Shown in pieces: positions 1 to 63,747 of a stretch of DNA of 63,747 nucleotides. The notes beneath the pieces were generated by a model. The model made no database searches. It was not told where the DNA came from and saw nothing but the letters and a program-made list of their open reading frames with translations. The stretch spans positions 1-63,747 of the forward strand of contig JANXRG010000047.1 in NCBI GenBank assembly GCA_025353105.1, in the 5' to 3' direction. Position numbers and translations under genes: made by a program. Positions within the stretch are counted from its first letter, which is position 1. Every line of letters begins with the position of its first letter. Source of the stretch: Verrucomicrobiota bacterium (GTDB lineage: Bacteria; Verrucomicrobiota; Verrucomicrobiia; Chthoniobacterales; SZAS-18).

Positions 1-185
1 CCGTTGTTCGGGAAGCCACCCAAGGCTGGGACGTTGGTCCAATTACCATTGAGGTTCCAGGATCCGCTCGCCGCGCTGGTCCAGGTGGACGTGACCGTCG
101 CAGCGTCAAGCGCCGGGGAACAAATGCCGGGTCCGAGCGTGACGAGCACCGTAAGGGCAAACGCAATGGACTTGAGGGTCTTCAT
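1..185 (-). CDS. Secreted autotransporter-repeat-like protein, N-terminal part only
   Basis: Reading leftward from the ATG at 185, the frame gives a typical signal peptide (MKTLKSIAFALTVLV followed by a small-residue region) and a mature start rich in Trp, Asn and Gly, with spaced SGSWN, NGNWTN and GGFPNNG motifs. That pattern is typical of the first beta-strand repeat in large PEP-CTERM or autotransporter-associated surface proteins (family knowledge). The gene leaves the window after about 61 codons, so its length, anchor and function cannot be seen. It lies downstream of purB on the same strand, 132 bp away. Confidence 0.6.
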   Translation of the reverse strand, partial: MKTLKSIAFALTVLVTLGPGICSPALDAATVTSTWTSAASGSWNLNGNWTNVPALGGFPNN

Positions 186-317
186 CGCGTCGCATCGGGG
201 ACGATTTTCCGCCGCCAACACCTGGGAAAATCTAGCAATGAGCATGGTGACTGGCACCCGACTGCGTCGAGTCAATTATATTTTGCGGCCACGAACCGCA
301 ACGGAAACTCCTGTTGG

Positions 318-1613
318 TCAGGTAATTCCCAGACTCTGAAATGTCGTATCCACATGGCGGAGATGGACCTCTAGAGAACAGAGCTTGGTGATCTCGGAGG
401 GCTTGAGGACCGCTGCAATCGCCGCCTCGCGATTCAAATTCTGCTCAAGGGTTTCGCTGCCCTGCCACGTCGCCATGGCGGCGCGTTGCACAGCTTCGTA
501 GGCCATCTTGCGCTCGAGTCCGCGGCGCGTGAGTTCGAGCAGAATCGACTGGCTGAAGTAGAGCCCCTTCGTCAGTTCGAGATTGCGGCGCATGTTTTCG
601 GGATACACCACGAGCCCCGCTACCAAGGTGTCGAGCTTGGCCAGCATGTAGTCGAGCAGGATGCACGAGTCGGGCATGGTGATGCGCTCGGCGCTGCTGT
701 GGGAAATGTCGCGTTCGTGCCAGAGCGCGACGTTCTCCATGGCGGCGACCGCGTTTCCCCGGACAACGCGCGCGAGCCCGCAAAGGCGCTCGCCGGTGAT
801 GGGATTGCGCTTGTGCGGCATGGCCGAACTGCCCTTCTGTCCTTCCGCGAATCGTTCCTCCACCTCGAGCACCTCCGTGCGCTGCAGGTGGCGGAATTCG
901 GTTGCCCATCGTTCGATGCTCGCGGCGATGAGAGCGAGCGTGGTCATGAACTCGGCGTGACGATCGCGCTGGATGATCTGCGTCGCGAGCGTCGCCGCCT
1001 TGAGCCCGAGGCGCGCGCAGACCGAGGCCTCGGCGCGCGGATCGAAATGCGCATGCGTGCCCACCGCGCCGCTGAGCTTTCCGACCGCGATGCGCGCGCG
1101 CGTCTGCGCGAGTCGTTCCTGCGCGCGACCAAACTCGTCGTACATCAACGCCAGCTTCAAGCCGAACGTGATTGGCTCCGCGTGAATGCCGTGGCTGCGG
1201 CCGATCATCGGCGTGTCCTTGAATTCGATCGCGCGCTTCGCCACCGTCACGCGCAGTGTTTCGAGCATCTTTGCCAGAAGATCGGTCGATTCGACCATTT
1301 GCACCGCGAGCGTGGTGTCGAGAATGTCGGAGGACGTCAGGCCCTGGTGCATCCAGCGCGCGGCGGGGCCAACCGAGTCAGCCACGTTTTCCAGAAACGC
1401 GATGACATCGTGCTGGGTGCGTTTTTCGATCTCGAGGATTTGGGCGACATCGAATTTCGCCTTGGCGCGAATCTCGACCGCGTCGGCCCGGGGAATCTCG
1501 CCGAGATCCGCGAGGGCTTCGCAGGCGAGCGTTTCGATCTCCAGCCAGATGGAAAATTTACGTTGCTCCGACCAGATGGCGGCCATCTGCGGCCGGGTAT
1601 AGCGCTCGATCAT
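318..1613 (-). CDS. purB: Adenylosuccinate lyase
   Basis: Cytoplasmic enzyme acting twice in purine synthesis: it removes fumarate from SAICAR and from adenylosuccinate. The 431-residue product has the usual family length. It opens MIERYTRPQMAAIWSEQ, as PurB proteins do, and carries the fumarase/aspartase signature SSAMPHKRNPITGE near residue 266, whose flexible loop holds the catalytic Ser. The GRSHGIHAEPITFG histidine motif is also present. The open frame extends upstream to 1826, but that extension is low-complexity and unlike the family, so the ATG at 1613 is chosen. It lies downstream of a small ORF on the same strand, with a palindrome-rich spacer between. Confidence 0.96.
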   Translation of the reverse strand: MIERYTRPQMAAIWSEQRKFSIWLEIETLACEALADLGEIPRADAVEIRAKAKFDVAQILEIEKRTQHDVIAFLENVADSVGPAARWMHQGLTSSDILDTTLAVQMVESTDLLAKMLETLRVTVAKRAIEFKDTPMIGRSHGIHAEPITFGLKLALMYDEFGRAQERLAQTRARIAVGKLSGAVGTHAHFDPRAEASVCARLGLKAATLATQIIQRDRHAEFMTTLALIAASIERWATEFRHLQRTEVLEVEERFAEGQKGSSAMPHKRNPITGERLCGLARVVRGNAVAAMENVALWHERDISHSSAERITMPDSCILLDYMLAKLDTLVAGLVVYPENMRRNLELTKGLYFSQSILLELTRRGLERKMAYEAVQRAAMATWQGSETLEQNLNREAAIAAVLKPSEITKLCSLEVHLRHVDTTFQSLGIT

Positions 1614-1745
1614 AGAGCCTCCGAACAAAGAGGAGCCGACCGCGAAGGCAAGAGGCGATTTGATGTAGGTGGATCGGGTTGGCCCGAGCCGGGGCCAAGA
1701 ATGGCTGCCTGGATCCAGCACTCGCAAACGTGTCGATTCCAAATG

Positions 1746-1869
1746 AAATTCACGCGCGCGGAGGTTGGGACGACCGGGGACGGTCGTCCCTACCCATCGC
1801 CAACGCGCCCGGTTGCGTTCCACCAAACAAGACGCCCTTGGGACGTTGGTCCCAAGGGCGCGTGAAATT
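1746..1869. repeat. Nested palindromic intergenic element
   Basis: Outer 9-bp arms TTCACGCGC (1749-1757) and GCGCGTGAA (1858-1866) enclose two hairpins. The first has GGGACGACC/GGTCGTCCC arms (1767-1775 and 1782-1790). The second has perfect 12-bp arms, CGCCCTTGGGAC/GTCCCAAGGGCG (1833-1844 and 1849-1860). Neither ends in a T tract, so these look more like REP-type repeats than plain terminators. The element sits between the small ORF ending at 1885 and purB. Confidence 0.7.
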
Positions 1870-1884
1870 GATGTGGCGAATCGA

Positions 1885-2064
1885 TCAGAAAGTCACGTGC
1901 GCGCGGCGCTTTTGAACGCGGACGCGGCCACTGGCAAGCAAGTCCGCCACCGTCGCCACGGTCTCGCGCTGGTTGTTAGAGCTTTCGCTGACCGCCTGGA
2001 TGAGGTCGCCGAGGCTCAACTGAGCCGGCGCGGGTCTCGGGGCATTTTTCTTGAGGTAGTACAT
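1885..2064 (-). CDS. Small uncharacterised protein (59 aa)
   Basis: The frame from the ATG at 2064 encodes MYYLKKNAPRPAPAQLSLGD followed by a helical segment (DLIQAVSESSNNQRETVATV) and a basic C-terminus ending RVQKRRAHVTF. The composition, an N-terminal Pro/Ala linker followed by an amphipathic helix and a basic tail, looks like a real small protein. I do not recognise the family. The frame is open further upstream, but that part is rich in Trp and Pro and unconvincing. An AT-rich stretch at 2160-2200 could hold its promoter. Confidence 0.55.
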   Translation of the reverse strand: MYYLKKNAPRPAPAQLSLGDLIQAVSESSNNQRETVATVADLLASGRVRVQKRRAHVTF

Positions 2065-2191
2065 GGCTGGGAAATCGGGACGAAGTGGTGATTTTGGAGG
2101 CAGGCTGGCGGTCGCCCACCAAGGTGACATAGCGGTTCGACAGCCAAAGCCACCGGACATTCAATTAATTTATGAGGTTAATTAGTTTTGC

Positions 2192-2223
2192 TAATAAAAC
2201 CAGCGCAACCCGAGGGCGTTGCG
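2192..2223 (-). terminator. Probable intrinsic terminator of the DedA-like gene
   Basis: On the minus strand, about 27 bases past the stop at 2251, a CGCAAC...GTTGCG stem (2204-2223, with a GC-rich inner stem and one bulge) is followed by CTGGTTTTATT. A stem followed by a short T-rich run fits rho-independent termination. Confidence 0.5.
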
Positions 2224-2250
2224 GAACAGATCGAGGGATTTCCGGCCGGT

Positions 2251-2883
2251 TCAGCGCAGGAACCGGAGCGCGACGAACCCTAGGACGATGACAACAAAGA
2301 AGATCGTCACGACCAGAGCCAACTGTTTCTCGATGAACGGCCGGACCTTTTCGCCGAACAAGCGAATCAATCCGGCGACGAGAAAAAACCGGATGGCGCG
2401 CCCGAGCGTGGCCCCCGCGACGAAGAGAGGAAAATTGTAATGCAGGACGCCGGAGGCAATCGTGAAAATCTTGAAGGGAATCGGCGTCAGCGACTTGGCG
2501 GTGAGTGCGAGGAAGCCCCATTTATCGTAAAACGCCTGCACCATGACGAATTTCGCGTCGGGATTCGTCACCCCGAGCATTGGCAGAAGTTTGCGCACGA
2601 AGGGCTCGAATTGCAGGCCAAGGTAGTAACCAAGCATGCCCCCGAGCACCGAATAAAGCGTGCACCAGGCGGCGTAGCGCCACCATTTCGTCGGATTCGC
2701 ATAACAAAGGGCGATGAGCAGCGGATCGGGTGGAATCGGAAAAAAGGACGACTCCGCGAACGACACGGCGTTCATGGTCGTGACTGCGCGCGGAGTGTGG
2801 GCCTGGGCCATGCACCAATCGTAAAGGCGCTTGATCAGACCGGGCTTCTCCTTGCGAGGAGCAACGGGTGCGTCGGTTGGCAT
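2251..2883 (-). CDS. DedA/VTT-family membrane protein (YqaA-like)
   Basis: A 210-residue integral membrane protein with several hydrophobic segments. The motifs FAESSFFPIPPDPLL and GFLALTAKSLTPIPFKIFTI are the twin re-entrant-loop signatures of the DedA/VTT (SNARE-associated) family, whose members flip or transport lipids and affect envelope homeostasis and proton-motive force. It resembles the short YqaA branch. The ATG at 2883 gives a short cytoplasmic N-terminus (MPTDAPVAPRKEKPG) before the first hydrophobic region; the longer open frame upstream is antisense to other sequence and implausible. It is divergent from the ABC transporter at 3064, leaving 180 bp for both promoters. Confidence 0.85.
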   Translation of the reverse strand: MPTDAPVAPRKEKPGLIKRLYDWCMAQAHTPRAVTTMNAVSFAESSFFPIPPDPLLIALCYANPTKWWRYAAWCTLYSVLGGMLGYYLGLQFEPFVRKLLPMLGVTNPDAKFVMVQAFYDKWGFLALTAKSLTPIPFKIFTIASGVLHYNFPLFVAGATLGRAIRFFLVAGLIRLFGEKVRPFIEKQLALVVTIFFVVIVLGFVALRFLR

Positions 2884-3063
2884 TCGGAAAGCGCCGGAAT
2901 CGGGCAGGATGCCCCGCCCCGCAAGCGGAATCTTGCCTGCAAACGAACTCCCCGCCCGTCGGATTTGCGGGCTGCTGACCTTCGAGCGTCGACCGTCGAC
3001 TCCAGGTGCCCCGGGCGTTCCACCTTGTCGCCGCCCGTCCGCCGCGATACAGGGGAAATCAGC

Positions 3064-4857
3064 ATGGCCATCTACCGGCGCGTCTTTGCGTACTTCAAAC
3101 CGTTTTTCTGGCCGACGTTTTGGGGACTGGCGATCACGTTCGTGACGACGGGGTTGAGCCTGCTCGCGCCGTGGCCCTTCAAGATCATCGTGGACGAACT
3201 CCTGCCGGGCGCGGCGCATCATCTCAACGGCGTCTTCACGAATCGAATTGAGCCGGTGCTGGGCGGACCGTTTTCCGTGCAGACCAGCGTGATGATTCTC
3301 GCGGGTGCGCTCGTGCTGCTTCACGGCGCGAGCGGATTGCTCGGCCTTGGTTCGAATTACCTGTTCATCCGGGTCGGACTCCAGGCGCTGCTGCAGTTGC
3401 GCACCGACCTCTACACGACGCTTCACTCGCTCCCGCTGAAGTTTCACGATCTCCGCCGGAGCACGGATTCGAGCTTCCGCGTCGCGTACGACTCGCAGTC
3501 GATGCAGACATTCTACAACCGCGGGTTCACGAATATTTTTGGGTCCGCCGTGATGCTCGTGTCGGCGTTCATCATCATGTGGCGGATGGATTGGAAACTG
3601 ACCGCGACGTCGATGGCCGTGATTCCGTTCGTGATCTGGGCGCTCAAGCATTACGCGAACCGCATCCGGGCCGAGTCCACGACGATCCAGGAAAGGGAAA
3701 GCGCGGTGCTGACCACGGCGCAGGAGGGTCTGAGTTCGATCAAGGTCGTGCAGGCCTTCGGGCGGGAGCAGGAAACGGTCGACGAATTTTACTCGCAGGC
3801 CCGCGAGAGCCTGCTGGCCAATCTGCGGCTGACGGTGACCAACATCGGCAGCTCACTCGTCGTGAGCACGTTGATGGCGCTCGGCACGTCGGTGATGATC
3901 TATGTCGGCACCATGCACGTGCTCGACGGCACACTGACGCTCGGATCGCTCACCGTTTTTGTGAGTTACCTCGGCATGCTCTACGGACCGATTCAGAGCC
4001 TGACTGGCGTCGCGTGGGCGCTCGAGGGCGCGGCGGCGGGTGCGACCCGCTGCTTTGAAATTCTTGATGCCGACAGCGATGTCGAGGACCTGCCGGGCGC
4101 GGAGATCATCCAGACCGCGCGGGGTTGCTTTGAATTTGAGGCGGTCGATTTCGCGTACACCTCCGACCGGATGATCCTCCAGGACATCACGTTCACGGTC
4201 GAGCCGGGCCAGAGCGTGGCGTTTGTCGGCGGTACCGGCGCCGGCAAGAGCACGCTGCTCAGTCTCGCGCCGCGTTTCTACGATCCGACCGCGGGCCGCG
4301 TCCTCCTCGATGGTCGTGATCTCAGGTCGATCACCAAGAAATCGCTGCGCGCGCAGATCAGCATCGTGCTGCAGGACACGCTGCTCTTCTCGACGACGAT
4401 CAAGGAGAACATCGCGTACGGCCGGCCCGACGCGACGGAAGACGAGATCATCGAGGCCGCGCGCCGGGCCCAAGCATACGACTTTGTCATGGCCATGGCG
4501 AACGGGTTCGACAGTCCGGTCGGCGAACGCGGCGGACATTTGAGCGTGGGCCAGCGGCAGCGCATCGGCATCGCCCGCGCTTTTCTCAAGAACTCGCCGA
4601 TCCTGCTCCTCGATGAACCCACGTCCGCCCTCGATCCCGCGACCGAGGCGGCCATCATGGAGACGCTGGCCGATCTGATGAAGGGTCGCACCACTCTGAT
4701 CATCACGCACCGGCTCGCGACGGTGCATCATCTCGATCAGATCGTCGTGCTCGACCACGGCCGGATCGTCGAGGTGGGCCGCGGACCCGAGCTCGTCACG
4801 CGGAACGGCGTCTACGCCAAACTCTATCGGGCCGGAAATTTCGGCGGCAACGCTTAG
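3064..4857 (+). CDS. ABC exporter, fused permease and ATPase (MsbA-like)
   Basis: A 597-residue half-transporter of the lipid or drug exporter type. Residues 1-320 form a six-helix membrane domain. The C-terminal ATPase shows Walker A GGTGAGKST, Q-loop VLQDTLL, signature LSVGQRQRIGIARA, Walker B ILLLDEPTSALD and switch ITHRLAT, so it should be active as a homodimer. A purine-rich AGGGGAAA lies before the ATG at 3064. The glycosyltransferase-like gene follows after 21 bp, so export of a glycolipid or polysaccharide precursor is a reasonable guess, but the substrate is unknown. Confidence 0.93.
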   Translation: MAIYRRVFAYFKPFFWPTFWGLAITFVTTGLSLLAPWPFKIIVDELLPGAAHHLNGVFTNRIEPVLGGPFSVQTSVMILAGALVLLHGASGLLGLGSNYLFIRVGLQALLQLRTDLYTTLHSLPLKFHDLRRSTDSSFRVAYDSQSMQTFYNRGFTNIFGSAVMLVSAFIIMWRMDWKLTATSMAVIPFVIWALKHYANRIRAESTTIQERESAVLTTAQEGLSSIKVVQAFGREQETVDEFYSQARESLLANLRLTVTNIGSSLVVSTLMALGTSVMIYVGTMHVLDGTLTLGSLTVFVSYLGMLYGPIQSLTGVAWALEGAAAGATRCFEILDADSDVEDLPGAEIIQTARGCFEFEAVDFAYTSDRMILQDITFTVEPGQSVAFVGGTGAGKSTLLSLAPRFYDPTAGRVLLDGRDLRSITKKSLRAQISIVLQDTLLFSTTIKENIAYGRPDATEDEIIEAARRAQAYDFVMAMANGFDSPVGERGGHLSVGQRQRIGIARAFLKNSPILLLDEPTSALDPATEAAIMETLADLMKGRTTLIITHRLATVHHLDQIVVLDHGRIVEVGRGPELVTRNGVYAKLYRAGNFGGNA

Positions 4858-4878
4858 GATTCCGGGTTTCTTCAAGCC

Positions 4879-6063
4879 ATGCCGAAAGCGAAGCACAAGA
4901 TCGTCGTCCTCGGGTTCATGGGGAACTGCCCGATTGCCGGGGTGATCTGGCAGGCGATCCATTACATCGTCGGACTGCAGCGCCTCGGGCACGACGTCTA
5001 CTACATCGAGGACACCTCGCGCGTGCCGTACGATCCGGTGGCGTACACGCTGACCGAGGACACGACCTATGTGGGGAAGGTCCTGGCCGAACTCGCGGAT
5101 GAGTTTGGCTTCGCTGGGAAGTGGGCGTTTTCGCCGCGGTATCGCTCGCGGGAGGAAACGCTTGGGCCGCTTTCGCGCGTGCAGGTGAATGAGCTTTATC
5201 GGGACGCCGACGCGTTGCTGAACATTTGCGGTTCGCACGAACTGAACGAGGACCTCCTGCTCAGCAACCGCCTCGTTTACGTCGAGAGCGATCCCGGTGT
5301 CGAACAAATCAAAGTCGACAACGGGGAGAAGAGCACGATCGATTTTCTTTCGCGGCATTGTGCGCTCTTTACGTTTGGCGAAAACATCGGCCGGCCGGAA
5401 TTTCCCGTGCCGCTGCACGGATTCACGTGGCTGCCGACGCGCCAACCCGTCGTCCTCGATCTCTGGCAGACCAGCGCACCGCCCGCGTCTGGCGCGGCGT
5501 TCACAAGCATCGCAAACCTTGCCACCGGTGGGAAAAAGGACATCGAGTGGCGCGGTGAAACGTACATCTGGAGCAAATTGCCGGAGTTTGAGCGGTTTCG
5601 CCTGGCGCCGGAAAAGGCGGGAGAGGATTTCGAGCTGGCGACAAATTTCAAGGAATTCGATCTCGCGGCGCGTTTCCACGGCGCGCGCTGGCGGAGTGTC
5701 TCGCCGGACCCGATGAGCGTCGCGTACCACGACTACGAGGCCTATGTGAAACAATCGAAGGGCGAGTTCACCGTCGCGAAGGATCAATATGTCCGCCTGA
5801 ACACGGGCTGGTTCAGCGATCGCAGCGCGTGCTACCTCGCCGCGGGTCGGCCGGTCATCACGCAGCAGACTGGTTTTACGCGCCTTTACGGCGGCCACGA
5901 GGGACTCTTTTCGTTCGAGAGCATCGATGATGTCGTCACTGCGGTGAAGGCGATCAATGCCGATTACGATCGTCACAGTCGCGTGGCCACTTCGATCGCG
6001 CACGAGTGGTTCGATTCCGACAAGGTGGTCGGCTCAATGCTCGATCGGATCGGGTTGGGCTGA
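4879..6063 (+). CDS. Glycosyltransferase-like protein
   Basis: A 394-residue protein beginning with a Rossmann-type segment (KIVVLGFMGNCPIAGVIWQ) and containing GLQRLGHDVYYIEDTS, a pattern common at the start of GT-B glycosyltransferases. The C-terminal third (CYLAAGRPVITQQTG ... GLFSFESIDDVVTAV) looks like the nucleotide-sugar half of family 1/4-type or CgeB-like enzymes. I cannot name donor or acceptor. It is cotranscribed with the ABC exporter (21-bp gap), suggesting a joint role in making and exporting a surface glycan or glycolipid. A heptad-repeat stretch follows its stop. Confidence 0.7.
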   Translation: MPKAKHKIVVLGFMGNCPIAGVIWQAIHYIVGLQRLGHDVYYIEDTSRVPYDPVAYTLTEDTTYVGKVLAELADEFGFAGKWAFSPRYRSREETLGPLSRVQVNELYRDADALLNICGSHELNEDLLLSNRLVYVESDPGVEQIKVDNGEKSTIDFLSRHCALFTFGENIGRPEFPVPLHGFTWLPTRQPVVLDLWQTSAPPASGAAFTSIANLATGGKKDIEWRGETYIWSKLPEFERFRLAPEKAGEDFELATNFKEFDLAARFHGARWRSVSPDPMSVAYHDYEAYVKQSKGEFTVAKDQYVRLNTGWFSDRSACYLAAGRPVITQQTGFTRLYGGHEGLFSFESIDDVVTAVKAINADYDRHSRVATSIAHEWFDSDKVVGSMLDRIGLG

Positions 6064-6080
6064 ATCCCCGCTGCGCGGGA

Positions 6081-6136
6081 AACTCGAAACTCGAAATTCG
6101 AAGGAAGCCCGAAATTCGAAGAAGGTTCGAAAGTTC
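6081..6136. repeat. Degenerate 7-bp tandem repeats
   Basis: Between two convergent genes the plus strand reads AACTCGA, AACTCGA, AATTCGA (6081-6101) and continues with looser copies of the CGAAATTCGAA motif to about 6136. The 7-bp period is exact in the first three units. It belongs to the dispersed heptad family described in the findings. Confidence 0.75.
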
Positions 6137-6187
6137 GGATACAATTGAAACGAGCCCAGTAGGAGCGACGGAAGGTATGGCCGCGGA

Positions 6188-6913
6188 TCATCCCGCGCGC
6201 AGGAACAGCGCGTTCGTGTACGCCAGGGCGCCGTTGGAGCCGAGGCGGCTCTCATGCAGGCTGCGCAGGCGGAAGCCGTGTTGCGCCAGGAGATCCTCCA
6301 TCTCATGCGCGAGCGGCGCGCCCGCGTAGAACCGCTCGTACGACAATTCAATGTAGAGGAGTTCCACGCACGCGAGCGCTTGGACGCCGCCCTCGATCAT
6401 GAGGCGCTCCGCGCCCTGGATATCGACCTTCATCAGATCGATCCGCGTGATGCGCTCCCGCTCGAACAGCTCATCAAGCGTGCACGCGGGCACCTTGACC
6501 GTGGCCATTTCCGTCATCTTCAAGCCAAACGTCTTTTCCGAAACCGATTCGATCGGCAGGATTGAGCTCGAGTCCCGGTGAGAATTGATGCGCAATTCCA
6601 CGTGACCACTGGCATTCGAGATGGCGCACGGAATCACGGTCACCGCCGGATTCGCGGCATACCGGGCCTGAAGCACGGCGCTGTAATCCGGGTCGGCTTC
6701 CACCAGCCAGATGCGATCCGGCTTGAAGTAAGGCAGCACGAGATCGGTGAAGCTCCCTTCGTGCGCCCCGAGATCGAGAATGTTCCGATATTCACCGGCG
6801 GGAAAGCCCCGGAATAACCGGTGCGCCCGGCGCAGCGGCCGCGAAAACAGCAAGCCCGGCTCGGTGAGCGCGCGGCGTTTTTCCGGCTGCATGCGGAAAG
6901 ATCCCATCGTCAT
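6188..6913 (-). CDS. FkbM-family methyltransferase
   Basis: A 241-residue SAM-dependent methyltransferase. The SAM-binding motif I is ILDLGAHEGSFTDL, the acidic loop is WLVEADPDYSAVLQ, and the family-specific segment IDLMKVDIQGAERLMIEGG follows. FkbM members usually methylate hydroxyls of sugars or secondary metabolites. The ATG at 6913 overlaps the ispE stop as ATGA, so the two genes are translationally coupled; an upstream start at 6955 would overlap ispE further and is less likely. The link to isoprenoid synthesis is positional only. The convergent glycosyltransferase 125 bp away hints at surface-glycan work. Confidence 0.85.
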   Translation of the reverse strand: MTMGSFRMQPEKRRALTEPGLLFSRPLRRAHRLFRGFPAGEYRNILDLGAHEGSFTDLVLPYFKPDRIWLVEADPDYSAVLQARYAANPAVTVIPCAISNASGHVELRINSHRDSSSILPIESVSEKTFGLKMTEMATVKVPACTLDELFERERITRIDLMKVDIQGAERLMIEGGVQALACVELLYIELSYERFYAGAPLAHEMEDLLAQHGFRLRSLHESRLGSNGALAYTNALFLRAG

Positions 6914-7752
6914 GAGTCGATGTGCGACGTGGCGGTTTCCGTCCGGCAACACCACATTCCCTCGCCGAACTCGGCACGGGTCCGCGTTTCAAGTGCTTCG
7001 ACGGAGGCGGCGTCCCGCAGGATCGCGAAGGACGTGGATCCAGAACCGGACATCAGGGCAGCCGCAACTTCCGGCTGCTGCGACAGCCACGATTTGAGCG
7101 CGGCGAGAAAAAAGTATTTTTCGAACACGGGGCGCTCGAGGTCGTTGACCAACTCGATCCCGCCGACGTGCTGCGCGGCATAGGATATTCCGGGCAACTC
7201 TCGTGACTCGGACCAGCGCCGATACGCCCACGGAGTCGGGACGGGAAAGGGGGGCTTGATGAGCAGAAGGCGGAGCCGCGTCACGAGCGGTCGCGGTTCC
7301 ACGATTTCGCCACGGCCACGGCAGCGCGCGGCGGAATCTTGCAGAAAGAACGGAACATCCGAGCCGAGTTCACCGGCGATTTCGTTCAACTCTGGCAGCG
7401 CCAGGGGATTTCCGGACCGGTCATTCAACGCCCGAAGGACGGCCGCGGCGTCGCTACTCCCGCCGCCGAGTCCGGCGCCGTGCGGGATTCGCTTTTCGAG
7501 ATGAATACGCACCGTCAACGACCGTCCGGTGCGTTCCGAGAACCGACGCGCGGCGCGCACGGCGAGATTCGTGTCATCGCCCGGAAGCGTCGGGTCGTCG
7601 CACGTAAACGAGAAGGCGGGCGCGTCCTCGAAGCTCAAGATATCGGCCAAGGCAAGCGGCGCGAAGAGCGATTCAATCTCGTGAAAGCCGTCCGCGCGTT
7701 TGCCGCGGATCCGGAGCGAGAGGTTGATCTTTGCCGGCGCCACGCGTTTCAT
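6910..7752 (-). CDS. ispE: 4-diphosphocytidyl-2-C-methyl-D-erythritol kinase
   Basis: Phosphorylates CDP-methylerythritol in the MEP pathway of isoprenoid synthesis, in the cytoplasm. The 280-residue protein begins MKRVAPAKINLSL and contains the GHMP-kinase ATP loop IPHGAGLGGGSSDAAAVL at about residues 92-109, plus a C-terminal MSGSGSTSFAI motif, all hallmarks of IspE. Length is normal. Its start codon lies only 12 bp from the start of the divergent pyrF, so each promoter probably lies inside the other coding sequence. Confidence 0.95.
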   Translation of the reverse strand: MKRVAPAKINLSLRIRGKRADGFHEIESLFAPLALADILSFEDAPAFSFTCDDPTLPGDDTNLAVRAARRFSERTGRSLTVRIHLEKRIPHGAGLGGGSSDAAAVLRALNDRSGNPLALPELNEIAGELGSDVPFFLQDSAARCRGRGEIVEPRPLVTRLRLLLIKPPFPVPTPWAYRRWSESRELPGISYAAQHVGGIELVNDLERPVFEKYFFLAALKSWLSQQPEVAAALMSGSGSTSFAILRDAASVEALETRTRAEFGEGMWCCRTETATSHIDS

Positions 7753-7764
7753 TGCAGCCAAGCT

Positions 7765-8505
7765 GTGACAAGACCCGCCTCCGCGAAAGACCGAATTATC
7801 GCCGCCATCGACGTGGCGGACGAGGCCGCGGCGCTGAATTTGATTCGCCGGCTGCGCGGCAGGGTCGGACTCTTCAAGCTCGGGCTCGAGCTTTTCACCG
7901 CGTCCGGACCGGACATCGTGGTGAAGGCGAAGGTCGAAGGCGAGGCGGGGGTTTTTCTCGATTTGAAATTTCACGACATCCCGAACACGGTGGCAGGCGC
8001 CGCGCGATCGGCGTCGCGGCTCGGCGTCGACATGCTCACGATCCATCTCGCGGGGGGCGGCGCGATGCTCGCCGCCGCGAGCGCCGCGGTCGCGTCCGGC
8101 ACGCTGCTGCTCGGCGTCAGCGTGCTGACGAGCAGTTCCGCCGAAACTCAGTTTGAGATTGGCGCCGACGCGGACATTCCCTCGCAGGTGAACCGCCTCG
8201 TCGGGTTGGGTGTGGCGAACAACATTCGCGGATTTGTGGCCAGCGGCCATGAAATCAAGGCCCTGAGGGCGGCCTTTGGTCGCGACATTTGTCTGGTGAT
8301 CCCAGGGATTCGACCATCCGGTGCGGTGAAGGCCGGCGATGATCAACAACGCGTGATGACGCCGGCGCGGGCGGTGGCGATCGGCGCGGACTATCTGGTC
8401 ATTGGCCGGCCCATCACGGCCGATCCGGATCCCGCGGAAGCGGCGGGAAAAATCGCCGACGACATTGCGCGTGGGGTCCCGTCCGGAACCCACGGACATG
8501 TTTGA
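7765..8505 (+). CDS. pyrF: Orotidine 5'-phosphate decarboxylase
   Basis: Catalyses the last step of UMP synthesis. The 246-residue protein begins with a GTG (VTRPASAKDRIIAAIDV), because no ATG lies in a suitable place and the beta-1 strand IIAAIDV must be included. The catalytic motif VFLDLKFHDIPNT supplies the Asp-x-Lys-x-x-Asp charge network, and VIPGIRPSG and DYLVIGRPIT form the phosphate-binding end of the barrel. The last 8 bases overlap the start of the lipoyl ligase gene, so the two are coupled. Confidence 0.95.
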   Translation: MTRPASAKDRIIAAIDVADEAAALNLIRRLRGRVGLFKLGLELFTASGPDIVVKAKVEGEAGVFLDLKFHDIPNTVAGAARSASRLGVDMLTIHLAGGGAMLAAASAAVASGTLLLGVSVLTSSSAETQFEIGADADIPSQVNRLVGLGVANNIRGFVASGHEIKALRAAFGRDICLVIPGIRPSGAVKAGDDQQRVMTPARAVAIGADYLVIGRPITADPDPAEAAGKIADDIARGVPSGTHGHV

Positions 8506-9187
8506 CCGGTTGTGGTGCTTTCAGGATCCGGTGCCGCGAACCGGGTCGCTGAACATGGCGTTCGACGAGCTGATGTTGGAATTCGCCGCGATGGAACACG
8601 CGCCCGTGCTGCGGACGTATTCCTGGTCGGAGCCATTCGTTTCGATCGGATATTTCGATCGCATCGACGCGATCGAGGCCCGGTTTCCCGGCCGGCCGCT
8701 CGTTCGGCGCTGGACGGGTGGTGGCGCGGTGGATCATCGGGCTGACTTCACCTTCTCGCTCGCGATCCCGGTGGAGCATCTCCTCGCGCGGCGGCCGGGC
8801 GAGCAGCGCTATCGCGAGATTCATGGCGCGGTCGCGTCGGCGCTGGATCGATGCGGCGTGCCATCGCGGTCCGCCGGTCGGGGGATTGTCCCGATTCGAG
8901 CGGGCGGCCCGGCGCCCTGCTTCGAGGCTGCCGTGTGCGGTGATCTGATTTCGGGAGAGAGAAAAATCGTCGGGGGAGCGCAGCGTCGCACGCGTCTCGG
9001 CGTGCTGCACCAAGGCAGCATCCAGCTGCCGGGGCGGCCGCTCGAGTGGTCCGCGTTGAGTCACGCGCTTGCCTCTGCGTTTGCGCCTGAGATCATCCCG
9101 CTGCCATGCGATTCCGGAAGGATGACCCGCGCCGCGGCGCTGGCCGAATCGAAATACGCCTCCCCCGCGTGGCTCCAAGCGCGTTAA
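8498..9187 (+). CDS. Lipoate/biotin protein ligase family (LplA-like)
   Basis: A 229-residue member of the biotin/lipoate A/B ligase family, which attaches or transfers lipoyl or octanoyl groups to Lys residues of carrier domains. The signature LVRRWTGGGAVDHRADFTFS matches the conserved RRxxGGGxVxH motif. GERKIVGGAQRRTRLGVLHQ holds the expected acyl-adenylate-binding Lys. It lacks the C-terminal accessory domain of E. coli LplA, so it could be a ligase needing a partner, an octanoyltransferase or an amidotransferase; sequence alone does not decide. Overlaps pyrF by 8 bp. Confidence 0.85.
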   Translation: MFDRLWCFQDPVPRTGSLNMAFDELMLEFAAMEHAPVLRTYSWSEPFVSIGYFDRIDAIEARFPGRPLVRRWTGGGAVDHRADFTFSLAIPVEHLLARRPGEQRYREIHGAVASALDRCGVPSRSAGRGIVPIRAGGPAPCFEAAVCGDLISGERKIVGGAQRRTRLGVLHQGSIQLPGRPLEWSALSHALASAFAPEIIPLPCDSGRMTRAAALAESKYASPAWLQAR

Positions 9188-9191
9188 AGCG

Positions 9192-10583
9192 TCAGGAAAT
9201 GCGCACGGTGTAGCGCTTCGGCTGGCCGCTGGGCGTGAGCGACGGGGTGGCGATGGACGAGAGCATTTCTGAAAAGATGCCAGTCGATTGCGGATGCACG
9301 TCGCTCACTGGTTCAATGTGCGTCGCGAAACCGGGGTGCGAGCGGCGATCCATCGGTTCGGGTGGCAGTTCCGCGATCATCGCGGGCGGCCAATATTCCA
9401 TCGCTTCCTGCATGGTGAAGCGGAAGAGCAGCAAATACGCGCTTTCGGGACTGAGCCGAAGCCGTCCGGCAATCGACTGCAGATTCCGCTGGCCGTTGAC
9501 GAGCGAGGCAAATGCGTTCTCGAGATCGGTAAGGTTCAAGCGCTGGATTCGCTCGTAACCGTCGCGCGTGTAGGCGGGAATGCCGGCCAAGTCTTCCTGC
9601 GCGGGAACCGGGACGTCGTCCACCTCGATGCAGCGAAGCGTGGAGGCGATCCATTCGTCGACATCGACGAGCGGACCGGAATAACGCGTGGCCCATTCCG
9701 GCAGGGCGGCAAGTTTTTCAAACTCGAAGCTCAGTCGCCGCCCAATCCAGAGCTGCGCGAAGGTTTCGATTCCGAGTCGGTGAACCCAGTCGGCCGCCTC
9801 GCCCGCGTTCAGGTGGTCGCGGAGCGCCAGCAAAATGGGGAAGGGGCAGCCCGAATCAGTCTGGCCCTGCAGCGCTGTTTCCAGCATGGCGGGGTTGATC
9901 CGCCGGCAAAGCTGCTCCGCGCGATCCCGATAGATCATCGTCTCCTTTGTCGTCGTCAGTAGGACGCGCCCTTCGTGGGTGTACGTCTCGGTCGGTCGGC
10001 CCTTGGGCAGGAACACGCGCAGACAGCCGGTGAGATCGCCATTGCGAACCGCGAGTAAAACCGAGCGGAGCGTGAACGCGCTCGTGTCGCCGCGCAGGAT
10101 GACCTGGCGCGTGGTGCCGGTCGATCCGCCGTTCCGGCCGTTTACGACCACCTGCGGCAGCTCGAGCCGTTCGCGGATGCGCACCAAGGGCGTGACGCGC
10201 GTCCCCTGTTGATCCTCGAAGAGCGTGCGCAGCGTGGCGACGAGCAACTCGGGCGTGAACGGCTTGGAGATCGTCTTCACCACGTTCGGATGGCGCTTCT
10301 CGATGTCCTTCACCTCGCTGCCGCCACTGCTCATGATGACGATTGGCACTTCCGACAACTCGGGCGTCTGCCGGAGCTTGGCGCACACGTCATCGCCCGA
10401 AAGGTCCGGCAGGACATAATCGAGCAGGATAAGATTCGGCCGTTGCGACTGGGCGCGGGCGCACCCCTCGGCCCCGCGCTTGGCGGTGATGATCTCGAGG
10501 TTGGGCCAGTGCTGGGTGAGCACGTTGGCCGCAAAGCGCAGCAACATCAGGCTGTCGTCGATGATGAGAAGTTTCTGTCCCAT
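9192..10583 (-). CDS. Response regulator with DUF4388-type output region
   Basis: A 463-residue protein. Residues 1-120 are a receiver domain: KLLIIDDS acid pocket, LILLDYVLPD with the phospho-accepting Asp, IVIMSS and the VVKTISKPF Lys. The remainder resembles DUF4388/PatA-type regions, which mediate protein interaction rather than DNA binding; no helix-turn-helix is visible. It starts 7 bp after the stop of the related regulator upstream, so the two form an operon and probably one pathway. The sensor kinase is not in the window. Confidence 0.82.
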   Translation of the reverse strand: MGQKLLIIDDSLMLLRFAANVLTQHWPNLEIITAKRGAEGCARAQSQRPNLILLDYVLPDLSGDDVCAKLRQTPELSEVPIVIMSSGGSEVKDIEKRHPNVVKTISKPFTPELLVATLRTLFEDQQGTRVTPLVRIRERLELPQVVVNGRNGGSTGTTRQVILRGDTSAFTLRSVLLAVRNGDLTGCLRVFLPKGRPTETYTHEGRVLLTTTKETMIYRDRAEQLCRRINPAMLETALQGQTDSGCPFPILLALRDHLNAGEAADWVHRLGIETFAQLWIGRRLSFEFEKLAALPEWATRYSGPLVDVDEWIASTLRCIEVDDVPVPAQEDLAGIPAYTRDGYERIQRLNLTDLENAFASLVNGQRNLQSIAGRLRLSPESAYLLLFRFTMQEAMEYWPPAMIAELPPEPMDRRSHPGFATHIEPVSDVHPQSTGIFSEMLSSIATPSLTPSGQPKRYTVRIS

Positions 10584-10590
10584 GACGATG

Positions 10591-11331
10591 TCAGTTGGAG
10601 CCGTGGGCAATGGCCGCTTGTTCATCGGACCGGCGAACCGCTTCAATCAGCAGCACCTGCCAGTCTTGAAAAATAGTCTGGGGACTGTGGCCCACGGCGG
10701 TCAATTCCGCAAAGCTCCCCCCGCGCCAGCCCACGATTGTCTGAAAGGCCTCGACGCCCGCCTGGTCGGGGGCATGCGCGTGGGTGATCTGGCCGCTCTC
10801 AAAATGAATCGTTCCCTTTTCGCCGGACGGACTGGTGAACTCCACGACCGCGGTCACGCCGCTCAGGCACTTGATCTGGATGATGTCGGTGAGGTGCAAG
10901 TCCCGCAGCGTGCCAAAAAAGCTGTCCGAGGCGCCGGTCGTCGGTGAATCGAGGAGCGCCTTTACGAGTTCGACAAAGTGCGTGAAATCGAAGGGCTTCT
11001 TGAGAAAATGAATCACCCCAAGGCTTTCTGCCCGTTGCTGGTACGCGGGCAGGGGCATCGCGGTCATCATCAGCGCGCGGGCTTGCGGCGCGATCGTCCG
11101 CACGTCGCAAAGAAAATCGAGGCCGGTGCCATCGGGCAGATTGATGTCCAGGATGAAAAGGTCCATCTCGAATTCGCTGGCCAGGGCCTGGGCTTCCTCG
11201 ATCGTGCGGGCGGGCAGGAAACGATGATCCGGCAGCTCCTCTTGCAACAGGCTGACCAGCATGCGGGCCAGCGGCTCATTGTCGTCGAGGATCAGGATGT
11301 ACTTGGTGGCAGACGTCGGGGCAGCTTCCAT
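10591..11331 (-). CDS. Response regulator with DUF4388 domain
   Basis: A 246-residue protein. The N-terminal receiver domain (YILILDDNEPLARMLV, FILDINLPDGTGLDF, ALMMTAM, HFLKKPF) is complete for phosphorylation. The C-terminal half starts GTLRDLHLTDIIQIKCLSG and has GTIHFESGQITHAHA, the typical DUF4388 pattern linked to gliding and type IV pilus signalling in myxobacteria and cyanobacteria. The ATG at 11331 (MEAAPTSATKY) is preferred over an upstream start. First gene of a two-gene operon; the 835 bp upstream to 12166 may hold its promoter. Confidence 0.85.
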   Translation of the reverse strand: MEAAPTSATKYILILDDNEPLARMLVSLLQEELPDHRFLPARTIEEAQALASEFEMDLFILDINLPDGTGLDFLCDVRTIAPQARALMMTAMPLPAYQQRAESLGVIHFLKKPFDFTHFVELVKALLDSPTTGASDSFFGTLRDLHLTDIIQIKCLSGVTAVVEFTSPSGEKGTIHFESGQITHAHAPDQAGVEAFQTIVGWRGGSFAELTAVGHSPQTIFQDWQVLLIEAVRRSDEQAAIAHGSN

Positions 11332-12166
11332 GCGGTGTCGTACAGGATAAAGGACAGGCCGGGGCGGTTGGCGAGGCGAATGATGATCCATCCCTCACTG
11401 ATTGCAGAGCAATTTTCGGGCTTGGCGGGGGTGCGGTGACGCAATTCTTGCGACTGATTTGGAGGCGCGTCGCGGAACGAGGGCACGGCTGGTATCATCC
11501 GGGCCGAACGTGACCCACGGGAGGCCGGTGGGACGGCGGATTGCGGCGACTTTGAAATTCCGACGAGGGCGTCGGACCCATTCGGTTACAGGGGCTCCTT
11601 TCGCGGCAGCGTGATAGACTATTTTTGGTCTCGGGGAGCGCTCCACGAAGGTTTGAAATCGCCGCATTTTGTCCTGGCGTGGCGACCCCAAAGAGGCGCC
11701 CGCGCAAGACTTGGTGCGTCGCTGGGGCACAGCGGACCAATGCCGCAGTCGGTCGATGGGGTTAACACCCCATAGTGGCAAGACAGCGCGTCCGCTTAGT
11801 ATCCCGTAGGTGAAAAGTAGAAAGACGCCATGCGCAAGAGCAACGTGAAAACCAACCGAAGCGCCATTGGGGTGCCGACGATTGCCAGGACGAACCGCGT
11901 CGCGGGCGATTGTCTTCAACATGGAGAAATTCAATCGAGCCGCTGCCGTGCTAGCGAGCCCGCTCCGACCGTCCCATTATGAATTTCGCCGCCCAAATAG
12001 ACCAGAGTGGTCCGCATTCAGTCGTCCACCAACAGGCAAGGACTGGTCAGCTTTCGCCAACGGACGTGTAGCGCGGTTTGAAGGATCCGGGCAAGATGCA
12101 CACGGGTCACAACTGCCTCTCTTGGGCCGGTCATCCATTTCCCTCCATCCCCAGACTATCAAAATT
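11332..12166. other. Long intergenic region, no convincing gene
   Basis: The 835 bp between two divergent genes hold open frames on both strands, but none has a family-like sequence or a plausible start. A perfect 7-bp stem with a TAAC loop, ATGGGGT/ACCCCAT, lies at 11756-11773. An uncharacterised leader RNA or divergent promoters could lie here; I see no known riboswitch. Confidence 0.6.
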
Positions 12167-13576
12167 ATGTCGAAGAAAGATCTAAACCGTAGTCTTCGCC
12201 TCGCGCTGATTGCGGTCGCTTGTTCGCTCGCATTTTTTGGGAGCGGACTTTTCGCGCCACCCGCCGCCCAGGCGGTTCCGAGTTTTGCCCGGCAGACGGG
12301 CATGAATTGCATTGCGTGCCACACCGATTTCTTCCTGCTCAACGAGTATGGCCGCAATTTCAAACTCAGTGGCTACACCTTTGCCGCCGGCGGGAGCAAC
12401 CTGCCGCCCATTTCCTTCATGGTCCAACCATCCTTCACCCAGACGGGCAGGGGCATCGAGGGTGGAGCGGCTCCCCGTTTTGCGGCCAATTCCAATTTTG
12501 CCCTCACCCAGGCGAGTGCCTTCTATGCCGGAAGATTGTTTGGTCCGTATGCCGAGCCATTGTTCGGGGCGTCCGCGGCGGCGATCATGAACAAATTCGG
12601 AACGTTCATTCAGGTCACTTATGACGGCGTGGCCAATCGGTTCCATTGGGACAACGTCGAGTTTCGCTTTGCCGACACCGCGACGATGTTCGGGAAGCCC
12701 GTCACCTACGGATTCTACCTGAATAACAATCCCGGCATGTCGGACCTTTGGAACACCACGCCGGTCTGGGGATTTCCGTTTAGCAAATCCGGCCTCGCTC
12801 CGACCCCGGCAGCCGCCACGCTGGTCAATGGCGGACTGTCGCAGCAGGTGGGGGGAGTCGGTGGCTACATGATGATCGCGAACACGATTTACCTGGAATT
12901 GGCCGCCTACCACACGCTGAGCACGCCCTTCCAATACGCCATGGGAATTGATCCCACGGGCCAGACGCAGATCCCCGGGGCCGCCCCGTACTGGCGGCTG
13001 GCGTATACCAAGACCGTCGGAAACTCTTCTTACATGGTGGGTCTGTTCGGCCTCGCCGCCCACACCTACCCGGGCCGCGACAACTCGGCCGGCAGGGACA
13101 AGATCGTCGACTTCGGCTTCGACGCCCAATACCAGACGTCGATCGACAAGCACGATATCACCGTGCTGCTTTCCGGTATCTATGAGAAGCAAACCTGGAA
13201 TGCCAGCCAGCAGCTCGGACTGGCCTCCAACCCCTCGGATCGCCTTTATGAGGTGAAAGCCACCGTGGATTACCTTTACGATAAAACGTATGGCGGAGCG
13301 ATCAGCTATTTCGCGGTCAACGGCAGTCGCGATCCCTTGCTCTACTCGGGCAGCGCCAGCGGATTACCAACAAGCAACGGCCTGATTCTGCAGGCCAACT
13401 ACATTCCGTTTAACAAGAAGGGTGGCCCGGCCTTCTGGCCCAAGAGCAACTTGAAGTTGTCCGTGCAATACATCATCTACAACCGCTTCGACGGCGCCCA
13501 CACCAACTTCGATGGCGCCGGCCGGAACGCGCGGGACAACAACACGCTTTACCTCGAGGCCTGGTTTGCCTTTTAG
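12167..13576 (+). CDS. Cyc2-like monoheme porin-cytochrome
   Basis: A 469-residue protein with a signal peptide cleaved near AQA36, then PSFARQTGMNCIACHT. The CIACH motif (C48, C51, H52) binds one haem c close to the mature N-terminus, and YGRNFKLSGYTF follows it. The remaining ~400 residues are Gly/Tyr/Asn-rich with alternating hydrophobic strands and end in LYLEAWFAF, as expected for an outer-membrane beta-barrel. This fused layout and the flanking motifs match the Cyc2 family, which moves electrons across the outer membrane during Fe(II) oxidation (family knowledge). Homologues exist in organisms not known to oxidise iron, so the substrate is open. An azurin-like gene follows 99 bp downstream. 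Confidence 0.75.
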   Translation: MSKKDLNRSLRLALIAVACSLAFFGSGLFAPPAAQAVPSFARQTGMNCIACHTDFFLLNEYGRNFKLSGYTFAAGGSNLPPISFMVQPSFTQTGRGIEGGAAPRFAANSNFALTQASAFYAGRLFGPYAEPLFGASAAAIMNKFGTFIQVTYDGVANRFHWDNVEFRFADTATMFGKPVTYGFYLNNNPGMSDLWNTTPVWGFPFSKSGLAPTPAAATLVNGGLSQQVGGVGGYMMIANTIYLELAAYHTLSTPFQYAMGIDPTGQTQIPGAAPYWRLAYTKTVGNSSYMVGLFGLAAHTYPGRDNSAGRDKIVDFGFDAQYQTSIDKHDITVLLSGIYEKQTWNASQQLGLASNPSDRLYEVKATVDYLYDKTYGGAISYFAVNGSRDPLLYSGSASGLPTSNGLILQANYIPFNKKGGPAFWPKSNLKLSVQYIIYNRFDGAHTNFDGAGRNARDNNTLYLEAWFAF

Positions 13577-13675
13577 CGCCGAAGCCGTCGACCACCTAAT
13601 GTCGCGGCGCACGTCCAAATCCGCCGCCGCCAAACTCAAATCGCAAAACAAAAAAAACAACCTGAACGTATCTTC

Positions 13676-14131
13676 ATGAAAACAAAAACCTTTCTCCTTT
13701 CATCGCTCCTCTTGCTCGGCACCGCCCTCAATCTAAATGCCGCTGAGCCCGTCAAGCGGGTCACTATCAGCGGTTACGACACGATGAAATTCAGTGTCAC
13801 AACCATCGAAGTGAAACCAGGCCAACCGATCATCGTTGAGCTCAAAAACGAGGGCAGCATGCCCAAGGACGCAATGGGCCACAATTGGATCCTGCTCAAA
13901 GCTGGCGCCGACCCGCTCGCCTATGTGGCTGCTGCGGCGAACGCCAAGGCGGAGAACTATCAGCCTAAGGCGATGGCCAACCGGGTGATTGCCTCCATTG
14001 GGTTGCTTGGGCCGAAGGAGCATGGCGTGACGTCCTTCACCGCACCGAAGGAGCCTGGCACCTATCATTACGTTTGTTCCTTCCCAGCCCACACCCAGGC
14101 GGGCATGAGGGGAACTTTGGTCGTCAAGTAA
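13676..14131 (+). CDS. Azurin-like cupredoxin
   Basis: A 151-residue periplasmic blue-copper electron carrier. A signal peptide ends near NAAEP. The copper ligands are visible: His69 in MGHNW, then Cys134, His139 and Met144 in CSFPAHTQAGM. VTISGYDTMKFSV and PGTYHYVCSFPAH are typical of azurin. Placed 99 bp after the Cyc2-like gene on the same strand, it could accept electrons from that protein as rusticyanin is thought to do in acidophilic iron oxidisers (inference). The copper site is complete, so redox activity is likely; the partners are not proven. Confidence 0.9.
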   Translation: MKTKTFLLSSLLLLGTALNLNAAEPVKRVTISGYDTMKFSVTTIEVKPGQPIIVELKNEGSMPKDAMGHNWILLKAGADPLAYVAAAANAKAENYQPKAMANRVIASIGLLGPKEHGVTSFTAPKEPGTYHYVCSFPAHTQAGMRGTLVVK

Positions 14132-14345
14132 TTCGACCGCGGTCCGGTCGTTCCGGCAAGCAGGCGCGCACGATCGATTCGTCGTCGTGCGGCGCTTGGG
14201 TGTTCGGGATTGCGATGGCGTCTGAAGGGGCGCGCCGCCGCGCTGCCGGGCGCGCATGGGATCCGCAGATTTTTCGGGGCCAATGACGCACCCGGTTGCG
14301 GAAGCCGGCCGCCACTGGCATGATTTGCCGGTCCCAAGCGCCACC

Positions 14346-14433
14346 GGAGGGGTGGTAGAGCGGTCTATTGCACCGGTCTTGAAAACCGGAAACCCGAAAG
14401 GGTTCGTGGGTTCGAATCCCACCCCCTCCGCCA
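14346..14433 (+). tRNA. tRNA-Ser (anticodon TGA)
   Basis: Acceptor arms GGAGGGG (14346-14352) and CCCCTCC (14423-14429) pair. The anticodon stem CCGGT/ACCGG encloses loop CTTGAAA, giving anticodon TGA. A long variable arm (AACCCGAAAGGGTT) is typical of serine tRNAs, and the T loop is GTTCGAATC. The discriminator is G14430 and CCA is encoded at 14431-14433. No integrase lies nearby, so there is no sign that it serves as an attachment site. Confidence 0.95.
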
Positions 14434-14832
14434 GATTCGACATAACCAGCGAGACGGATCGCGACCCTCCGGGTTGTACGCTTGCGTCCTTCGCCTTTTC
14501 GGCAACAACGGCACCACAGGCGTGAGATTGATCGAGGTTTTCGATCTTGACTTGAATCGCGGCGGCCCGGGCTGGAGCGACCGGAGATCGCACCCTGGAT
14601 CGATGCGCATACGAGGAGGGGCATGACAGAGCCGAATGATAATGAGAACCTGGCTGATCAGCTGGATAAAGTCGGACCAAATGATGGTGAATTTGAAGGG
14701 CGCTGGCGGGGGCGCTGAGGACAAGCAGATTACGTCACGGACGTCACCCATTTCGCGGGTCCGTCTGCGCAGGGGGCCGCGGGCGCCGCATTTCCATTTG
14801 AGCCGGAGCAGCTGAGCGGGAATGATGTCCGC
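14434..14832. other. Intergenic region with one short ORF
   Basis: The 399 bp between tRNA-Ser and pepT carry no long gene. The only item worth noting is a 31-codon ORF at 14623 with a strong ribosome binding site, listed separately. No known RNA motif or terminator stands out. Confidence 0.55.
14623..14718 (+). CDS. Possible small acidic peptide (31 aa)
   Basis: The ATG at 14623 is preceded three bases earlier by GAGGAGG (14613-14619), an almost perfect Shine-Dalgarno sequence; few genes in this window have one. The peptide, MTEPNDNENLADQLDKVGPN plus GEFEGRWRGR near its end, is acidic with a basic tail. No family is recognised and it could be chance. Confidence 0.3.
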   Translation: MTEPNDNENLADQLDKVGPNDGEFEGRWRGR

Positions 14833-16074
14833 ATGCAAATTGACACCGCGGATCTTCTCGAGCGCTTCCTGCGCTATGTCCAAATCGATACGCGCAGCGA
14901 TTCGCACTCGACGACGACACCAAGCACCGCCGGCCAATGGGATTTGTTGCGATTGCTCGCGTCCGAGTTGACGGCGCTGGGCGCGACCGACGTCAAGGTG
15001 GCGGAATACGGGTATGTCCTGGCGACGGTGCCCGCGACCACAAGCAAAACCGGCGTGCCGCGGGTCGCGCTGTTCGCGCACGTCGACACCTCGCCCAATC
15101 TGCCCAGCGCCGCAAAACCGATTGTTCATCGCGCCTACGACGGGAAACCAATTGTTCTGCCTGATGATCCGACGAAGGTTCTGACGGTCGAAACGATGCC
15201 GCATTTGCGCGGGGCCATCGGCCATGACGTGATCACGGCGAGTGGTACGACGCTGCTTGGCGCCGACGACAAGGCGGGCGTGGCCATCGTGATGGGCACC
15301 GCGCGGCATCTGCTGCAGCACCCGGAAATTTTGCACGGGCCGCTTCGGATTTGTTTCAATCCGGATGAGGAAATTGCGGCCGGCATGCACAAATTGGACC
15401 TCGTGGAACTCGGCGCGGACGCCGGTTACACGCTGGATGGCGAGTTGCCCGGCGGGATTGACTACGAGACTTTCAGCGCGGACGCGGCCGTCCTGGAGGT
15501 TCGCGGTGTTTCGGCCCACCCGGGCTGGGCGAAGGACGTGATGGTGAACGCGTTGCGCATCGCGGGAAAATTCCTCGATGCGCTGCCGCGCGCGCAATCG
15601 CCCGAACGCACGAGCGGCCGCGACGGTTTCATCCATCCGGTCGAGTGCAAGGGCACGGCCGAGCACGTCATCGTCCGGATGATTGTCCGGGATTTTGAGC
15701 TCGCGGGACTCGCGGAGAAGCGGGCCTTGATCGAGCGCCTGGCGGACGAGCTGCGGGCCGTCGAGCCGCGCGCGACGATCGCGCTCTCGTTCAGCGAGCA
15801 ATACCGGAACATGCGCTACTGGCTCGAAAAGGACATGCGCCCGGTCGAGTTTGCGCGCGAAGCCCTCCGCCGCGCGGGGTTTACGCCGGCTTCGCAGGAT
15901 TTTCGGGGCGGGACCGACGGATCCAACCTCACGGCACGTGGTTTGCCCACCTCGAATATTTTTTGCGGCATGCATGGCATCCACAGCGAACGCGAGTGGG
16001 TCAGCCTGCAGGACATGGCCAAATCCACCGAAACCCTCCTTCACCTCGTCCAGGTTTGGGAAGAGCGGGCCTGA
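14833..16074 (+). CDS. pepT: Peptidase T (tripeptidase)
   Basis: A 413-residue M20-family zinc aminopeptidase that removes the N-terminal residue from tripeptides in the cytoplasm. VALFAHVDTSP gives the first metal-binding His and the nearby catalytic Asp. GADDKAGVAIVM gives the bridging Asp, and CFNPDEEIAAGM the general-base Glu and the next metal ligand. FRGGTDGSNL and NIFCGMHGIHSEREWV complete the family signature near the C-terminus. Length is normal and all metal ligands are present. The DUF547 gene follows after 64 bp. Confidence 0.95.
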   Translation: MQIDTADLLERFLRYVQIDTRSDSHSTTTPSTAGQWDLLRLLASELTALGATDVKVAEYGYVLATVPATTSKTGVPRVALFAHVDTSPNLPSAAKPIVHRAYDGKPIVLPDDPTKVLTVETMPHLRGAIGHDVITASGTTLLGADDKAGVAIVMGTARHLLQHPEILHGPLRICFNPDEEIAAGMHKLDLVELGADAGYTLDGELPGGIDYETFSADAAVLEVRGVSAHPGWAKDVMVNALRIAGKFLDALPRAQSPERTSGRDGFIHPVECKGTAEHVIVRMIVRDFELAGLAEKRALIERLADELRAVEPRATIALSFSEQYRNMRYWLEKDMRPVEFAREALRRAGFTPASQDFRGGTDGSNLTARGLPTSNIFCGMHGIHSEREWVSLQDMAKSTETLLHLVQVWEERA

Positions 16075-16138
16075 CCGCCGTCCGGCGCATCCGAATTTCG
16101 GCTCGCAACGGATTGATGACATCCCGTAGTATCCCTGC

Positions 16139-16879
16139 ATGAAAAGATTCCTTGGTTTCCTCTCCGCGGTCGCCCTCAGCGCCGCGATGCTTGCCACGCC
16201 GGCGAACGCGCAAATTGCGCCGGAGTACGGCCCACTTCTCAAGAAGTACGTGAGCGACCGCGGCGTGAACTACGCCGCGTGGAAAGCGAACGCGACCGAC
16301 ATGGCGGCGATTAAAAAGGTCGTCGACTCGGTCGCGAAGACGCCCGCCTCAGCCGCGGTGAGTCCCGAACAGCTCGCGTTCCACCTCAACGCCTACAACG
16401 CCTGGATTCTTCACCAGAAGCTGGCGGCGTATCCGAACGAAATGAATCCGGGGATGTTGACTTTCATCCTCCCCTATTTCAACCGGAAGCAGATCACGGT
16501 TGCCGGCGAGCTCATGAGCTTTAACCATCTGGAGAGCGACATCATTCGCCCGCGCTTCAAGGATCCGCGGATTCACTTCGGGCTCAATTGCGCGAGCATC
16601 AGCTGCCCGCCGCTCTTCAACGAGCCGTTTGAGTCGAAAAAACTGAATGCCCAGCTGGATGGTCTGGCCAAGCGCTTCACCAACAGCGATCGCGGTGTGC
16701 GGCTCGCCGCCGACGGAAAATCGGTCCAGCTCTCGAAGATTTTCGATTGGTACAAGGACGATTTCGCCCCGGCCGGCGGCGCGGTCGCGTTCATCAACAA
16801 ATTCCGCACCCAAAAGATCCCCGCGACGGCGAAGGTCGGCTTCCAGGAGTACTACTGGAAACTGAACGACGCGAAGTAG
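16139..16879 (+). CDS. Secreted DUF547-domain protein
   Basis: A 246-residue protein with a clear signal peptide (MKRFLGFLSAVALSAAMLAT, cleavage near ANA-QI). The mature part carries the DUF547 signature: AFHLNAYNAWILH, FNHLESDIIRPRF, RIHFGLNCASISCPPL and KIFDWYKDDF. The conserved Cys pair and His residues suggest an enzyme, possibly a cysteine-dependent hydrolase, but the family's reaction is not established. It is probably periplasmic. A 30-codon ORF with a good ribosome binding site begins 5 bp after its stop. Confidence 0.88.
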   Translation: MKRFLGFLSAVALSAAMLATPANAQIAPEYGPLLKKYVSDRGVNYAAWKANATDMAAIKKVVDSVAKTPASAAVSPEQLAFHLNAYNAWILHQKLAAYPNEMNPGMLTFILPYFNRKQITVAGELMSFNHLESDIIRPRFKDPRIHFGLNCASISCPPLFNEPFESKKLNAQLDGLAKRFTNSDRGVRLAADGKSVQLSKIFDWYKDDFAPAGGAVAFINKFRTQKIPATAKVGFQEYYWKLNDAK

Positions 16880-16884
16880 GAGAA

Positions 16885-16977
16885 ATGTCGAAGGCCCGCC
16901 GGCGCAAGCCGAAGGCCGGAGCGATTGAAGTCGCCGGGTTTACGAATCCGGCGGCTTCGATTTTCGTGACGGAGTAG
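16885..16977 (+). CDS. Possible small basic peptide (30 aa)
   Basis: AGGAG followed by AA stands directly before the ATG at 16885. The peptide starts MSKARRRKPKAGAIEVAGFT and ends in FVTE, a strongly basic N-terminus with a neutral tail. It sits 5 bp downstream of the DUF547 gene and 23 bp before the amidotransferase gene, so it would be cotranscribed. No family is recognised. Confidence 0.35.
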   Translation: MSKARRRKPKAGAIEVAGFTNPAASIFVTE

Positions 16978-17000
16978 CAAATCTGTGTTGTGTTCCCATC

Positions 17001-17642
17001 GTGCCAGTCATCGCATCGTGGGTCCGAGAGAAGGATGAGTCGTGGTTCAGCCTCAGCTTCGCGGAGCTAAGGCGAAACGATCTCGTGCCGCGAAACGCCC
17101 GCCGCGGCGAATGGGCAGATTTGGGAACCGTTGACGCGATCCTGATCACCGGCGGTGAGGATATTTCCGAGGGGTATTTGCGGCAGGCGGTTCCGAATCC
17201 CGCCCTCATTCAGGATCCGGTGCCGGAGCGTGACGCGTGGGAATTTGCGGCGGCCGCGGCGGCGATCGAACGCGGGATCCCGCTCCTGGGGGTCTGCAAG
17301 GGCCACCAAGTGATCAACGTCGCGCTCGGCGGCACGCTGCATCTCGATATCGAGGGCCATGATTTGCCCGAACTGAAAAGTGCGAATGGTCAGGCCCTGC
17401 GGCACGATGCGAGCCTGCCCGCGGCGTGGCGCTACGACTGCGTCAACAGTTCGCATCACCAGGCAATCGACCGGTTGGGCGACGGTTTGGAAGTGCACTC
17501 GTGGTGTGCGGCCGACGGCGTCATCGAGCAGGTGCGCAGCCGCACGCTGCCGTGGTGCGTTGGGGTGCAATACCATCCGGAGCGCGACCCCGAATATTAC
17601 CGCGCGTTGTTTGCAGATTTCGTCGATGCCATCCCGCGGTGA
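17001..17642 (+). CDS. Class I glutamine amidotransferase (peptidase C26, PuuD-like)
   Basis: A 213-residue protein of the gamma-glutamyl-GABA hydrolase type. The nucleophile is Cys99 in LLGVCKGHQVINVALGG, with His192 and Glu194 in VQYHPE completing the triad; AILITGGEDISEG is the typical beta-strand/oxyanion region. It probably hydrolyses a gamma-glutamyl amide, and polyamine breakdown is the classical role, but no other puu genes are near. The start is a GTG at 17001 because no ATG precedes the first strand (VPVIASWV); the exact start is uncertain. It is convergent with lptF. Confidence 0.82.
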   Translation: MPVIASWVREKDESWFSLSFAELRRNDLVPRNARRGEWADLGTVDAILITGGEDISEGYLRQAVPNPALIQDPVPERDAWEFAAAAAAIERGIPLLGVCKGHQVINVALGGTLHLDIEGHDLPELKSANGQALRHDASLPAAWRYDCVNSSHHQAIDRLGDGLEVHSWCAADGVIEQVRSRTLPWCVGVQYHPERDPEYYRALFADFVDAIPR

Positions 17643-17647
17643 CGATT

Positions 17648-17822
17648 AGGAGCCTGTTGATCTGCTGGCATGGCCCGCGTTGCTGTCGGTTTTTGACGTG
17701 GGCAAGGAGTGCGCGAAGGGGCTGGATCCTTTGCAATCCTGCCCGAGCGCGGCGACACCGCCCAAGCCAAAGAGCGGCGCAACCATGCGGGCGGGCCATG
17801 CCAGCAGATCAACCGGCTCCTA
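17648..17822. repeat. 32-bp terminal inverted repeats around a 111-bp core
   Basis: Positions 17648-17679 (TAGGAGCCTGTTGATCTGCT and onward) are the reverse complement of 17791-17822 with one mismatch in 32. The right arm includes the lptF stop codon, and the left arm starts 6 bp after the amidotransferase stop. The core has no open frame. It could be a bidirectional termination hairpin or a miniature inverted-repeat element. Confidence 0.85.
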
Positions 17823-18929
17823 GCGCCGCGCGGCGCGATAATACAGGATGGCGCCGAGCGTGAGGAACACGAGGTTCGGCAGCCAGGCCAGCAGCTCGGG
17901 ATGCAGCGCAGCTTTCCCGCGGAAGATTTTTGCGACGAGCAGAAGGAAAAAATAGAGAATCGCGACAATCAACCCGACCGCGAACCCAACGCTCGTTTCC
18001 TTCCGTTGCGTTGCGATGCCCAGCGGGATGCCAACGAGGGTGAAAGTCAGGCAGGCAAGCGAGACGGAGAAGCGATTGTTGACCTCGGTGAGGATCGCGC
18101 TGCGGGCTTCCGCGGTGCTGGATTTCAGGTTTTGGAAAAGCTCCGGCGCCGTCTGGATGTTGAGCACGCGGCGCTGCATGTTCTTGTTGTAAAGATCCTC
18201 GAGCGAAATCGGGAAAACGAACTCCTGCATCGTGATGCCGTCGCGAATCTTGGTGAGATCCCCGGGCGCATTCTCGTCGCGTTGCTCAAAGCGCGTGCCG
18301 GTCAGCTTGAAGAGGAGTTGCTTTCTCTCGAGGTCCACCTCGATGCTGCCCTTGCGCGCGAAAACCACGCGTTGCACCTCGCCGTCGCGGCCGAGCTCGA
18401 AAAGATGGATGTTCTCGAGCTGGTCCCCGGTCTTGCGTCCGACGTAAATCTTCCGGTTCGGAAAATCCGTGATGACTTGGTCGCTGTCGAAAAGCGCGAT
18501 GGGGTCCGTGGTCGCAATCTGATAGAAGGACGTGCGCATGTTCTCCTGCGCGCGCGGCGCCACGTCGAGATTGATCCAGAGGCACACGCCGCAGAGGGCG
18601 ATCGCGAGCACGAAGACGGGCACGGTGATACGGGAAAGCGGCACGCCGAGCGTGCGCAGGGCCGTGAGCTCGTTCGCGGCCGACCAGCGGCCGAAGACGA
18701 GCAGCACTGCGGTCAGCATCCCCCAGGGCACCGTGAACGTGAGCGAGAAGGGCAGCAGGTAGCTGATGAATGCAAGGATGTAGCTGACCGGCAGGTTGTG
18801 GCTGACCAGCAGCGGGAAAACCTGCTTGAAGATGTTACCCAGGACCAACACGAAGGTCAGCACCGCGACCGTCCACAGCACGGCCGTCAAAAGCTCGCGC
18901 AGCAGATATCGGTCGGTGAGGCGGAACAT
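17820..18929 (-). CDS. lptF: LptF/LptG-family permease of LPS export
   Basis: A 369-residue inner-membrane protein with two N-terminal helices, a large periplasmic domain at about residues 120-270 and C-terminal helices. The start MFRLTDRYLLRELLTAVLW and the FGRWSAANELTALRTLGVPL loop, the coupling helix that contacts the LptB ATPase, identify the YjgP/YjgQ family moving lipopolysaccharide towards the outer membrane. I call it LptF, but LptG cannot be excluded. The last codons lie in the inverted repeat described above. It is divergent from dnaG. Confidence 0.85.
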   Translation of the reverse strand: MFRLTDRYLLRELLTAVLWTVAVLTFVLVLGNIFKQVFPLLVSHNLPVSYILAFISYLLPFSLTFTVPWGMLTAVLLVFGRWSAANELTALRTLGVPLSRITVPVFVLAIALCGVCLWINLDVAPRAQENMRTSFYQIATTDPIALFDSDQVITDFPNRKIYVGRKTGDQLENIHLFELGRDGEVQRVVFARKGSIEVDLERKQLLFKLTGTRFEQRDENAPGDLTKIRDGITMQEFVFPISLEDLYNKNMQRRVLNIQTAPELFQNLKSSTAEARSAILTEVNNRFSVSLACLTFTLVGIPLGIATQRKETSVGFAVGLIVAILYFFLLLVAKIFRGKAALHPELLAWLPNLVFLTLGAILYYRAARR

Positions 18930-18934
18930 GCGTA

Positions 18935-18948
18935 ATTTCAGATTTCAG
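18935..18948. repeat. Heptad repeats upstream of lptF
   Basis: Two exact units ATTTCAG (plus strand), followed by ATTGCCG, sit 5 bp before the lptF start codon. In lptF's reading direction they read CTGAAAT, the same unit and orientation as the heptads before dnaG. Confidence 0.8.
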
Positions 18949-19064
18949 ATTGCCGGGTTGAGGGCCCGTCGGTCAATGGCGTTGCGGGGCGTGAGAGGAG
19001 CCATTCCCGATTGTGTCCGGTTGCGCTTCATTGGGCGACCATTAACCTCGCAGCGGGTGGAGTC

Positions 19065-19092
19065 TCTGAAATCTGAAATCTGCAATCTGAAA
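19065..19092. repeat. Heptad repeats upstream of dnaG
   Basis: Four consecutive 7-mers, TCTGAAA, TCTGAAA, TCTGCAA and TCTGAAA, end 4 bp before the dnaG ATG. Together with the lptF copy they form mirror-image blocks in the divergent spacer 18930-19096. Confidence 0.85.
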
Positions 19093-19096
19093 TGAG

Positions 19097-20908
19097 ATGA
19101 TTCCACAGGAAACCATCGAGCGCGTTGCCGCGGCGAATGACATCGTCGAGGTCATCGGCGCGCACGTCTCGCTCAAGCGGATGGGCGCAAGGTTTCGGGC
19201 GCTCTGCCCGTTTCACAAGGAAAAGACGCCATCGTTTTACGTGGACCCGCAGCGTCAGACTTATAAATGCTTCGGCTGCGGGGTGGGAGGGACCGTCTTC
19301 AAATTCGTGATGGCGTACGAGAACCTGGACTTCCCGTCCGCCGTGCGCCGCCTGGCCGAGCGGGTCAATCTGCCGCTCGCCGAGGCGGAGTTCCGCGGCG
19401 GCGATTCCGATCCCGCGTTCCAGTTGAAGCGACGCTTGCTGTCGCTGCACGCCGAGGCCGCAGATTGGTTCCAGCGGCATTTGATGAAGAGTCCGGAGGC
19501 GCAGCCGGCCCGGGACTATCTGAAGGGGCGGGGGATCGATCGCGAGGTGGCGGCAAGCTGGAAGCTCGGCTACGCGCCCAACGCCTGGGACGGGCTGCGC
19601 GACTGGGCGATCGGAAACGGGTACACGATGGACGAACTCGTCGCGGGCGGTCTCGTCGTGGTGAAGGACGACGCGAAACGCGGCACGTACGATCGGTTTC
19701 GCGATCGCCTGATGATCCCGATCGGCAACGAGCAGGGCGAGACGATTGCGTTCAGCGGCCGAGTCCTCGCCGCGGAGGCGCAGGCCGCGAAGTACGTGAA
19801 CTCACCGGAGACGCCCCTCTTCACGAAGGGGGCCGTTCTGTTCGGCCTGCACCGCGCGCGCCGTGCGATCATCGAGGCGGGTTGCGCCATCGTCTGCGAG
19901 GGGCAGCTGGATTTGATCGCGGCGTTCGAGGCCGGGATTGAGAATGTCACGGCGCCACAGGGCACCGCGTTCACGTCGCGCCAGGCGACCCTGCTGCGAC
20001 GGTGCGCCGAGGAGGTGATCCTTTGTTTCGACGCGGACGCGGCCGGCCAGCAGGCGGCGGAACGGTCCTTTGCCGCGTTGCTCGAGGCGAACCTAACCGT
20101 GCGCGTCGCCAGCATGCCACCGGGAGAGGATCCCGACTCGCTGATCCGCTCGCGCGGCGCGGACGCGTTTCGCGAGCGGATCGCGCAGGCGCGCGACTTC
20201 TTCGATTTCCAGATCGAGCGGCTCGGTGGGACCTTTGATTTGGGCACGGCGCGCGGCCAGGCGGCCTTCGCGAGGCGCATGGCCGAGTCCGTGCGATTGG
20301 TCGGCGACCCGCTCCTTCGCGAGGCGGTGGTCGGGAAAATTTCCGCGCGGCTCGGTCTGCCGGCCGAACGGTTTCGTGAACTTCTCGTCGCCAAGACCCG
20401 CCTCTACGCGACCGAGCCCGCCGATGATCGTCCCACCGAACTTTCGGTCGTGGAGCGTCCGGCGGTGGCGGTTTCGCAGCTCATCACCCTCGCGTTGCAA
20501 CATGAGGAATCGCGCCGGTGGATGCTCGCTCAACCGGACTGGCGGGAGCGCTTGAGGCGGGTGCGCGGCGGCGAATTGCTGGCCCGGGTGCTGGGCGCGC
20601 GGCTCACGGCGAGCGACAGCGCCTCGACGAACGCGTTCCTCAGTTCGCTGCCGCCGGGCGAGGAGCAGGTGCTGGCCGATCTGGGCTTCAATGAGGTGCC
20701 CGCGCACCCGGCCCACGTGCTCGAGGATTGCTGGCTCGGCCTTGAGGAGGAGGAGCTCGTGGCGCGCCGGGAGGCGTTTCAGGCGCGGATGCGGGCCCCA
20801 AATGTGGCCCTGGAGGAGACTTGGAATCTCAACCAACAAGTCCTTGACCTACAAAATCGGCTTACTGATATTGCACGACTTCGTTCATCCCGGCGCGGAT
20901 TGGATTAG
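19097..20908 (+). CDS. dnaG: DNA primase
   Basis: Makes RNA primers for replication. The 603-residue protein has the CHC2 zinc finger (C37, H40, C58, C61 in CPFH ... [10 protein letters not shown]), the catalytic core with [17 protein letters not shown], and the TOPRIM motifs [16 protein letters not shown] and [14 protein letters not shown]. The last ~150 residues form the divergent helicase-binding region. Length is normal. The rpoD gene follows after 40 bp, preserving the common dnaG-rpoD order. Heptad repeats precede the ATG in place of an obvious ribosome binding site. Confidence 0.97.
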
Positions 20909-20948
20909 CCCGGGTGATTTTGTCGCATTCCCCATCGCCTTCTTGGAT

Positions 20949-23036
<2,088 letters not shown>

Positions 23037-23051
23037 TCCGCCCGCCCGCGT

Positions 23052-24776
23052 TCAGGGAATGACTTCGCGGCGATTCTGCATCTCGCGATCCAATTCCTCC
23101 CGCTTCAGCTCCAGCGTCCCGGAACGGGCGGCCTGCACGACGTCGACCAGAGTGATGGCCTCGACCAGGCGTGGCACGCTGACGTAGTTTGCCCCCGCCG
23201 CGTAAAGCTTCGGTATCTCGGTGAACAATTCCGCGTGCATCACGATTTTCGCCGTCTGGTTGAGTTCGCGAAGCTGCTGCAGGAGCCGGAGGTTGTTGGT
23301 GCCCTTGAGCACGGTGTCCGGCAGGGAGCAAATGATGACCTCGGCCTCGCCGATGCCGGCGTGCAGCAAGGTGTCGCGCTGACCGATGTCGCCGTAATAC
23401 ACCGCGCACCCGCGCCGCCGCAGTTCCTCGGTGACCAGCGGGTTGAAGTCGATGACGCCGATGTCCTCCAGGATTTCCGGGGCACGGCGTCCGACTTCCT
23501 CCAGCAGAGAGCTCGCCGTCCAACTGAACCCCAGGAGGTAGATGGGCTTCACCGCGTGACCTTGCGCGGAGCCGGCGGCCGCCCCGGGTGGAAGATCGCG
23601 CAAGCCGATCCGCGTTAGGATGGGGCTGAAGAAACGCAGCAGCCGATCACTCTCGAGAATGCCGAAGCTCGAGGTGATCGCGAGGGCCGAAAAGGCGTAC
23701 GCGACAATTCCATTCGTCGTCTCGCTCACGTGACCGGCATCGCTGCCCAACGCGAGGATGACGAGCGAGAACTCGCTGACCTGACAAAGATTGATGGCCG
23801 GGAGCAGGCTCGCGCGGTGACCGAGCCGCATCCAGTGGAGGGGAAGAAAGACGGTGAGGACCCGGCTCACGATGACAAAGCCGGAAAGCAACGCTGCCCA
23901 ACCGAGGAGACTTGCGTTTGGGGCCGGGATGCTCATACCGAGCGCGACGAAGAAAAGCGTAATGAAGAAATCGCGCAGAGTCGTGACCTTCGCGGTGACG
24001 TCCAGCGCGTAGGGGAACGTCGAGAGTGCCACGCCGCTGATGAGCGCGCCCATCTCCCGGGAGAGGCCCAGCCATTGCGCGAAACCGCCGATGAGAAAGC
24101 ACCAAGCGAGCGCGCCGACGAGAACCAGTTCCGGCAACCGGGCCACCGAGCGGAAAATCGACGGCAACACCCATCGACTGAGCGCGAGGGCGGTGGCGAC
24201 CAGAATTCCCACCTTGGCGAGGGAGAGGAGCACGATGAGAACCTCGGGATTCTTGAGGTTGGGCTGAATCGCGAGAAAGAGGATCGCAAACAGGTCCTGA
24301 ATGACGAGGATGCCGAGCGTGATGCGGCCAGCCAGCGTGTTCAGTTCTCGCTTGTCGTAGAGAATTTTGACGATGATCACCGTGCTGCTCAGGGCCGCGG
24401 CCACGCCGAGGTAGAGCGCGTCGAGGCGCCCGCCGCCGAGGGCGAAGCCGAGCCCGGCGAAGAGCGCGACGCCGATCGCGGCCCCGCCGGCAAATTGGAT
24501 GACGGAGGTGAGCAGGATGGCGCGGCCCGCGCTCATGATGCGTTTCAGATCGATCTCGAGGCCGATCATGAAGAGCAGAAAGATCAAGCCGAGCTCGGCG
24601 ATCGTCTCGATCGACTGGCGATCGGCGATCCACCCGAACCCGACCGGCCCGAGCAGGACGCCGGCGGCCAGGTAGGCGATCATCACGGGCAGCCGGATAA
24701 AGCGGGCGACGAGGGCGAAGACCCACGCCCCGACAATGCTGAGGGAAATGTCGCGAATGAGGTGGGAATGTTCCAT
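23052..24776 (-). CDS. CPA2-family cation/proton antiporter with TrkA-N domain
   Basis: A 574-residue inner-membrane protein. Residues 1-390 hold about 12 hydrophobic helices with the CPA2 motifs FIRLPVMIAYLAAGVLLGPV and LIFLLFMIGLEIDLKRI. The C-terminal part (PIYLLGFSWTASSLLEEVG ... IGVIDFNP ... VYYGDIGQRDTL) is a TrkA-N/RCK Rossmann domain that usually gates transport through NAD(H) or nucleotides. K+/H+ exchange (KefB/KefC or YbaL type) is most likely; Na+/H+ exchange is possible. The ATG at 24776 is chosen because the upstream extension lacks membrane-protein character. It is divergent from the MscS gene. Confidence 0.88.
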   Translation of the reverse strand: MEHSHLIRDISLSIVGAWVFALVARFIRLPVMIAYLAAGVLLGPVGFGWIADRQSIETIAELGLIFLLFMIGLEIDLKRIMSAGRAILLTSVIQFAGGAAIGVALFAGLGFALGGGRLDALYLGVAAALSSTVIIVKILYDKRELNTLAGRITLGILVIQDLFAILFLAIQPNLKNPEVLIVLLSLAKVGILVATALALSRWVLPSIFRSVARLPELVLVGALAWCFLIGGFAQWLGLSREMGALISGVALSTFPYALDVTAKVTTLRDFFITLFFVALGMSIPAPNASLLGWAALLSGFVIVSRVLTVFLPLHWMRLGHRASLLPAINLCQVSEFSLVILALGSDAGHVSETTNGIVAYAFSALAITSSFGILESDRLLRFFSPILTRIGLRDLPPGAAAGSAQGHAVKPIYLLGFSWTASSLLEEVGRRAPEILEDIGVIDFNPLVTEELRRRGCAVYYGDIGQRDTLLHAGIGEAEVIICSLPDTVLKGTNNLRLLQQLRELNQTAKIVMHAELFTEIPKLYAAGANYVSVPRLVEAITLVDVVQAARSGTLELKREELDREMQNRREVIP

Positions 24777-24937
24777 GGGAAAAGGGGGTCGGTGCGACCG
24801 CCCGGGCGCACCATGCAAGGAACCGAAGCGAAGCGTCAAACTGGATTTGGCGGAATCCGGTCGAATCGGCCGACAACCGGCGGCGCGGTCAAGTTTTGAC
24901 TCGCTTGACCATCGGTGAGTTGCGATGTTCCGCGCCA

Positions 24938-26494
24938 ATGGAAAGGCTTCGAAGCTTGGTACTGGAATATTCGCCGTGGGAGCGGGGCGGGGCGTTCATC
25001 GTCGTTGCGGTCGTTGTGTACCTTATTTTGGTGGCGATTGGCCGCTGGTTGAAACGGCGGATGGAGCTGCCGTTGGGCTTCTCCTATCAGGCCGCCGCGG
25101 CGGCCACCGGCCTTTATCTCGCGACGATCCTGGTCGCGCCGGATCTGGCCTGGCGGCGCGAATTTGCGGCGGTGGCGGTCTTGGCCTCCGTGCGCGCCCT
25201 GCTGCCATTGCTCAACCGGATCTTCACCCTTCGGCTCGCCGGCGGCGAGCGGCCGGATCCCCTCCCGAAATTTCTCCGCGAGGTGCTGTCGCTTTTCATT
25301 TTTGTCGTCGCCGCGCTGCTCGTCCTGCAGCTTGACTACGACATCCAGGTGCCCGGCCTGATCGCCGGCTCCGGCATCGCCGCGCTGGCGATCGGTCTCG
25401 CCGCCCAGGACTTGCTCGGCAACATCATCGGCGGTTTCACCCTCCACTTCGCGCGGCCCTTCCGGGTCGACGACTGGATTCTCCTCGACAGTCAACATGT
25501 CCAGGTCGTCGAGATCAACTGGCGCTCGACGCGTTTCCGGAACAATGACAACACGCGGCTCGACGTGCCGAACAGCCACATCGTCAAGCAGACGATCATA
25601 AATTTCTACGGGCACGATCGCGCCGCGACGGAGCACACTCGTCCCCACGCCATGCGTTTGGAAGTCGGCATCGACTACAATGCGCCGCCCAACCGGGTGA
25701 AGGAGTTGCTCGCGTCCGCCGCGCTCGGGGCGCCCCGGGTGCTGCACCGGCCCTCGCCCGATGTGTTCGTCAAGAGTTTTGGCGATTCGAGCATCAACTA
25801 CGAGGTCCGCTACTGGATCGAGGATCACGCCGAGCACCAGCGCGTCTCCGAGGCGATCCGCACCAACATTTGGTATGTGTTGCGACGGGAAGGAATCAAG
25901 ATTCCATTTCCGATCCGGACTCTGCAGATGGAGAGGCGCGCGTCGGCGGGAACCCAACGCCATGGCCGGCGGCACGACGCGTTTCGCGCCATGCTAGAGC
26001 GCCAGCCGATCTTCAGCGTCATCACCGGTGAGGATCTGGAATACCTGCTCGACAACTGCGCCTCGCATCATTTCGGACGCGGGGAGAAGATCATCCAGGA
26101 GAAGGCCGTGGGAGATTCCATGTTCGTAATCACGAGCGGCCGGGCGGCGGTCATCATCGGCGGATCCTCGGGCGTTGCCTCGCAGGTCGCCGAGCTCTCC
26201 GCCGGCGAGTGCTTCGGTGAAATGTCACTGCTGACGGGCGAGCCGCGGAGCGCCACGATTCAAGCCAGCAGCGATTGCGAGGTGCTGGAAATCACCAAGC
26301 CGCTCTTTGGCGAAATTGTCGCCCGGGAGGAAAACCTCCTGCCGCGATTAAGCGAGTTGCTGGCGCAACGCAAGCTCGAGACCGAGGGATTTACCACGCG
26401 ACGCCGCGATGAAGCGAGTCAGGTGGCCTCGGAGAAGGAGCAGGAATACAAGGCGAAATTCCTGAAGACAATTCGGTCATTCTTCGAGTTATGA
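24938..26494 (+). CDS. MscS-family mechanosensitive channel with cyclic-nucleotide-binding domain
   Basis: A 518-residue membrane protein. Three or four N-terminal helices precede the pore helix and beta domain: PGLIAGSGIAALAIGLAAQD, LLGNIIGGFTL and FRVDDWILL, all MscS signatures. Residues ~350-470 form a cNMP-binding domain with GEKIIQEKAVGDSMFVI and the phosphate cassette GECFGEMSLLTGEPRSATI. Such fusions are gated or modulated by cyclic nucleotides and pass small osmolytes during osmotic downshock (family knowledge). The ATG at 24938 is preferred over an upstream TTG. It sits back to back with an antiporter, suggesting a joint role in ion balance. Confidence 0.9.
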   Translation: MERLRSLVLEYSPWERGGAFIVVAVVVYLILVAIGRWLKRRMELPLGFSYQAAAAATGLYLATILVAPDLAWRREFAAVAVLASVRALLPLLNRIFTLRLAGGERPDPLPKFLREVLSLFIFVVAALLVLQLDYDIQVPGLIAGSGIAALAIGLAAQDLLGNIIGGFTLHFARPFRVDDWILLDSQHVQVVEINWRSTRFRNNDNTRLDVPNSHIVKQTIINFYGHDRAATEHTRPHAMRLEVGIDYNAPPNRVKELLASAALGAPRVLHRPSPDVFVKSFGDSSINYEVRYWIEDHAEHQRVSEAIRTNIWYVLRREGIKIPFPIRTLQMERRASAGTQRHGRRHDAFRAMLERQPIFSVITGEDLEYLLDNCASHHFGRGEKIIQEKAVGDSMFVITSGRAAVIIGGSSGVASQVAELSAGECFGEMSLLTGEPRSATIQASSDCEVLEITKPLFGEIVAREENLLPRLSELLAQRKLETEGFTTRRRDEASQVASEKEQEYKAKFLKTIRSFFEL

Positions 26495-26619
26495 ACGGAA
26501 GTCCACCGGGCCAGCACCGAGGAATTCGCCCGTTCCGGAGCGGAGGGTGAAATTTGCGGGCCCTTGCATTCATTCATTGGCGAGCGGCGGCAATTTCGCG
26601 CAGACTCCGCCTTCTTCCC

Positions 26620-27114
26620 ATGGGCATCGAAATCGAGCGCAAATTTCTGGTCCGCAATGACACCTGGCGCAAGCTGGCGCCGTCCGGCGGCATCCCGATT
26701 CGGCAGGGCTATCTGACCGCCACCCAGTCTTCCACCGTCCGGGTCCGTCAGATCGGAGAGGACGCCGTCATCACGATCAAGGGCAAGGTCTCAGGCCTCA
26801 GCCGCGCGGAGTTCGAATATCCGATTCCCGCAGCGGACGCCGAGCAGATGCTGACGCAGCTTTGCCGCAAGCCGATCATCGACAAGATACGGTACCGCAT
26901 CCCGTTTGAGGGAATGACCTGGGAGGTGGACGACTTCTTTGGCGAGAACGCGGGACTGGTCATCGCGGAAATCGAATTGAAAAGCGAGGCGCAGAAGTTT
27001 GAGCAGCCGGCGTGGTTGGGCCGGGAGGTGACGGGTTCGTCGCGCTATTACAATTCGAGCCTGATCCGGCTGCCGTTTTCGAAGTGGCCGGCCGGGGATC
27101 GGCTTCCCGCCTGA
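26620..27114 (+). CDS. CYTH-domain protein (triphosphate tunnel family)
   Basis: A 164-residue protein opening MGIEIERKFLV, the family-defining ExExK motif. The tunnel fold is supported by alternating charged strands: STVRVRQIGEDAVITIKGK, RAEFEYPIP, IDKIRYRIPFEGMTWEVDDF and LVIAEIELKSE. Bacterial members hydrolyse inorganic triphosphate; some other CYTH proteins are thiamine triphosphatases or class IV adenylate cyclases. No partner domain is present, so tripolyphosphatase is the best guess. The MscS-cNMP gene lies 125 bp upstream, but a cyclase role cannot be read from position alone. Confidence 0.9.
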   Translation: MGIEIERKFLVRNDTWRKLAPSGGIPIRQGYLTATQSSTVRVRQIGEDAVITIKGKVSGLSRAEFEYPIPAADAEQMLTQLCRKPIIDKIRYRIPFEGMTWEVDDFFGENAGLVIAEIELKSEAQKFEQPAWLGREVTGSSRYYNSSLIRLPFSKWPAGDRLPA

Positions 27115-27165
27115 CCCACCCGGCGGTGGACAAATTTTCGGCTCATGTTACAGATCGCGTTCGAG

Positions 27166-27237
27166 GCGCGGTTAGCTCAGTGGTAGAGCGCTTGCTTCAC
27201 ACGCAAGAAGTCGCAGGTTCGAACCCTGCACCGCGCA
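27166..27237 (+). tRNA. tRNA-Val (anticodon CAC)
   Basis: Acceptor arms GCGCGGT (27166-27172) and ACCGCGC (27230-27236) pair. The D arm has TTAGCTCAGTGGTAGAGC. The anticodon stem CTTGC/GCAAG encloses TTCACAC, giving anticodon CAC. The T arm is GCAGGTTCGAACCCTGC and the discriminator is A27237. CCA is not encoded, unlike the tRNA-Ser in this window. Confidence 0.95.
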
Positions 27238-27271
27238 CGCTTCCGCCTGCGAGGCGGATGAGCTCCAGTGG

Positions 27272-28315
27272 CTACACGAATTGCTCCAGAACCTTGAAGG
27301 CGCGTCCGGCCCCCAGCGGATCAAGAATCTGTGCGGTCGCGGCGTCCGTCGAGTCGACACCGGGATTCCAGTGCAGGATAAAATCGCGTTGCGTCTGGAG
27401 TGGTGCGGCGGTCAGGCCCAATTCCTCGCCCCAGCGGACTAAATCCGAGAAATTCACATCCGCGGTCAGGTCCTGATGCCCGGCGCGCTCGTAGATTTCC
27501 GGTCCGTCGATGCGTTGTTGCCGGAAGAATCCGCGCAAGGTGCCGCGCGGTCGCCGGTGATACAACGTCCCGGCGCGGTCGCCGTAATCGATCGTGAGCA
27601 TCCGGCCGCGCTTCCAGTCCTTCCGCCATTTCTCCAACCACTCACGCCAGGCTGAATGGATCTCGATGCGTCGGGCCTCCTGCGGCAGCGCAGCCACGCA
27701 CGCGGAATAGTCCGCGGACGGATCGAGCAGGATTTCGACCGGCTCCTGGCGCGCGTCGTCCCAACGCAGACCGACCTCGCGGAAGCCGTCGGCGCCGGGT
27801 CCGAGTTCCAGCGCGACGCACGGGAAAGCGTCGACCAGCTCGTTGGAAATGATGAGCGCGTGACCGTCTGCCTCCTGCAAGGCGTGCGCGATTTCCGTGT
27901 GCCAGTGCAACGATGGCGCGAGCAGGCCGCGCGCGGCATGGCGGAGGGTCTCGCGCTGGCGTTCGGCGAGCGGCGGGGAGATTTCGACGAGGTGATAGGT
28001 CAGGCGCCGGTGCATCCAGCCCCTGAGGGAGCGAAGAATGCCGGCCGCGAGTTGACCGTTGCCGGGGCCGACCTCGATCAGGTGCCAACGATTGTCCGAG
28101 ATGGCTTCTTCGCGATGCGCCTTCGCCCATGCTGTGATGGCTTGCCCCAGCGCGGGCGAAAGCGTGGCGCTGGTGGCAAAATCGCCGGTGCGCCCCACGT
28201 TCGTGACGCGGCGCGAGTAGTATCCGTGTTGCGGATCATACAGCGCCCAGCGCATGAACTTCTCGAAGGTGACGACCCCGCCCGAATCGACGAGGAATTG
28301 CTGGAGAGGGTTCAT
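27272..28315 (-). CDS. MidA-like SAM-dependent methyltransferase (DUF185), copy 1
   Basis: A 347-residue protein of the NDUFAF7/MidA family, which in mitochondria methylates an arginine of a complex I subunit. The N-terminal MRWALYDPQHGYYS and RTGDFATSATLSP motifs, motif I LIEVGPGNGQLAAGIL, EISPPLAERQ and ISNELVDAFPC are all present, as is RGRMLTIDYGD. A role in NADH dehydrogenase assembly is plausible but unproven in bacteria. The window holds a second, clearly diverged copy at 51522. The start is the ATG at 28315, because homologues begin shortly before this point. Confidence 0.87.
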   Translation of the reverse strand: MNPLQQFLVDSGGVVTFEKFMRWALYDPQHGYYSRRVTNVGRTGDFATSATLSPALGQAITAWAKAHREEAISDNRWHLIEVGPGNGQLAAGILRSLRGWMHRRLTYHLVEISPPLAERQRETLRHAARGLLAPSLHWHTEIAHALQEADGHALIISNELVDAFPCVALELGPGADGFREVGLRWDDARQEPVEILLDPSADYSACVAALPQEARRIEIHSAWREWLEKWRKDWKRGRMLTIDYGDRAGTLYHRRPRGTLRGFFRQQRIDGPEIYERAGHQDLTADVNFSDLVRWGEELGLTAAPLQTQRDFILHWNPGVDSTDAATAQILDPLGAGRAFKVLEQFV

Positions 28316-28368
28316 CAGAGTGCGTGGAGCGGGTGTCCGGCCCGTGAGTTTGCGCGTCCGCGAGACGG

Positions 28369-29214
28369 CTACGGCATTCCGCACTTGCCGCGCAGCTCTT
28401 CGATCGAGGAATCGACGCGCTGAAGGTTCGCCAGATAATCGTCCACTGGCGGCAGCGCCTGCGCCTTGGCCAGCGCCTCCGGATTCTCGAGCCGCGAAAA
28501 GACGGCCCGCGCGATGTCTCTGCGCGGCACCTCCTTCGTACCGAAGCCGCCCGACTGGTTGCTCGACCAGAACCGCACGTACTCCACGCCGTCGCGCTTG
28601 GCGCGTCCGAGATAAATGACCGAATGACCGCGCTCGCGGCGGCCAATGTCTGCGGTCCAGAAAATCTTGAGGAAGTCACCGGTGCGCGCCTGCGCGAAGT
28701 CCTCGAAATTTCGGCCGAGCCCGAGTTCATAAAAGAGTCGCGCGGTGCCCGGCCCGTTTGCGTTCCAACGTCCCCAGACGCCCTCACCATCGCGTGGTCC
28801 CCATTCCGACGGCAAGCGGTCCGGCCGATTGGGTTGGTCGCGAATCAGGAGGCAGTCCACCGCGGCAGGCGGGAGCGCAAGCTTCCGGCTCGCGCGCAGG
28901 GCCTGGATGGCCTTGACAAAAACGAGGTAGGTCGCGCCCGAGCAATAACTCGGCTCCGCCGCCCTGGGCCGAAACGCGAGGGAGCCATCTACGTTGACGG
29001 CGATGGCCTCGCCGAGCCGTGCGGTCGCCGCATTGGACGGGTCATATCCGCCGCCGGTCGGGACGCTCGCGATCTGGCGTAGAATCAGGGCGTTCAACGC
29101 CGGGAGGGCATGGCCGCCCTTCGCTGCCTTCTCCGCCGCACCTGCCCGCGGCACCGGCCAGCCGGTGAGAAAGATAACCGTGGCGACGAGCAGGGGAACG
29201 CGGAGGCGTGACAT
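28369..29214 (-). CDS. Secreted NlpC/P60-like cysteine hydrolase (putative)
   Basis: A 281-residue protein with a signal peptide ending near RAGAA. Motifs in order suggest a papain-like NlpC/P60 or CHAP-type fold: Cys91 in EPSYCSGATYLVFVKAI, GDFLKIFW, and His197 in RGHSVIYLGRAKR, followed by a strand and FWSSNQSGGFGTKEV. That is the expected Cys-His order and the GD..HSVIYLG signature, but overall similarity is weak by eye. If active it would cut cell-wall peptides or other amides in the periplasm. An AGGTCAGGA stretch precedes the ATG. It is upstream of the MidA-like gene (53 bp) and divergent from glgP. Confidence 0.6.
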   Translation of the reverse strand: MSRLRVPLLVATVIFLTGWPVPRAGAAEKAAKGGHALPALNALILRQIASVPTGGGYDPSNAATARLGEAIAVNVDGSLAFRPRAAEPSYCSGATYLVFVKAIQALRASRKLALPPAAVDCLLIRDQPNRPDRLPSEWGPRDGEGVWGRWNANGPGTARLFYELGLGRNFEDFAQARTGDFLKIFWTADIGRRERGHSVIYLGRAKRDGVEYVRFWSSNQSGGFGTKEVPRRDIARAVFSRLENPEALAKAQALPPVDDYLANLQRVDSSIEELRGKCGMP

Positions 29215-29381
29215 GACGTCCTGACCTTTCGGCTGGATCGCCCGCGCATTCAACCCTCGGACCGCGGGGCGGGCACAGGTCACGCTCGTGCAACTTGTCA
29301 CCGGTCACTCCCGCGCTAGAATCCTTCTCCCCGCGGGTCGGACATGGTCGGCGGGGCCAAGCGCCCAGTTTTCCATCTCCC

Positions 29382-31952
29382 ATGCAGCCCCTGCAAACCT
29401 TTCACATCAGCCCGAAACTCCCCGCCGCGCTCGAGCCGTTGCGCGAGCTGGTCTACAACCTCTGGTGGAGCTGGGAGCCGCGCGCCCGCAAGCTGTTCCG
29501 CGACATCGATTCGGAATTGTGGGATCGCACCAACCACAGCCCGTTGCGGATGCTCCAGCTCTCGACCCAGGCACGGCTTTCGGAGCTGGCCGAGGACGAT
29601 GATTTCCGGCGCGAGATGAACGCGACGATTGGCCGATTCAAGACCTATCTCGCGCGCAAGGACACGTACGGCGCGGTCTTCGCGGGCAAGACGGGGGGCG
29701 AACTCGTCGCGTACTTTTCCGCAGAATTCGGCTTCCACGAATCGGTTCCGAATTATTCCGGCGGTCTCGGCATTCTCTCGGGCGACCACTGCAAATCAGC
29801 CAGCGACCTCGGGCTGAACTTTGTGGGCGTGGGTCTGCTCTATCGCCACGGATATTTTCGGCAGCAGGTGAACCGCGAAGGGCTGCAGGAGGCGGTGCAG
29901 CTGAACCAGAATTTCTTCCAGCTGCCGGTGACGCCCGCGTTGGGGCCGGATGGCGAACCGTTGAAGATCAGCGTGGAGATCCCCGGCCGCACCGTATGGG
30001 CAAAGGTGTGGAAGCTCGCCGTGGGCCGGATTCATCTTTATCTGCTCGACACCGACATTCTCGAAAATTCCGAGGAGGATCGGGTCATCACCGAGCAGCT
30101 GTATGGCGGCGACGCGGACATGCGCATCCGCCAGGAGCTCGTGCTGGGCATCGGCGGCGTGCGCGCGCTCGCTGCGTTGGGGCTCTCGCCCGCGGTTTAC
30201 CACATGAACGAGGGCCATTCGGCGTTTCTGGGCCTGGAACGAATCCACCAGCTCGTCGACGCGAAAAAGCTGAGCTTTCGCGCCGCGCTGCAGGTCGTAG
30301 CCGCGAGCAACGTATTTACCACGCATACGCCGGTGCCCGCGGGCAACGACGCTTTTTCGCGGGCGCTGATGCAGCGGTATTTTGCAGATTACCCGACTGA
30401 GGTGGACATTCCCTTTGACGAATTCTTCAGCTACGGCCAGGCGGTCGCGGGTCGCACCGAGGAATTCAGCATGACGATTCTCGCCCTGCGCACGAGCCGG
30501 CAATCCAACGGCGTGAGCGCGTTGCACGGCTTGGTGAGCAAGGGCCTTTGGCGCGAGGTCTGGGCGGGCGTGCCGGAGCACGAGGTGCCGATCACGAGCA
30601 TCACGAACGGCGTGCACACGAAGACGTGGGCCGCGCCGGAGTTCATGGATTTGTACACCAAGTACCTTGGTGAGGATTGGGAGGATCACCTGACGGACAA
30701 GGATTATTGGCGCCGCGTGATCGACATTCCGGACGAGGTCATTTGGGAGGCGCATCAGATGTTGAAGAAGCGCCTGATCGATTTCGCCCGGCAGCGCATC
30801 CGGGCGCAGCGCGAGCGCCTGGGCGAAACGCCCGCGCAGCTTCGCGAGGTGAACGACATTCTGAATCCGGAGGTCCTCACGGTCGGGTTCGCGCGCCGGT
30901 TCGCCACGTACAAGCGCGGCACGCTGCTCTTCGCGAACCCCGAGCGGCTCTTCAAGATGGTCTCCGACGCGGACCGCCCCGTTCAGTTTATCTTTGCGGG
31001 CAAGTCGCACCCGAAGGACGAGCCGGGCAAGCGGATCATCCAGGAGATTTATCACTACACGCGGCAGCCGCAGTTCAACGGCCGCGTCGTCTTTCTCGAG
31101 GACTACGACGCCCATGTCGGGCGCCGGATGTACCAGGGTGTCGATCTTTGGCTGAACAATCCGTTGCGGTCACTCGAGGCGAGCGGGACCAGCGGCATGA
31201 AGCTGCCGCCCAGCGGCGGGCTGAATCTCAGCGTGCTCGATGGCTGGTGGTGCGAGGGCCACAACGGCAAGAACGGCTGGGCCATCGGTCCCGAAATCAC
31301 GAAGGGATCGGTCGAGCTGCAAAACGAAGTGGACGCAGAAAGCCTCTTCCATGTGCTTGAGACGCAGATCGTTCCGCTCTACTACGCGAAGCCCGACGGC
31401 AAATTGCCGCTCGCGTGGATCCAGCTCATGCGCGAATCGATCCGCAGCGTCACTCCGGTGTTCAACACGCACCGGATGGTCATGGAATACCACCAGCGGA
31501 TGTACGCCCGCGCCGCCACCGCCCAGGCCAAGCTCATGGCGAACGATTGCAGGGCCGCTTCGGAACTCAGCGAGTGGAAGAAGCAAATGCGCGCCAAATG
31601 GAGCGGCGTGAACATTTACGACGTGCAACTCCAGCACCCGGATCGGCTCAACATCCACGTCGGCGACCCGCTGGAAATTTCCGCGCAGGTGTACCTTGGC
31701 GAGGTCAGCCCCGCGCATGTGCGTGTCCAGGCCTACTACGGCGAGAATCGCGACAACACGATTCATTCGCCCGCCGTGTTCGACCTTTCCCTCAGCGCCG
31801 AGCAGCCGAACCGCGAGTCCGGCAATTATCTCTACCACGGCCGCGTCCCCAGCACGGAAACCGGCGCGTTCGCGTTCAACGTGCGCGTGATTCCGACGCA
31901 CCAGAATCTGAACCAGGATCACGAACTGCGTCTCATCACGTGGGCGAAATAA
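29382..31952 (+). CDS. glgP: Alpha-glucan (glycogen) phosphorylase
   Basis: An 856-residue cytoplasmic enzyme releasing glucose-1-phosphate from glycogen or maltodextrin. It is the short bacterial and archaeal type with an N-terminal DUF3417 region (RELVYNLWWSWEPRARKLF). AYFSAEFGFHESVPNYSGGL and HMNEGHSAFLGLERI belong to the active site, VGFARRFATYKRG is a phosphate-binding segment, and EASGTSGMKLPPSGGLNLS carries the PLP-binding Lys. Where most members read MKAALNG here stands MKLPPSG. The GNAT gene overlaps its last 13 bases. Confidence 0.95.
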   Translation: MQPLQTFHISPKLPAALEPLRELVYNLWWSWEPRARKLFRDIDSELWDRTNHSPLRMLQLSTQARLSELAEDDDFRREMNATIGRFKTYLARKDTYGAVFAGKTGGELVAYFSAEFGFHESVPNYSGGLGILSGDHCKSASDLGLNFVGVGLLYRHGYFRQQVNREGLQEAVQLNQNFFQLPVTPALGPDGEPLKISVEIPGRTVWAKVWKLAVGRIHLYLLDTDILENSEEDRVITEQLYGGDADMRIRQELVLGIGGVRALAALGLSPAVYHMNEGHSAFLGLERIHQLVDAKKLSFRAALQVVAASNVFTTHTPVPAGNDAFSRALMQRYFADYPTEVDIPFDEFFSYGQAVAGRTEEFSMTILALRTSRQSNGVSALHGLVSKGLWREVWAGVPEHEVPITSITNGVHTKTWAAPEFMDLYTKYLGEDWEDHLTDKDYWRRVIDIPDEVIWEAHQMLKKRLIDFARQRIRAQRERLGETPAQLREVNDILNPEVLTVGFARRFATYKRGTLLFANPERLFKMVSDADRPVQFIFAGKSHPKDEPGKRIIQEIYHYTRQPQFNGRVVFLEDYDAHVGRRMYQGVDLWLNNPLRSLEASGTSGMKLPPSGGLNLSVLDGWWCEGHNGKNGWAIGPEITKGSVELQNEVDAESLFHVLETQIVPLYYAKPDGKLPLAWIQLMRESIRSVTPVFNTHRMVMEYHQRMYARAATAQAKLMANDCRAASELSEWKKQMRAKWSGVNIYDVQLQHPDRLNIHVGDPLEISAQVYLGEVSPAHVRVQAYYGENRDNTIHSPAVFDLSLSAEQPNRESGNYLYHGRVPSTETGAFAFNVRVIPTHQNLNQDHELRLITWAK

Positions 31953-32428
31953 CACCCATTCGCGTCGTTCCACTTGGCGATCGTCCGGAGCTGATCCCGA
32001 CGCTCGCGGGCTGGCTTTACGAGCAATGGGGATACTTCCACGACCACGACTCGGTCGACCGTCGGATCAGCGAACTGCGGGAGCGGCTCGATTCCGCGCG
32101 GGTGCCAGTGGCCTTCGTGGCGCTTTCATCCGACGAGTCGGGCGCGATGCCGATCGGAACCGCGAGCCTGACGGCCGATGATTTGGACACGCGGCCCGAT
32201 CTGACTCCTTGGCTCGCGAGCGTGTTCGTGCCGGCCGAGTTTCGGCGCATCGGGGTGGGCGCGGCGTTGGTGGAGGCGGTCGTGGCGCATGCGCGCACGC
32301 TGGGCATCGGGAAGCTTTACCTTTTCACGGAGGATCGGTCGGAGTTTTACGGGCGCCTGGGCTGGACGTTCGTCGAAGACGAGACGTACCGCGGGCATCC
32401 GGTGACGGTGATGAAGACTGCGCCGTAG
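31940..32428 (+). CDS. GNAT-family N-acetyltransferase
   Basis: A 162-residue protein beginning at a GTG inside the glgP 3' end. The acetyl-CoA-binding motif A is SVFVPAEFRRIGVGAALVEAV, of the Q/RxxGxG/A type, and IGKLYLFTEDRSEFYGRLGW is the typical beta-5/alpha-4 region. The substrate is unknown. Translational coupling to glgP is likely because the frames overlap by 13 bp and no other start fits the first strand (ITPIRVVPLGD). Confidence 0.85.
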   Translation: MGEITPIRVVPLGDRPELIPTLAGWLYEQWGYFHDHDSVDRRISELRERLDSARVPVAFVALSSDESGAMPIGTASLTADDLDTRPDLTPWLASVFVPAEFRRIGVGAALVEAVVAHARTLGIGKLYLFTEDRSEFYGRLGWTFVEDETYRGHPVTVMKTAP

Positions 32429-32982
32429 GGACGCGAACCACCGGATTGCGGTCGGGCTGATCCACGCTTGATTCGCCGCGATGTTCCAAGGTGCGTTTAC
32501 CGTAGCATTCTCGTGGACCGACCAGATCCGTCTGGGCGACCTTGGGGCATCGGTCGTGGCGACGCCGGATGAGTGCCTGCTGGCGCGCACGGCCGCTCCG
32601 GATGATATCAGCACAGCGGGTTAGCGTTGATTCGATCCGTCCGCGAGGAGATCCCGAGCCACTTTCCTGAGGCGTCGCCGGCTCCGCGCGAACTGGCAGC
32701 GGTGGATGTGGTCGAGGTACCTTGGGCGCTCTAGCGGCAGGGACCCGGTTTTGCGCGATTTTCCGGGCCGGCACCGGCCGTGACGGCGTGGCGAAACGTG
32801 GAGCTCGCAGGTGATCAGACCGCTTCGGGCAGCATCAATGCGGCGATGGAGTCGGGGGAACGCAGCGCCAATCGGCGACGGGCGGGAGCTTAAGCGAGGG
32901 GTGGTGGAGAATTCGTCGGCTGCCATTTGTCGGCGGGGCCGACCTGCCGCACATTGTCGACCCGTGACGTCCCGCTGTTTCC
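32429..32982. other. Intergenic region before ribBA
   Basis: The 554-bp stretch before ribBA has no long gene. The conserved segments of an FMN riboswitch are not visible. The only frame of note is the 47-codon ORF at 32481, listed separately. A promoter for ribBA is expected near the right end but is not recognisable. Confidence 0.5.
32481..32624 (+). CDS. Possible small ORF (47 aa)
   Basis: The peptide begins MFQGAFTVAFSWTDQIRLGD and continues with SVVATPDECLLAR. Its codon use resembles the neighbours, but there is no ribosome binding site and no recognised family. It might be a fragment of a decayed gene. Confidence 0.2.
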   Translation: MFQGAFTVAFSWTDQIRLGDLGASVVATPDECLLARTAAPDDISTAG

Positions 32983-34173
32983 ATGTTTGACCCGATCGAA
33001 GACATCATCGCTGAAATCCGGGCCGGCCGGATGGTCGTTATCGCTGATGACGAGGATCGCGAGAACGAGGGCGACCTTATCATTGCGGCGGAAAAGGCGA
33101 CACCCGAGGCGATCCGTTTCATCGTGCGCTACACGTCAGGCGTCATTTGTGTGCCGATGGAAGGCGTCGACCTGGATCGATTGGAACTGCCGCTGATGAC
33201 GGCGCAGAACACCGAGCGGATGCGGACGGCATACACGATTTCCGTGGATGCCACCGAGGGCGTGACCACTGGCATCTCGGCGGCGGACCGTTCGCGGACG
33301 ATTCAACTTCTCGCCGCGGCCTCGACCTCCGCGAAGGAACTGGCTCGGCCGGGACACGTCTTCCCGTTGCGGTACCGCGAGGGCGGGGTGCTCCGGCGGG
33401 CCGGGCACACGGAGGCATCGGTCGACCTGGCGCGTCTCGCGGGGTTGCGCGCGGCGGGCGTCCTGGCCGAGATCGTCAACGACGACGGATCGATGTCGCG
33501 CCTGCCGCAGTTGCTGGAATTCAAGGAGAAGCACGGGCTGAAAATCGGATCGATCGCCGACTTGATCGCGTATCGCCGCAAGCAGGAGAAATTGGTCGAG
33601 CGGATCGAGACGGTGCGCCTGCCGACCGACTACGGCGAATTCAAACTGCATCTCTATCGCTCCAAGCTCGATGGAGGAAATCACCTCGCCCTGGTGAAAG
33701 GCGAGCTATGCGCGGACAAGCCTTCGCTCGTGCGCGTGCACAGCGAATGCCTGACCGGCGATGTCTTCGGCTCGCGGCGTTGCGATTGCGGGCATCAACT
33801 GCATGCGGCCTTGCAGCAGATCAGCGAGTCCGGCTGCGGCGTGCTCGTTTACCTCCGGCAGGAAGGCCGTGGCATCGGACTCGCCGCAAAGATCCACGCG
33901 TACAAATTGCAGGAGGAGGGCCTCGACACGGTGGAGGCGAACGAGCGCCTGGGCTTCCCGGCGGATTTGCGCGATTACGGGATGGGTGCCCAGATTCTGC
34001 TCGATCTCGGCGTGCGGGAATTTCGGTTTCTGACGAACAATCCGCGCAAGGTGGTGGGGCTGGAAAGCTACGGCCTCAAGATGATTGAGCGCGTGCCGAT
34101 TCACTTTTCGTCGAATCCCGACAATGAGGACTATCTCCGCACTAAAAAGTTCAAGTTGGGGCACATCTTGTAG
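32983..34173 (+). CDS. ribBA: Bifunctional DHBP synthase / GTP cyclohydrolase II
   Basis: A 396-residue fusion for the two entry steps of riboflavin synthesis. The N-terminal half is the RibB domain ([34 protein letters not shown]). The C-terminal half is the RibA domain with zinc-binding cysteines in [20 protein letters not shown] and the catalytic region [20 protein letters not shown]. Both sets of motifs are complete. It heads a cluster ribBA - PEP-CTERM gene - ribH - nusB - ftsY on one strand; the classical ribH-nusB linkage is kept, and the PEP-CTERM gene is the odd insertion. Confidence 0.97.
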
Positions 34174-34288
34174 GCGGGGAGGGGTTTGAGCGGAGTTTTC
34201 TGGGAGATTCAACTGTCATTTGGGCGGTCCATCGACCTAAGATGGGAGGTTATACATTTGTTCCACCCCCCTCCTACTCTGCATCGAA

Positions 34289-35065
34289 ATGAAAACCTTG
34301 GTTCTGGCGCAGCTTGGCGCCGTCGCGGTCTGGGTTTCAAGCGTCACCGGGCAGACGCTCATCAGTCAGTTTTCGTTTGAACTCGCCACGCCACCGGACT
34401 CGAGCGGGTCTTCCACCGGTCCCTTCAGTGCGGACCTCGGCCCGGGTTCCGTCAGCGGATTTCACGCGTCCGCCGGCACGTCGTACAGCACGCCGATCGG
34501 CAACGGCAGTGCCAATGCGTTCAGCTCGAACAGCTGGGCCATTGGCGACTACTACCAGTTCACGATCAGCACGGTCGGCTTCAACAATCTCTTCGTGACC
34601 TTCGCGATGGAGCGGAGCGCGACCGGGCCGATCACGTTTCAATTGAATTACAGTATCGACGGCGGCTCCAACTTCACCGCGGTCGGATCTCCCACCGCCG
34701 TTTCCTCGGCCGCGTTCTCGGCGGCGACCTACAATCCGTCCTTCGTCAGCACCTTCGATCTGAGCGGCATCACGGGCCTGAACAACAACGTCAACGCCGT
34801 GTTCCGCCTCGTGGCGACGGTCGGCGGGACCACGACGGTGGGCACCGCGCGCGTCGACGACTTCATCGTGAGCAGCGGCGGGGCGATCTTTGTGCCGGAG
34901 CCGGCCACCTTGACGTGGACGCTGGCCGGGTGCGTCGTTGCGGCGGGCGTAATGCGGGGTCGGCGCCGACGTAGAGCCGACCCCATGAATTCCCCGTGCG
35001 CGGCCGCCCGCGCCGGTGCAATGATGTGCCATGCTGAAGCAGCTGCCTGCCCGCCCCGCCATTAA
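34289..35065 (+). CDS. PEP-CTERM sorting-signal protein
   Basis: A 258-residue secreted protein. A signal peptide (MKTLVLAQLGAVAVWVSSVT) is followed by a Ser/Thr/Gly-rich body (FTISTVGFNNLFVTF, SIDGGSNFTAVGSP), then a PEP-CTERM tail: VPEP, one hydrophobic helix (TWTLAGCVVAAGVM) and a basic cluster RGRRRRR. Exosortase would cleave it for release or surface attachment; the exosortase is not in the window. The frame continues ~30 residues past the basic cluster and overlaps ribH by 35 bp. A palindrome at 34956-34984 lies just where the stop is normally found, so the tail may be an acquired extension. Confidence 0.85.
   Translation: MKTLVLAQLGAVAVWVSSVTGQTLISQFSFELATPPDSSGSSTGPFSADLGPGSVSGFHASAGTSYSTPIGNGSANAFSSNSWAIGDYYQFTISTVGFNNLFVTFAMERSATGPITFQLNYSIDGGSNFTAVGSPTAVSSAAFSAATYNPSFVSTFDLSGITGLNNNVNAVFRLVATVGGTTTVGTARVDDFIVSSGGAIFVPEPATLTWTLAGCVVAAGVMRGRRRRRADPMNSPCAAARAGAMMCHAEAAACPPRH
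34956..34984. repeat. Palindrome at the 3' end of the PEP-CTERM gene
   Basis: GGGGTCGGC (34956-34964) and GCCGACCCC (34976-34984) form a perfect 9-bp stem with an 11-base loop. It encodes the Arg-rich end of the PEP-CTERM protein and the residues after it. A REP-like insertion or a terminator are both possible. Confidence 0.7.
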
Positions 35066-35510
35066 TCGCCGCGCCAAGTTTCGCTTCGTGATTGTGGCGA
35101 GCAATTACAACGCGAAATTTGTCGATGCCCTGGTGGCGGCCGCGCAAAAGGAAATCGGCTTGGCGCTGCCGTCGGCGACGGTGACGGTGCACCGCGTGCC
35201 GGGGGCGTTTGAGATTCCGCTGCTGGTCCAGGAAGTGGCCTGCGACGCGGACGGAGTGGATGCGGTGATGGCCTTCGGTGTCATCCTACAAGGCAAGACG
35301 GCGCATGCGGACCTCATCGCGAAATCCGTGACGGACGCCTTGATGCGGATCTCGCTCGAGACTCGCGTGCCGGTCGTGCACGGCGTGCTGCACGGCACGG
35401 CGGCGCAGGCGCGGGTGCGCTGCCTGCAGCCGCGCGCGAATCGGGGCACCGAGGCCGCGCGGACCGCGCTGCGAATGGCGCAGATCTTCCGCGGCCTCAC
35501 CGGACGTTGA
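35031..35510 (+). CDS. ribH: 6,7-dimethyl-8-ribityllumazine synthase
   Basis: Condenses 3,4-dihydroxybutanone phosphate with the pyrimidine intermediate to give lumazine, the penultimate step of riboflavin synthesis. The 159-residue protein has IVASNYNAKFVDALV, the substrate loop HRVPGAFEIPLLVQE, the active-site GVILQGKTAHADLIA and the C-terminal RANRGTEAARTALRM. The usual VLTTDNEEQA stretch is replaced by VLHGTAAQARVRC, a divergence within a variable loop. It assembles as a pentamer or icosahedron in homologues. nusB follows 63 bp later. Confidence 0.93.
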   Translation: MLKQLPARPAINRRAKFRFVIVASNYNAKFVDALVAAAQKEIGLALPSATVTVHRVPGAFEIPLLVQEVACDADGVDAVMAFGVILQGKTAHADLIAKSVTDALMRISLETRVPVVHGVLHGTAAQARVRCLQPRANRGTEAARTALRMAQIFRGLTGR

Positions 35511-35573
35511 CGGGCTGACACGCTGCAATTTTCCGGTGCAGCGAGCGCGGTCATCGCTATACTGGTCAACCCT

Positions 35574-36098
35574 ATGGCATTCAACCAGCGCCGCGACGCC
35601 CGTGAAGCCGCCGTGCAGTTCCTCGCGCATTGCGAGGTGCACGGACGGTGCGCGCCAGCCGAGATCACCGATGACGACGCGACCGGGTTTTGGCACATGC
35701 GCTCAGCGATGCGCAAGGTGCGCGAGTTGACGCTAGAACTGACCAAAGGCGTCCTGACGCATTTGCCCGAAATCGACGAACGCATTCAACGCCACGCGCA
35801 TCATTACGAAATTCCACGCATGAATCCGGTCGACCGCAACGTCCTGCGGCTTGCGACGTACGAGATGTTTTATCGCCTGGAGGTGCCCCCCATCGTGGCG
35901 ATCAACGAGGCGATCGAGATCGCGAAGCGGTACGGCACTGAGGATTCCGGCGGCTTTGTGAACGGAATTCTCGATCACATCAAGGAAGAGGTGAAGCGCC
36001 CGCTGCGCACCGCCGCCGTGCCGGAAAGAGATGCCGTTGCGACCGATGACGTGCCGGTGGTGGGCGATCGCCCGCTCACCGTGGACGACTTGTTCTAG
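35574..36098 (+). CDS. nusB: Transcription antitermination factor NusB
   Basis: A 174-residue RNA-binding protein acting with NusE at boxA of rRNA operons. REAAVQFLAHCEV, MNPVDRNVLRLATYEMFYR, VPPIVAINEAIEIAKRYG and GGFVNGILDHI are characteristic. After the globular part there is a ~30-residue tail (PERDAVATDDVPVVGDRPL) not found in most NusB proteins, of unknown function. Its position after ribH is the conserved arrangement. Confidence 0.95.
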   Translation: MAFNQRRDAREAAVQFLAHCEVHGRCAPAEITDDDATGFWHMRSAMRKVRELTLELTKGVLTHLPEIDERIQRHAHHYEIPRMNPVDRNVLRLATYEMFYRLEVPPIVAINEAIEIAKRYGTEDSGGFVNGILDHIKEEVKRPLRTAAVPERDAVATDDVPVVGDRPLTVDDLF

Positions 36099-36141
36099 GC
36101 CTTACGGTCCGCGCCGTTCGACCGAATTTGCCTGCTGCCTC

Positions 36142-36981
36142 ATGGGTTTCCTCAATTCGCTTTGGAACAAATTTACCGGCCAGGCGGTCGATTGGGACCG
36201 CCTCGAAGAAGCGCTCATCCGCGCGGATCTCGGCGTGCCGCTCATGCAGCGCATCGTCGAGGACCTGAAGAAACTGTCGAGCGTAACAGCCGATGACATC
36301 GTCGCGGTGACGCGCCGCGAGATCGAGGCGCTCCTGCCGCCCGGTAATCCGCCGCTGCTGCCGCGACTCGGCCGGCCGACGGTCGTGCTCGTCGTGGGCG
36401 TAAACGGCACGGGCAAGACGACCTCCAGCGCGAAGCTGGCGTATCATCTCAAGGCGAAGGGCTATTCGGTGTTGCTCGCCGCGGCGGACACTTTCCGCGC
36501 GGCCGCGATCGAGCAGCTCGATCGCTGGGGTGAGCGGCTCGGCATCGAAGTGGTGAAGGGCCAGTACAACGGCGACCCCGCAGCCCTCTGCTTCGACGCG
36601 CTGCAACGCGCGGAAAAGCTTGGCATCGATTTTCTGATTTGCGACACCGCTGGCCGCCTGCACACGCGCCACAACCTCATGCAGGAGCTGGCCAAGATCC
36701 GCCGGAGTCTGGCCAAGCGAGATCCGACGGCTCCGCACGAATGTCTCCTCGTGGTTGACGCGACGACCGGATCGAACGCTTTATCCCAGGCCCGCGAATT
36801 CAAGGCGGCAGCCGGACTCACGGGCTTGATCGTGACGAAGCTCGACGGCAGCGGCAAGGGCGGGATTCTGGTCGCGATTCAGAATGAAATTGGCCTGCCG
36901 ACCCGCTTCATCGGCACGGGTGAGCAAGCCGACGCGTTCGAGTCCTTCGACGCGCGCGCGTTCGTGGAGCGCGTTCTCTAG
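36142..36981 (+). CDS. ftsY: Signal recognition particle receptor FtsY, NG domain only
   Basis: A 279-residue GTPase targeting ribosome-nascent-chain complexes to the membrane. It consists of the N domain (WDRLEEALIRADLGVPLMQ) and the G domain: VVGVNGTGKTTSSAKLAY (G1), AADTFRAAAIEQL, FLICDTAGRLHTRHNLM (G3) and TKLDGSGKGG (G4). The acidic membrane-binding A domain of E. coli FtsY is absent, as in several other phyla. The start MGFLNSLWNKFTGQ contains the short amphipathic helix that can bind lipid. Converges with a DUF4388 gene. Confidence 0.95.
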   Translation: MGFLNSLWNKFTGQAVDWDRLEEALIRADLGVPLMQRIVEDLKKLSSVTADDIVAVTRREIEALLPPGNPPLLPRLGRPTVVLVVGVNGTGKTTSSAKLAYHLKAKGYSVLLAAADTFRAAAIEQLDRWGERLGIEVVKGQYNGDPAALCFDALQRAEKLGIDFLICDTAGRLHTRHNLMQELAKIRRSLAKRDPTAPHECLLVVDATTGSNALSQAREFKAAAGLTGLIVTKLDGSGKGGILVAIQNEIGLPTRFIGTGEQADAFESFDARAFVERVL

Positions 36982-37005
36982 CGGGCCCAGGACCCGGGTC
37001 CGCCG

Positions 37006-37719
37006 TCAGTGCTTCTTTGTCGCCCGCGGATTGGGCGGCGGCATGCCGTGCCCGCGAAGGGGGGGGGCACCGGAGCGCACGAGTCGAATGCCGGAGCTTT
37101 TCGGCTGCAGCGCCTGGTCCAGCGTGGCCCACAGTGAATCCCGTTTGGCCGGGCCGATGATGCCGAGCAGATTCAGTTTGTAGAGGTAGAGCCGTGCAAC
37201 CTCCACGCCGATTTGATTCAGCTCGGCGATCCGAGCCGCGCTCACGCCGGTGTGGAGAAGTTGCCGGGCCTCCCGCACAAAGTTGGCGATGTCCGGTTCG
37301 ACCACCTGCTTGGCAATATCGCCGATGGCGGCACTCTCGTCGCGCAGTCGAAAGACCTGCAGGGCGGATGGCAGCGCGTCGCGATTGATGTTGATTTCAT
37401 CGACCTTGGAAACCAGTTTCAAGGCGAGCCGGTCAACCGGGATCCGCACGCTGCCGCGCAACGAGGCGGCCGGCGCGGGTTCATAGTGAAATTTTCCAAC
37501 CGGGACGGCGGCCACGGCAACCAGGCGATCAACCACCTGCGACTCGACCTTGATGTTCTGTTTTTCGATGCTGAATCCAGTGACGAATCCCGGCGAAAAG
37601 TAGAGCACCATTTCGCCCACACGCGGCGTGTCGGTCAGCGTCACGATCCCGCCGCGAAAGCGGATCATGTTGAGCAGATCGGTGAGCGGAAGGTCGGAGA
37701 TGTCCCCGGAGATTGCCAT
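37006..37719 (-). CDS. DUF4388-domain protein
   Basis: A 237-residue cytoplasmic protein starting MAISGDISDLPLTDLLNMIR, the DUF4388 (PATAN-type) opening, followed by VGEMVLYFSPGFVTGFSIEK. The C-terminal part (IAKQVVEPDIANFVREARQL) is helical and not recognised. There is no receiver domain, so it may be a partner or adaptor for the two DUF4388 response regulators at 9.2-11.3 kb. It is transcribed alone, convergent with ftsY, ending in a Pro/Arg/Lys-rich tail. Confidence 0.72.
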   Translation of the reverse strand: MAISGDISDLPLTDLLNMIRFRGGIVTLTDTPRVGEMVLYFSPGFVTGFSIEKQNIKVESQVVDRLVAVAAVPVGKFHYEPAPAASLRGSVRIPVDRLALKLVSKVDEININRDALPSALQVFRLRDESAAIGDIAKQVVEPDIANFVREARQLLHTGVSAARIAELNQIGVEVARLYLYKLNLLGIIGPAKRDSLWATLDQALQPKSSGIRLVRSGAPPLRGHGMPPPNPRATKKH

Positions 37720-37822
37720 GTGGTTAAAGCTTCAATGGAAGTGGGATTCCCAGTCGCGCGGGTGTGGGCGTAAGAGTTTAAATGATCCCAAACCCTCTAG
37801 GGAAGCAGATACGCTGCCACCC

Positions 37823-39211
37823 TCAATTTTCGGCCGGGGCCGTTTCGGGCGTTTTCTGGAACTTTACCGAGCCGATTCGCCGGCCGTCGCTCTGCAGGAC
37901 GGTCGCCAAATAGGCGCCCACCCGCACCTGTTCGCCGGCGCGGGGGATGTGGCCAAAGAGGTTGACGATGTAGCCGCTGACCGTGCTGACTTCCGAGCTT
38001 TCAAGCTCGAGCTCGGTGAGGTCGTTCAATTCGTAAAGACCCAGCGTGCCCTTCGCCGTGAACTCATCCGGACTGACGCGCTGAAACTCCGTTGGCGCGG
38101 CGTCAAACTCGTCGCGGATGTCGCCCACAATTTCCGCGAGGACGTTGTCGAGCGTGACGATGCCGACGGTGCCGCCGAATTCATCGACCACGGCGCCAAG
38201 ATGTGCGCCGCGGGAAAGAAAGAGCGTCAGGAGCTTTTCCAGTGGCATCAACTCGGGCACGAGCAGGAGGTCGCGCTTGATTTTAACGAGGTCGGGCGGC
38301 GCCTGCTGCTGCATCTGGCTGAGCAGATCCTTGATGTGCACGAGCCCGAGCGGATTGTCGAGATGCAGGCGGCAAAGCGGGAAACGCGTGTGCCGGGAGT
38401 CCGTCGCGCGCTTGAGGTTCTCCGCGAACGGTTTTTCCGAATCGAGGTACACGACCTCGCCCCGCGGCGTCATGATGTCCCGCACCACCCGCCGGCGAAG
38501 GTCGAGCGTGTTCATCAACAGCTCCTTGCTCATCTTGGACACCTGCTGCGAGTCGGCGTTGTCGCTGAGGATGAGGCGGAGTTCCTCCTCGCTGTGCGTG
38601 ACCTCCATCTCGCTCGCGGGCTCCATCTTGAAGACGTGCTTGAGAATGGCGTTGGACGAAATATTCAGAAACCAAATCGCCGGACGGAAGAGCACATAGA
38701 ACAGGTGCAGCGGGCCGCTGACCCAGAGGGTCGTGGGCAATGATTTCCGGATGGCGAAGACCTTGGGCGCCTGTTCGCCCAAGACGATGTGGAGAAAGGT
38801 GATCGAGGCAAAGGCGAGCACAAACGACGTCGTCCTGATGATCGGTTCGGACGTAACCCCAACCAACAGAAACAACGGATGGAGCATGTGCGCCAGCACG
38901 GGCTCACCGATCCAGCCGAGGCCGAGGCTCGCCAGCGTGATGCCGAGCTGCGAGGCCGAAAGGTACGCGTCGAGGTGATCGGTCGCCCGTTTGGCATACG
39001 GCAGGCGAGGGTCGGTCTCGTCCTCCACGGCGTCGAGTTGGCTGCTGCGGACCTTGACGATGGCGAACTCGGCCGCGACGAAAAATCCGTTCAGCAGGAC
39101 GAGCGCAAAAACGGCGCAGAGCTTCAGGGCGATGACGCCACCGGTGTCCCACTCGCGGACGATGGGGTCGCTCGCGGCATCCGCGAAGAAGATGAGGCTG
39201 GTGGAAATCAT
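37823..39211 (-). CDS. CNNM/CBS-domain membrane protein (HlyC/CorC family)
   Basis: A 462-residue inner-membrane protein. The N-terminal DUF21/CNNM domain has LLNGFFVAAEFAIVKVR, SASQLGITLASLGLGWIGEP and LHIVLGEQAPKVFAIR. Two CBS domains follow (IMTPRGEVVYLDSE; LGAVVDEFGGTVGIVTLDNV), then a CorC_HlyC transporter-associated domain near the C-terminus (GYIVNLFGHIPRAGEQV). Homologues export Mg2+ or resist cobalt; the old hemolysin label is misleading. The start is the ATG at 39211. Monocistronic as far as can be seen. Confidence 0.9.
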   Translation of the reverse strand: MISTSLIFFADAASDPIVREWDTGGVIALKLCAVFALVLLNGFFVAAEFAIVKVRSSQLDAVEDETDPRLPYAKRATDHLDAYLSASQLGITLASLGLGWIGEPVLAHMLHPLFLLVGVTSEPIIRTTSFVLAFASITFLHIVLGEQAPKVFAIRKSLPTTLWVSGPLHLFYVLFRPAIWFLNISSNAILKHVFKMEPASEMEVTHSEEELRLILSDNADSQQVSKMSKELLMNTLDLRRRVVRDIMTPRGEVVYLDSEKPFAENLKRATDSRHTRFPLCRLHLDNPLGLVHIKDLLSQMQQQAPPDLVKIKRDLLLVPELMPLEKLLTLFLSRGAHLGAVVDEFGGTVGIVTLDNVLAEIVGDIRDEFDAAPTEFQRVSPDEFTAKGTLGLYELNDLTELELESSEVSTVSGYIVNLFGHIPRAGEQVRVGAYLATVLQSDGRRIGSVKFQKTPETAPAEN

Positions 39212-39364
39212 GATAGGCGCCGGACGGGTTCAGCGCGGTCCGCCGAAGCGGAGATCACGAATGGGAACGCGATCGCTCAACGCCAGCAGCACGCGTCCAG
39301 CGGCAGGGTGTGCCGGCGGCCGCGTGCGGGGAGTTCGGCATCGCGTCCGGAAACGCGGGCAAGC

Positions 39365-39634
39365 TTACCAGCTCGCCTTGGTCACACCCGGGATCATGCC
39401 CTGCGAGGCCATCTCGCGGAAGGTGAGGCGGGACATGTGGAAACGGCGGATGTACGCGCGACGACGTCCTGTGACCTCGCAGCGGTTGACCACGCGAGTC
39501 GGGCTCGCGTCCCGGGGCAATTGGCTGAGACCCACGTAGTCGCCCTTCGCCTTGAGTTCGGCCCGGACGGCGGCGTACTTCAGGACGGTCTTCTTCTTGC
39601 GATCGTTGCGGTTAATCCAGCTTGTTTTGGCCAT
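39365..39634 (-). CDS. rpsN: 30S ribosomal protein S14
   Basis: An 89-residue ribosomal protein at the head of the small subunit. [20 protein letters not shown] and [20 protein letters not shown] are characteristic, ending [11 protein letters not shown]. Only one Cys is present, so this is the zinc-independent (C-) form. It stands alone rather than in the spc operon. The ATG at 39634 is the family start. Confidence 0.95.
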
Positions 39635-39716
39635 AAGAAATTTTGGAAGGCGGGAAATTAGGCGGGAACCGCGGGATTGCAACGGAATTCTTCCGGGCGA
39701 TCCCTCTGTCGCCGCC

Positions 39717-40856
39717 TCAGACGCGGGCCATGCGCGCCAGATGCTCGGTCGGCGAGATGTTGATCGCGTCGATCAAGAGTCGCAGCCGGGCAAAACTCCG
39801 CTTTCTCAGGGTAAAGATCAACCGCGGCAGATGAAACACCTCGGGCTCGCCCCGCTCCTGGCGCAGCGCATCGCATTGTTCAAACTTCCCCTCCTTGAGC
39901 AGGTCCGCGAAATCGAGATTCAACTTGTCGATCGCCTCCGGCTTGAGCCGGCCCTTCAGGCGGATGACCAGCCGCTCCCCGACGTACCGGCTCGAGTGAT
40001 AAACGCGGTAGAAGCGCAGGACCTCATCGACGGCCGTTTCGATGTCGTCTGTGATCTTGAAAAACGCGAAGTCCTCAGCCGAGATTAATCCCTCGGCCAC
40101 GAGGTGCTCGCGCATGAACTTGATCCAGTTCAGCCAGTATTCGCCCCCGGGCCGGTCTACCAGCACGAGCGGCAGGATCTTTGATTTTCCCGTTTGCAGC
40201 AGCGTGAGCGTTTCGAAGCCCTCGTCCATCGTGCCGAATCCGCCCGGGAAGAGCGCGATGGCGTGCGATTCCTTCACGAAATTGAGCTTGCGGGTGAAGA
40301 AGTAGTTGAACTCCACCAGCTTTGGGTCGCCGATGATCGTCTCGTTCGCCTGCTGCTCGAACGGCAGACGGATGTTCAGGCCGAAGCTGCGCTCGCGCCC
40401 GGCCCCTTTTTGCGCCGCCCCCATGATCCCGTCGCCACCGCCGGTGATGATCATGAATCCCTCCTCGCGCATCCGCCGCGCGAACACCTCGGCGGCATGG
40501 TACTCGGCGGACTCGGGCCGCGTGCGCGCGGAACCAAAGATCGATATCTTGGGAATGTCCTTGTAAGGCACCCACATCCGCGCGGCGCGGCGCATCTCCT
40601 TCAGCGCGCGATTGAAGAGCTTGAGGTCCGCGACGCTCATGCGGTCGCGCGCCATCTTGAGGATCGTGCCGATCATCTCCTCGACGATCTCAGGCGAGTG
40701 GTCCGCGCCCCAGCGCTCCACCAGCGCGACCACCTGCGCGTCGATGCTCTCGTTGCCGGTCGGCGGGTACGGCGGCTCCGGGGAAAGCGGTGTGCCCAGC
40801 GGCGTGATCGTCGATTGATCGGGCCCGTCCCGCGGGTCGATGCGGTCATTCTTCAT
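39717..40856 (-). CDS. LOG-family protein (lysine-decarboxylase-like fold)
   Basis: A 379-residue member of the LOG/TIGR00730 superfamily. The nucleotide-binding segments are [16 protein letters not shown], where many LOG proteins read GGGxGxM, and the catalytic [12 protein letters not shown]. Small LOG enzymes release cytokinin bases from ribotides by phosphoribohydrolysis; the larger bacterial members like this one, with extra N- and C-terminal regions, are probably nucleotide 5'-monophosphate nucleosidases (PpnN-like), but this is inferred. It is divergent from the DAHP synthase gene. Confidence 0.85.
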
Positions 40857-40934
40857 CCCGATATCGTGCCGTTTTCAGGCGAAAACGCAAACCCGCCTGC
40901 TTGCGTTTTTCCGCAACCCGCCTAGAACCCCGCC

Positions 40935-41954
40935 ATGATCATCGTCCTCAAGCCGCACACGCCGCCCGATCAAGTCGAGCAGGTGATTGCCGAGGTGGCG
41001 CGGCTCGGCTACACGCCGCATGCCATCCGCGGCGCGATCCAGACGGTCGTCGCGGCCATCGGCGACGAGACCACGCATCACACGCTGGAGGCGCTCAGCG
41101 CGCTGCCGCAGGTGCAAAAGGTGATGGCGGTGCAGAAGCGGTACAAACTCGTCAGCCGCGAGTCGCACCCGGCTCCGACGGTAATTGACGTCGCCGGTGT
41201 CCCGATCGGCGGATCGCGGATCGCATTGATGGCGGGACCGTGCTCGGTGGAGAGCGAGGAGCAAATCCTGCAAACGGCGCGCGCGGTGAAGGCGGCGGGC
41301 GCGACGATCCTGCGCGGCGGCGCCTACAAGCCGCGCACTTCGCCCTACGAATTCCAGGGTCTCGGGCGCGATGGCCTGCGGCTGCTCGATTTGGCGCGGC
41401 GCGAAACCGGGCTGCGCATCATCACGGAGGTGCTGAGCGAGAACGACGTGGAGGCCGTCGCGGAGGTGGCCGACATCCTGCAGATCGGCGCACGCAACGC
41501 GCAGAATTTCCAGCTCCTGATCGCCGCCGCGCGCACGGGCAAACCCATCCTGCTGAAGCGCGGCATGAGCGAACGGATTGAGGAGTGGTTCCTCGCCGCC
41601 GAATACATCCTCAGCGCGGGAAATCCCAACGTCATGCTCTGCGAGCGCGGCATTCGCACCTTCGAGACGTACACTCGCAACACCCTCGATCTCGCCGCGG
41701 TCGCGATCGCCAAGAAGGAAACGCACCTCCCGATCATCGTGGACCCAAGCCAGGGCTGTGGCCGCGCCGATCTCGTGCCCGCGCTCTGCGCCGGGGCCAT
41801 CGCGATGGGCGCGGACGGCCTGATCATCGAGGTCCATCCGAATCCCGCCGAGGCCATGAGCGATGGCCAACAGCAGATCTCGTTCGACCGTTTTGCCGCG
41901 CTCGTGCCAGAACTCGGCCCGATCCTGGGCGCGGTGGGCCGCACGTTCCTTTGA
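40935..41954 (+). CDS. aroF: 3-deoxy-7-phosphoheptulonate synthase (AroA type I beta)
   Basis: Condenses PEP and erythrose 4-phosphate, the first step of aromatic amino-acid synthesis. The 339-residue protein has an N-terminal ferredoxin-like regulatory domain of ~70 residues (MIIVLKPHTPPDQVEQV), as in Thermotoga-type enzymes feedback-inhibited by Tyr or Phe. The barrel has MAGPCSVESEEQI, RGGAYKPRTSPYEFQGLG, KRGMSERIEEWFLAAEYI and PIIVDPSQGCGRADLV, including the metal-binding residues. The gene symbol is a common label; aroG or aroH is equally possible. Confidence 0.93.
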   Translation: MIIVLKPHTPPDQVEQVIAEVARLGYTPHAIRGAIQTVVAAIGDETTHHTLEALSALPQVQKVMAVQKRYKLVSRESHPAPTVIDVAGVPIGGSRIALMAGPCSVESEEQILQTARAVKAAGATILRGGAYKPRTSPYEFQGLGRDGLRLLDLARRETGLRIITEVLSENDVEAVAEVADILQIGARNAQNFQLLIAAARTGKPILLKRGMSERIEEWFLAAEYILSAGNPNVMLCERGIRTFETYTRNTLDLAAVAIAKKETHLPIIVDPSQGCGRADLVPALCAGAIAMGADGLIIEVHPNPAEAMSDGQQQISFDRFAALVPELGPILGAVGRTFL

Positions 41955-41972
41955 ACTTGTGCGACCCAAAAA

Positions 41973-42479
41973 TTATCCGACGGGAATCACATCCGGCGCC
42001 TGATGCATGGTGTGCCGCAGTACGCGGATGAGATAGATCAGGATGCCAACGTTGAGCGCGATCACGCTCGCCTTGCCCCAACTCGGATGGTGCGAGAAGT
42101 GCCACAACTCGATCGGGATGAAGGAAGCCGTCACGATCGTGGTCATCCACTCGGCCCAACGCTTGCGCCGCAGCAGCCCGATGCCCTCGGTCAGGTAAAT
42201 CGCGGCATAGACAAAGATGAATTCGCTCACGTGCTTCAGCGTGGTGTCGTTGTAGCCGCCGACCCTTTGAATCACGCGCTCCATGAACGCGTTCTCGGGG
42301 TCGACGTGCAGAAACTCCGCCAGGCGGTAGCACTCGACGGTCAAATCCTTGTGGAGCATGCCCAGCGCCGCCAGCGCCAGTGTCATCAGGAACAGCGCCT
42401 TCAACAATTTGAACACGCCGATGACGACAAGCCAGCGCGATTCGCCCTGGGAAGGAGGCGTGATGACCTTGTGGGACAT
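41973..42479 (-). CDS. DUF2127 membrane protein
   Basis: A 168-residue inner-membrane protein with four hydrophobic helices. VIGVFKLLKALFLMTLALAA, SEFIFVYAAIYLTEGIGLL and the conserved RKRWAEWMTTIVTASFIPIE are DUF2127 signatures. Function unknown. The ATG at 42479 is chosen; the frame opens earlier but would overlap the divergent MFS gene. Only 8 bp separate the two start codons as annotated. Confidence 0.82.
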   Translation of the reverse strand: MSHKVITPPSQGESRWLVVIGVFKLLKALFLMTLALAALGMLHKDLTVECYRLAEFLHVDPENAFMERVIQRVGGYNDTTLKHVSEFIFVYAAIYLTEGIGLLRRKRWAEWMTTIVTASFIPIELWHFSHHPSWGKASVIALNVGILIYLIRVLRHTMHQAPDVIPVG

Positions 42480-42487
42480 GGGGCTTG

Positions 42488-43789
42488 ATGGAACATGCGC
42501 GGCCGCCGGATGAGAAGCAGAAAAGGCGCTTTTCATGGCCGGCGGCGTTCGACAGTCGGTGGCTGACCGCTATCGTCGCCGCTCCTCCCGTGTCCCTGCT
42601 CCGCGATCCCCGCATCCACCGCGTGCTCGGCGCCAACGCCGTTTCGTCGATTGGCTCCGGCGTGACGATGATCGCCGTGCCGTGGCTCATCGTGCAGCGG
42701 CCTGGCGGCGCATGGATTTTCGGCTACGCGACCGCCGCGATCACTCTCGCGCTGGTTCTGCTGCTTCCGTACTACGGCTGGCTCCTCGATCGTCATTCCC
42801 GCAAGACCGTCCTGCTCGCGGGCGAGGCGTTTGGCCTCCTCGCCACGACCGTCTTTCTCGCGCTCGCGATTTTCCGCGGGGAATTTGCGACCTGGCACCT
42901 CGTCGGTATTTTTTCTGCGGGCACGCTCTACTACACGATTCACTACCCCGCGCTGTTTGCCTTCAACCAGGAAGTGTTTGAACTCGCGCAATACCGCGAA
43001 CTCGCCGGCCTCGTGGAAGTGCAGGGACAGACGGCGTCGGTCATCGCGGGCGGTCTGGCCGCGGTGCTCATCGAACGCGTCGATCTCACCGCGCTTTTGG
43101 GCCTGAGCACCGCGAGCTATTTGCTGAGCTTTTTCATCCTGCGACCGCTGCCGTACGCGCGTTCGGCGGGCCGCACGCCCTCAAAACTCTCCGCGCTCCA
43201 ACAGATCGGCGAGGGTTGGCGTTACCTGGGCGAGCGGCCGGGCTTCGCGATGTTCTTGTTTTGCGCGTTCATTCCTTTTGTCGGCGTGATGGTGAGCAAC
43301 TACCTCTTTCCGATCTACGCGAGCCGCGCTTTGCAGGCCGGCCCGGCCGTCTTCGGCGCGGGCGAGGTCACGTTCGCCGTTGGTTCGATTCTCGCGGGGC
43401 TGACGATTCCGCACCTGACCGAGTCGATCGGAAGCTATCGCACGGTGCTATTGACCGTTGCGATGTTCGCGTTGGCCGCGGGACTGCTGGCGATATTCCC
43501 CGCGGTGGCGTTGTACCTCGTGCTTAGCGCGATGCTGGGCTGGGGGAATGCCGGTTCGCGCGTCGCGCGGAGCACGATCATTCTCACCGCGGTGCCGAAT
43601 TCGCTCATCGGCCGGGTCAACGTGCTCTTTAACCTGTTCGAGCGTTTGTTGCGCACGTTTGTCCTGCTCTTTCTCACGTCACAGGTGGATCGACTTGGCG
43701 CGCCGTTTGGGTTTGGCGTGGTGTCCGTGATGGCCGCGTTGGCCTGGATCGGTGTCGCGGCGAACCGCAAATCCGTGCCGGCGGCGTAG
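42488..43789 (+). CDS. MFS transporter (permease family)
   Basis: A 433-residue transporter with about 12 membrane helices. RDPRIHRVLGANAVSSIGSG begins the first helix, and GWLLDRHSRKTVLLAGEAFG is the MFS A-type loop between helices 2 and 3. Similar transporters (enterobactin exporter/MFS_3 group) export siderophores or drugs. The annotated ATG gives a charged 30-residue lead; a GTG at 42590 would start just before the first helix and would leave space for a divergent promoter. The substrate is unknown. Confidence 0.85.
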   Translation: MEHARPPDEKQKRRFSWPAAFDSRWLTAIVAAPPVSLLRDPRIHRVLGANAVSSIGSGVTMIAVPWLIVQRPGGAWIFGYATAAITLALVLLLPYYGWLLDRHSRKTVLLAGEAFGLLATTVFLALAIFRGEFATWHLVGIFSAGTLYYTIHYPALFAFNQEVFELAQYRELAGLVEVQGQTASVIAGGLAAVLIERVDLTALLGLSTASYLLSFFILRPLPYARSAGRTPSKLSALQQIGEGWRYLGERPGFAMFLFCAFIPFVGVMVSNYLFPIYASRALQAGPAVFGAGEVTFAVGSILAGLTIPHLTESIGSYRTVLLTVAMFALAAGLLAIFPAVALYLVLSAMLGWGNAGSRVARSTIILTAVPNSLIGRVNVLFNLFERLLRTFVLLFLTSQVDRLGAPFGFGVVSVMAALAWIGVAANRKSVPAA

Positions 43790-43867
43790 ATCGTCCCGGC
43801 GAGCCCCGTCGCGCCAGGATGACGCGATCCACCTTTGCCTCGGCCGGATTCGGCCTTAGCTTTCCTG

Positions 43868-44032
43868 GTGCCGACCAATGCATACGACTGGCAAAGCCTT
43901 GCGGCCCTGAGCATCGTGCTTGTAACGGTCGTGACCCTGGGTGTGGTGTTCGTGCGGCGGCTCCGACGCTCACCGAAGGGTGGATGCGGGGGCGATTGCG
44001 GCTGCGGGAAGACCGAGCTGCGCGGGAAGTGA
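43868..44032 (+). CDS. FeoB-associated Cys-rich membrane protein
   Basis: A 54-residue peptide: one membrane helix (LAALSIVLVTVVTLGVVFV), a basic RRLRRS boundary and a Cys-rich tail GGCGGDCGCGK. This is the layout of the small FeoC-like proteins found beside feoB, thought to handle Fe(II) or stabilise FeoB. It probably starts at the GTG at 43868; a TTG at 43835 is an alternative. Unusually, it is convergent to feoB (10-bp gap between the two gene ends), so it is expressed from the opposite strand. Confidence 0.72.
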   Translation: MPTNAYDWQSLAALSIVLVTVVTLGVVFVRRLRRSPKGGCGGDCGCGKTELRGK

Positions 44033-44042
44033 GCCAACCGGT

Positions 44043-46175
44043 TCAGTATCCCAACCGGGTACCGACCTGGTAAAACACCAGCGAAGCGACGTACGCAAAG
44101 CCTGTCATGTAGAAAAACAGGAACACGGGCCAGCGCCACGTGTTCGTTTCACGACGCACGACCGCGAGCGTCGCGATGCACTGCATCGAGAACACGAAAT
44201 AAATCATGATGGTCAGACAGACCAGCGGCGTGAAGACCGGGCGTCCATCGGGCCACTTGTCCGCGAGGAGGGCCTTGCGCACGGAGTCGGTGCCGGCCTC
44301 CGCCTTGTCGTCCGCCCCACCGACCGAATAGACGACGGCCACGGTGCTGACGAAGACCTCGCGCGCCGCCTGCGCGCCGATCAACCCGATGCCGATCTTC
44401 CAATTCAAGCCGAGCGGAACCAGCGCAGGCTCGATGAACTTGCCCATCCGCCCCGCGAAACTCTGCGCCAGGTGATCCTCGGGTTTGTCGGTCCCGGTCT
44501 TCGGATAGTACGCGAGCGCCCAGAGGAGAATGCTGAGTCCGAGGATGATCGTGCCGGCCCGGCGGATAAACGCTCTCGCCCGATCGAGCATCCCCTGCAT
44601 CACGGTGCGGACCGACGGCCGGCGGTAGGGCGGGAGCTCAAGCACGAGCGGGAGCGGCCGACCGCGCAGGATCGTGCGCTTGAACAACCAGGCAAACGCG
44701 AACGCGGTCAGCGTCCCGAGCGCGTACATCCCCATCAGCAGCCCGGCCTTCTGCCACGCCGGCACATCGTCCGTGGGAAAGAGCGTCGCTATCATTAGTC
44801 CGTAAACCGGCAGGCGAGCCGAACAGCTCATGAAGGGCGCCACCATGATCGTCGCGAGGCGATCCTTCGGGTTCTCGATCGTGCGCGTGGCCATGATACC
44901 GGGAATGGCGCAGGCGTAGGAACTGAGCAGCGGGATGAACGATTTTCCGTGCAACCCGACGCCGCTCATCACGCGGTCCATGATGAAAGCCGCGCGCGCC
45001 ATGTAGCCACTGTCTTCGAGCAGGCCGATGAACAGGAACAAAATCAAAATCTGCGGCAGGAACACGATGACGCCGCCCACCCCCTTGATCACGCCGTCAG
45101 TGATCAAGCTCTGCAGGTCGCCCGGCGGCATCGCCGTCTTCATCCATTCACCGGCCTGCCCGAAGAGCCATTTGATGCCATCCATCGGATAATTCGCGAG
45201 CGTGAAGATGCTCAAGAACATCAAGCCCATGATCGTCAGAAAAATGAGCCAGCCCCAGACGGGGTGAATGAGGACGGCGTCGGCGCGATCGGTGAAGCTC
45301 GTCTTCGCGTCGGCGGCGTCCGCGCCGCGGCGCAACACGCCCTCGCAAATCTCGCCGATGCGCGTGTAGCGGTCGCCGATGGTGTCCTCCTGCCACGTGG
45401 GCAGCTTTTCGAGCAGCGACGCCCGGGCGGTCCGGAACCGATGCAGCATATGCTCCCAGCCCAGGTCGACCACGAGCCGGTCGGCGCGCTCATCGCTCAG
45501 CAGCAAAATCAGAATCGCGCGAATCTGCGCGAAGCCCAGGTGATGATTCGGCGGCAGCTCGGTGCGGATCATTTCCAGCGATTGATCGACGAGCGGGGGC
45601 ACGGGCACCTTCCAGTCCGGGGACGAATCCGCCGGCCGGCTGAGCGCGATGCGTAACTCGGCGAGACCGGCGCGCGTTTTCGCGCTGCATGGAATCACCG
45701 GCACGCCGATCCGCCGCGAAAGCTCCGCCACGTCGATCGTGTCGCCGTTGTCCTGCGCGAGATCGATCATGTTGAGCGCGATGATTGTCGGCAGACCCAG
45801 CTCGATGACCTGGCTCGCGAGATAAAGGTTTCGCTCGAGGTTCGCGGCGTCGACCACGCATACCACCCGGTCCGGGCGCGGTGTGTCGGGCAGCACGCCG
45901 AGCAGCACATCGCGCGTCACCGCCTCATCCGGCGACTGCGGCGTGAGGCTGTAGGTGCCGGGTAGATCGATCATCCGCGCCTCGCGACCATGCTGCGTCA
46001 TAAAGACGCCGATCTTTTTCTCGACCGTGACGCCCGGGTAGTTCGCAATCTTTTGCCGCAGCCCCGTAAGCGCGTTAAAGAGCGTCGTTTTGCCGCTGTT
46101 CGGATTTCCGATCAACGCGACGGTCGCAAGCTCCGTTTCGATTCCGGGCGCGACATCAATCTGTTCGGTGGGCAT
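44043..46175 (-). CDS. feoB: Ferrous iron transporter FeoB
   Basis: A 710-residue inner-membrane Fe(II) transporter. The N-terminal G domain has VALIGNPNSGKTTLFNALTG (G1), IDLPGTYSLTP (G3) and ALNMIDLAQ (G4). The GDI-like spacer and a membrane domain with Gate motifs follow (SSYACAIPGIMATRTI; CSARLPVYGLMIATLF). All GTPase motifs are intact. It is the last gene of a feoA-feoA-feoB operon, 32 bp after the second feoA. Confidence 0.97.
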   Translation of the reverse strand: MPTEQIDVAPGIETELATVALIGNPNSGKTTLFNALTGLRQKIANYPGVTVEKKIGVFMTQHGREARMIDLPGTYSLTPQSPDEAVTRDVLLGVLPDTPRPDRVVCVVDAANLERNLYLASQVIELGLPTIIALNMIDLAQDNGDTIDVAELSRRIGVPVIPCSAKTRAGLAELRIALSRPADSSPDWKVPVPPLVDQSLEMIRTELPPNHHLGFAQIRAILILLLSDERADRLVVDLGWEHMLHRFRTARASLLEKLPTWQEDTIGDRYTRIGEICEGVLRRGADAADAKTSFTDRADAVLIHPVWGWLIFLTIMGLMFLSIFTLANYPMDGIKWLFGQAGEWMKTAMPPGDLQSLITDGVIKGVGGVIVFLPQILILFLFIGLLEDSGYMARAAFIMDRVMSGVGLHGKSFIPLLSSYACAIPGIMATRTIENPKDRLATIMVAPFMSCSARLPVYGLMIATLFPTDDVPAWQKAGLLMGMYALGTLTAFAFAWLFKRTILRGRPLPLVLELPPYRRPSVRTVMQGMLDRARAFIRRAGTIILGLSILLWALAYYPKTGTDKPEDHLAQSFAGRMGKFIEPALVPLGLNWKIGIGLIGAQAAREVFVSTVAVVYSVGGADDKAEAGTDSVRKALLADKWPDGRPVFTPLVCLTIMIYFVFSMQCIATLAVVRRETNTWRWPVFLFFYMTGFAYVASLVFYQVGTRLGY

Positions 46176-46207
46176 GGCGGAACGAAAATCAACCGGGGAC
46201 GCGGTGG

Positions 46208-46453
46208 CTACACGGGCCGGACTTCGATCTGTTCCGCGTCGAGTTTGCGCAGCGAGAGGCGATAGCCGCGCAGTTCGATTTCCAGCGGATCTCCGAGTGG
46301 CGCCCAGCGGAGGAATTTCACGAGCGTACCGTTGACCAGCCCCATTTCGCGAAGGCGCTTGAGGGGCTCGAGCTCCCCGTGGAAACCAACCACCACCGCC
46401 TGCGAACCGGGCTCAAGATCGGACAGACGGGGGGTCGGAGAATCGTTCGGCAT
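46208..46453 (-). CDS. feoA: FeoA-domain protein (copy 2)
   Basis: An 81-residue SH3-like protein of the FeoA family, which binds and modulates FeoB. LSDLEPGSQAVVVGFHGELE, KRLREMGLVNGT and LRGYRLSLRKLDAEQIEV match the family. It lies directly upstream of feoB and 9 bp after the first feoA. Two separate FeoA proteins may act together or with different partners. Confidence 0.9.
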   Translation of the reverse strand: MPNDSPTPRLSDLEPGSQAVVVGFHGELEPLKRLREMGLVNGTLVKFLRWAPLGDPLEIELRGYRLSLRKLDAEQIEVRPV

Positions 46454-46462
46454 GGAACGGAC

Positions 46463-46720
46463 TTACGAGCGGACCGGCTCGATGAGGATGTCTTTCGCGA
46501 GCTCCTTGCTGAGGGCGAGTCGCGTGCCGCACACCTGACAGACGAGCGCCGCGCCGTGCGAAAGTTTGACGATCTCCGCCGACTCGCAAAATCCCATCTC
46601 GCGAAGGCGCTGGCACTGGGCCGGTTTGGCTTCCAAGGCCAGCAGCCGAAGCCGCTTTCCGAGCGGCGCCGTGAGCAGCGACAGCGGGATCGATTTCGGG
46701 GCGTTTTTGACGAGGTGCAT
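46463..46720 (-). CDS. feoA: FeoA-domain protein (copy 1)
   Basis: An 85-residue FeoA homologue, the first gene of the feo operon. IPLSLLTAPLGKRLRLLALE, CQRLREMGFCESAEIVKL and GTRLALSKELAKDILIEP fit the SH3-like fold. It differs from copy 2 in having five Cys residues, including CQVCG, suggestive of metal or redox sensing (inference). Upstream, a perfect TTGCGAC/GTCGCAA repeat (46729-46735 and 46756-46762) may be an operator. Confidence 0.88.
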   Translation of the reverse strand: MHLVKNAPKSIPLSLLTAPLGKRLRLLALEAKPAQCQRLREMGFCESAEIVKLSHGAALVCQVCGTRLALSKELAKDILIEPVRS

Positions 46721-46728
46721 TAGAGAAG

Positions 46729-46762
46729 TTGCGACACAGTATCATCTTCCTTGGCGTCGCAA
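46729..46762. promoter_or_regulatory. Inverted repeat upstream of feoA
   Basis: TTGCGAC (46729-46735) and GTCGCAA (46756-46762) are perfect inverted copies, 20 bases apart, beginning 9 bp from the first feoA start. This could be the binding site of an iron-responsive regulator, but it does not match the classical Fur box. Confidence 0.4.
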
Positions 46763-46859
46763 ACAGAAATTCTTCTCTGTAAACGCACAACTCGTCATGA
46801 CACAGCGCAAGGCGGAATCGCGTTGACGAGGGCGGGGGCGCCGACTATTTCTCCGGCGA

Positions 46860-46995
46860 CTCTTATCGAGAGTGGCGGAGGGACTGGCCCGACGATGCCA
46901 CGGCAACCGCCGGATTCTGCAAGGAATTCGGGTCCAGGTGCCAAATCCAGCTTCGGTTGTCGCGCTCTGCGTGGCGACCGGGGAAAAGATGAGGG
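46860..46995 (+). ncRNA. SAM-I (S-box) riboswitch
   Basis: Conserved parts appear in order: P1 5' strand CTCTTATC (46860-46867) followed by GAGAGTGGCGGAGGGA, then CTGGCCCGACGATGCCACGG and CAACCGC, then GGTGCCAAATCC near 46937, a P4 stem (CGGTTGTCGC ... GGCGACCG), and GGAAAAGATGAGGG (46982-46995), whose GATGAGGG pairs with the P1 5' strand. This is the canonical S-adenosylmethionine aptamer. Bound SAM normally turns off the downstream gene, here the threonine-synthase-like gene at 47121. Confidence 0.93.
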
Positions 46996-47047
46996 AACAG
47001 TCTATCGAACGGGCACCCGGACTCCAACCGGACCAGCCTCGACCCGG

Positions 47048-47075
47048 CAGCCTCTTCCTCATCGCGAAGAGGCTG
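47048..47075 (+). terminator. Hairpin in the riboswitch expression platform
   Basis: CAGCCTCTTC (47048-47057) and GAAGAGGCTG (47066-47075) form a perfect 10-bp stem with an 8-base loop, followed by ATTCGTTT. The T run is weak, so it may be a terminator or part of a translation switch; a second stem GGCAGG/CCTGCC lies just before the start codon. Confidence 0.5.
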
Positions 47076-47120
47076 ATTCGTTTCAGCCCTCGGCAGGAGT
47101 CGCCCAACCGAACCCTGCCC

Positions 47121-48395
47121 ATGAGCCAGCCCCGAAATCCCTACTTCACGAGCCTGCGCTGCCGCGAATGCGGACGCGACTACCCCAAGGAGGCCGTCCA
47201 CGTCTGCGAGTATGACTTCGGTCCGCTCGAGGCCGCGTACGATTACGATGCGATTCGCACCGTGCTGACGCGGCACGAAATCGAGGCGCGCCCGCCCACG
47301 ATGTGGCGTTACCGGGAGCTTTTGCCGCTCGACGGCGAACCGACCGTGGGATTGCAAACCGGCTTCACGCCGCTCGTGCCCGCGCCGCGCCTCGCGCGCC
47401 GACTTGGGTTGACCGGCGATTTGTTCATCAAGAATGACGCGGTCAATTTTCCGACATTATCCTTCAAGGATCGCGTGGTCGCCGTGGCGCTCTCGCGCGC
47501 CAAGGAACTCGGACTCGAGACGGTGGCCTGCGCGAGCACAGGCAATCTGGCGAACTCCGTGGCCGCCAACGCCGCGGCGTCGGGACTCAACTGCCTTGTG
47601 TTCATTCCGCAGGATCTCGAGCGCGGCAAGGTGGTCGGCTCGCTGATTTTCGGCGCGCGGGTCATCGGCATTCGCGGCTCGTACGACATTGTGAACCGTC
47701 TCTGCTCGGAGATCGCGGGCAAGTACGGGTGGGGTTTCGTGAACGTGAATCTGCGACCCTACTACGCCGAGGGATCAAAGACCGTCGGCTACGAAATCTG
47801 CGAACAACTTGGCTGGCGCGCGCCGCAGCACACCGTGATCTGCATGGCGAGCGGCTCGCTCCTGACCAAGGTCCACAAGGCCTACTCGGAGTTCGCGAAG
47901 CTCGGATTGATCACGCCCGGCACCGGATCCATCCACGGCGCGCAGGCCGCGGGCTGCGGTCCCATCGTCGATGCCATGAAACTGGGGCGCGAGACCGTAA
48001 AGCCGGTCGCCAAGCCGAATACGATTGTGAAATCGCTCGCGATCGGGACACCGGCGGACGGCTACTATGCGATCCGCGTGATGAAGGAGACCGGCGGTAC
48101 GGCCGAGGCCGCGACCGATCCGGAAGCGATCGCGGGTATCGAACTGCTCGCCGAGACGACCGGAATTTTTGCCGAGACCGCGGGTGGCGTGACGGTTGCG
48201 TGCGCGAAGAAGTTGATCGCGTCCGGCGCGATTCCGCGCGACGAGAGCGTCGTGCTCTGCATTACGGGCAACGGCCTGAAGACCATTGAAGCCGTGACGG
48301 ACGCCGTGGGCGAACCCGAGATCATCGGCGGCAGTCTTCGCGAATTCGACGAGCAGATTCTCGCCCGCGGCACCGGCGCCGCGGCCACCGTCTAG
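47121..48395 (+). CDS. thrC: Threonine-synthase-family PLP enzyme, SAM-riboswitch controlled
   Basis: A 424-residue protein of the fold-type II PLP family. Residues C14, C17 and C29 form a zinc-ribbon-like N-terminus (LRCRECGRDYPKE, HVCEYDFGPLE) in which the fourth Cys seen in many relatives is Asp32. The PLP Lys is K116 in PTLSFKDRVV, and ACASTGNLANSVAANAAASG binds the cofactor phosphate. Classical threonine synthase turns O-phosphohomoserine into threonine. Here a SAM-I riboswitch precedes the gene and a MoaD/ThiS-like gene follows, so homocysteine formation from O-phosphohomoserine is an alternative (inference). The start ATG at 47121 lacks a clear ribosome binding site. The gene symbol reflects the family, not a proven reaction. 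Confidence 0.88.
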   Translation: MSQPRNPYFTSLRCRECGRDYPKEAVHVCEYDFGPLEAAYDYDAIRTVLTRHEIEARPPTMWRYRELLPLDGEPTVGLQTGFTPLVPAPRLARRLGLTGDLFIKNDAVNFPTLSFKDRVVAVALSRAKELGLETVACASTGNLANSVAANAAASGLNCLVFIPQDLERGKVVGSLIFGARVIGIRGSYDIVNRLCSEIAGKYGWGFVNVNLRPYYAEGSKTVGYEICEQLGWRAPQHTVICMASGSLLTKVHKAYSEFAKLGLITPGTGSIHGAQAAGCGPIVDAMKLGRETVKPVAKPNTIVKSLAIGTPADGYYAIRVMKETGGTAEAATDPEAIAGIELLAETTGIFAETAGGVTVACAKKLIASGAIPRDESVVLCITGNGLKTIEAVTDAVGEPEIIGGSLREFDEQILARGTGAAATV

Positions 48396-48396
48396 T

Positions 48397-48462
48397 TCTT
48401 CATTCACCCATCTGGCCCTCAGCCCTGAACGCTTCACTCATTACTCCTAACTCATAACCCAA
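48397..48462. repeat. Heptad repeats between thrC-like and moaD-like genes
   Basis: The spacer can be read as nine successive 7-mers, loosest at the left, with TTCACTC, ATTACTC, CTAACTC and ATAACCC just before the ATG at 48463. Each keeps the ACTC- or AACC-type pattern. This is the same 7-bp periodicity as upstream of dnaG and lptF, with a different unit. Confidence 0.7.
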
Positions 48463-48738
48463 ATGTCCACCAGCATCCGAATTCCCACTCCGCTTCGAAA
48501 ACTTACCAATGGCGCTGAAATCGTGCAGGCGGACGGCGCAAACGTCGGCGAATTGCTGACCTCGCTCGACGCGAAATTTCCCGGTCTGCGCGAACGCATT
48601 TGCGACGAGGCCGGGCAGGTCCGTCGTTTTGTGAACGTCTATCTCAACGACGAGGACATCCGTTTTCTCAATGAGCAGGCAACCGCGGTCAAGACGGGCG
48701 ACGAGATCAGCATCGTTCCGGCGATCGCCGGCGGATAG
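48463..48738 (+). CDS. MoaD/ThiS-family sulfur carrier
   Basis: A 91-residue beta-grasp protein. IRIPTPLRKLTNG, VGELLTSLDAKFPGLRERI and VKTGDEISIVPAIAGG follow the MoaD/ThiS plan, and the C-terminus is exactly Gly-Gly, the site that an E1-like enzyme adenylates and converts to a thiocarboxylate. Typical uses are molybdopterin, thiamine, cysteine (CysO) or homocysteine synthesis. It is 67 bp downstream of the SAM-controlled thrC-like gene, so its sulfur probably goes to that pathway rather than to molybdopterin; no moa genes are near. Confidence 0.88.
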   Translation: MSTSIRIPTPLRKLTNGAEIVQADGANVGELLTSLDAKFPGLRERICDEAGQVRRFVNVYLNDEDIRFLNEQATAVKTGDEISIVPAIAGG

Positions 48739-48753
48739 GCGACTCGCGCTGGA

Positions 48754-48838
48754 TGTAGGTGGATCGCGCTCGGAGATCGCGTGCCACCATCGCCTGCCAC
48801 CATCGCGTGGCGCATCTCACCGTCCGATCCACGCGCCT
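48754..48838. repeat. Short intergenic repeats
   Basis: GATGTAGGTGGATCG at about 48752-48766 is also found at about 1662-1676 upstream of purB. The neighbouring DNA has TGCCACCATCGC twice in tandem and local GCCAC/GTGGC stems. This looks like a dispersed repeat between converging genes. Confidence 0.5.
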
Positions 48839-48841
48839 CGC

Positions 48842-51367
48842 CTAATTAAAATCGATCGGCGTCGGCGGGTCGATCTTCACGGCAGGCACGCCGGTGTCGA
48901 CATCGAGCGGCAAAGCCGCCTTGGCGCGACGCACCTCGTTGGCCACGGGAATCGCCCGGCGGATGGCGGGCTCGCCCGTGGCTCCGACCGCCACCGCGAC
49001 GCTGCCCTGGGGCAGTTGCGGGTCCTGCGCCGGCCGGATTGACTTGAACGGATCGTCCGCGTTTACGACGGCCGGCGCGAAGACGACCACCGGCGGAATG
49101 GACTCGAGATCCACGGCGCGCACCGCGCGCACCACGCCTTCCTCCTTCGGATCGCGGTTCGTCCGCTGGGCTTGGGGCCGGACACCGCCGGTGTGGAGGA
49201 GACAGGTCTGCTTCGGCACCTCGGAGGGCGTCGCGTACTCGTAATAGGTGGTCCGGCGCCGCGGCAAGCCGGCCGATGAATCACTGATCTCGCTGCAGCG
49301 ATCAGACGCCAGCTGACCGGAGAGATAACAAATCTCCACGCGTTTGAGTCCGGGCGGCTTGACGAATTCCAGCGGCTTGATCGCTTCGGCGGCGACATTC
49401 ATCACTTCCGACCAGACCGGCAGCATCAGTTCACTGCCGAACGCGCCGCGATAGATGGACTGCGGCTTATCGAATCCCGCCCACACCGCGCAGCTCATCC
49501 CGGTTGTGTAACCGACGGTCAGCACGTCGGTGGAATTGTAGGACGTGCCCGTCTTCGCGCCAGCCGGGAATTTCTTCAGTCCGTATTTGCGCACGGCGTC
49601 GGCGGCGACGCCCCACTTGAGATTCTCCGAAAGCGCGTTGTGGACCTGATACGCGGTGTTTTCGTCGGTGACGCGGACGCGGCTGGGCGGCTTCGCTTCG
49701 AAGAGGATGTTGCCCTCGCGGTCCTCGATCCGCTTGATGATGTAGGTGGCCTGCGGCTTCCAGCCCGCGTTCGGAAAAATCGTGTAAGCCAGCGTGAGTT
49801 CGGCGAGCGTGATCTCGCTCGCGCCGAGGAAAGTCGCCGGGTACGCGCGCAGGTCGGACTTAATGCCGGCCTTCTTGGCGAATGCGAGAACGTTCTCGAG
49901 ACCGGCGTCATTGCCGAAGCGCACCGTCGCGCCGTTCTTCGCTTTGATCAGCGCGAACGTGGCGGGCATCAGCCCCTCGTAACGGTTTTCGGCGCGTTCC
50001 ACGCCCCATTCACCGAGGACGCCCGTGAGGCCGCCGACCATGACGACCCGGTTGTCCATGAGCGCGTCCTGCACCAGCGTGCCGGGGAAAATGCCACGCT
50101 CGAAACCGGCGGCAAACACCAGCGGCGCGAAGGCCGTGCCGGATGGCCGGCGCGACTGCATCGGGCGGTTGTACTCGTTGTGCTTGAAGTCCCGTCCGCC
50201 CACCAGCGCGACGACGCCGCCGTCGGCATTGTCCACCGCGATGAGCCCTCCCTGGATGTACTCGGGTGCGGGAATCAGGTTCGCGACGCTCACCGGCGCG
50301 GAGGCCCCGCTCGCCGCCATTTGCGCCGCGGCCTTCTTCTCTCCTTCCTTGAACAGAACCTGGTACTGCGCGTGCGTTTGCCGGTTGCCGTAACCCGGAC
50401 TGCGCTCAATCTCGTCGAGCTTCTTTTTCAGCGCGGCTTCCGCCGTGCGCTGCACCTGCGTGTCAAGGGTGGTGAAAACACGCAGGCCTTCACTCGTGGC
50501 GCGATCGAAACCGACGAGCGACACGATTTGCTGCCGCACGGATTCGAGCGCGTAGGAATCGGCGACCCCGAAGGTCCGGGGCTGGACTTCGATCCTGGAG
50601 TTCAGCGCGCCATTGTAGGCGGTGTCCGTGATGACCCCGGTCTCGAGCATGCGCTTGAGCACGAAATCGCGCGCGCCCTGCGACTTATTCAGGTCGCGCC
50701 ACGGCGACAGATTATTTGGGCTGCGGATGAGTCCGGCCAGGGTCGCGCATTCCGCGGTGGTCATTTCCTTCGCCGGCTTGCCGAAGTAACCTCGGGCGGC
50801 GGCCTCGACGCCGTAGAGGCCGGAGCCGAGGTAGATGCGGTTGAGATAAAGCTCGAGAATTTTGTCCTTCGAAAGATTTTTTTCGATGCGCCACGAGAGA
50901 TAAATTTCGAGCACCTTCCGGTAGTAGGTCCGATCGGTGAGATTGTAGGTGTTGCGCGCGAGCTGCTGCGTGATCGTGCTGGCGCCCTGTTTCACGCGGC
51001 CGGACCCGAGGTTCGACGCGAAGGCGCGCGCGATGCCCTTGAAGTCGATGCCCGTGTGCTCGTAAAAGCGCACGTCCTCGGCCGCGACCACCGCCTTAAT
51101 CAGCGTCGGGGGGATGTCGCCGATGCCGATCGGATCGCGGTTCTGCAGATAGATGTGCCCGAAGGTATGGTTCCGTCGATCGTAAATCGTGCTGCTGGAT
51201 TCCATCTTGGCCAGGTCGTCGAGCTCGAAGGACGCGGCCTTCAGGACAAAGTGACGGTGCAGCAGGTAGACCCCGATGACCGCGAGGACGCCGACATTCA
51301 GCGCCACGAAGAGAAACTTCGGGAACCACGGCCGGCGGTGAATCTGTAATACTTCGGGAAGGCTCAT
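48842..51367 (-). CDS. Class A penicillin-binding protein with altered transpeptidase motifs
   Basis: An 841-residue bitopic protein: one N-terminal helix (FLFVALNVGVLAVIGVYLL), then a GT51 glycosyltransferase domain with AAEDVRFYEHTGIDFKGIAR and the QGASTITQQLARNTY motif, intact and so able to polymerise lipid II. The transpeptidase domain has MQSRRPSGTAFAPLVFAAG where active homologues read RQPGSAFKP. The catalytic Ser is Thr411 and the motif Lys is Ala414. The SxN motif is also changed to AKN (A476-N478). KTGTS (K605) remains. So the cross-linking activity is probably lost. The start is the ATG at 51367, and the C-terminus has an unusual Pro/Val-rich tail. Confidence 0.9.
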   Translation of the reverse strand: MSLPEVLQIHRRPWFPKFLFVALNVGVLAVIGVYLLHRHFVLKAASFELDDLAKMESSSTIYDRRNHTFGHIYLQNRDPIGIGDIPPTLIKAVVAAEDVRFYEHTGIDFKGIARAFASNLGSGRVKQGASTITQQLARNTYNLTDRTYYRKVLEIYLSWRIEKNLSKDKILELYLNRIYLGSGLYGVEAAARGYFGKPAKEMTTAECATLAGLIRSPNNLSPWRDLNKSQGARDFVLKRMLETGVITDTAYNGALNSRIEVQPRTFGVADSYALESVRQQIVSLVGFDRATSEGLRVFTTLDTQVQRTAEAALKKKLDEIERSPGYGNRQTHAQYQVLFKEGEKKAAAQMAASGASAPVSVANLIPAPEYIQGGLIAVDNADGGVVALVGGRDFKHNEYNRPMQSRRPSGTAFAPLVFAAGFERGIFPGTLVQDALMDNRVVMVGGLTGVLGEWGVERAENRYEGLMPATFALIKAKNGATVRFGNDAGLENVLAFAKKAGIKSDLRAYPATFLGASEITLAELTLAYTIFPNAGWKPQATYIIKRIEDREGNILFEAKPPSRVRVTDENTAYQVHNALSENLKWGVAADAVRKYGLKKFPAGAKTGTSYNSTDVLTVGYTTGMSCAVWAGFDKPQSIYRGAFGSELMLPVWSEVMNVAAEAIKPLEFVKPPGLKRVEICYLSGQLASDRCSEISDSSAGLPRRRTTYYEYATPSEVPKQTCLLHTGGVRPQAQRTNRDPKEEGVVRAVRAVDLESIPPVVVFAPAVVNADDPFKSIRPAQDPQLPQGSVAVAVGATGEPAIRRAIPVANEVRRAKAALPLDVDTGVPAVKIDPPTPIDFN

Positions 51368-51521
51368 CGAGACACGGATCAGACGCCGATTCGTCCCATG
51401 GTTCGGGAAGTCGCGCAACCCGGAAATCCCCCGGCGTGGGGCGCGAAACTTGCATTACTCACTGGTTCGACCCATCCAAACCATTGCCAGTGGCTAGCGC
51501 CAGCCTGTAAACTTCCCCCAG

Positions 51522-52778
51522 ATGCCCCCCGAATCCGCGAACCCCGCGTTGAACCAACTCCTTCTCCGCCAGATCGACGCGCATGGCCCGGTGTCCTTCA
51601 AGTGGTACATGGAGCAGGTGCTGTATCACCCGCAGCACGGCTACTACAGCTCCGGCAAGGCGTCGCTCGGGCGGCGGGGCGATTTTTTCACGAACGTCAG
51701 TGTCGGACGGATTTTCGGCGAGATGATGGCCGCGCAGTTTGAGGAAATGTGGCTTCGGCTCGGCAAGCCGATGTCTTTCAGCGTGGTCGAGCAGGGCGCC
51801 AACGACGGGCAGTTCGCCAACGATGTGCTCAACTGGCTCAAGACAAATTCGCCCAAACTGTTTTCGGTCGTGAGTTACTGGATCGTCGAGCCGTCGAGCG
51901 TGCTGCAGTTGCAGCAGGAGGCGAACCTGAGCCAGTGGCCGCGCAACAAGGTGCGCTGGCATTCGTCGCTCGATGATTTCGAGGTCGGCGCCCTCTGCGG
52001 CGTGCATTTCTCCAACGAGTTGCTCGATTCGTTTCCGGTCCATCTCGTCGTGCACGACGGCACCCAGTGGGAGGAGGTCTTCGTCGATGCGACAATGAAG
52101 GGCACCTTCCGTTTCGTGCAGGGTCCGATCTCCAACGGCCGGCTCCGCGACCATCTGGCCAAGGTCCCCGTTCCGCCCGAGGATTCCACGCCCTACCGGA
52201 CCGAGGTCAATCTCAAGGTGTTGTCGTGGATGGAGGATGTGTCGCGTCTGTTGCGCCAGGGCTACGTGCTCGCGGTCGACTACGGCTATTCGCGCAACCA
52301 CTACTACGCGCCGGGTCGCCTGGGCGGCACGCTGTCGGTCTATCACCAGCACCAGCGCTCGAACGATCCGTTCGAAAAGATTGGGGAGTGCGATTTGAGC
52401 GCGCACGTTGATTTCACGAGTCTTGCGGAGGTGGCGGAGGAACACGGCCTCCGGCTGGCAGGTTTCTGCGACCAGCATCACTTCCTCATGGGCATCGGCG
52501 AGCAGCGCCTGCTTGAGATTGAGGACCACGCGGTGCAGCACTCCGGCCGTCTTCCCGTGGACATGAACGAGGCCATTCGGCAGTTCCGCACGCTGATGCA
52601 TCCATCGTCCATGGGCCTGGCCTTCAAGTACATTGGCTTTCAGAAAGGCGTGCCGGCCGACAGCGAGCCGCTGCGCGGATTCAAGCATTGCGGCGATTCG
52701 CGCGCCGAGCTCGGTCTCGCCGCGCCGGTGGAGCAGAAGAAGAAGAGCGACTACGACTCGTTTTATGACCCGTTCTGA
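51522..52778 (+). CDS. MidA-like SAM-dependent methyltransferase (DUF185), copy 2
   Basis: A 418-residue paralogue of the protein at 27272. It shares MEQVLYHPQHGYYSSGK and RRGDFFTNVSVG and the LLDSFPVHLVV region, but motif I is altered to SVVEQGANDGQFANDVL, and it has a longer C-terminal part (KKKSDYDSFYDPF). VLAVDYGYSRNHYYAP replaces the LTIDYGD segment of copy 1. It may have a different target or a reduced SAM site. A role in complex I assembly is inferred from the family only. It converges with the TPR-cyclase gene, 9 bp away. Confidence 0.8.
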   Translation: MPPESANPALNQLLLRQIDAHGPVSFKWYMEQVLYHPQHGYYSSGKASLGRRGDFFTNVSVGRIFGEMMAAQFEEMWLRLGKPMSFSVVEQGANDGQFANDVLNWLKTNSPKLFSVVSYWIVEPSSVLQLQQEANLSQWPRNKVRWHSSLDDFEVGALCGVHFSNELLDSFPVHLVVHDGTQWEEVFVDATMKGTFRFVQGPISNGRLRDHLAKVPVPPEDSTPYRTEVNLKVLSWMEDVSRLLRQGYVLAVDYGYSRNHYYAPGRLGGTLSVYHQHQRSNDPFEKIGECDLSAHVDFTSLAEVAEEHGLRLAGFCDQHHFLMGIGEQRLLEIEDHAVQHSGRLPVDMNEAIRQFRTLMHPSSMGLAFKYIGFQKGVPADSEPLRGFKHCGDSRAELGLAAPVEQKKKSDYDSFYDPF

Positions 52779-52787
52779 TGGGCGGAA

Positions 52788-54857
52788 TTACGCCAGGTCG
52801 GTCAGGCGGAACAACGGAAAACGACCGTACTTCTTGGCAAAATCCATTTCACCGACATATTCGTAGCCGAAGGCGAGGGGCTTTTTCTGATAGGCTAGGA
52901 TCTCGGCGTGGGCGACAAATCCCTCCGTCGCATAAACCTCTCCGGGAATCACGATGGGCTCAATCCGAGCGGTGTGGCTCACGTGCGGACCCGTGAATGT
53001 CATCCGGTTCAAAACGGGATCAACGCACAACAGCACGGGGCCGGTGTGCAGGCCGATTCGAATGTTCAAGGGCGGCAATCCGTGGCTCGACCAGTCCGTC
53101 TCCTTGATGATCCGACGCAAGGCCAGGGCAAAATTCCCGCCGTCAGCCACGGTGTCGAAGACGAGATAAATGGCGTCACCCCACGTGTTGGACATGATCG
53201 GGCGGCCGGCGCGGCCGTTCGCAATGAGCGACGCGATGGGACCCAGAAAGGCCACTGGAAAGCTGCGGATTTGGGCCTCGGGAATCTTGCTGTAGCCGAC
53301 CACATCGGCGAACAGCATCGTTTTCACGACCAATTGCCCGTCGCCGACGTTGAATTCCCGCGACGGCCGGGCCGGTCTTCGTGCGACGATCGATTCGTGC
53401 AGTCGCGATGCGCTCAACGCGGGGGGAGAAATCCAAAAATGGTCGTGCCCAAAATTCCGCCAGAACTCCACAAAACTTTGGGCTCCGCCGGCGCCATCGC
53501 CCGTCCGCCCATCCCAGATCGCGATCGGAACAATCTCCGCGCCCAACGCGCCGGCCCTTTGCATCGCGAAGCCGTTGATGCATCGATTGCAAAACTCGAA
53601 GGCAATCCCGTCCGCGTCGGGCAGTGTTTGCTGCGTCAGGTAACTGATCGAGCTGACTTGCTCGAGCAGACGCGTGAATTCCGCCTGCCAGTAATCTCCG
53701 CCCGGAGCGACGCTTGATTCGATGAACTGGTCGCGCGGCCACGGGATGACCACATGCACCTCGCCGCCGGCGCGGAGCATTTCATCGATGAAGATGAGGT
53801 CCGACCCGCAGGCGGCGGAGCACACGGCGAATTGAATTCCGCCGTCCACCAGACGCTGGCGAATGGCCTGATGCAGCGCTTCGCGCATTTCCGCGGTATC
53901 CGGCAGGCGCGGTTCGGGGCGGCGCGGCGCATCGATCATGTGCCCCGAGAAAACGGCGTACCGGGGGAAACGGAAGGCGTCGTCGATCGACGCGAAATCG
54001 ATTTTCAGGGCAACACAAAGCGACCGGGCCTGTCGGCGGGTGGTTGCGAGGTCGGCCCACCGGCGGTTCAGCTCAATCTGCACGCGCGCGCGCTGGTAGG
54101 CGCCGAATGCCTCGTCGACTCGGCCCTCGATCAGGAGAGCCTCACCCAGCGTGGCTAGCCGCCAGTAATCATCGGCGGGGCCGGTCCCACTCATTTTGCC
54201 GACTGCGCGCGCGAGTTCCGTGGCTTGCGCTGTCTCGCCGAGCCAGACTGCCGTGGCGGCCGCGTTGATGCCGAGATACGTCGCGGCGGCATTCCCCGCG
54301 ACATCTCTCGCACCGAGCGCCGTCTCATAGCCGTTGCGATAAAGCTCGTGCGACACGCGCATCCATCTTTCGCGGAGTTCCGACTCCGGTGGCTGGGCCA
54401 GGGCTAGATCTTTGTGAATGCGCGCACGCAGGCCCACCAGATCCGGGTTGCTGTCCGATTCTCGGGCCGCCGTCTCCAGCCGGTCGAGTTCCTCCAACGC
54501 CGCCGACGTTGCGCCCTGCCGGGCGTGTGCGAGGGCGATCGTATGACTGAGTTTCGTTCGTATGGTGGATACGAGCGCGGGCGGTGCGGAGGATTCTTCC
54601 GCGAGAAAATCATCGAGCGCCTGTCGGCCCTCCCGCGCGATGTCCTGCGCAAGGAACGTCTCACCAAACGCCAGGGCTTGGGACGCGAGAATCGTGAATG
54701 GTTCCGCGAGCCGCCCGGGCGGATCTTCCGTCAGGACGACCTTCCAGGCGCCGGTGGCCGATCGGTCTTTCGGACGCGACTGCCAAAAGCGCCGGATTTT
54801 CTGGACGGAGACGCTCGCTTGCTTCGCTTGCGCTTCTATTTCTTGGGTGATCTCCAT
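52788..54857 (-). CDS. TPR-S-like sensor fused to a class III nucleotide cyclase
   Basis: A 689-residue soluble protein. Residues ~1-310 are helical TPR-like repeats (RTKLSHTIALAHARQGATSA; AATYLGINAAATAVWLGE), with the family-type YxGINAA motif of the TPR-S/TRAFs-binding group. Residues ~310-500 are an alpha/beta domain I cannot name with confidence (CSAACGSDLIFIDEML, EVHVVIPWPRDQF). The C-terminal domain is a class III cyclase: MLFADVVGYSKIP gives the first metal-binding Asp and SNTWGDAIYLVFDTV the second; RIGLHTGPVLL follows. TPR-S proteins are found in bacterial conflict systems (family knowledge). The cyclic product and trigger are unknown. Confidence 0.75.
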   Translation of the reverse strand: MEITQEIEAQAKQASVSVQKIRRFWQSRPKDRSATGAWKVVLTEDPPGRLAEPFTILASQALAFGETFLAQDIAREGRQALDDFLAEESSAPPALVSTIRTKLSHTIALAHARQGATSAALEELDRLETAARESDSNPDLVGLRARIHKDLALAQPPESELRERWMRVSHELYRNGYETALGARDVAGNAAATYLGINAAATAVWLGETAQATELARAVGKMSGTGPADDYWRLATLGEALLIEGRVDEAFGAYQRARVQIELNRRWADLATTRRQARSLCVALKIDFASIDDAFRFPRYAVFSGHMIDAPRRPEPRLPDTAEMREALHQAIRQRLVDGGIQFAVCSAACGSDLIFIDEMLRAGGEVHVVIPWPRDQFIESSVAPGGDYWQAEFTRLLEQVSSISYLTQQTLPDADGIAFEFCNRCINGFAMQRAGALGAEIVPIAIWDGRTGDGAGGAQSFVEFWRNFGHDHFWISPPALSASRLHESIVARRPARPSREFNVGDGQLVVKTMLFADVVGYSKIPEAQIRSFPVAFLGPIASLIANGRAGRPIMSNTWGDAIYLVFDTVADGGNFALALRRIIKETDWSSHGLPPLNIRIGLHTGPVLLCVDPVLNRMTFTGPHVSHTARIEPIVIPGEVYATEGFVAHAEILAYQKKPLAFGYEYVGEMDFAKKYGRFPLFRLTDLA

Positions 54858-55191
54858 CGGAATCCTCGCTTCAGCGGGAATTGTTCTCAGGTGGCGTCGC
54901 GCGACGCAAGGCACATCGAAGTCATGATGGCACGCACGCGGCCTCCGAGCGCGAGAGCGAAACGTCCCAAACATTCCGGACGCTTCGTCCAATTGGTCGA
55001 CGATTCGTCGGTGTGGCGATCGTGGATTTGCCTGTTGAAGTTGGAGGTCAATTTGAACGCCGACTCGCTCCGCTCGGCGGTCCTCCGCCCTCTGCACTTC
55101 GCCATTCGCCATTCGGCATTCTCCGGCCCCTCTGTCTAATTCGTGTCTCTTCGGGTTGATTCGTGGTTCCGCGTTGCGTATTCTTTCTCTC
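54858..55191. other. Intergenic region with heptad repeats
   Basis: The 334 bp between divergent genes include six successive 7-mers at 55084-55125: CTCCGCC, CTCTGCA, CTTCGCC, ATTCGCC, ATTCGGC and ATTCTCC. A looser repeat of ATTCGTG follows at about 55139 and 55159. No gene is visible. Confidence 0.7.
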
Positions 55192-55551
55192 ATGAAAACC
55201 GAAGAAATCGCCAGAAAACTCGTCGCCTATTGCCGCAAGGGAGAATGGGAAGCGGCGCAAAAGGAACTCTACGCCAACGACGCCGTGAGCTGTGAACCCG
55301 AGGCTACGCCCGCATTCGAAAAAGAAACCAAGGGCCTCGAGGCCATCATCGCGAAAGGCCACACGTTCAACTCAATGGTGGAGGAGTATCACTCGATCAC
55401 CGTGTCGGAACCGCTCGTGGCCGGTGACGTCTTCGCGACCGCGCTCACGATGGATCTCACCATGAAAGACCGCGGCCGAACTCCCATGAGCGAGGTCTGC
55501 GTCTACCGGGTCAAGGATGGCAAGATCGTCTCCGAGCAATTCTTCTACTAA
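55192..55551 (+). CDS. NTF2/SnoaL-like protein
   Basis: A 119-residue single-domain protein. EEIARKLVAYCRKGEWEAAQ, LYANDAVSCEPE and MSEVCVYRVKDGKIVSEQFF match the SnoaL-like/NTF2 cone fold, with a hydrophobic cavity and a C-terminal KIVSEQFFY strand. Members are stress-associated or bind small ligands, so function cannot be inferred. The ATG at 55192 fits the family N-terminus. Confidence 0.82.
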   Translation: MKTEEIARKLVAYCRKGEWEAAQKELYANDAVSCEPEATPAFEKETKGLEAIIAKGHTFNSMVEEYHSITVSEPLVAGDVFATALTMDLTMKDRGRTPMSEVCVYRVKDGKIVSEQFFY

Positions 55552-55714
55552 GATCGGGACTGCGCGCTCTTGGGACGGTGGCGTCGACGGTCCAATGCCA
55601 GATGCAAGGCCGTGGGCCCCATCGCGTAATTCCGGACGAACGCCGCAGAACGTGAATTTTGTTCTCGAGAGAAAAGCCAGCGTTCGAAACCGCAGTCTCG
55701 CGCGAAACGGGACT

Positions 55715-56251
55715 ATGAAATCCGTCCGCTTTTCCAGGATTGTGGAAGCCTCAGGCGCGCCAGAGGAGCATCTCGTTCTCACCGATCCTTCGCGGGATAA
55801 GACTTTGCGGGCGGCGATGAAGGCTTGCCGCCTCATGACCGTCTTCCAAGACGCCCGGGGATCCAACGCCGACCACGGAGAGGTGGGTTTCAAGGTTGGC
55901 CCGGCCCGGCAGTACCTCCTCTTCCCAAAATCATTGCACCGGTTCGAGGGAAGAAAGGTTGTCGGAATTAACTATGAGTTGCTCGAGCGCGGGAGAATCC
56001 GGGCGCGAGGAGAGAAGATTCCCCCGGTGAGAAAGCACACGCCGACGTTGGGTCATCCTCCGCGTCGGAAATCCGGTCGGAAGGGTGCGCCGCTGTCAGA
56101 TAAAATAGTCGCGTTCGAACCGGAAGAATCCCCGCTGGAGGATGAACAGATCACCGAATTGAAACGCCAGGTGCAGCGCGCAATGGATCACCTCGAAAAG
56201 GGGAGGGCGGTGGCAGCGCTTAACCTTTTGAAACGGATTATGTCCGATTAA
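55715..56251 (+). CDS. Uncharacterised protein of the ku locus
   Basis: A 178-residue protein with no recognised family. The first 90 residues (MKSVRFSRIVEASGAPEEHL; RQYLLFPKSLHRFEGRKVVG) look folded. Then comes a basic, Pro-rich linker (HTPTLGHPPRRKSGRKGAPL) and a C-terminal helix (ITELKRQVQRAMDHLEKGRA). It lies 39 bp upstream of ku on the same strand, so it is probably cotranscribed and may act in double-strand-break repair. The basic linker could bind DNA (inference). Confidence 0.6.
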   Translation: MKSVRFSRIVEASGAPEEHLVLTDPSRDKTLRAAMKACRLMTVFQDARGSNADHGEVGFKVGPARQYLLFPKSLHRFEGRKVVGINYELLERGRIRARGEKIPPVRKHTPTLGHPPRRKSGRKGAPLSDKIVAFEPEESPLEDEQITELKRQVQRAMDHLEKGRAVAALNLLKRIMSD

Positions 56252-56290
56252 GCCGTCCGGACCGCTCGGCATGAACGTATCCAATTTGTT

Positions 56291-57142
56291 ATGAGAGCTC
56301 TTTGGAAAGGCGCGATTACATTTGGCCTCGTCACGATTCCGGTTTCGCTTTACCCGGCCACGCGCCGTGAGGAGTTGAAGTTTCGGCTGTTGCGGGCCAA
56401 GGACCAAAGCCCCGTGAACTACAAGCGGGTCGCGGAGGCGGATGGAAAAGAAGTTCCCTGGAAGGAAATCGTGAGGGGGTACGAATATGAAAAGGGAAAA
56501 TTTGTCGTGTTAAAGGATGAGGATTTCGCCCGGGTGGATGTCGAAGCGACCCAAACCGTCGACATTATGAATTTCGTCGCCATCGAGGACGTGGACCCGC
56601 TCCTTTTTTACAAACCATATTATCTCGAGGTCTCAAAGGGCGGAGACAAAGCTTACGTGCTGCTTCGCGACGCCTTGGTTGAGACGGGTAAGATTGCCAT
56701 CGCGAAGGTTGTCATCCGGACAAAACAGCATTTGGCCGCCGTGAAGCCTCAGGAAAGTGGCCTCATGCTGGAACTCATGCATTTTCCCAAGGAATTGCTC
56801 GACGTCGATGAGTTCAAAGAGCCGGCGGAAAAGAAGTTGGGGAAATCTGAAATGCAAATGGCCAAGCAGCTGATCCAGAGCATGACAACCAGCTGGAAGC
56901 CCGAGCAGTACAATGACGACCATCACGACGCGCTGGAGAAGCTGATCGAGGAGAAAATCGAACATCCCGAGAAGAAGGCGGCTGCTCCCGCTAAACGCCG
57001 CCAGCCGACGAACGTCATCGATCTGGTATCTGTCCTCCAGGAGAGCTTGCAGCAGTCAAAGAAGAAACCGAGCGCAAATCAGAAGCAAGGCGCGTTGAAG
57101 ATGAAACCAGCAAAGACTGCGCGTCGGAAAAAAGCCGCCTAG
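56291..57142 (+). CDS. ku: Non-homologous end-joining protein Ku
   Basis: A 283-residue homodimeric DNA-end-binding ring protein. MRALWKGAITFGLVTIPVSL is the family start, and VNYKRVAEADGKEVPW and IVRGYEYEKGKFVVLKDEDF are conserved. The C-terminus ends in a basic tail (MKPAKTARRKKAA), as in bacterial Ku proteins that recruit LigD. Its stop codon overlaps the ligD stop in a CTAG palindrome (57139-57142), so the two genes are convergent. Confidence 0.97.
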   Translation: MRALWKGAITFGLVTIPVSLYPATRREELKFRLLRAKDQSPVNYKRVAEADGKEVPWKEIVRGYEYEKGKFVVLKDEDFARVDVEATQTVDIMNFVAIEDVDPLLFYKPYYLEVSKGGDKAYVLLRDALVETGKIAIAKVVIRTKQHLAAVKPQESGLMLELMHFPKELLDVDEFKEPAEKKLGKSEMQMAKQLIQSMTTSWKPEQYNDDHHDALEKLIEEKIEHPEKKAAAPAKRRQPTNVIDLVSVLQESLQQSKKKPSANQKQGALKMKPAKTARRKKAA

Positions 57143-59700
57143 GATTCCCGGGTGACTTTTGCGGCCGACTTATCGTCGCGCATCGCAACGAAAGCAGGGT
57201 GCCGCAGGCGCGCCCCGTCGGTCCATTCGACGAATGCCACCTGGCAAACGAGTTTTGGTTTGAGCCACCGGCATTCCTTCATCGTTTCCGCCGTCATGCC
57301 TGTTCCCCAGCGGGATTTTGTCGGGTCGGGAATATTTTGGAAGGGACATTTCTTGGCGGAATTAGGCCGCAGTTGCTTCACGATTGCGTCGCGGGATCGC
57401 GGCGCAAACCCGTTTCGCACTTGGGCCACAAAGTGAAGATCGCGCCCCACGTGCACTCCGACGAGGAGCGAATCAAATCCGTGCGAGCCGGGGATAAAGC
57501 CGCCGATCACAAACTCCTGCTCCCGGTTCAGCCGATATTTGACCCACAGACCGGTGCGCTCACCTGGCTCATAGATGCTGCCCTTCTGCTTCGCGATGAC
57601 TCCCTCCAGACCAAGTTTCCTGACCGCGTTCAGGATGTGGCGCTCGGAAGCGGTGAGCAGGGGAGAAAGCCGCAGTGGTTCCTTCACGTTTTCGAAAAAT
57701 TGTTCGAGACGCGCTCGCCGTTGCTCAAGGGGCACGTTCAAGAGCATTTCCCCATCTTGGTTCAGAAGGTCAAAGGCGTAGTAGAAGATCGACGACGGCT
57801 TGGAGCGGCCGTCTTGCAGAAGCTGAAAAGACGGTTTGCCGCCCTTGAGTGCGACCACCTCCCCGTCGATGACAAAGTCGCCCCGAAGCATTCCCAACGC
57901 CGCGAGGAGATGGGGGAAGCGCGCGTTGAGCTTCTTCTCGTTGCGGGAGTACAGATTTACGCGTTCGCCGGACTTGGTGGCGATGCATCGGTAGCCATCG
58001 AACTTCAATTCAAAACTCCAGAGGGCGGCCTCGGGAAGCTCGGCGACGGGCTTACATTGCATCGAAGCCACGAATATCGCGGGTGCAGCCTGATTCTGGC
58101 GGCGTTTTCCGCTCACCTTGCCGCGGGCGGGCGGGCTCCTGTTCCACTGTCGATCATTCTCCTTCGCGATTCGTTCCATCGAACGGCCCGTGATTGCTGA
58201 CTTGTCTTTAGTTCGTGCCGGTAGTTTGATCGGCTCCCCAGCTTTGATGAGCAGCCATCGATTATTTTCTTCATCGCGACGGTCTTTCAGTAAAATCCAT
58301 TCGCCTTTCAATTTTTTTCCCGCCATCACGATGTGCATCTTGCCCGCGTGATAAGCCGCCGCGGGATTTCCGGTGATATCCTGGTATTCACCGAAGTCCC
58401 AAACCATGACCGTTCCGGCCCCATAGTTTCCGGCCGGAATCGTTCCCTCGAAATCGGCGTACGCGAGGGGATGATCCTCCACGTGCATCGCCAGACGCGT
58501 CTCGCGCGGTTGGGTCGGAGGTCCCTTTGGGATCGCCCACGACCGAAGCACTCCCTGCATTTCGAGGCGAAAGTCGAAGTGCAAGTGACTCGCGGCGTGC
58601 TCCTGCACCACGAATCGTTGAGAGGCCTTTCCTTTGCTCGCTGCGGAGATCGGTTTGGCCGCCGGCTCCGGCGTGCGCGTGTGGTCCCTTTTCGCGGCGT
58701 ATTCCTTCAGGCTCTCATCCCACGGCCCCTCCTTCTTTTTCGGCCGCGACGCAAGTCGCGTCGGCACCGCCTTCGTCAAGGCCTTCGAGAAACCCACCGG
58801 CAAGCGCTGAGAAAGTGTCAACACCGGCTCAAATAAGTCTCCGAGACGCTTGATGCGCTTGACGGCTTCGTGGGGCTCGAACAAGAGCGCCTTGGCGTCG
58901 CCCCGTTTCGAGGCCTTGCTCAATTCCTCCCAACTAACCGGAACCGAGATGAATGGACCTCCTGCTCCTGCCCGCATGGCATAGACGCACACGGTCGTTT
59001 TGAAATGCGAATTTTGACTCCAGTCGATCAGCACTTTGCCGCGTCGCAACGACATCGCCATTTCAGACACGACCTGATCCGGCATTTGTCGGACCGCGAG
59101 CTCCGCGATCGCCTTCGCGAACGGCTGGGTCGCTTCGTACGATGTAGCAGAGTTCAGGGGAACCGCGATGTGGATGCCCTTCGAACCTGACACTTTGGCA
59201 AAAGATTCGAGATTCAGACCTGTAAATATTTTTCTCAGCTCAAGCGCCACCCGGGCACAATCCAGAATGTCTGCGCCCTCGCCCGGGTCCAAATCGAAAA
59301 CGATCGAGGTCGGACGGTTGAGGTTGGGAACCTTCGCGAGCAAGACATGCTTCTCGATGTCTCCCAGGTTCGTGACCCACACCAGCGTCGCTAAATCGTT
59401 GCAGAGAACGTATTCGATTTTTGAACCCCCTTCACTTCGAGTGACGCCAAACGTCTTGACCCACTCCGGCGCATGGGAAGGCGCGTTCTTTTCGTAAAAA
59501 TGCGCTCCTGAAATACCGTCCGGATATCGCTTCAGGGTCAGTGGCCGACCTTTGAGGTGGGGTAGAATTGTCTCGGCGATCCGCGAATAAAAGTCGACCA
59601 CCTGAGCTTTCAAAAAGCCCGTCTCAGGAAAGAAAACCTTCTGGAGATTGGACAGGACAACTTGTTTGCCCGCGATTTGGACCGGCTGCTTCGAAGACAT
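57139..59700 (-). CDS. ligD: ATP-dependent DNA ligase D
   Basis: An 853-residue NHEJ enzyme with domains in the order polymerase, 3'-phosphoesterase, ligase. The polymerase/primase domain has LTLKRYPDGISGAHFYEKN and STSIVFDLDPGEGADIL-like acidic residues. The phosphoesterase has VVQEHAASHLHFDFRLEMQG and IPAGNYGAGTVMVWD. The ligase has WSFELKFDGYRCIATKSGER with the adenylated Lys, and LEGVIAKQKGSIYEPG. With ku it completes the two-component repair system. The N-terminal polymerase order is unlike the M. tuberculosis polymerase-phosphoesterase-ligase only in linker length. Start ATG at 59700. Confidence 0.96.
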   Translation of the reverse strand: MSSKQPVQIAGKQVVLSNLQKVFFPETGFLKAQVVDFYSRIAETILPHLKGRPLTLKRYPDGISGAHFYEKNAPSHAPEWVKTFGVTRSEGGSKIEYVLCNDLATLVWVTNLGDIEKHVLLAKVPNLNRPTSIVFDLDPGEGADILDCARVALELRKIFTGLNLESFAKVSGSKGIHIAVPLNSATSYEATQPFAKAIAELAVRQMPDQVVSEMAMSLRRGKVLIDWSQNSHFKTTVCVYAMRAGAGGPFISVPVSWEELSKASKRGDAKALLFEPHEAVKRIKRLGDLFEPVLTLSQRLPVGFSKALTKAVPTRLASRPKKKEGPWDESLKEYAAKRDHTRTPEPAAKPISAASKGKASQRFVVQEHAASHLHFDFRLEMQGVLRSWAIPKGPPTQPRETRLAMHVEDHPLAYADFEGTIPAGNYGAGTVMVWDFGEYQDITGNPAAAYHAGKMHIVMAGKKLKGEWILLKDRRDEENNRWLLIKAGEPIKLPARTKDKSAITGRSMERIAKENDRQWNRSPPARGKVSGKRRQNQAAPAIFVASMQCKPVAELPEAALWSFELKFDGYRCIATKSGERVNLYSRNEKKLNARFPHLLAALGMLRGDFVIDGEVVALKGGKPSFQLLQDGRSKPSSIFYYAFDLLNQDGEMLLNVPLEQRRARLEQFFENVKEPLRLSPLLTASERHILNAVRKLGLEGVIAKQKGSIYEPGERTGLWVKYRLNREQEFVIGGFIPGSHGFDSLLVGVHVGRDLHFVAQVRNGFAPRSRDAIVKQLRPNSAKKCPFQNIPDPTKSRWGTGMTAETMKECRWLKPKLVCQVAFVEWTDGARLRHPAFVAMRDDKSAAKVTRES

Positions 59701-59872
59701 GGCGCGACCAAGTATATTCGCGTCGGACGATCATGTCAGTCGTCCAAAGTTCGTTTACGTTGGGAAACGCCCGGCAAACGATGAACTCGCCTGGGAACAT
59801 TCGCTGACGCTCGGCGAAGGTGTCACCACCTCGAGAGCATTGCGCGCGCTCACGGCCCGGCGCGCGATTTAG
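59699..59872 (+). CDS. Small ORF divergent from ligD (57 aa, doubtful)
   Basis: From the ATG at 59699, which overlaps the ligD start in CATG, the frame gives MARPSIFASDDHVSRPKFVY and a C-terminus SRALRALTARRAI. It is basic, with no recognised family or ribosome binding site. It may be a decayed gene or chance. Confidence 0.25.
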   Translation: MARPSIFASDDHVSRPKFVYVGKRPANDELAWEHSLTLGEGVTTSRALRALTARRAI

Positions 59873-59922
59873 GGATGCGTGATGCATCCTTCCCGACCTT
59901 CCCGCCTTTGGAGGAACAACCC

Positions 59923-60726
59923 ATGAGTGGCCAAATCGGGATTGGTATCTCGGGTTGGACCCATCCACGCTGGCGGGAAGGAAACTTTTACCCGGAAGAG
60001 TGGCCTCAATAACGCGGGTTGGAATTCGCGTCACGAAAGCTCGCTTCCATCGAGATCAACGGCACATTTTATTCGCTGCAGCGTCCCAGCAGTTACCGCG
60101 CGTGATAGGACGCCACGCCCAAGGGCTTTGTTTTCTCCGTGAAGGGCCCGCGTTTCGTGACGCACATCAAGCGTCTTCACGATGTCACCCCGCCCCTTGC
60201 AAATTTCTTTGGTTCAGGCGTTTTGCTTCTGGGAGAGAAGTTGGGACCGTTTCTTTGGCAGCTTCCTCCCAGTTTCCCGTTTCACCGGGAGCGTCTGAAG
60301 TCGTTCTTTGTCCACCTACCCCGTGACACGGCGTCGGCGATTGCGCGGGCTCGGAAGCATGGCGACCGCCGGAAGGACCGGGGGTGGGCTCCGACAGGCA
60401 AGAATCGGCCTTTACGGCATGCGATCGAGATTCGGCACGCGGCATTTGTCACCCCGGAGTTCATTGGATTGCTTCGGGATTACCAAATCGCGTTGGTCAT
60501 TGCCGATACCGCGGGGAAGGGGCCGGCGCTCGAGGATCTTTCCGCCGATTTGGTCTGCGTGCGCCTGCACGGCGGCGACGAATTGTACGTGAGCGGGTAC
60601 ACGCCCGCGGCGCTGGCAAAATGGGCGAACAAGATTCGCATTTGGAGCAGGGGCGCCCTGCCGGCGACATCCCGCCAAATCGGCCCCCGCCTCGGCGTGG
60701 GAAGTCGACTCGTCGGACGACAATAA
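59923..60726 (+). pseudogene. DUF72-family protein, interrupted by three nonsense codons
   Basis: One continuous frame from the ATG at 59923 has clear DUF72 similarity: IGIGISGWTHPRW, ASIEINGTFYSLQRPSSYRA, GFVFSVKGPRFVTHIKRLHD, LGPFLWQLPPSFPF, LRHAIEIRHAAFVTPEF and VRLHGGDELYVSGYT. It is broken by TAA at 60010-60012 (codon 30) and by adjacent TGA and TAG at 60103-60108 (codons 61-62, where homologues read Trp and an aromatic). There is no frameshift in the main body, so the gene was inactivated by point substitutions. The C-terminus also looks abnormal after about 60660. Confidence 0.85.
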
Positions 60727-60792
60727 TGCTCTGCGGATCTATTTGACGAAACTCGGCTTGCGACAAGAAGCACCCGACTGTAGCCGTTTTAA

Positions 60793-61035
60793 ATGAAAGC
60801 AAAAGATCCCGCTGCAAAGCCCCGGATTGAAGAGCTGCGCAAACGCCTCGAAGTACTTGACGCTCAACGCACTGCCGTCTCGGCCGAACTCCACCGGCTT
60901 ATCGACCCGAAATCCGCGCAGACGATGCCACCCGCGCTGCAAAAGGATCCAATCCCAGACTCGGCCCCCAAGGACTGGCACGTGTTCGCGGGGCCCGCCA
61001 GGCAAAAAACGCGCAAGCCCAAAGCGGTTGATTGA
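60793..61035 (+). CDS. Small coiled-coil protein (80 aa)
   Basis: The peptide has a charged helical first half (IEELRKRLEVLDAQRTAVSA) with leucine heptads, then a Pro-rich C-terminal part (PKDWHVFAGPARQKTRK). No family is recognised. The composition and start are plausible for a real gene. It follows the DUF72 pseudogene on the same strand. Confidence 0.45.
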   Translation: MKAKDPAAKPRIEELRKRLEVLDAQRTAVSAELHRLIDPKSAQTMPPALQKDPIPDSAPKDWHVFAGPARQKTRKPKAVD

Positions 61036-61393
61036 CCGGGCAAGCAACCGGAGAAAAAGCACGCGGTCCACTTACCTTGTTCGCGCGAGCAAGAGCGCAT
61101 CAACTGCCTCCCTGACATGGAGCGCCAAATACAAGTACCGGGGAGTCAGGGTGTCGTTCCCGTGAAAGAACGCATTACTTAAGTCGGAATCAGATTCGAG
61201 ACCATTCTGCGAATGTTGTATCTACCGCCTTCCATCGATTCATCGATTCCTTCGGCAGAGGCTTTAACTTGAGAACGGATCATCGCTGATTTTCTTGTCC
61301 GCTACGGCCCGAACAAGTAGCTCCTTTACGCAGAATTTTCGTCGTTGTACTGAAGTTTCAAGACCTTTTTAATTCCGCGCGCTCTCTGGTCCA
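61036..61393. other. Intergenic region without visible feature
   Basis: The 358 bp between a plus-strand small ORF and a minus-strand response regulator contain no plausible gene, tRNA or known RNA motif. It is less GC-rich than the neighbouring coding DNA. Confidence 0.5.
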
Positions 61394-61774
61394 TCAATCG
61401 ACGAGCCGACTGGCTGCCGTCCCGAGAATTTCCGTGAGTGCATCAAGGTCGACGGGCTTTTCGAGATGCTGCGTGAATCCCGCCTTGCGGCTAAGTTCAC
61501 TTTCAGCGGTTCCGGTATTTCCCGTGACCGCCACCGCATGAAAATCATGGCTCTCTCGGAGCTTGCCAAGCAAGTCTCGCCCATCGCCATCGGGTAACCC
61601 GATGTCGGTGATCAGCATGTCGAAGGTAAATTTCTTCGCAAAACTCAACGCCGCCGCCTTGGTTTCCACCGCTTCGACCTCATGGCCCAAGTCGCTGAGC
61701 CAGATACTGAGGGCAGTACGCGTGCTCAGATGGTCTTCGACCAGGAGGATACGGAGTGGGCGGGGGTTGAACAT
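61394..61774 (-). CDS. Single-domain response regulator
   Basis: A 126-residue CheY-like protein. The acidic pocket is ILLVEDH, the phospho-accepting Asp is in MLITDIGLPDGDGRDLL, and AVAVTGNTG and HLEKPVD supply the conserved Thr and Lys. There is no output domain, so it probably acts by protein contact. No kinase is visible nearby. Start ATG at 61774. Confidence 0.88.
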   Translation of the reverse strand: MFNPRPLRILLVEDHLSTRTALSIWLSDLGHEVEAVETKAAALSFAKKFTFDMLITDIGLPDGDGRDLLGKLRESHDFHAVAVTGNTGTAESELSRKAGFTQHLEKPVDLDALTEILGTAASRLVD

Positions 61775-61818
61775 ACGTCTAGGCCCAGTGAACGCGGGTC
61801 GAAGTCGAGGGGGGCGGG

Positions 61819-61846
61819 AGGTCAGAGGTCAGAGGGCAGAGGGACA
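61819..61846. repeat. Degenerate 7-bp tandem repeats
   Basis: Four consecutive 7-mers: AGGTCAG, AGGTCAG, AGGGCAG and AGGGACA. They lie in the spacer upstream of the response regulator and are part of the heptad family. Confidence 0.8.
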
Positions 61847-61960
61847 GCCGGTCAAGCCGGGCAGGTAGCGTCGACGAAAGTGGGAGCTGGAGGAGGCAAG
61901 GACGGTGACGAGGGAGCCGCGAACGCGGAACGCGGGCTATCGCGCGACGCGATTCAGGCG

Positions 61961-62476
61961 TCAGAGCGTTGCGGCGGCGGGCTCGGCGGGCGCGATGACG
62001 ATGTCCTCGGCGCCTCCGCTGACGAAGGTGCCGTGGACACGCTCGGCCAATTCCTCGTTATCGGCGCGGGCGGCGATGAGAAACCCGCCGTCGTGCAGAC
62101 GTTTTTGGTAGTGAGGGATGTTGGCCTCCGGAACCGACGAGCCCAGCAGCGCCCCGAGGATGCCGCCTGCTCCCCCGGTGAGGATCGCCGTGAGGGCCGT
62201 AACGCCGGCTCCTGCCAGCACCAACGGAGCAACCCCGGGAATGGCAAGAGCCCCCAGCCCAAGCATCATGCCGATGGCGCCACCGGTGGCAATGCCCTTC
62301 GCGGAACTGGCAACTCCGGTCGTACTTTCCGCCGCTTCCTTGACCCCATTTAACGCCATCGGGTCACCGGGCATCAGCAAGGTGATGTCGCTGAAAGAAA
62401 CGCCCAGTTGTTCAACTGCACGGATCAAATTGTCGGCCTTCGCTCGGTCGTCCACGATGCCAATAATTGTCTTCAT
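61961..62476 (-). CDS. Glycine-rich hydrophobic stress-type protein
   Basis: A 171-residue protein. An N-terminal alpha/beta part (MKTIIGIVDDRAKADNLIRA) precedes a Gly/Ala-rich hydrophobic hairpin (GAIGMMLGLGALAIPGVAPL and AILTGGAGGILGALLG) and a C-terminal ferredoxin-like segment (HDGGFLIAARADNEELAERV). This is the layout of DUF1269 or YflT-type general stress proteins of unknown function that may insert in membranes. The start ATG at 62476 fits. Confidence 0.7.
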   Translation of the reverse strand: MKTIIGIVDDRAKADNLIRAVEQLGVSFSDITLLMPGDPMALNGVKEAAESTTGVASSAKGIATGGAIGMMLGLGALAIPGVAPLVLAGAGVTALTAILTGGAGGILGALLGSSVPEANIPHYQKRLHDGGFLIAARADNEELAERVHGTFVSGGAEDIVIAPAEPAAATL

Positions 62477-62611
62477 AAGCGCAGATTTGGGATGGGGGCT
62501 TGCTCTCTCTCTCCACCATGGTTCGCAGGTCGGTCGTCATTTGACTGCATTGTTTTGGCCGAGATGGTGAAAAGAAGAGGAAGGGAGGGATGGGGCGGGG
62601 GACGGAATGAC

Positions 62612-62674
62612 GAAGTGCGAATGGAGAATGAGGGAGACGGAACGCAGAGGTCGGAGGACAGCCGAGGGCCATGG
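62612..62674. repeat. Degenerate 7-bp tandem repeats
   Basis: A run of 7-mers starting with G: GAAGTGC, GAATGGA, GAATGAG, GGAGACG, GAACGCA, GAGGTCG, GAGGACA, GCCGAGG and GCCATGG. Individual units vary, but the spacing is constant. Confidence 0.65.
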
Positions 62675-62764
62675 CATGGACCAAGACAGCCGGCAATGAT
62701 CGCAGGTAGCGGCGCCAAACGCGGGAGCGGACGGCTTCGCGTCGACCAGCACCTAAAGCTCTGT

Positions 62765-63010
62765 TTAGGTCGGGGTCTCGCCATCTTTGGCACCGAAGCA
62801 GACGTCGATGTGCGTGATCTTGCGACTTTCAAACATGATGAACTCCGCGGCGCGAAACGTTCCGCCGTCTTTCCGCTTGCCCTTGGTCCGTCACGAAACA
62901 TGCGTTTCCTTCGGCAAAAATTCTTTCCACGCGGAAGGATTCACGGTTCTCGCGGTTGGGCCAACCGCGCTCGAAGTCCGCTTTGCGACTGATTTTGTCG
63001 CCGACCGGCG
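62765..63010 (-). pseudogene. Remnant of an NTF2-like gene
   Basis: The minus strand carries pieces of one protein in two frames. One frame has ESFRVERIFAEGNACFVT; the other has KGKRKDGGTFRAAEFIMFES and THIDVCFGAKDGETPT before a stop at 62765-62767. Together they look like the C-terminal half of an NTF2/SnoaL-like protein with a frameshift between about 62885 and 62905. No intact 5' end is seen. Confidence 0.45.
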
Positions 63011-63112
63011 CGCTTTAGGCGACGCAGAGGCGGGCGCGATGGCACCGGCGGAAAGACGAATTCAGATGAGCTCAACTCGCGGACGCGTTCGATGTCATCG
63101 ATGGTGAGCGGA

Positions 63113-63298
63113 ATGAAATCCACAGAACTACCGCACTCGTTTCAAACGGCGCGAATGATCCTGGCCGACGTGCCCGATATTCTGCCCACGTCGCGCGATG
63201 GAAAAAACGACGGATACGGCGGGCTTCTTTCCGTCGGACTGATTCTCCTGGCGATCTGCGTGACTATTATCGTCTTCTGGAGGAATCGGCAGAAATAG
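63113..63298 (+). CDS. Small single-span membrane protein (61 aa)
   Basis: The frame from the ATG at 63113 encodes a polar N-terminus (MKSTELPHSFQTARMILADV) and one C-terminal helix (GGLLSVGLILLAICVTIIVF) with a WRNRQK basic end. No family is recognised. The tail-anchored layout suggests a real small protein. Confidence 0.45.
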   Translation: MKSTELPHSFQTARMILADVPDILPTSRDGKNDGYGGLLSVGLILLAICVTIIVFWRNRQK

Positions 63299-63371
63299 AG
63301 TTGAGAGCGCCCGGCCGTCGGTGAGCTGCCATCCCGGTACCGTGCGAATGTAATTGTACCAGATCAAGCGC

Positions 63372-63747
63372 GTGCGAATCCTGACTTTTAATGTGCATGG
63401 CTGCGTCGGACTGGATTTCCGGCAGTCGGAGGAGCGGATTGCGAGGCGGATTGCCGAGCTGGCGCCGGATCTCGTCGCGCTGCAGGAGCTGGACCTCGGA
63501 AGGGCGCGCTCCGCTGGCCGCGACCAGGCCTCGCTCATCGCGAGACACCTCAGCTTCGAGAGTCATTTTCATCCGGCGATGCGCTGGAAAGATGAACATT
63601 ACGGCAATGCCATCCTGAGCCGTTGGCCGATCCGGCTCAGGCGCGCGGCGGCGCTGCCGTCCGAACATGCCGTTCTCTTCCGCGAGAGTCGGGCCGCCTT
63701 GTGGCTGGAAATTTCGACGCCGGCAGGCCCATTGCAGGTCATCAACA
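63372..63747 (+). CDS. Endonuclease/exonuclease/phosphatase family protein, 5' part
   Basis: Starting at the GTG at 63372, the frame reads VRILTFNVHGCVGLDFRQSE, then DLVALQELDLGRARSAG and MRWKDEHYGNAILSRWPI. These are motifs of the EEP (exo III/DNase I-like) superfamily: the Asn in TFNVHG, the metal-binding Glu in LQEL, and GNAILSRWP. Substrate can be DNA, RNA or phosphoinositide-like lipids. The gene runs off the window after about 125 codons, so the catalytic His residues near the C-terminus are not seen. The non-ATG start makes it easy to overlook. Confidence 0.85.
   Translation, partial: MRILTFNVHGCVGLDFRQSEERIARRIAELAPDLVALQELDLGRARSAGRDQASLIARHLSFESHFHPAMRWKDEHYGNAILSRWPIRLRRAAALPSEHAVLFRESRAALWLEISTPAGPLQVIN

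Follow-up and report, generated by a model that had tools for sequence, protein, structure and literature searches.

The window analysed here is an entire contig (C102) of 63,747 bases from a verrucomicrobial genome of 3.72 Mb in 121 contigs (97.6% complete), and it carries a two-gene unit on the forward strand. The first gene (12167-13576) encodes a Cyc2-like outer-membrane cytochrome-porin of 469 amino acids, P0001, characterized from its translation, an AlphaFold model, matches to porin folds, and an 84-sequence family alignment. It is followed head to tail, after 99 bases, by the gene (13676-14131) for a secreted azurin-like cupredoxin of 151 amino acids, P0002. Gene calls and translations agree with the first-pass annotation of this DNA on the positions of both genes. 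On the left, the unit is bounded by a response regulator gene with a DUF4388 domain on the reverse strand (10594-11391), which has 70-72% orthologues in two genomes (G005, G006), and on the right by a forward-strand gene for tRNA-Ser(TGA) (14346-14433). The possibility that the contig is a contaminant was rejected, as orthologues of the two flanking genes (70-78%) are found in the same genus, and the earlier assignment of the host to Verrucomicrobiota is supported. A scan for promoters and terminators gave no signal above shuffled sequences. Feo-type genes, recognized by eye, lie about 30 kb from the pair (44046-46720), as had been noted before.

P0001 consists of a signal-like segment (residues 1-36), a monohaem domain (37-71) with the haem motif C48-I-A-C51-H52, and a 16-strand barrel (82-468). 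The hydrophobic signal-like segment ends AQA/VPSF and is followed by the motif AVPSFARQTGMNCIACHTDFFLLNEYGRNFKLSGYT, and the whole protein contains exactly one CXXCH. Keffer et al. (2021, PMC8406198) set a length of at least 365 amino acids with a CXXCH for Cyc2 and described the motif AXPXFAR[Q/K][T/Y] upstream of the CXXCH as unique to it. In P0001, the single CIACH (residues 48-52) is preceded by AVPSFARQT (residues 36-44), a signature region that spans 12272-12322 on the forward strand, in agreement with the signal peptide, single CxxCH, and PSFARQT context first read from the sequence. The Cyc2 consensus also includes PXL after the CXXCH, which is common to other cytochromes and was no inclusion criterion for the published tree (PMC8406198). 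This site reads FLL in P0001 (12332-12340, forward strand), and the protein is called Cyc2-like for this reason. Its first position is proline in 79 of the 84 homologues and in 12 of the 13 verrucomicrobial rows of the alignment, and among these 13 rows the phenylalanine (P56F) is confined to the window protein. Ten residues, namely P38, Q43, C48, C51, H52, L58, G62, F65, K66, and Y70, are invariant in all 84 homologues, and the same alignment has no second conserved histidine. M85, kept in 76 of 84, is the only well conserved methionine or histidine outside the CXXCH and would for this reason be the leading candidate for distal ligand of the haem. Pfam and NCBIfam models gave no match to P0001.

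The AlphaFold model of P0001, based on the 84-homologue alignment, has a mean pLDDT of 92.2 and a pTM of 0.85, with a short helical haem domain ahead of 16 long strands. Structural alignment with VIA-align matched it to the 16-strand porins OmpF, OmpC, and Omp-Pst2 (Z 21-22 over ∼300 aligned residues at ∼10% identity), Foldseek E-values against porins reached down to 6e-8, and the lists from both programs contained outer-membrane barrels only. The predicted structure bears out the C-terminal beta-barrel claimed from the sequence, for which structure prediction had been recommended, and has the fused porin of about 16 strands that Keffer et al. (2021) expect of Cyc2; for the Cyc2 of Mariprofundus ferrooxydans, 16 strands were likewise predicted (PMC8406198). 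An insert specific to the verrucomicrobial clade lies in the turn that joins barrel strands 2 and 3 (residues 127-142; 12545-12592, forward strand) and forms two short helices in the model (126-133 and 135-141). Its residues 129-142 are filled in 12-13 of the 13 verrucomicrobial rows of the alignment versus 0-1 of the 71 others. Standard porin topology would place the insert on the periplasmic side, where it may contribute to a docking face, but copies with cytochrome neighbours share the insert.

The second gene product had been described as a cupredoxin with all copper ligands, and this was confirmed: P0002 matches PF00127 (1.6e-12; 48.1 bits, gathering score 21.2) and keeps the His-Cys-His-Met site as H69, C134, H139, and M144. 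It is similar to azurins in the PDB (1.3e-15) and to auracyanin B (1.2e-14), and shares with both the cupredoxin family and the type of copper site. It differs from azurin in its score against the azurin equivalog TIGR02695 (68.5 bits, below the cut-off of 105.1), in a ligand loop, C-X4-H-X4-M, that is one residue longer, and in belonging to a clade of its own. The comparison with rusticyanin drawn by the first-pass annotation stands as far as a copper carrier is the likely periplasmic partner, but P0002 itself is azurin-like; identity with rusticyanin was rejected at 29.6 bits against a TIGR03095 cut-off of 146.7. The same genome has a second, unlinked azurin-like gene (L127; C61:41941-42381) with 41% identity, located behind a gene resembling nnrS by eye and a CRP/FNR-type gene, and this protein probably has a separate role.

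Hundreds of genomes encode full-length homologues of P0001, with identities of 31-67%. A scan of 84,980 species genomes returned at least 594 pattern matches and at least 557 confirmed relatives, with Pseudomonadota making up most of the matches listed. Homologues with 31-42% identity are also encoded on plasmids of Caballeronia, Polymorphobacter, Acidiphilium, Methylocystis, Acidithiobacillus ferrooxidans, Paraburkholderia, and Ideonella; in these seven plasmid regions a c-type cytochrome gene adjoins the homologue or lies within ∼2.5 kb, and the Caballeronia copy is also near a HiPIP gene. In an IQ-TREE phylogeny of 91 homologues, the copies from Verrucomicrobiota fall into a single group (100/98), within which the window protein clusters with copies from Chthoniobacter and Chthoniobacterales (100/100). 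The nearest neighbour of this group is a gammaproteobacterial copy from Microbulbifer (100/100; Microbulbifer hainanensis, L025, 54% identity), which suggests transfer between phyla. A locus from another genome of the window's order (L119) and a Chthoniobacter MAG locus (L017) have the same azurin sequence, which makes Chthoniobacterales the most likely order of the host. A position among unrelated secreted cytochromes would have spoken against kinship with Cyc2; the protein instead falls within a large Cyc2-like family, in a tree that was built without Cyc2PV-1, the A. ferrooxidans Cyc2, and Cyt572 as anchors. By motif, length, and fold, P0001 is a Cyc2 homologue, and to this extent the earlier attribution of "features of Cyc2, the Fe(II) oxidase" is sound; for a family so widespread, the wording overstates the case.

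The pairing with an azurin recurs across the phylum. A search with a profile made from four linked azurins placed an azurin-like gene next to the cytochrome-porin gene at 12 of 18 distinct verrucomicrobial loci (the window, L003, L005, L007, L008, L017, L018, L021, L022, L024, L118, and L122), with the porin-cytochrome first and the azurin second in all except L122, where the order is reversed. Four other loci (L019, L020, L023, and L027) have adjoining c-type cytochrome genes, and the remaining two (L121 and L123) have neither an azurin nor a c-type cytochrome gene within 1.5 kb of the cytochrome-porin. Of 388 sampled genomes of the phylum, 65 have azurin-like genes, most of them with no cytochrome-porin. 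The 12 linked azurins group as a single clade (100/99) that excludes every one of the 21 unlinked azurins compared, a set that includes second copies from G000, G128, G287, and G352. Pairwise distances between linked azurins correlate with those between their porin-cytochromes (r = 0.69), a value not equalled in any of 20,000 permutations, while other neighbours of the pair vary from genome to genome, so that only the pair is conserved. This pattern of linkage, clade, and distance looks like that of a dedicated partner inherited together with the cytochrome-porin, and it backs the original proposal of the cupredoxin as its likely partner. Adjacency by chance was rejected on these grounds, and the locus as a whole is not a chance arrangement because full-length homologues are present in hundreds of genomes and recur with a partner. 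One genome (G287; L008/L009) has a second porin-cytochrome copy broken by a stop near residue 349 beside an intact azurin neighbour. In a Pseudomonadota MAG (SZAS-85, L083), a distant Cyc2-like gene has an azurin of a different lineage directly downstream, an arrangement that suggests more than one origin for the pairing.

Within the family of the window's genome, the cytochrome-porin gene is present in that genome only, one of seven, and its genus-mates lack the gene; within the order, 8 of 213 genomes had matches, one of them weak. Two genomes of the same genus (L114 and L115) have what amounts to an empty site, with the response-regulator pair abutting tRNA-Ser(TGA) and no gene between them. 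In the window, the response regulator and the tRNA gene are 2.95 kb apart with the module between (occupied site 11392-14433), and the stretch between these boundaries has a G+C content of 57.9% compared with 62.2% for the window. The simplest reading would be a gain by transfer, with loss in the relatives as a possible alternative. No integrase gene was found between the boundaries, nor any repeat of the tRNA end, and integrase-mediated insertion at the tRNA with attachment repeats was rejected for this reason.

Elsewhere in the genome, contig C17 encodes an alternative complex III, comprising a pentahaem protein, an iron-sulphur protein of 1069 amino acids, NrfD, ActD, and a mono-haem protein, followed by a COX1/FixO set and then a COX2/COX1 set. 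The first-pass annotation had recommended a search for terminal oxidases, and these are two haem-copper oxidase gene sets. Genes for cytochrome c assembly are also present. Alternative complex III and such oxidases are ordinary in Verrucomicrobiota; they are compatible with electron intake and are no evidence for it. A search of the genome for RuBisCO found none, so electrons gained in this way would most likely supplement heterotrophy rather than support carbon fixation through RuBisCO.

Of the systems already described, the closest in architecture is Cyc2 of M. ferrooxydans PV-1 and its relatives in Clusters 1-3 (McAllister et al. 2020, PMC7029218), which, like P0001, combine a signal peptide, the AXPXFAR[Q/K][T/Y] motif, one CXXCH, and a 16-strand porin in more than 365 residues. 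P0001 differs in having FLL for PXL, an azurin as its neighbour, and a host that is not a known iron oxidizer. The rus operon of A. ferrooxidans encodes Cyc2, Cyc1, AcoP (Cup), an aa3 oxidase, and rusticyanin (PMC10654088), and resembles the window pair in placing an outer-membrane Cyc2 alongside a periplasmic copper-protein carrier. The window pair has one azurin-like protein, far from rusticyanin, and no linked cytochrome c4 or oxidase. Cyc2 homologues of the same phylum have been reported from Trout Bog MAGs (He et al. 2019, PMC6344600), and the parts of that report drawn on here make no mention of an azurin partner, a module, or a relation between copies. The papers naming both Cyc2 and azurin that a literature search returned all concern other subjects, judged by title and abstract. 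The conserved module of azurin and cytochrome-porin is new here.

Taken together, we lean towards reading the pair as an electron-intake module that most likely takes electrons from Fe(II), with the azurin as carrier to the respiratory chain of a heterotroph. The pore of the 16-strand porin would admit a small donor in reduced form, most likely Fe(II) in solution, and this donor would reduce the haem of the N-terminal cytochrome domain, which is expected at the periplasmic mouth. The haem would pass the electron to the co-encoded, dedicated azurin-like protein, which would carry it across the periplasm and forward to a haem-copper oxidase, with a possible backward branch through alternative complex III to quinone. 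Azurins have potentials of about +0.3 V (300 mV). With the 208 mV of Cyc2PV-1 (PMC8406198), the order of carriers would be downhill at neutral pH if P0001 resembles these proteins. The extracellular electron uptake or donation suggested by the first-pass annotation holds up as a hypothesis of electron intake; that the donor is Fe(II) and the flow inward, we infer. Several findings count against Fe(II) intake, namely FLL at the PXL site, the genus-mates that do without the gene, and a family common in bacteria not known as iron oxidizers. So do the known Cyc2 partners, which are a cytochrome c (Cyc1) or rusticyanin/AcoP and not azurin, and the function of distant Cyc2 homologues, which Keffer et al. 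call uncertain, for Cluster 3 most of all (PMC8406198).

Some of these findings would fit an inward conduit whose natural donor is another small reductant able to enter the pore, such as reduced humics or phenolics, Mn(II), or Cu(I), a reading that is unlikely yet deserves serious consideration. The family occurs in methanotrophs, nitrifiers, Caulobacterales, and Burkholderiales, which are not generally known for Fe(II) oxidation, the module contains no iron-specific gene, and Keffer et al. allow additional functions (PMC8406198). On the other hand, all three Cyc2 proteins assayed biochemically, one per cluster, oxidize Fe(II) (PMC8406198), and no enzyme for another donor is linked to the pair.

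An outward conduit, in which the azurin would hand electrons to the cytochrome-porin for disposal on an acceptor outside the cell under oxygen shortage, is rather improbable. A single haem at the periplasmic mouth would be in a poor position to reach a solid acceptor, an azurin at about +0.3 V would be a poor donor to Fe(III) oxides, and the genome has oxidases. In favour of outward flow, FeGenie labels Cyc2 Cluster 3 as "probable iron oxidation and possible iron reduction", Geobacter and other iron reducers carry Cluster 3 proteins, and He et al. (2019, PMC6344600) raised respiration linked to extracellular electron transfer (EET) for bacteria from bogs that carry Cyc2 along with further EET genes.

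It would be more surprising still if the cytochrome-porin took part in redox sensing or in handling copper or other metals, and if the azurin buffered copper instead of carrying electrons for respiration. Some cupredoxins do serve in copper handling, and P0002 has weak similarity to CopI (3.7e-5), but in four verrucomicrobial and seven plasmid regions the carrier next to the cytochrome-porin is a cytochrome c, once with a HiPIP, and not a copper protein, and no copper exporter lies beside the module. That the pair is a chance pairing or a recently acquired relic that no longer works is scarcely credible when both frames are intact, no haem or copper ligand is missing, and the structure is modelled with high confidence, even with P56F unique among verrucomicrobial rows, a patchy presence in the order, and the broken copy in G287.

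Electron intake from Fe(II) is the reading preferred here, and the travelling module probably serves to take up electrons from dissolved iron or a comparable donor outside the cell. A more ambitious version, put forward tentatively, is that of a mobile, self-contained Fe(II)-oxidation module spreading among otherwise heterotrophic Verrucomicrobiota and fed into chains of alternative complex III and oxidases, with the clade-specific periplasmic insert in the docking face. If true, iron oxidation would bring Verrucomicrobiota, a phylum abundant in soil, into the iron cycle, and a heterotroph could hardly acquire this ability through a unit much smaller than two genes. The pair is small and expressible, and with its dedicated azurin as a ready acceptor it suits the question of what distant Cyc2 homologues do.

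A different arrangement is seen in two of the loci with cytochrome neighbours, both from Opitutaceae (L019 and L020), where the gene just ahead of the Cyc2-like one encodes a protein with six CXXCH motifs and a membrane segment at its N-terminus. In L020, genes for a cytochrome c, a protein with four CXXCH motifs, and a 4Fe-4S protein of the Tat type come after the Cyc2-like gene, and such a cluster possibly encodes a whole route from the outer membrane to quinone.

What the first reader, a model, noticed from the sequence alone, without database searches (positions are those of the whole stretch)
46860..48738. SAM riboswitch, threonine-synthase-like enzyme and MoaD-like carrier: a possible homocysteine pathway
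A canonical SAM-I aptamer precedes a threonine-synthase-family gene, which would then be switched off when SAM is plentiful. That makes little sense for threonine, but much for methionine. The next gene is a beta-grasp carrier ending in Gly-Gly, able to hold sulfur as a thiocarboxylate. The parallel is CysM-CysO, in which a PLP enzyme takes sulfur from such a carrier, and HcyS in homocysteine synthesis. The hypothesis is that this enzyme replaces the phosphate of O-phosphohomoserine with sulfur from the carrier, a bacterial phosphohomoserine-dependent homocysteine synthase. The Asp32 in place of a zinc-ribbon Cys may mark the subfamily.
Basis: partly seen in the sequence, partly recalled or inferred. 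Interest (0 to 1): 0.85.

Follow-up and report, generated by a model that had tools for sequence, protein, structure and literature searches.

The report
Carrier-fed homocysteine synthase under SAM riboswitch
A bacterium carries a threonine-synthase look-alike that, with a small sulfur-carrier protein and a riboswitch that senses the methionine product SAM, most likely makes homocysteine for methionine; a matching gene set was described in Streptomyces in 2024, and relatives with this unit seem to use it in place of the textbook route.

Summary
In detail: a SAM-I riboswitch (46860-46995), a threonine-synthase-family gene (47121-48395) and a CysO/SAMP1-like carrier ending in Gly-Gly (48463-48738). 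The idea is sound but not new: it matches the MetM/MetO route (Hasebe et al. 2024, Streptomyces), seen only through passages of a citing paper. The genome has a separate ordinary ThrC, a MoeZ-type E1, one SAM-I, no MetX, no MetY-scoring enzyme and no other carrier found but ThiS. The carrier follows the gene in 16 of 16 close orthologues and 78 of 80 named loci (the other two end at contig edges), but in 0 of 31 other ThrC-family loci. SAM-I is found at 12 of 16 and 50 of 80, against 0 of 51 control loci. MetX is absent from 16 of 16 genomes with the unit and present in 18 of 21 without. The enzyme falls in a 100/100 clade with actinobacterial and cyanobacterial members. Added here: spread over many phyla, three clade-wide residue changes at the presumed ThrC substrate pocket, and no Mec/HcyD-type JAB match in 15 of 16 of these genomes, so product release may differ from known carrier systems. 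No activity was tested.

The parts
46860..46995 (+). SAM-I (S-box) riboswitch aptamer
   Evidence: RF00162, 73.9 bits, E 2e-15; only one in the genome; upstream of the enzyme gene in 12 of 17 phylum loci and 50 of 80 named-genome loci
47048..47075 (+). terminator-like hairpin, candidate expression platform of the riboswitch
   Evidence: 10-bp stem then ATTCGTTT; stem also in the predicted folds; not above chance in the scan (1 found, 2.1 expected)
47121..48395 (+). MetM-type homocysteine synthase (PLP enzyme of the threonine-synthase family; 424 aa; PLP lysine K116 by alignment to K61 of T. thermophilus ThrC)
48463..48738 (+). MetO-type beta-grasp sulfur carrier (CysO/SAMP1-like, 91 aa, C-terminal Gly-Gly)
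   Evidence: follows the enzyme gene in 16 of 16 orthologous loci

Best explanation
This is a Verrucomicrobiota member of the MetM/MetO route to homocysteine. Inferred steps: the MoeZ-type E1 (C26:931-2235) adenylates the carrier's C-terminal glycine and its rhodanese domain, or sulfide, converts it to a thiocarboxylate; the PLP enzyme removes phosphate from O-phosphohomoserine to give a vinylglycine-type intermediate; the carrier's sulfur (or sulfide freed from it) adds at C-gamma to give homocysteine, which is then methylated to methionine. SAM bound to the riboswitch shuts the unit off, and the separate ThrC (C82) makes threonine. Shown here: gene content, linkage, phylogeny and the missing MetX. 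Not shown: the chemistry, the sulfur donor and the regulation.
For: SAM-I, enzyme and carrier in one unit. A further ThrC-family gene in 16 of 16 MetM genomes. MetX above 250 bits in 0 of 16 MetM genomes versus 18 of 21 MetM-less genomes (Fisher p 9e-8; by family 0 of 9 vs 6 of 8, p 0.002). Cys/Met PLP family (PF01053, E<=1e-40) in 1 of 16 versus 19 of 21. Carrier in 16 of 16 and 78 of 80 MetM loci, 0 of 31 other ThrC-family loci. SAM-I in 12 of 16 and 50 of 80 MetM loci, 0 of 51 control loci. MoeZ-like and/or CysM-like genes near MetM in 31 of 80 loci, both in 22. Large E1 in 15 of 16 MetM genomes. Window protein in a 44-row clade at 100/100 with Nonomuraea (which also has SAM-I and carrier) and two cyanobacteria. 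Passages of PMC12172450 cite MetM of Streptomyces as a homocysteine synthase acting on O-phosphohomoserine, S. albulus metM as having an upstream SAM riboswitch, and metO as a sulfur-carrier-like gene.
Against: The same passages report that the Microcystis relative (51.6% identical to S. albulus MetM) acts in vitro as threonine synthase and threonine deaminase, with no rise of methionine in cells; an unidentified product near methionine was seen. This genome, unlike its 15 MetM relatives, keeps two cystathionine-synthase/lyase-like enzymes (L002 beside a CBS gene, L003). Three orthologous loci (L040, L043, L041) show no SAM-I, and 30 of 80 named loci show none. One MetM genome, G319, shows no E1. 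No Mec/HcyD-type JAB to release carrier-bound product. The enzyme scores above the thrC cut-off. MetA, the DUF39 route and MoaE were not searched.
Confidence: 0.84

Rival explanations
1. It is a second threonine synthase (or threonine synthase/deaminase), co-regulated with methionine because both branches share O-phosphohomoserine; the carrier is a bystander.
For: Scores above the TIGR00260 thrC cut-off; nearest folds are threonine synthases; the Microcystis relative has threonine synthase and deaminase activity in vitro.
Against: A further ThrC is present in 16 of 16 MetM genomes; carrier linkage in all but two contig-edge cases of 96, none in 31 other ThrC-family loci; 19 positions (26 with gaps) are fixed differently in 44 MetM and 18 ThrC rows at the 95% level, among them T88L, S155N, R160Y in T. 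thermophilus numbering.
Confidence: 0.08
2. The carrier mainly serves another acceptor (the tandem CysM-like enzymes on C26 for cysteine, or molybdopterin) and is only co-regulated with the enzyme; homocysteine is made with free sulfide.
For: CysO-like carrier; the E1 follows two CysM-like genes on one strand with no carrier there; the only other carrier found is ThiS. PMC12172450 used Na2S to mimic MetM activity.
Against: The carrier follows MetM in 16 of 16 phylum loci, in this window downstream of the SAM switch, and no Verrucomicrobiota-titled locus showed a CysM-like gene in the flank held. CysM beside the E1 was seen only in G000 among the 15 E1 loci of MetM genomes. Sharing with CysM is possible and does not exclude the main reading. 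MoaE was not searched.
Confidence: 0.12
3. Homocysteine in this genome comes from a plant-like O-phosphohomoserine-dependent cystathionine synthase (L002 or L003) plus a lyase, and the window unit is redundant.
For: Two PF01053 enzymes, best model cystathionine gamma-synthase though below its cut-off (484 and 430 bits, cut-off 513).
Against: L002 lies by a cystathionine beta-synthase-like gene (L012), the arrangement of reverse transsulfuration from homocysteine to cysteine (recalled); 15 of 15 other MetM genomes have no PF01053 match at E<=1e-40.
Confidence: 0.05

Closest known systems
MetM/MetO of Streptomyces albulus (Hasebe, Adachi, Maruyama, Hamano 2024, Appl Environ Microbiol 90:e01247-24; not held, seen only as cited in passages of PMC12172450)
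   Same: Threonine-synthase-like homocysteine synthase, a sulfur-carrier-like gene metO, upstream SAM riboswitch on metM; the three-part arrangement was found here in the actinobacterium Nonomuraea, enzyme 52% identical
   Different: Phylum; Asp32 instead of the ribbon Cys; no assay for this member. The S. albulus sequences were not compared, and the passages do not say where metO lies
CysM-CysO-Mec+ cysteine synthesis of mycobacteria (recalled)
   Same: Beta-grasp carrier closest to CysO; PLP enzyme of the same broad fold; MoeZ-type E1 with rhodanese
   Different: Enzyme is of the threonine-synthase kind, not CysM; no Mec+/JAB found in this genome; SAM-I upstream
HcyS-HcyD-HcyF-MetY of Wolinella succinogenes (Krishnamoorthy and Begley 2011, recalled; title seen in the reference list of PMC5764234)
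   Same: Carrier-dependent homocysteine synthesis
   Different: There the PLP enzyme is MetY with O-acetylhomoserine, and a JAB protease matures the carrier and frees the product (recalled); here no MetY, MetX or JAB found, and the carrier already ends in Gly-Gly
Ordinary bacterial threonine synthase ThrC (1uim, 2zsj, 6cgq)
   Same: Fold and PLP lysine; O-phosphohomoserine the likely shared substrate
   Different: Separate clade; N-terminal ribbon-like segment; altered pocket residues; carrier neighbour

Membership tests
MetM/MetO homocysteine route | threonine-synthase homologue in the same clade as MetM-type genes | tested here: met
   44-row clade 100/100 with Nonomuraea and two cyanobacterial members; S. 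albulus MetM itself not on the tree
MetM/MetO homocysteine route | beta-grasp carrier gene (here adjacent) | tested here: met
   48463-48738; 16 of 16 orthologous loci, 78 of 80 named loci
MetM/MetO homocysteine route | upstream SAM riboswitch | tested here: met
   not universal in the clade (12 of 16, 50 of 80), and the Microcystis gene lacks it
MetM/MetO homocysteine route | no acyl-homoserine route needed | tested here: inconclusive
   MetX absent, no MetY-scoring enzyme; MetA not searched; two PF01053 enzymes present
MetM/MetO homocysteine route | makes homocysteine from O-phosphohomoserine with carrier sulfur | not testable with these tools
   needs enzyme assay
CysM-CysO-Mec+ system | JAB (Mec+) protease | tested here: not met
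   only PF14464 match in G000 is RadC; PF01398 not searched
CysM-CysO-Mec+ system | PLP enzyme of the CysM family next to the carrier | tested here: not met
   window enzyme is threonine-synthase type; CysM-like genes are on C26
HcyS/HcyD/MetY system | MetY-type PLP enzyme with O-acetylhomoserine from MetX | tested here: not met
ordinary threonine synthase | pocket residues T88, S155, R160 (1uim numbering counted by eye; their role in substrate binding is recalled) | tested here: not met
   L143, N210, Y215 in P0002; T, S, R in 18 of 18 ThrC rows
MoaD (molybdopterin) carrier | pairs with MoaE | not tested

The most novel reading that the evidence does not exclude
In these bacteria MetM releases homocysteine from its carrier without any JAB isopeptidase: either the thioester is hydrolysed in the MetM active site or the thiocarboxylate is used as a sulfide donor. 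JAB in this family would then be a maturation protease for carriers with extra residues after Gly-Gly, and one E1-carrier pair would feed both MetM and CysM-type enzymes. This would be a mechanistic variant of carrier-dependent amino acid synthesis and a major bacterial use of O-phosphohomoserine for methionine.
Probability: 0.4. Interest if true: 0.6.

Novelty: new member of a known kind. Interest (0 to 1): 0.45.

Why it matters
Current family models name this gene threonine synthase, which would leave such an organism looking unable to make methionine. The comparison shows the unit in genomes titled with many phyla and, in the one phylum where it was tested, in genomes without MetX, including two of 0.9 Mb. 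It would close a gap in predicted methionine synthesis. It also suggests that the carrier system can run without the JAB protease that the two best known carrier-dependent systems use (recalled), which is directly testable.

Tried and rejected
Ordinary threonine synthase as the whole story: rejected because a further ThrC is present in all 16 genomes and the clade is distinct. MetX in the window genome: the best match (L031, 106 bits) passes the cut-off of PRK06489, a different hydrolase (515 bits, cut-off 305). JAB in the window genome: RadC. Asp32 as functional marker: it splits by lineage. G315's 38%-identical protein (L049) was listed as a match but has no carrier and no SAM-I and falls outside the clade; it is counted with the MetM-less genomes. 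Promoter scan found nothing. Literature: ten searches; no listing held the primary MetM paper; 'ThiS' matched the word 'this', and one search listed 15 of 46, mostly off topic. The structure model is fair (pLDDT 82.8) but coordinates are not returned, so the pocket was compared by alignment only.

Limits of the counts. The MetM-less genomes are the 20 that one search listed first plus G315, eight of them one genus (f8 g10); hence the family-level counts. The 51 control sources include one place three times (L015, L029, L093), and the 31 loci include it twice. The JAB-tail association is confounded by lineage: in the 80 loci those titled Verrucomicrobiota (with L150 and L162, titled only 'bacterium') have bare Gly-Gly wherever the end could be read; outside them it is 13 of 27 against 1 of 14 (p 0.014), with three similar Nitrospira-type loci among the 13. 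Flanks held differ in length. The residue comparison dropped 7 of 69 tree rows (L016, L049, L109, L110, L112, L113, L117).

Full report
Observation. cmscan finds one SAM-I aptamer at 46860-46995 (73.9 bits), the only one in the genome. 125 bases later starts a 424-residue ORF (47121-48395) that scores above the cut-off for thrC (265 bits, cut-off 167.1), followed after 67 bases by a 91-residue ThiS-family protein ending in Gly-Gly (48463-48738). Among solved chains the carrier is closer to 3dwg_C (E 9.5e-22; recalled as CysO) than to the best chain named molybdopterin converting factor (2m19_A, 1.2e-10).

Genome content. The window genome (G000, 3.72 Mb, 121 contigs, 97.6% complete) has 11 PALP-family matches. 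Besides the window enzyme they include an ordinary ThrC (L015 on C82, 321 bits for thrC), a PRK08197-type relative (L016), a CysK (L013), two tandem CysM-like genes (L014, L018 on C26) and a CBS-like gene (L012). The cystathionine-family search gives two full-length enzymes, L002 beside the CBS-like gene and L003; in the 25 models shown for each (of 43 and 47) neither reaches a cut-off. MetX: best match 106 bits over part of the model, a PRK06489 hydrolase. Carriers by PF02597: only the window's and one on C89 read by eye as ThiS beside a ThiH-like gene. E1 enzymes: a ThiF+rhodanese protein of MoeZ type directly downstream of the CysM-like pair on C26, and one on C89 read by eye as TcdA-like.

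Comparison within the phylum. P0002 matches 17 of 387 genomes at E<=1e-75; 16 (the window's included) are 61-100% identical, one (G315) is 38% and is not an orthologue. In all 16 loci the carrier gene follows the enzyme gene. SAM-I is found by Rfam in 12 of the 16; a thirteenth (L035) shows the 3' part of an aptamer cut by the contig end (21.4 bits); L040, L043 (both 0.9 Mb genomes) and L041 show none. All 16 genomes have at least one further ThrC-family match over the cut-off. I compared these 16 with 21 MetM-less genomes (the 20 listed first, plus G315): MetX above 250 bits in 0 of 16 versus 18 of 21, or 0 of 9 versus 6 of 8 families; PF01053 at E<=1e-40 in 1 of 16 (G000 itself) versus 19 of 21 (tests). 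Three MetM-less genomes (G013, G166, G277) also lack MetX at that score. A large E1 is present in 15 of 16 MetM genomes (not G319), including both 0.9 Mb genomes; a CysM-like gene beside it was seen only in G000 among these 15.

Comparison across bacteria. A scan of named genomes with the 16-row alignment kept the best 80 of at least 587 relatives, 58-74% identical, with titles from Verrucomicrobiota, Kiritimatiellota, Mariprofundus, Thermodesulfobacteriota, Myxococcota, Nitrospirota, Nitrospinota, Omnitrophota, Elusimicrobiota, Margulisiibacteriota, Planctomycetota (Gemmata), Cyanobacteriota and others; most are metagenome-assembled, so single titles may be wrong. A carrier is encoded downstream (tblastn E<=1e-4) in 78 of 80 (73 within 1 kb, 5 within 1.7 kb); the two without end at or near the contig edge. 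A covariance model built from the 12 aptamers finds SAM-I in 50 of 80, 47 of them 57-183 bases upstream of the MetM match and the others 342, 999 and 2237. Controls: no SAM-I in 51 sources holding ordinary ThrC, cystathionine-family and MetX genes; no carrier in 31 other ThrC-family loci. In 31 of 80 loci MoeZ-like and/or CysM-like genes lie within the flank, both in 22; none of these 31 is titled Verrucomicrobiota. An actinobacterial record (Nonomuraea, labelled plasmid I but 11.85 Mb) has SAM-I (68.7 bits), an enzyme 52% identical and a carrier 49% identical, in that order.

Phylogeny and active site. In a tree of 69 proteins, 44 MetM-type rows including the window, Nonomuraea and two cyanobacteria form one group at 100/100, apart from ordinary ThrC; L049 and L016 fall outside it on long branches whose place is unsure. 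Comparing these 44 with 18 ordinary ThrC rows, the PLP lysine and the SFKDR and CASTGN motifs are shared, but 19 positions (26 with gaps) are fixed differently at the 95% level. Mapped on 1uim by the alignment (chain numbers counted by eye), T88 is L143 (44 of 44), S155 is N210 (43 of 44) and R160 is Y215 (44 of 44); N188 is S244 in the window protein but that column is not fixed across the clade. I recall that these residues line the substrate-phosphate site of T. thermophilus ThrC; a literature search did not confirm it. So if O-phosphohomoserine is the substrate, it is held differently. The AlphaFold model (pLDDT 82.8) is nearest to threonine synthases.

Carrier tails and JAB. Of 80 loci, 48 carriers end in Gly-Gly, 21 have 1-22 further residues, 6 have a longer C-terminal extension (2 of 2 tested are NIL domains), 5 could not be read. 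A JAB gene similar to those of G121 and G315 lies in the flank in 13 of the 27 extended cases and 1 of the 48 Gly-Gly cases (p 2e-6, or 0.014 outside Verrucomicrobiota). In the phylum set only G121 among 16 MetM genomes has a strong PF14464 match, and only its carrier (L048) has residues after Gly-Gly; but that JAB gene sits beside a second carrier fused to an E1, so it may serve that one. The weak matches in G000, G310 and G366 are RadC. This suggests that JAB matures carriers rather than being needed to free homocysteine. It is an association, not a proof.

Prior work. The passages of PMC12172450 that I read cite Hasebe et al. 2024 for MetM, a homocysteine synthase of Streptomyces acting on O-phosphohomoserine, with a SAM riboswitch upstream of S. 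albulus metM; they call a Microcystis carrier gene next to thrC similar to S. albulus metO and report MetM homologues in cyanobacteria. The primary paper is not held; its title and reference come from that citation. The same passages report that the Microcystis relative makes threonine and 2-oxobutyrate in vitro, gives an unidentified product near methionine, and did not raise methionine in cells; this is the main result against assuming that every member is a homocysteine synthase. Whether Verrucomicrobiota are mentioned in the primary paper I cannot tell. A search on Verrucomicrobiota with homocysteine, methionine biosynthesis and MetX showed none on this unit in the 15 listed of 46, judged by title and start of abstract.

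Judgement. The chemistry, the true sulfur donor and the riboswitch's action remain untested.

Noticed in passing
L120:1459-1903 and 2179-3334 (G121); L119:1922-3359 (G315): A CysO-like carrier fused to the N-terminus of a MoeZ-type E1 in one reading frame, with a JAB gene just upstream (and a CysM-like gene in G315): a carrier with an internal Gly-Gly.
   Followed up: partly
L173:8167-8679, L177:7282-7794; similar long tails in L189, L194, L200, L201: Carrier downstream of MetM fused to a C-terminal NIL domain (PF09383, 51-52 bits in the two tested).
   Followed up: partly
G000 C26 (L025:931-4305, - strand): Two tandem CysM-like genes (54% identical to each other) followed by a MoeZ-type E1 but no carrier gene; the window carrier is the only candidate partner found besides ThiS.
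   Followed up: partly
G013, G166, G277: Relatives of the same order with neither the MetM unit nor MetX above 250 bits, though they keep cystathionine-family enzymes; their homocysteine source is unclear.
   Followed up: no
L040, L043 (0.9 Mb genomes G057, G036): Strongly reduced genomes keep MetM, carrier and one E1 but show no SAM-I aptamer at the unit; they may be host-associated (inference from size).
   Followed up: no
window 44043-46720, - strand: ORFs that read like FeoB with two FeoA-like small proteins, divergent from the SAM-I unit (read by eye, no family search).
   Followed up: no
NZ_LT559118.1: An 11.85 Mb Nonomuraea record filed as a plasmid; by size it looks like a chromosome.
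   Followed up: no
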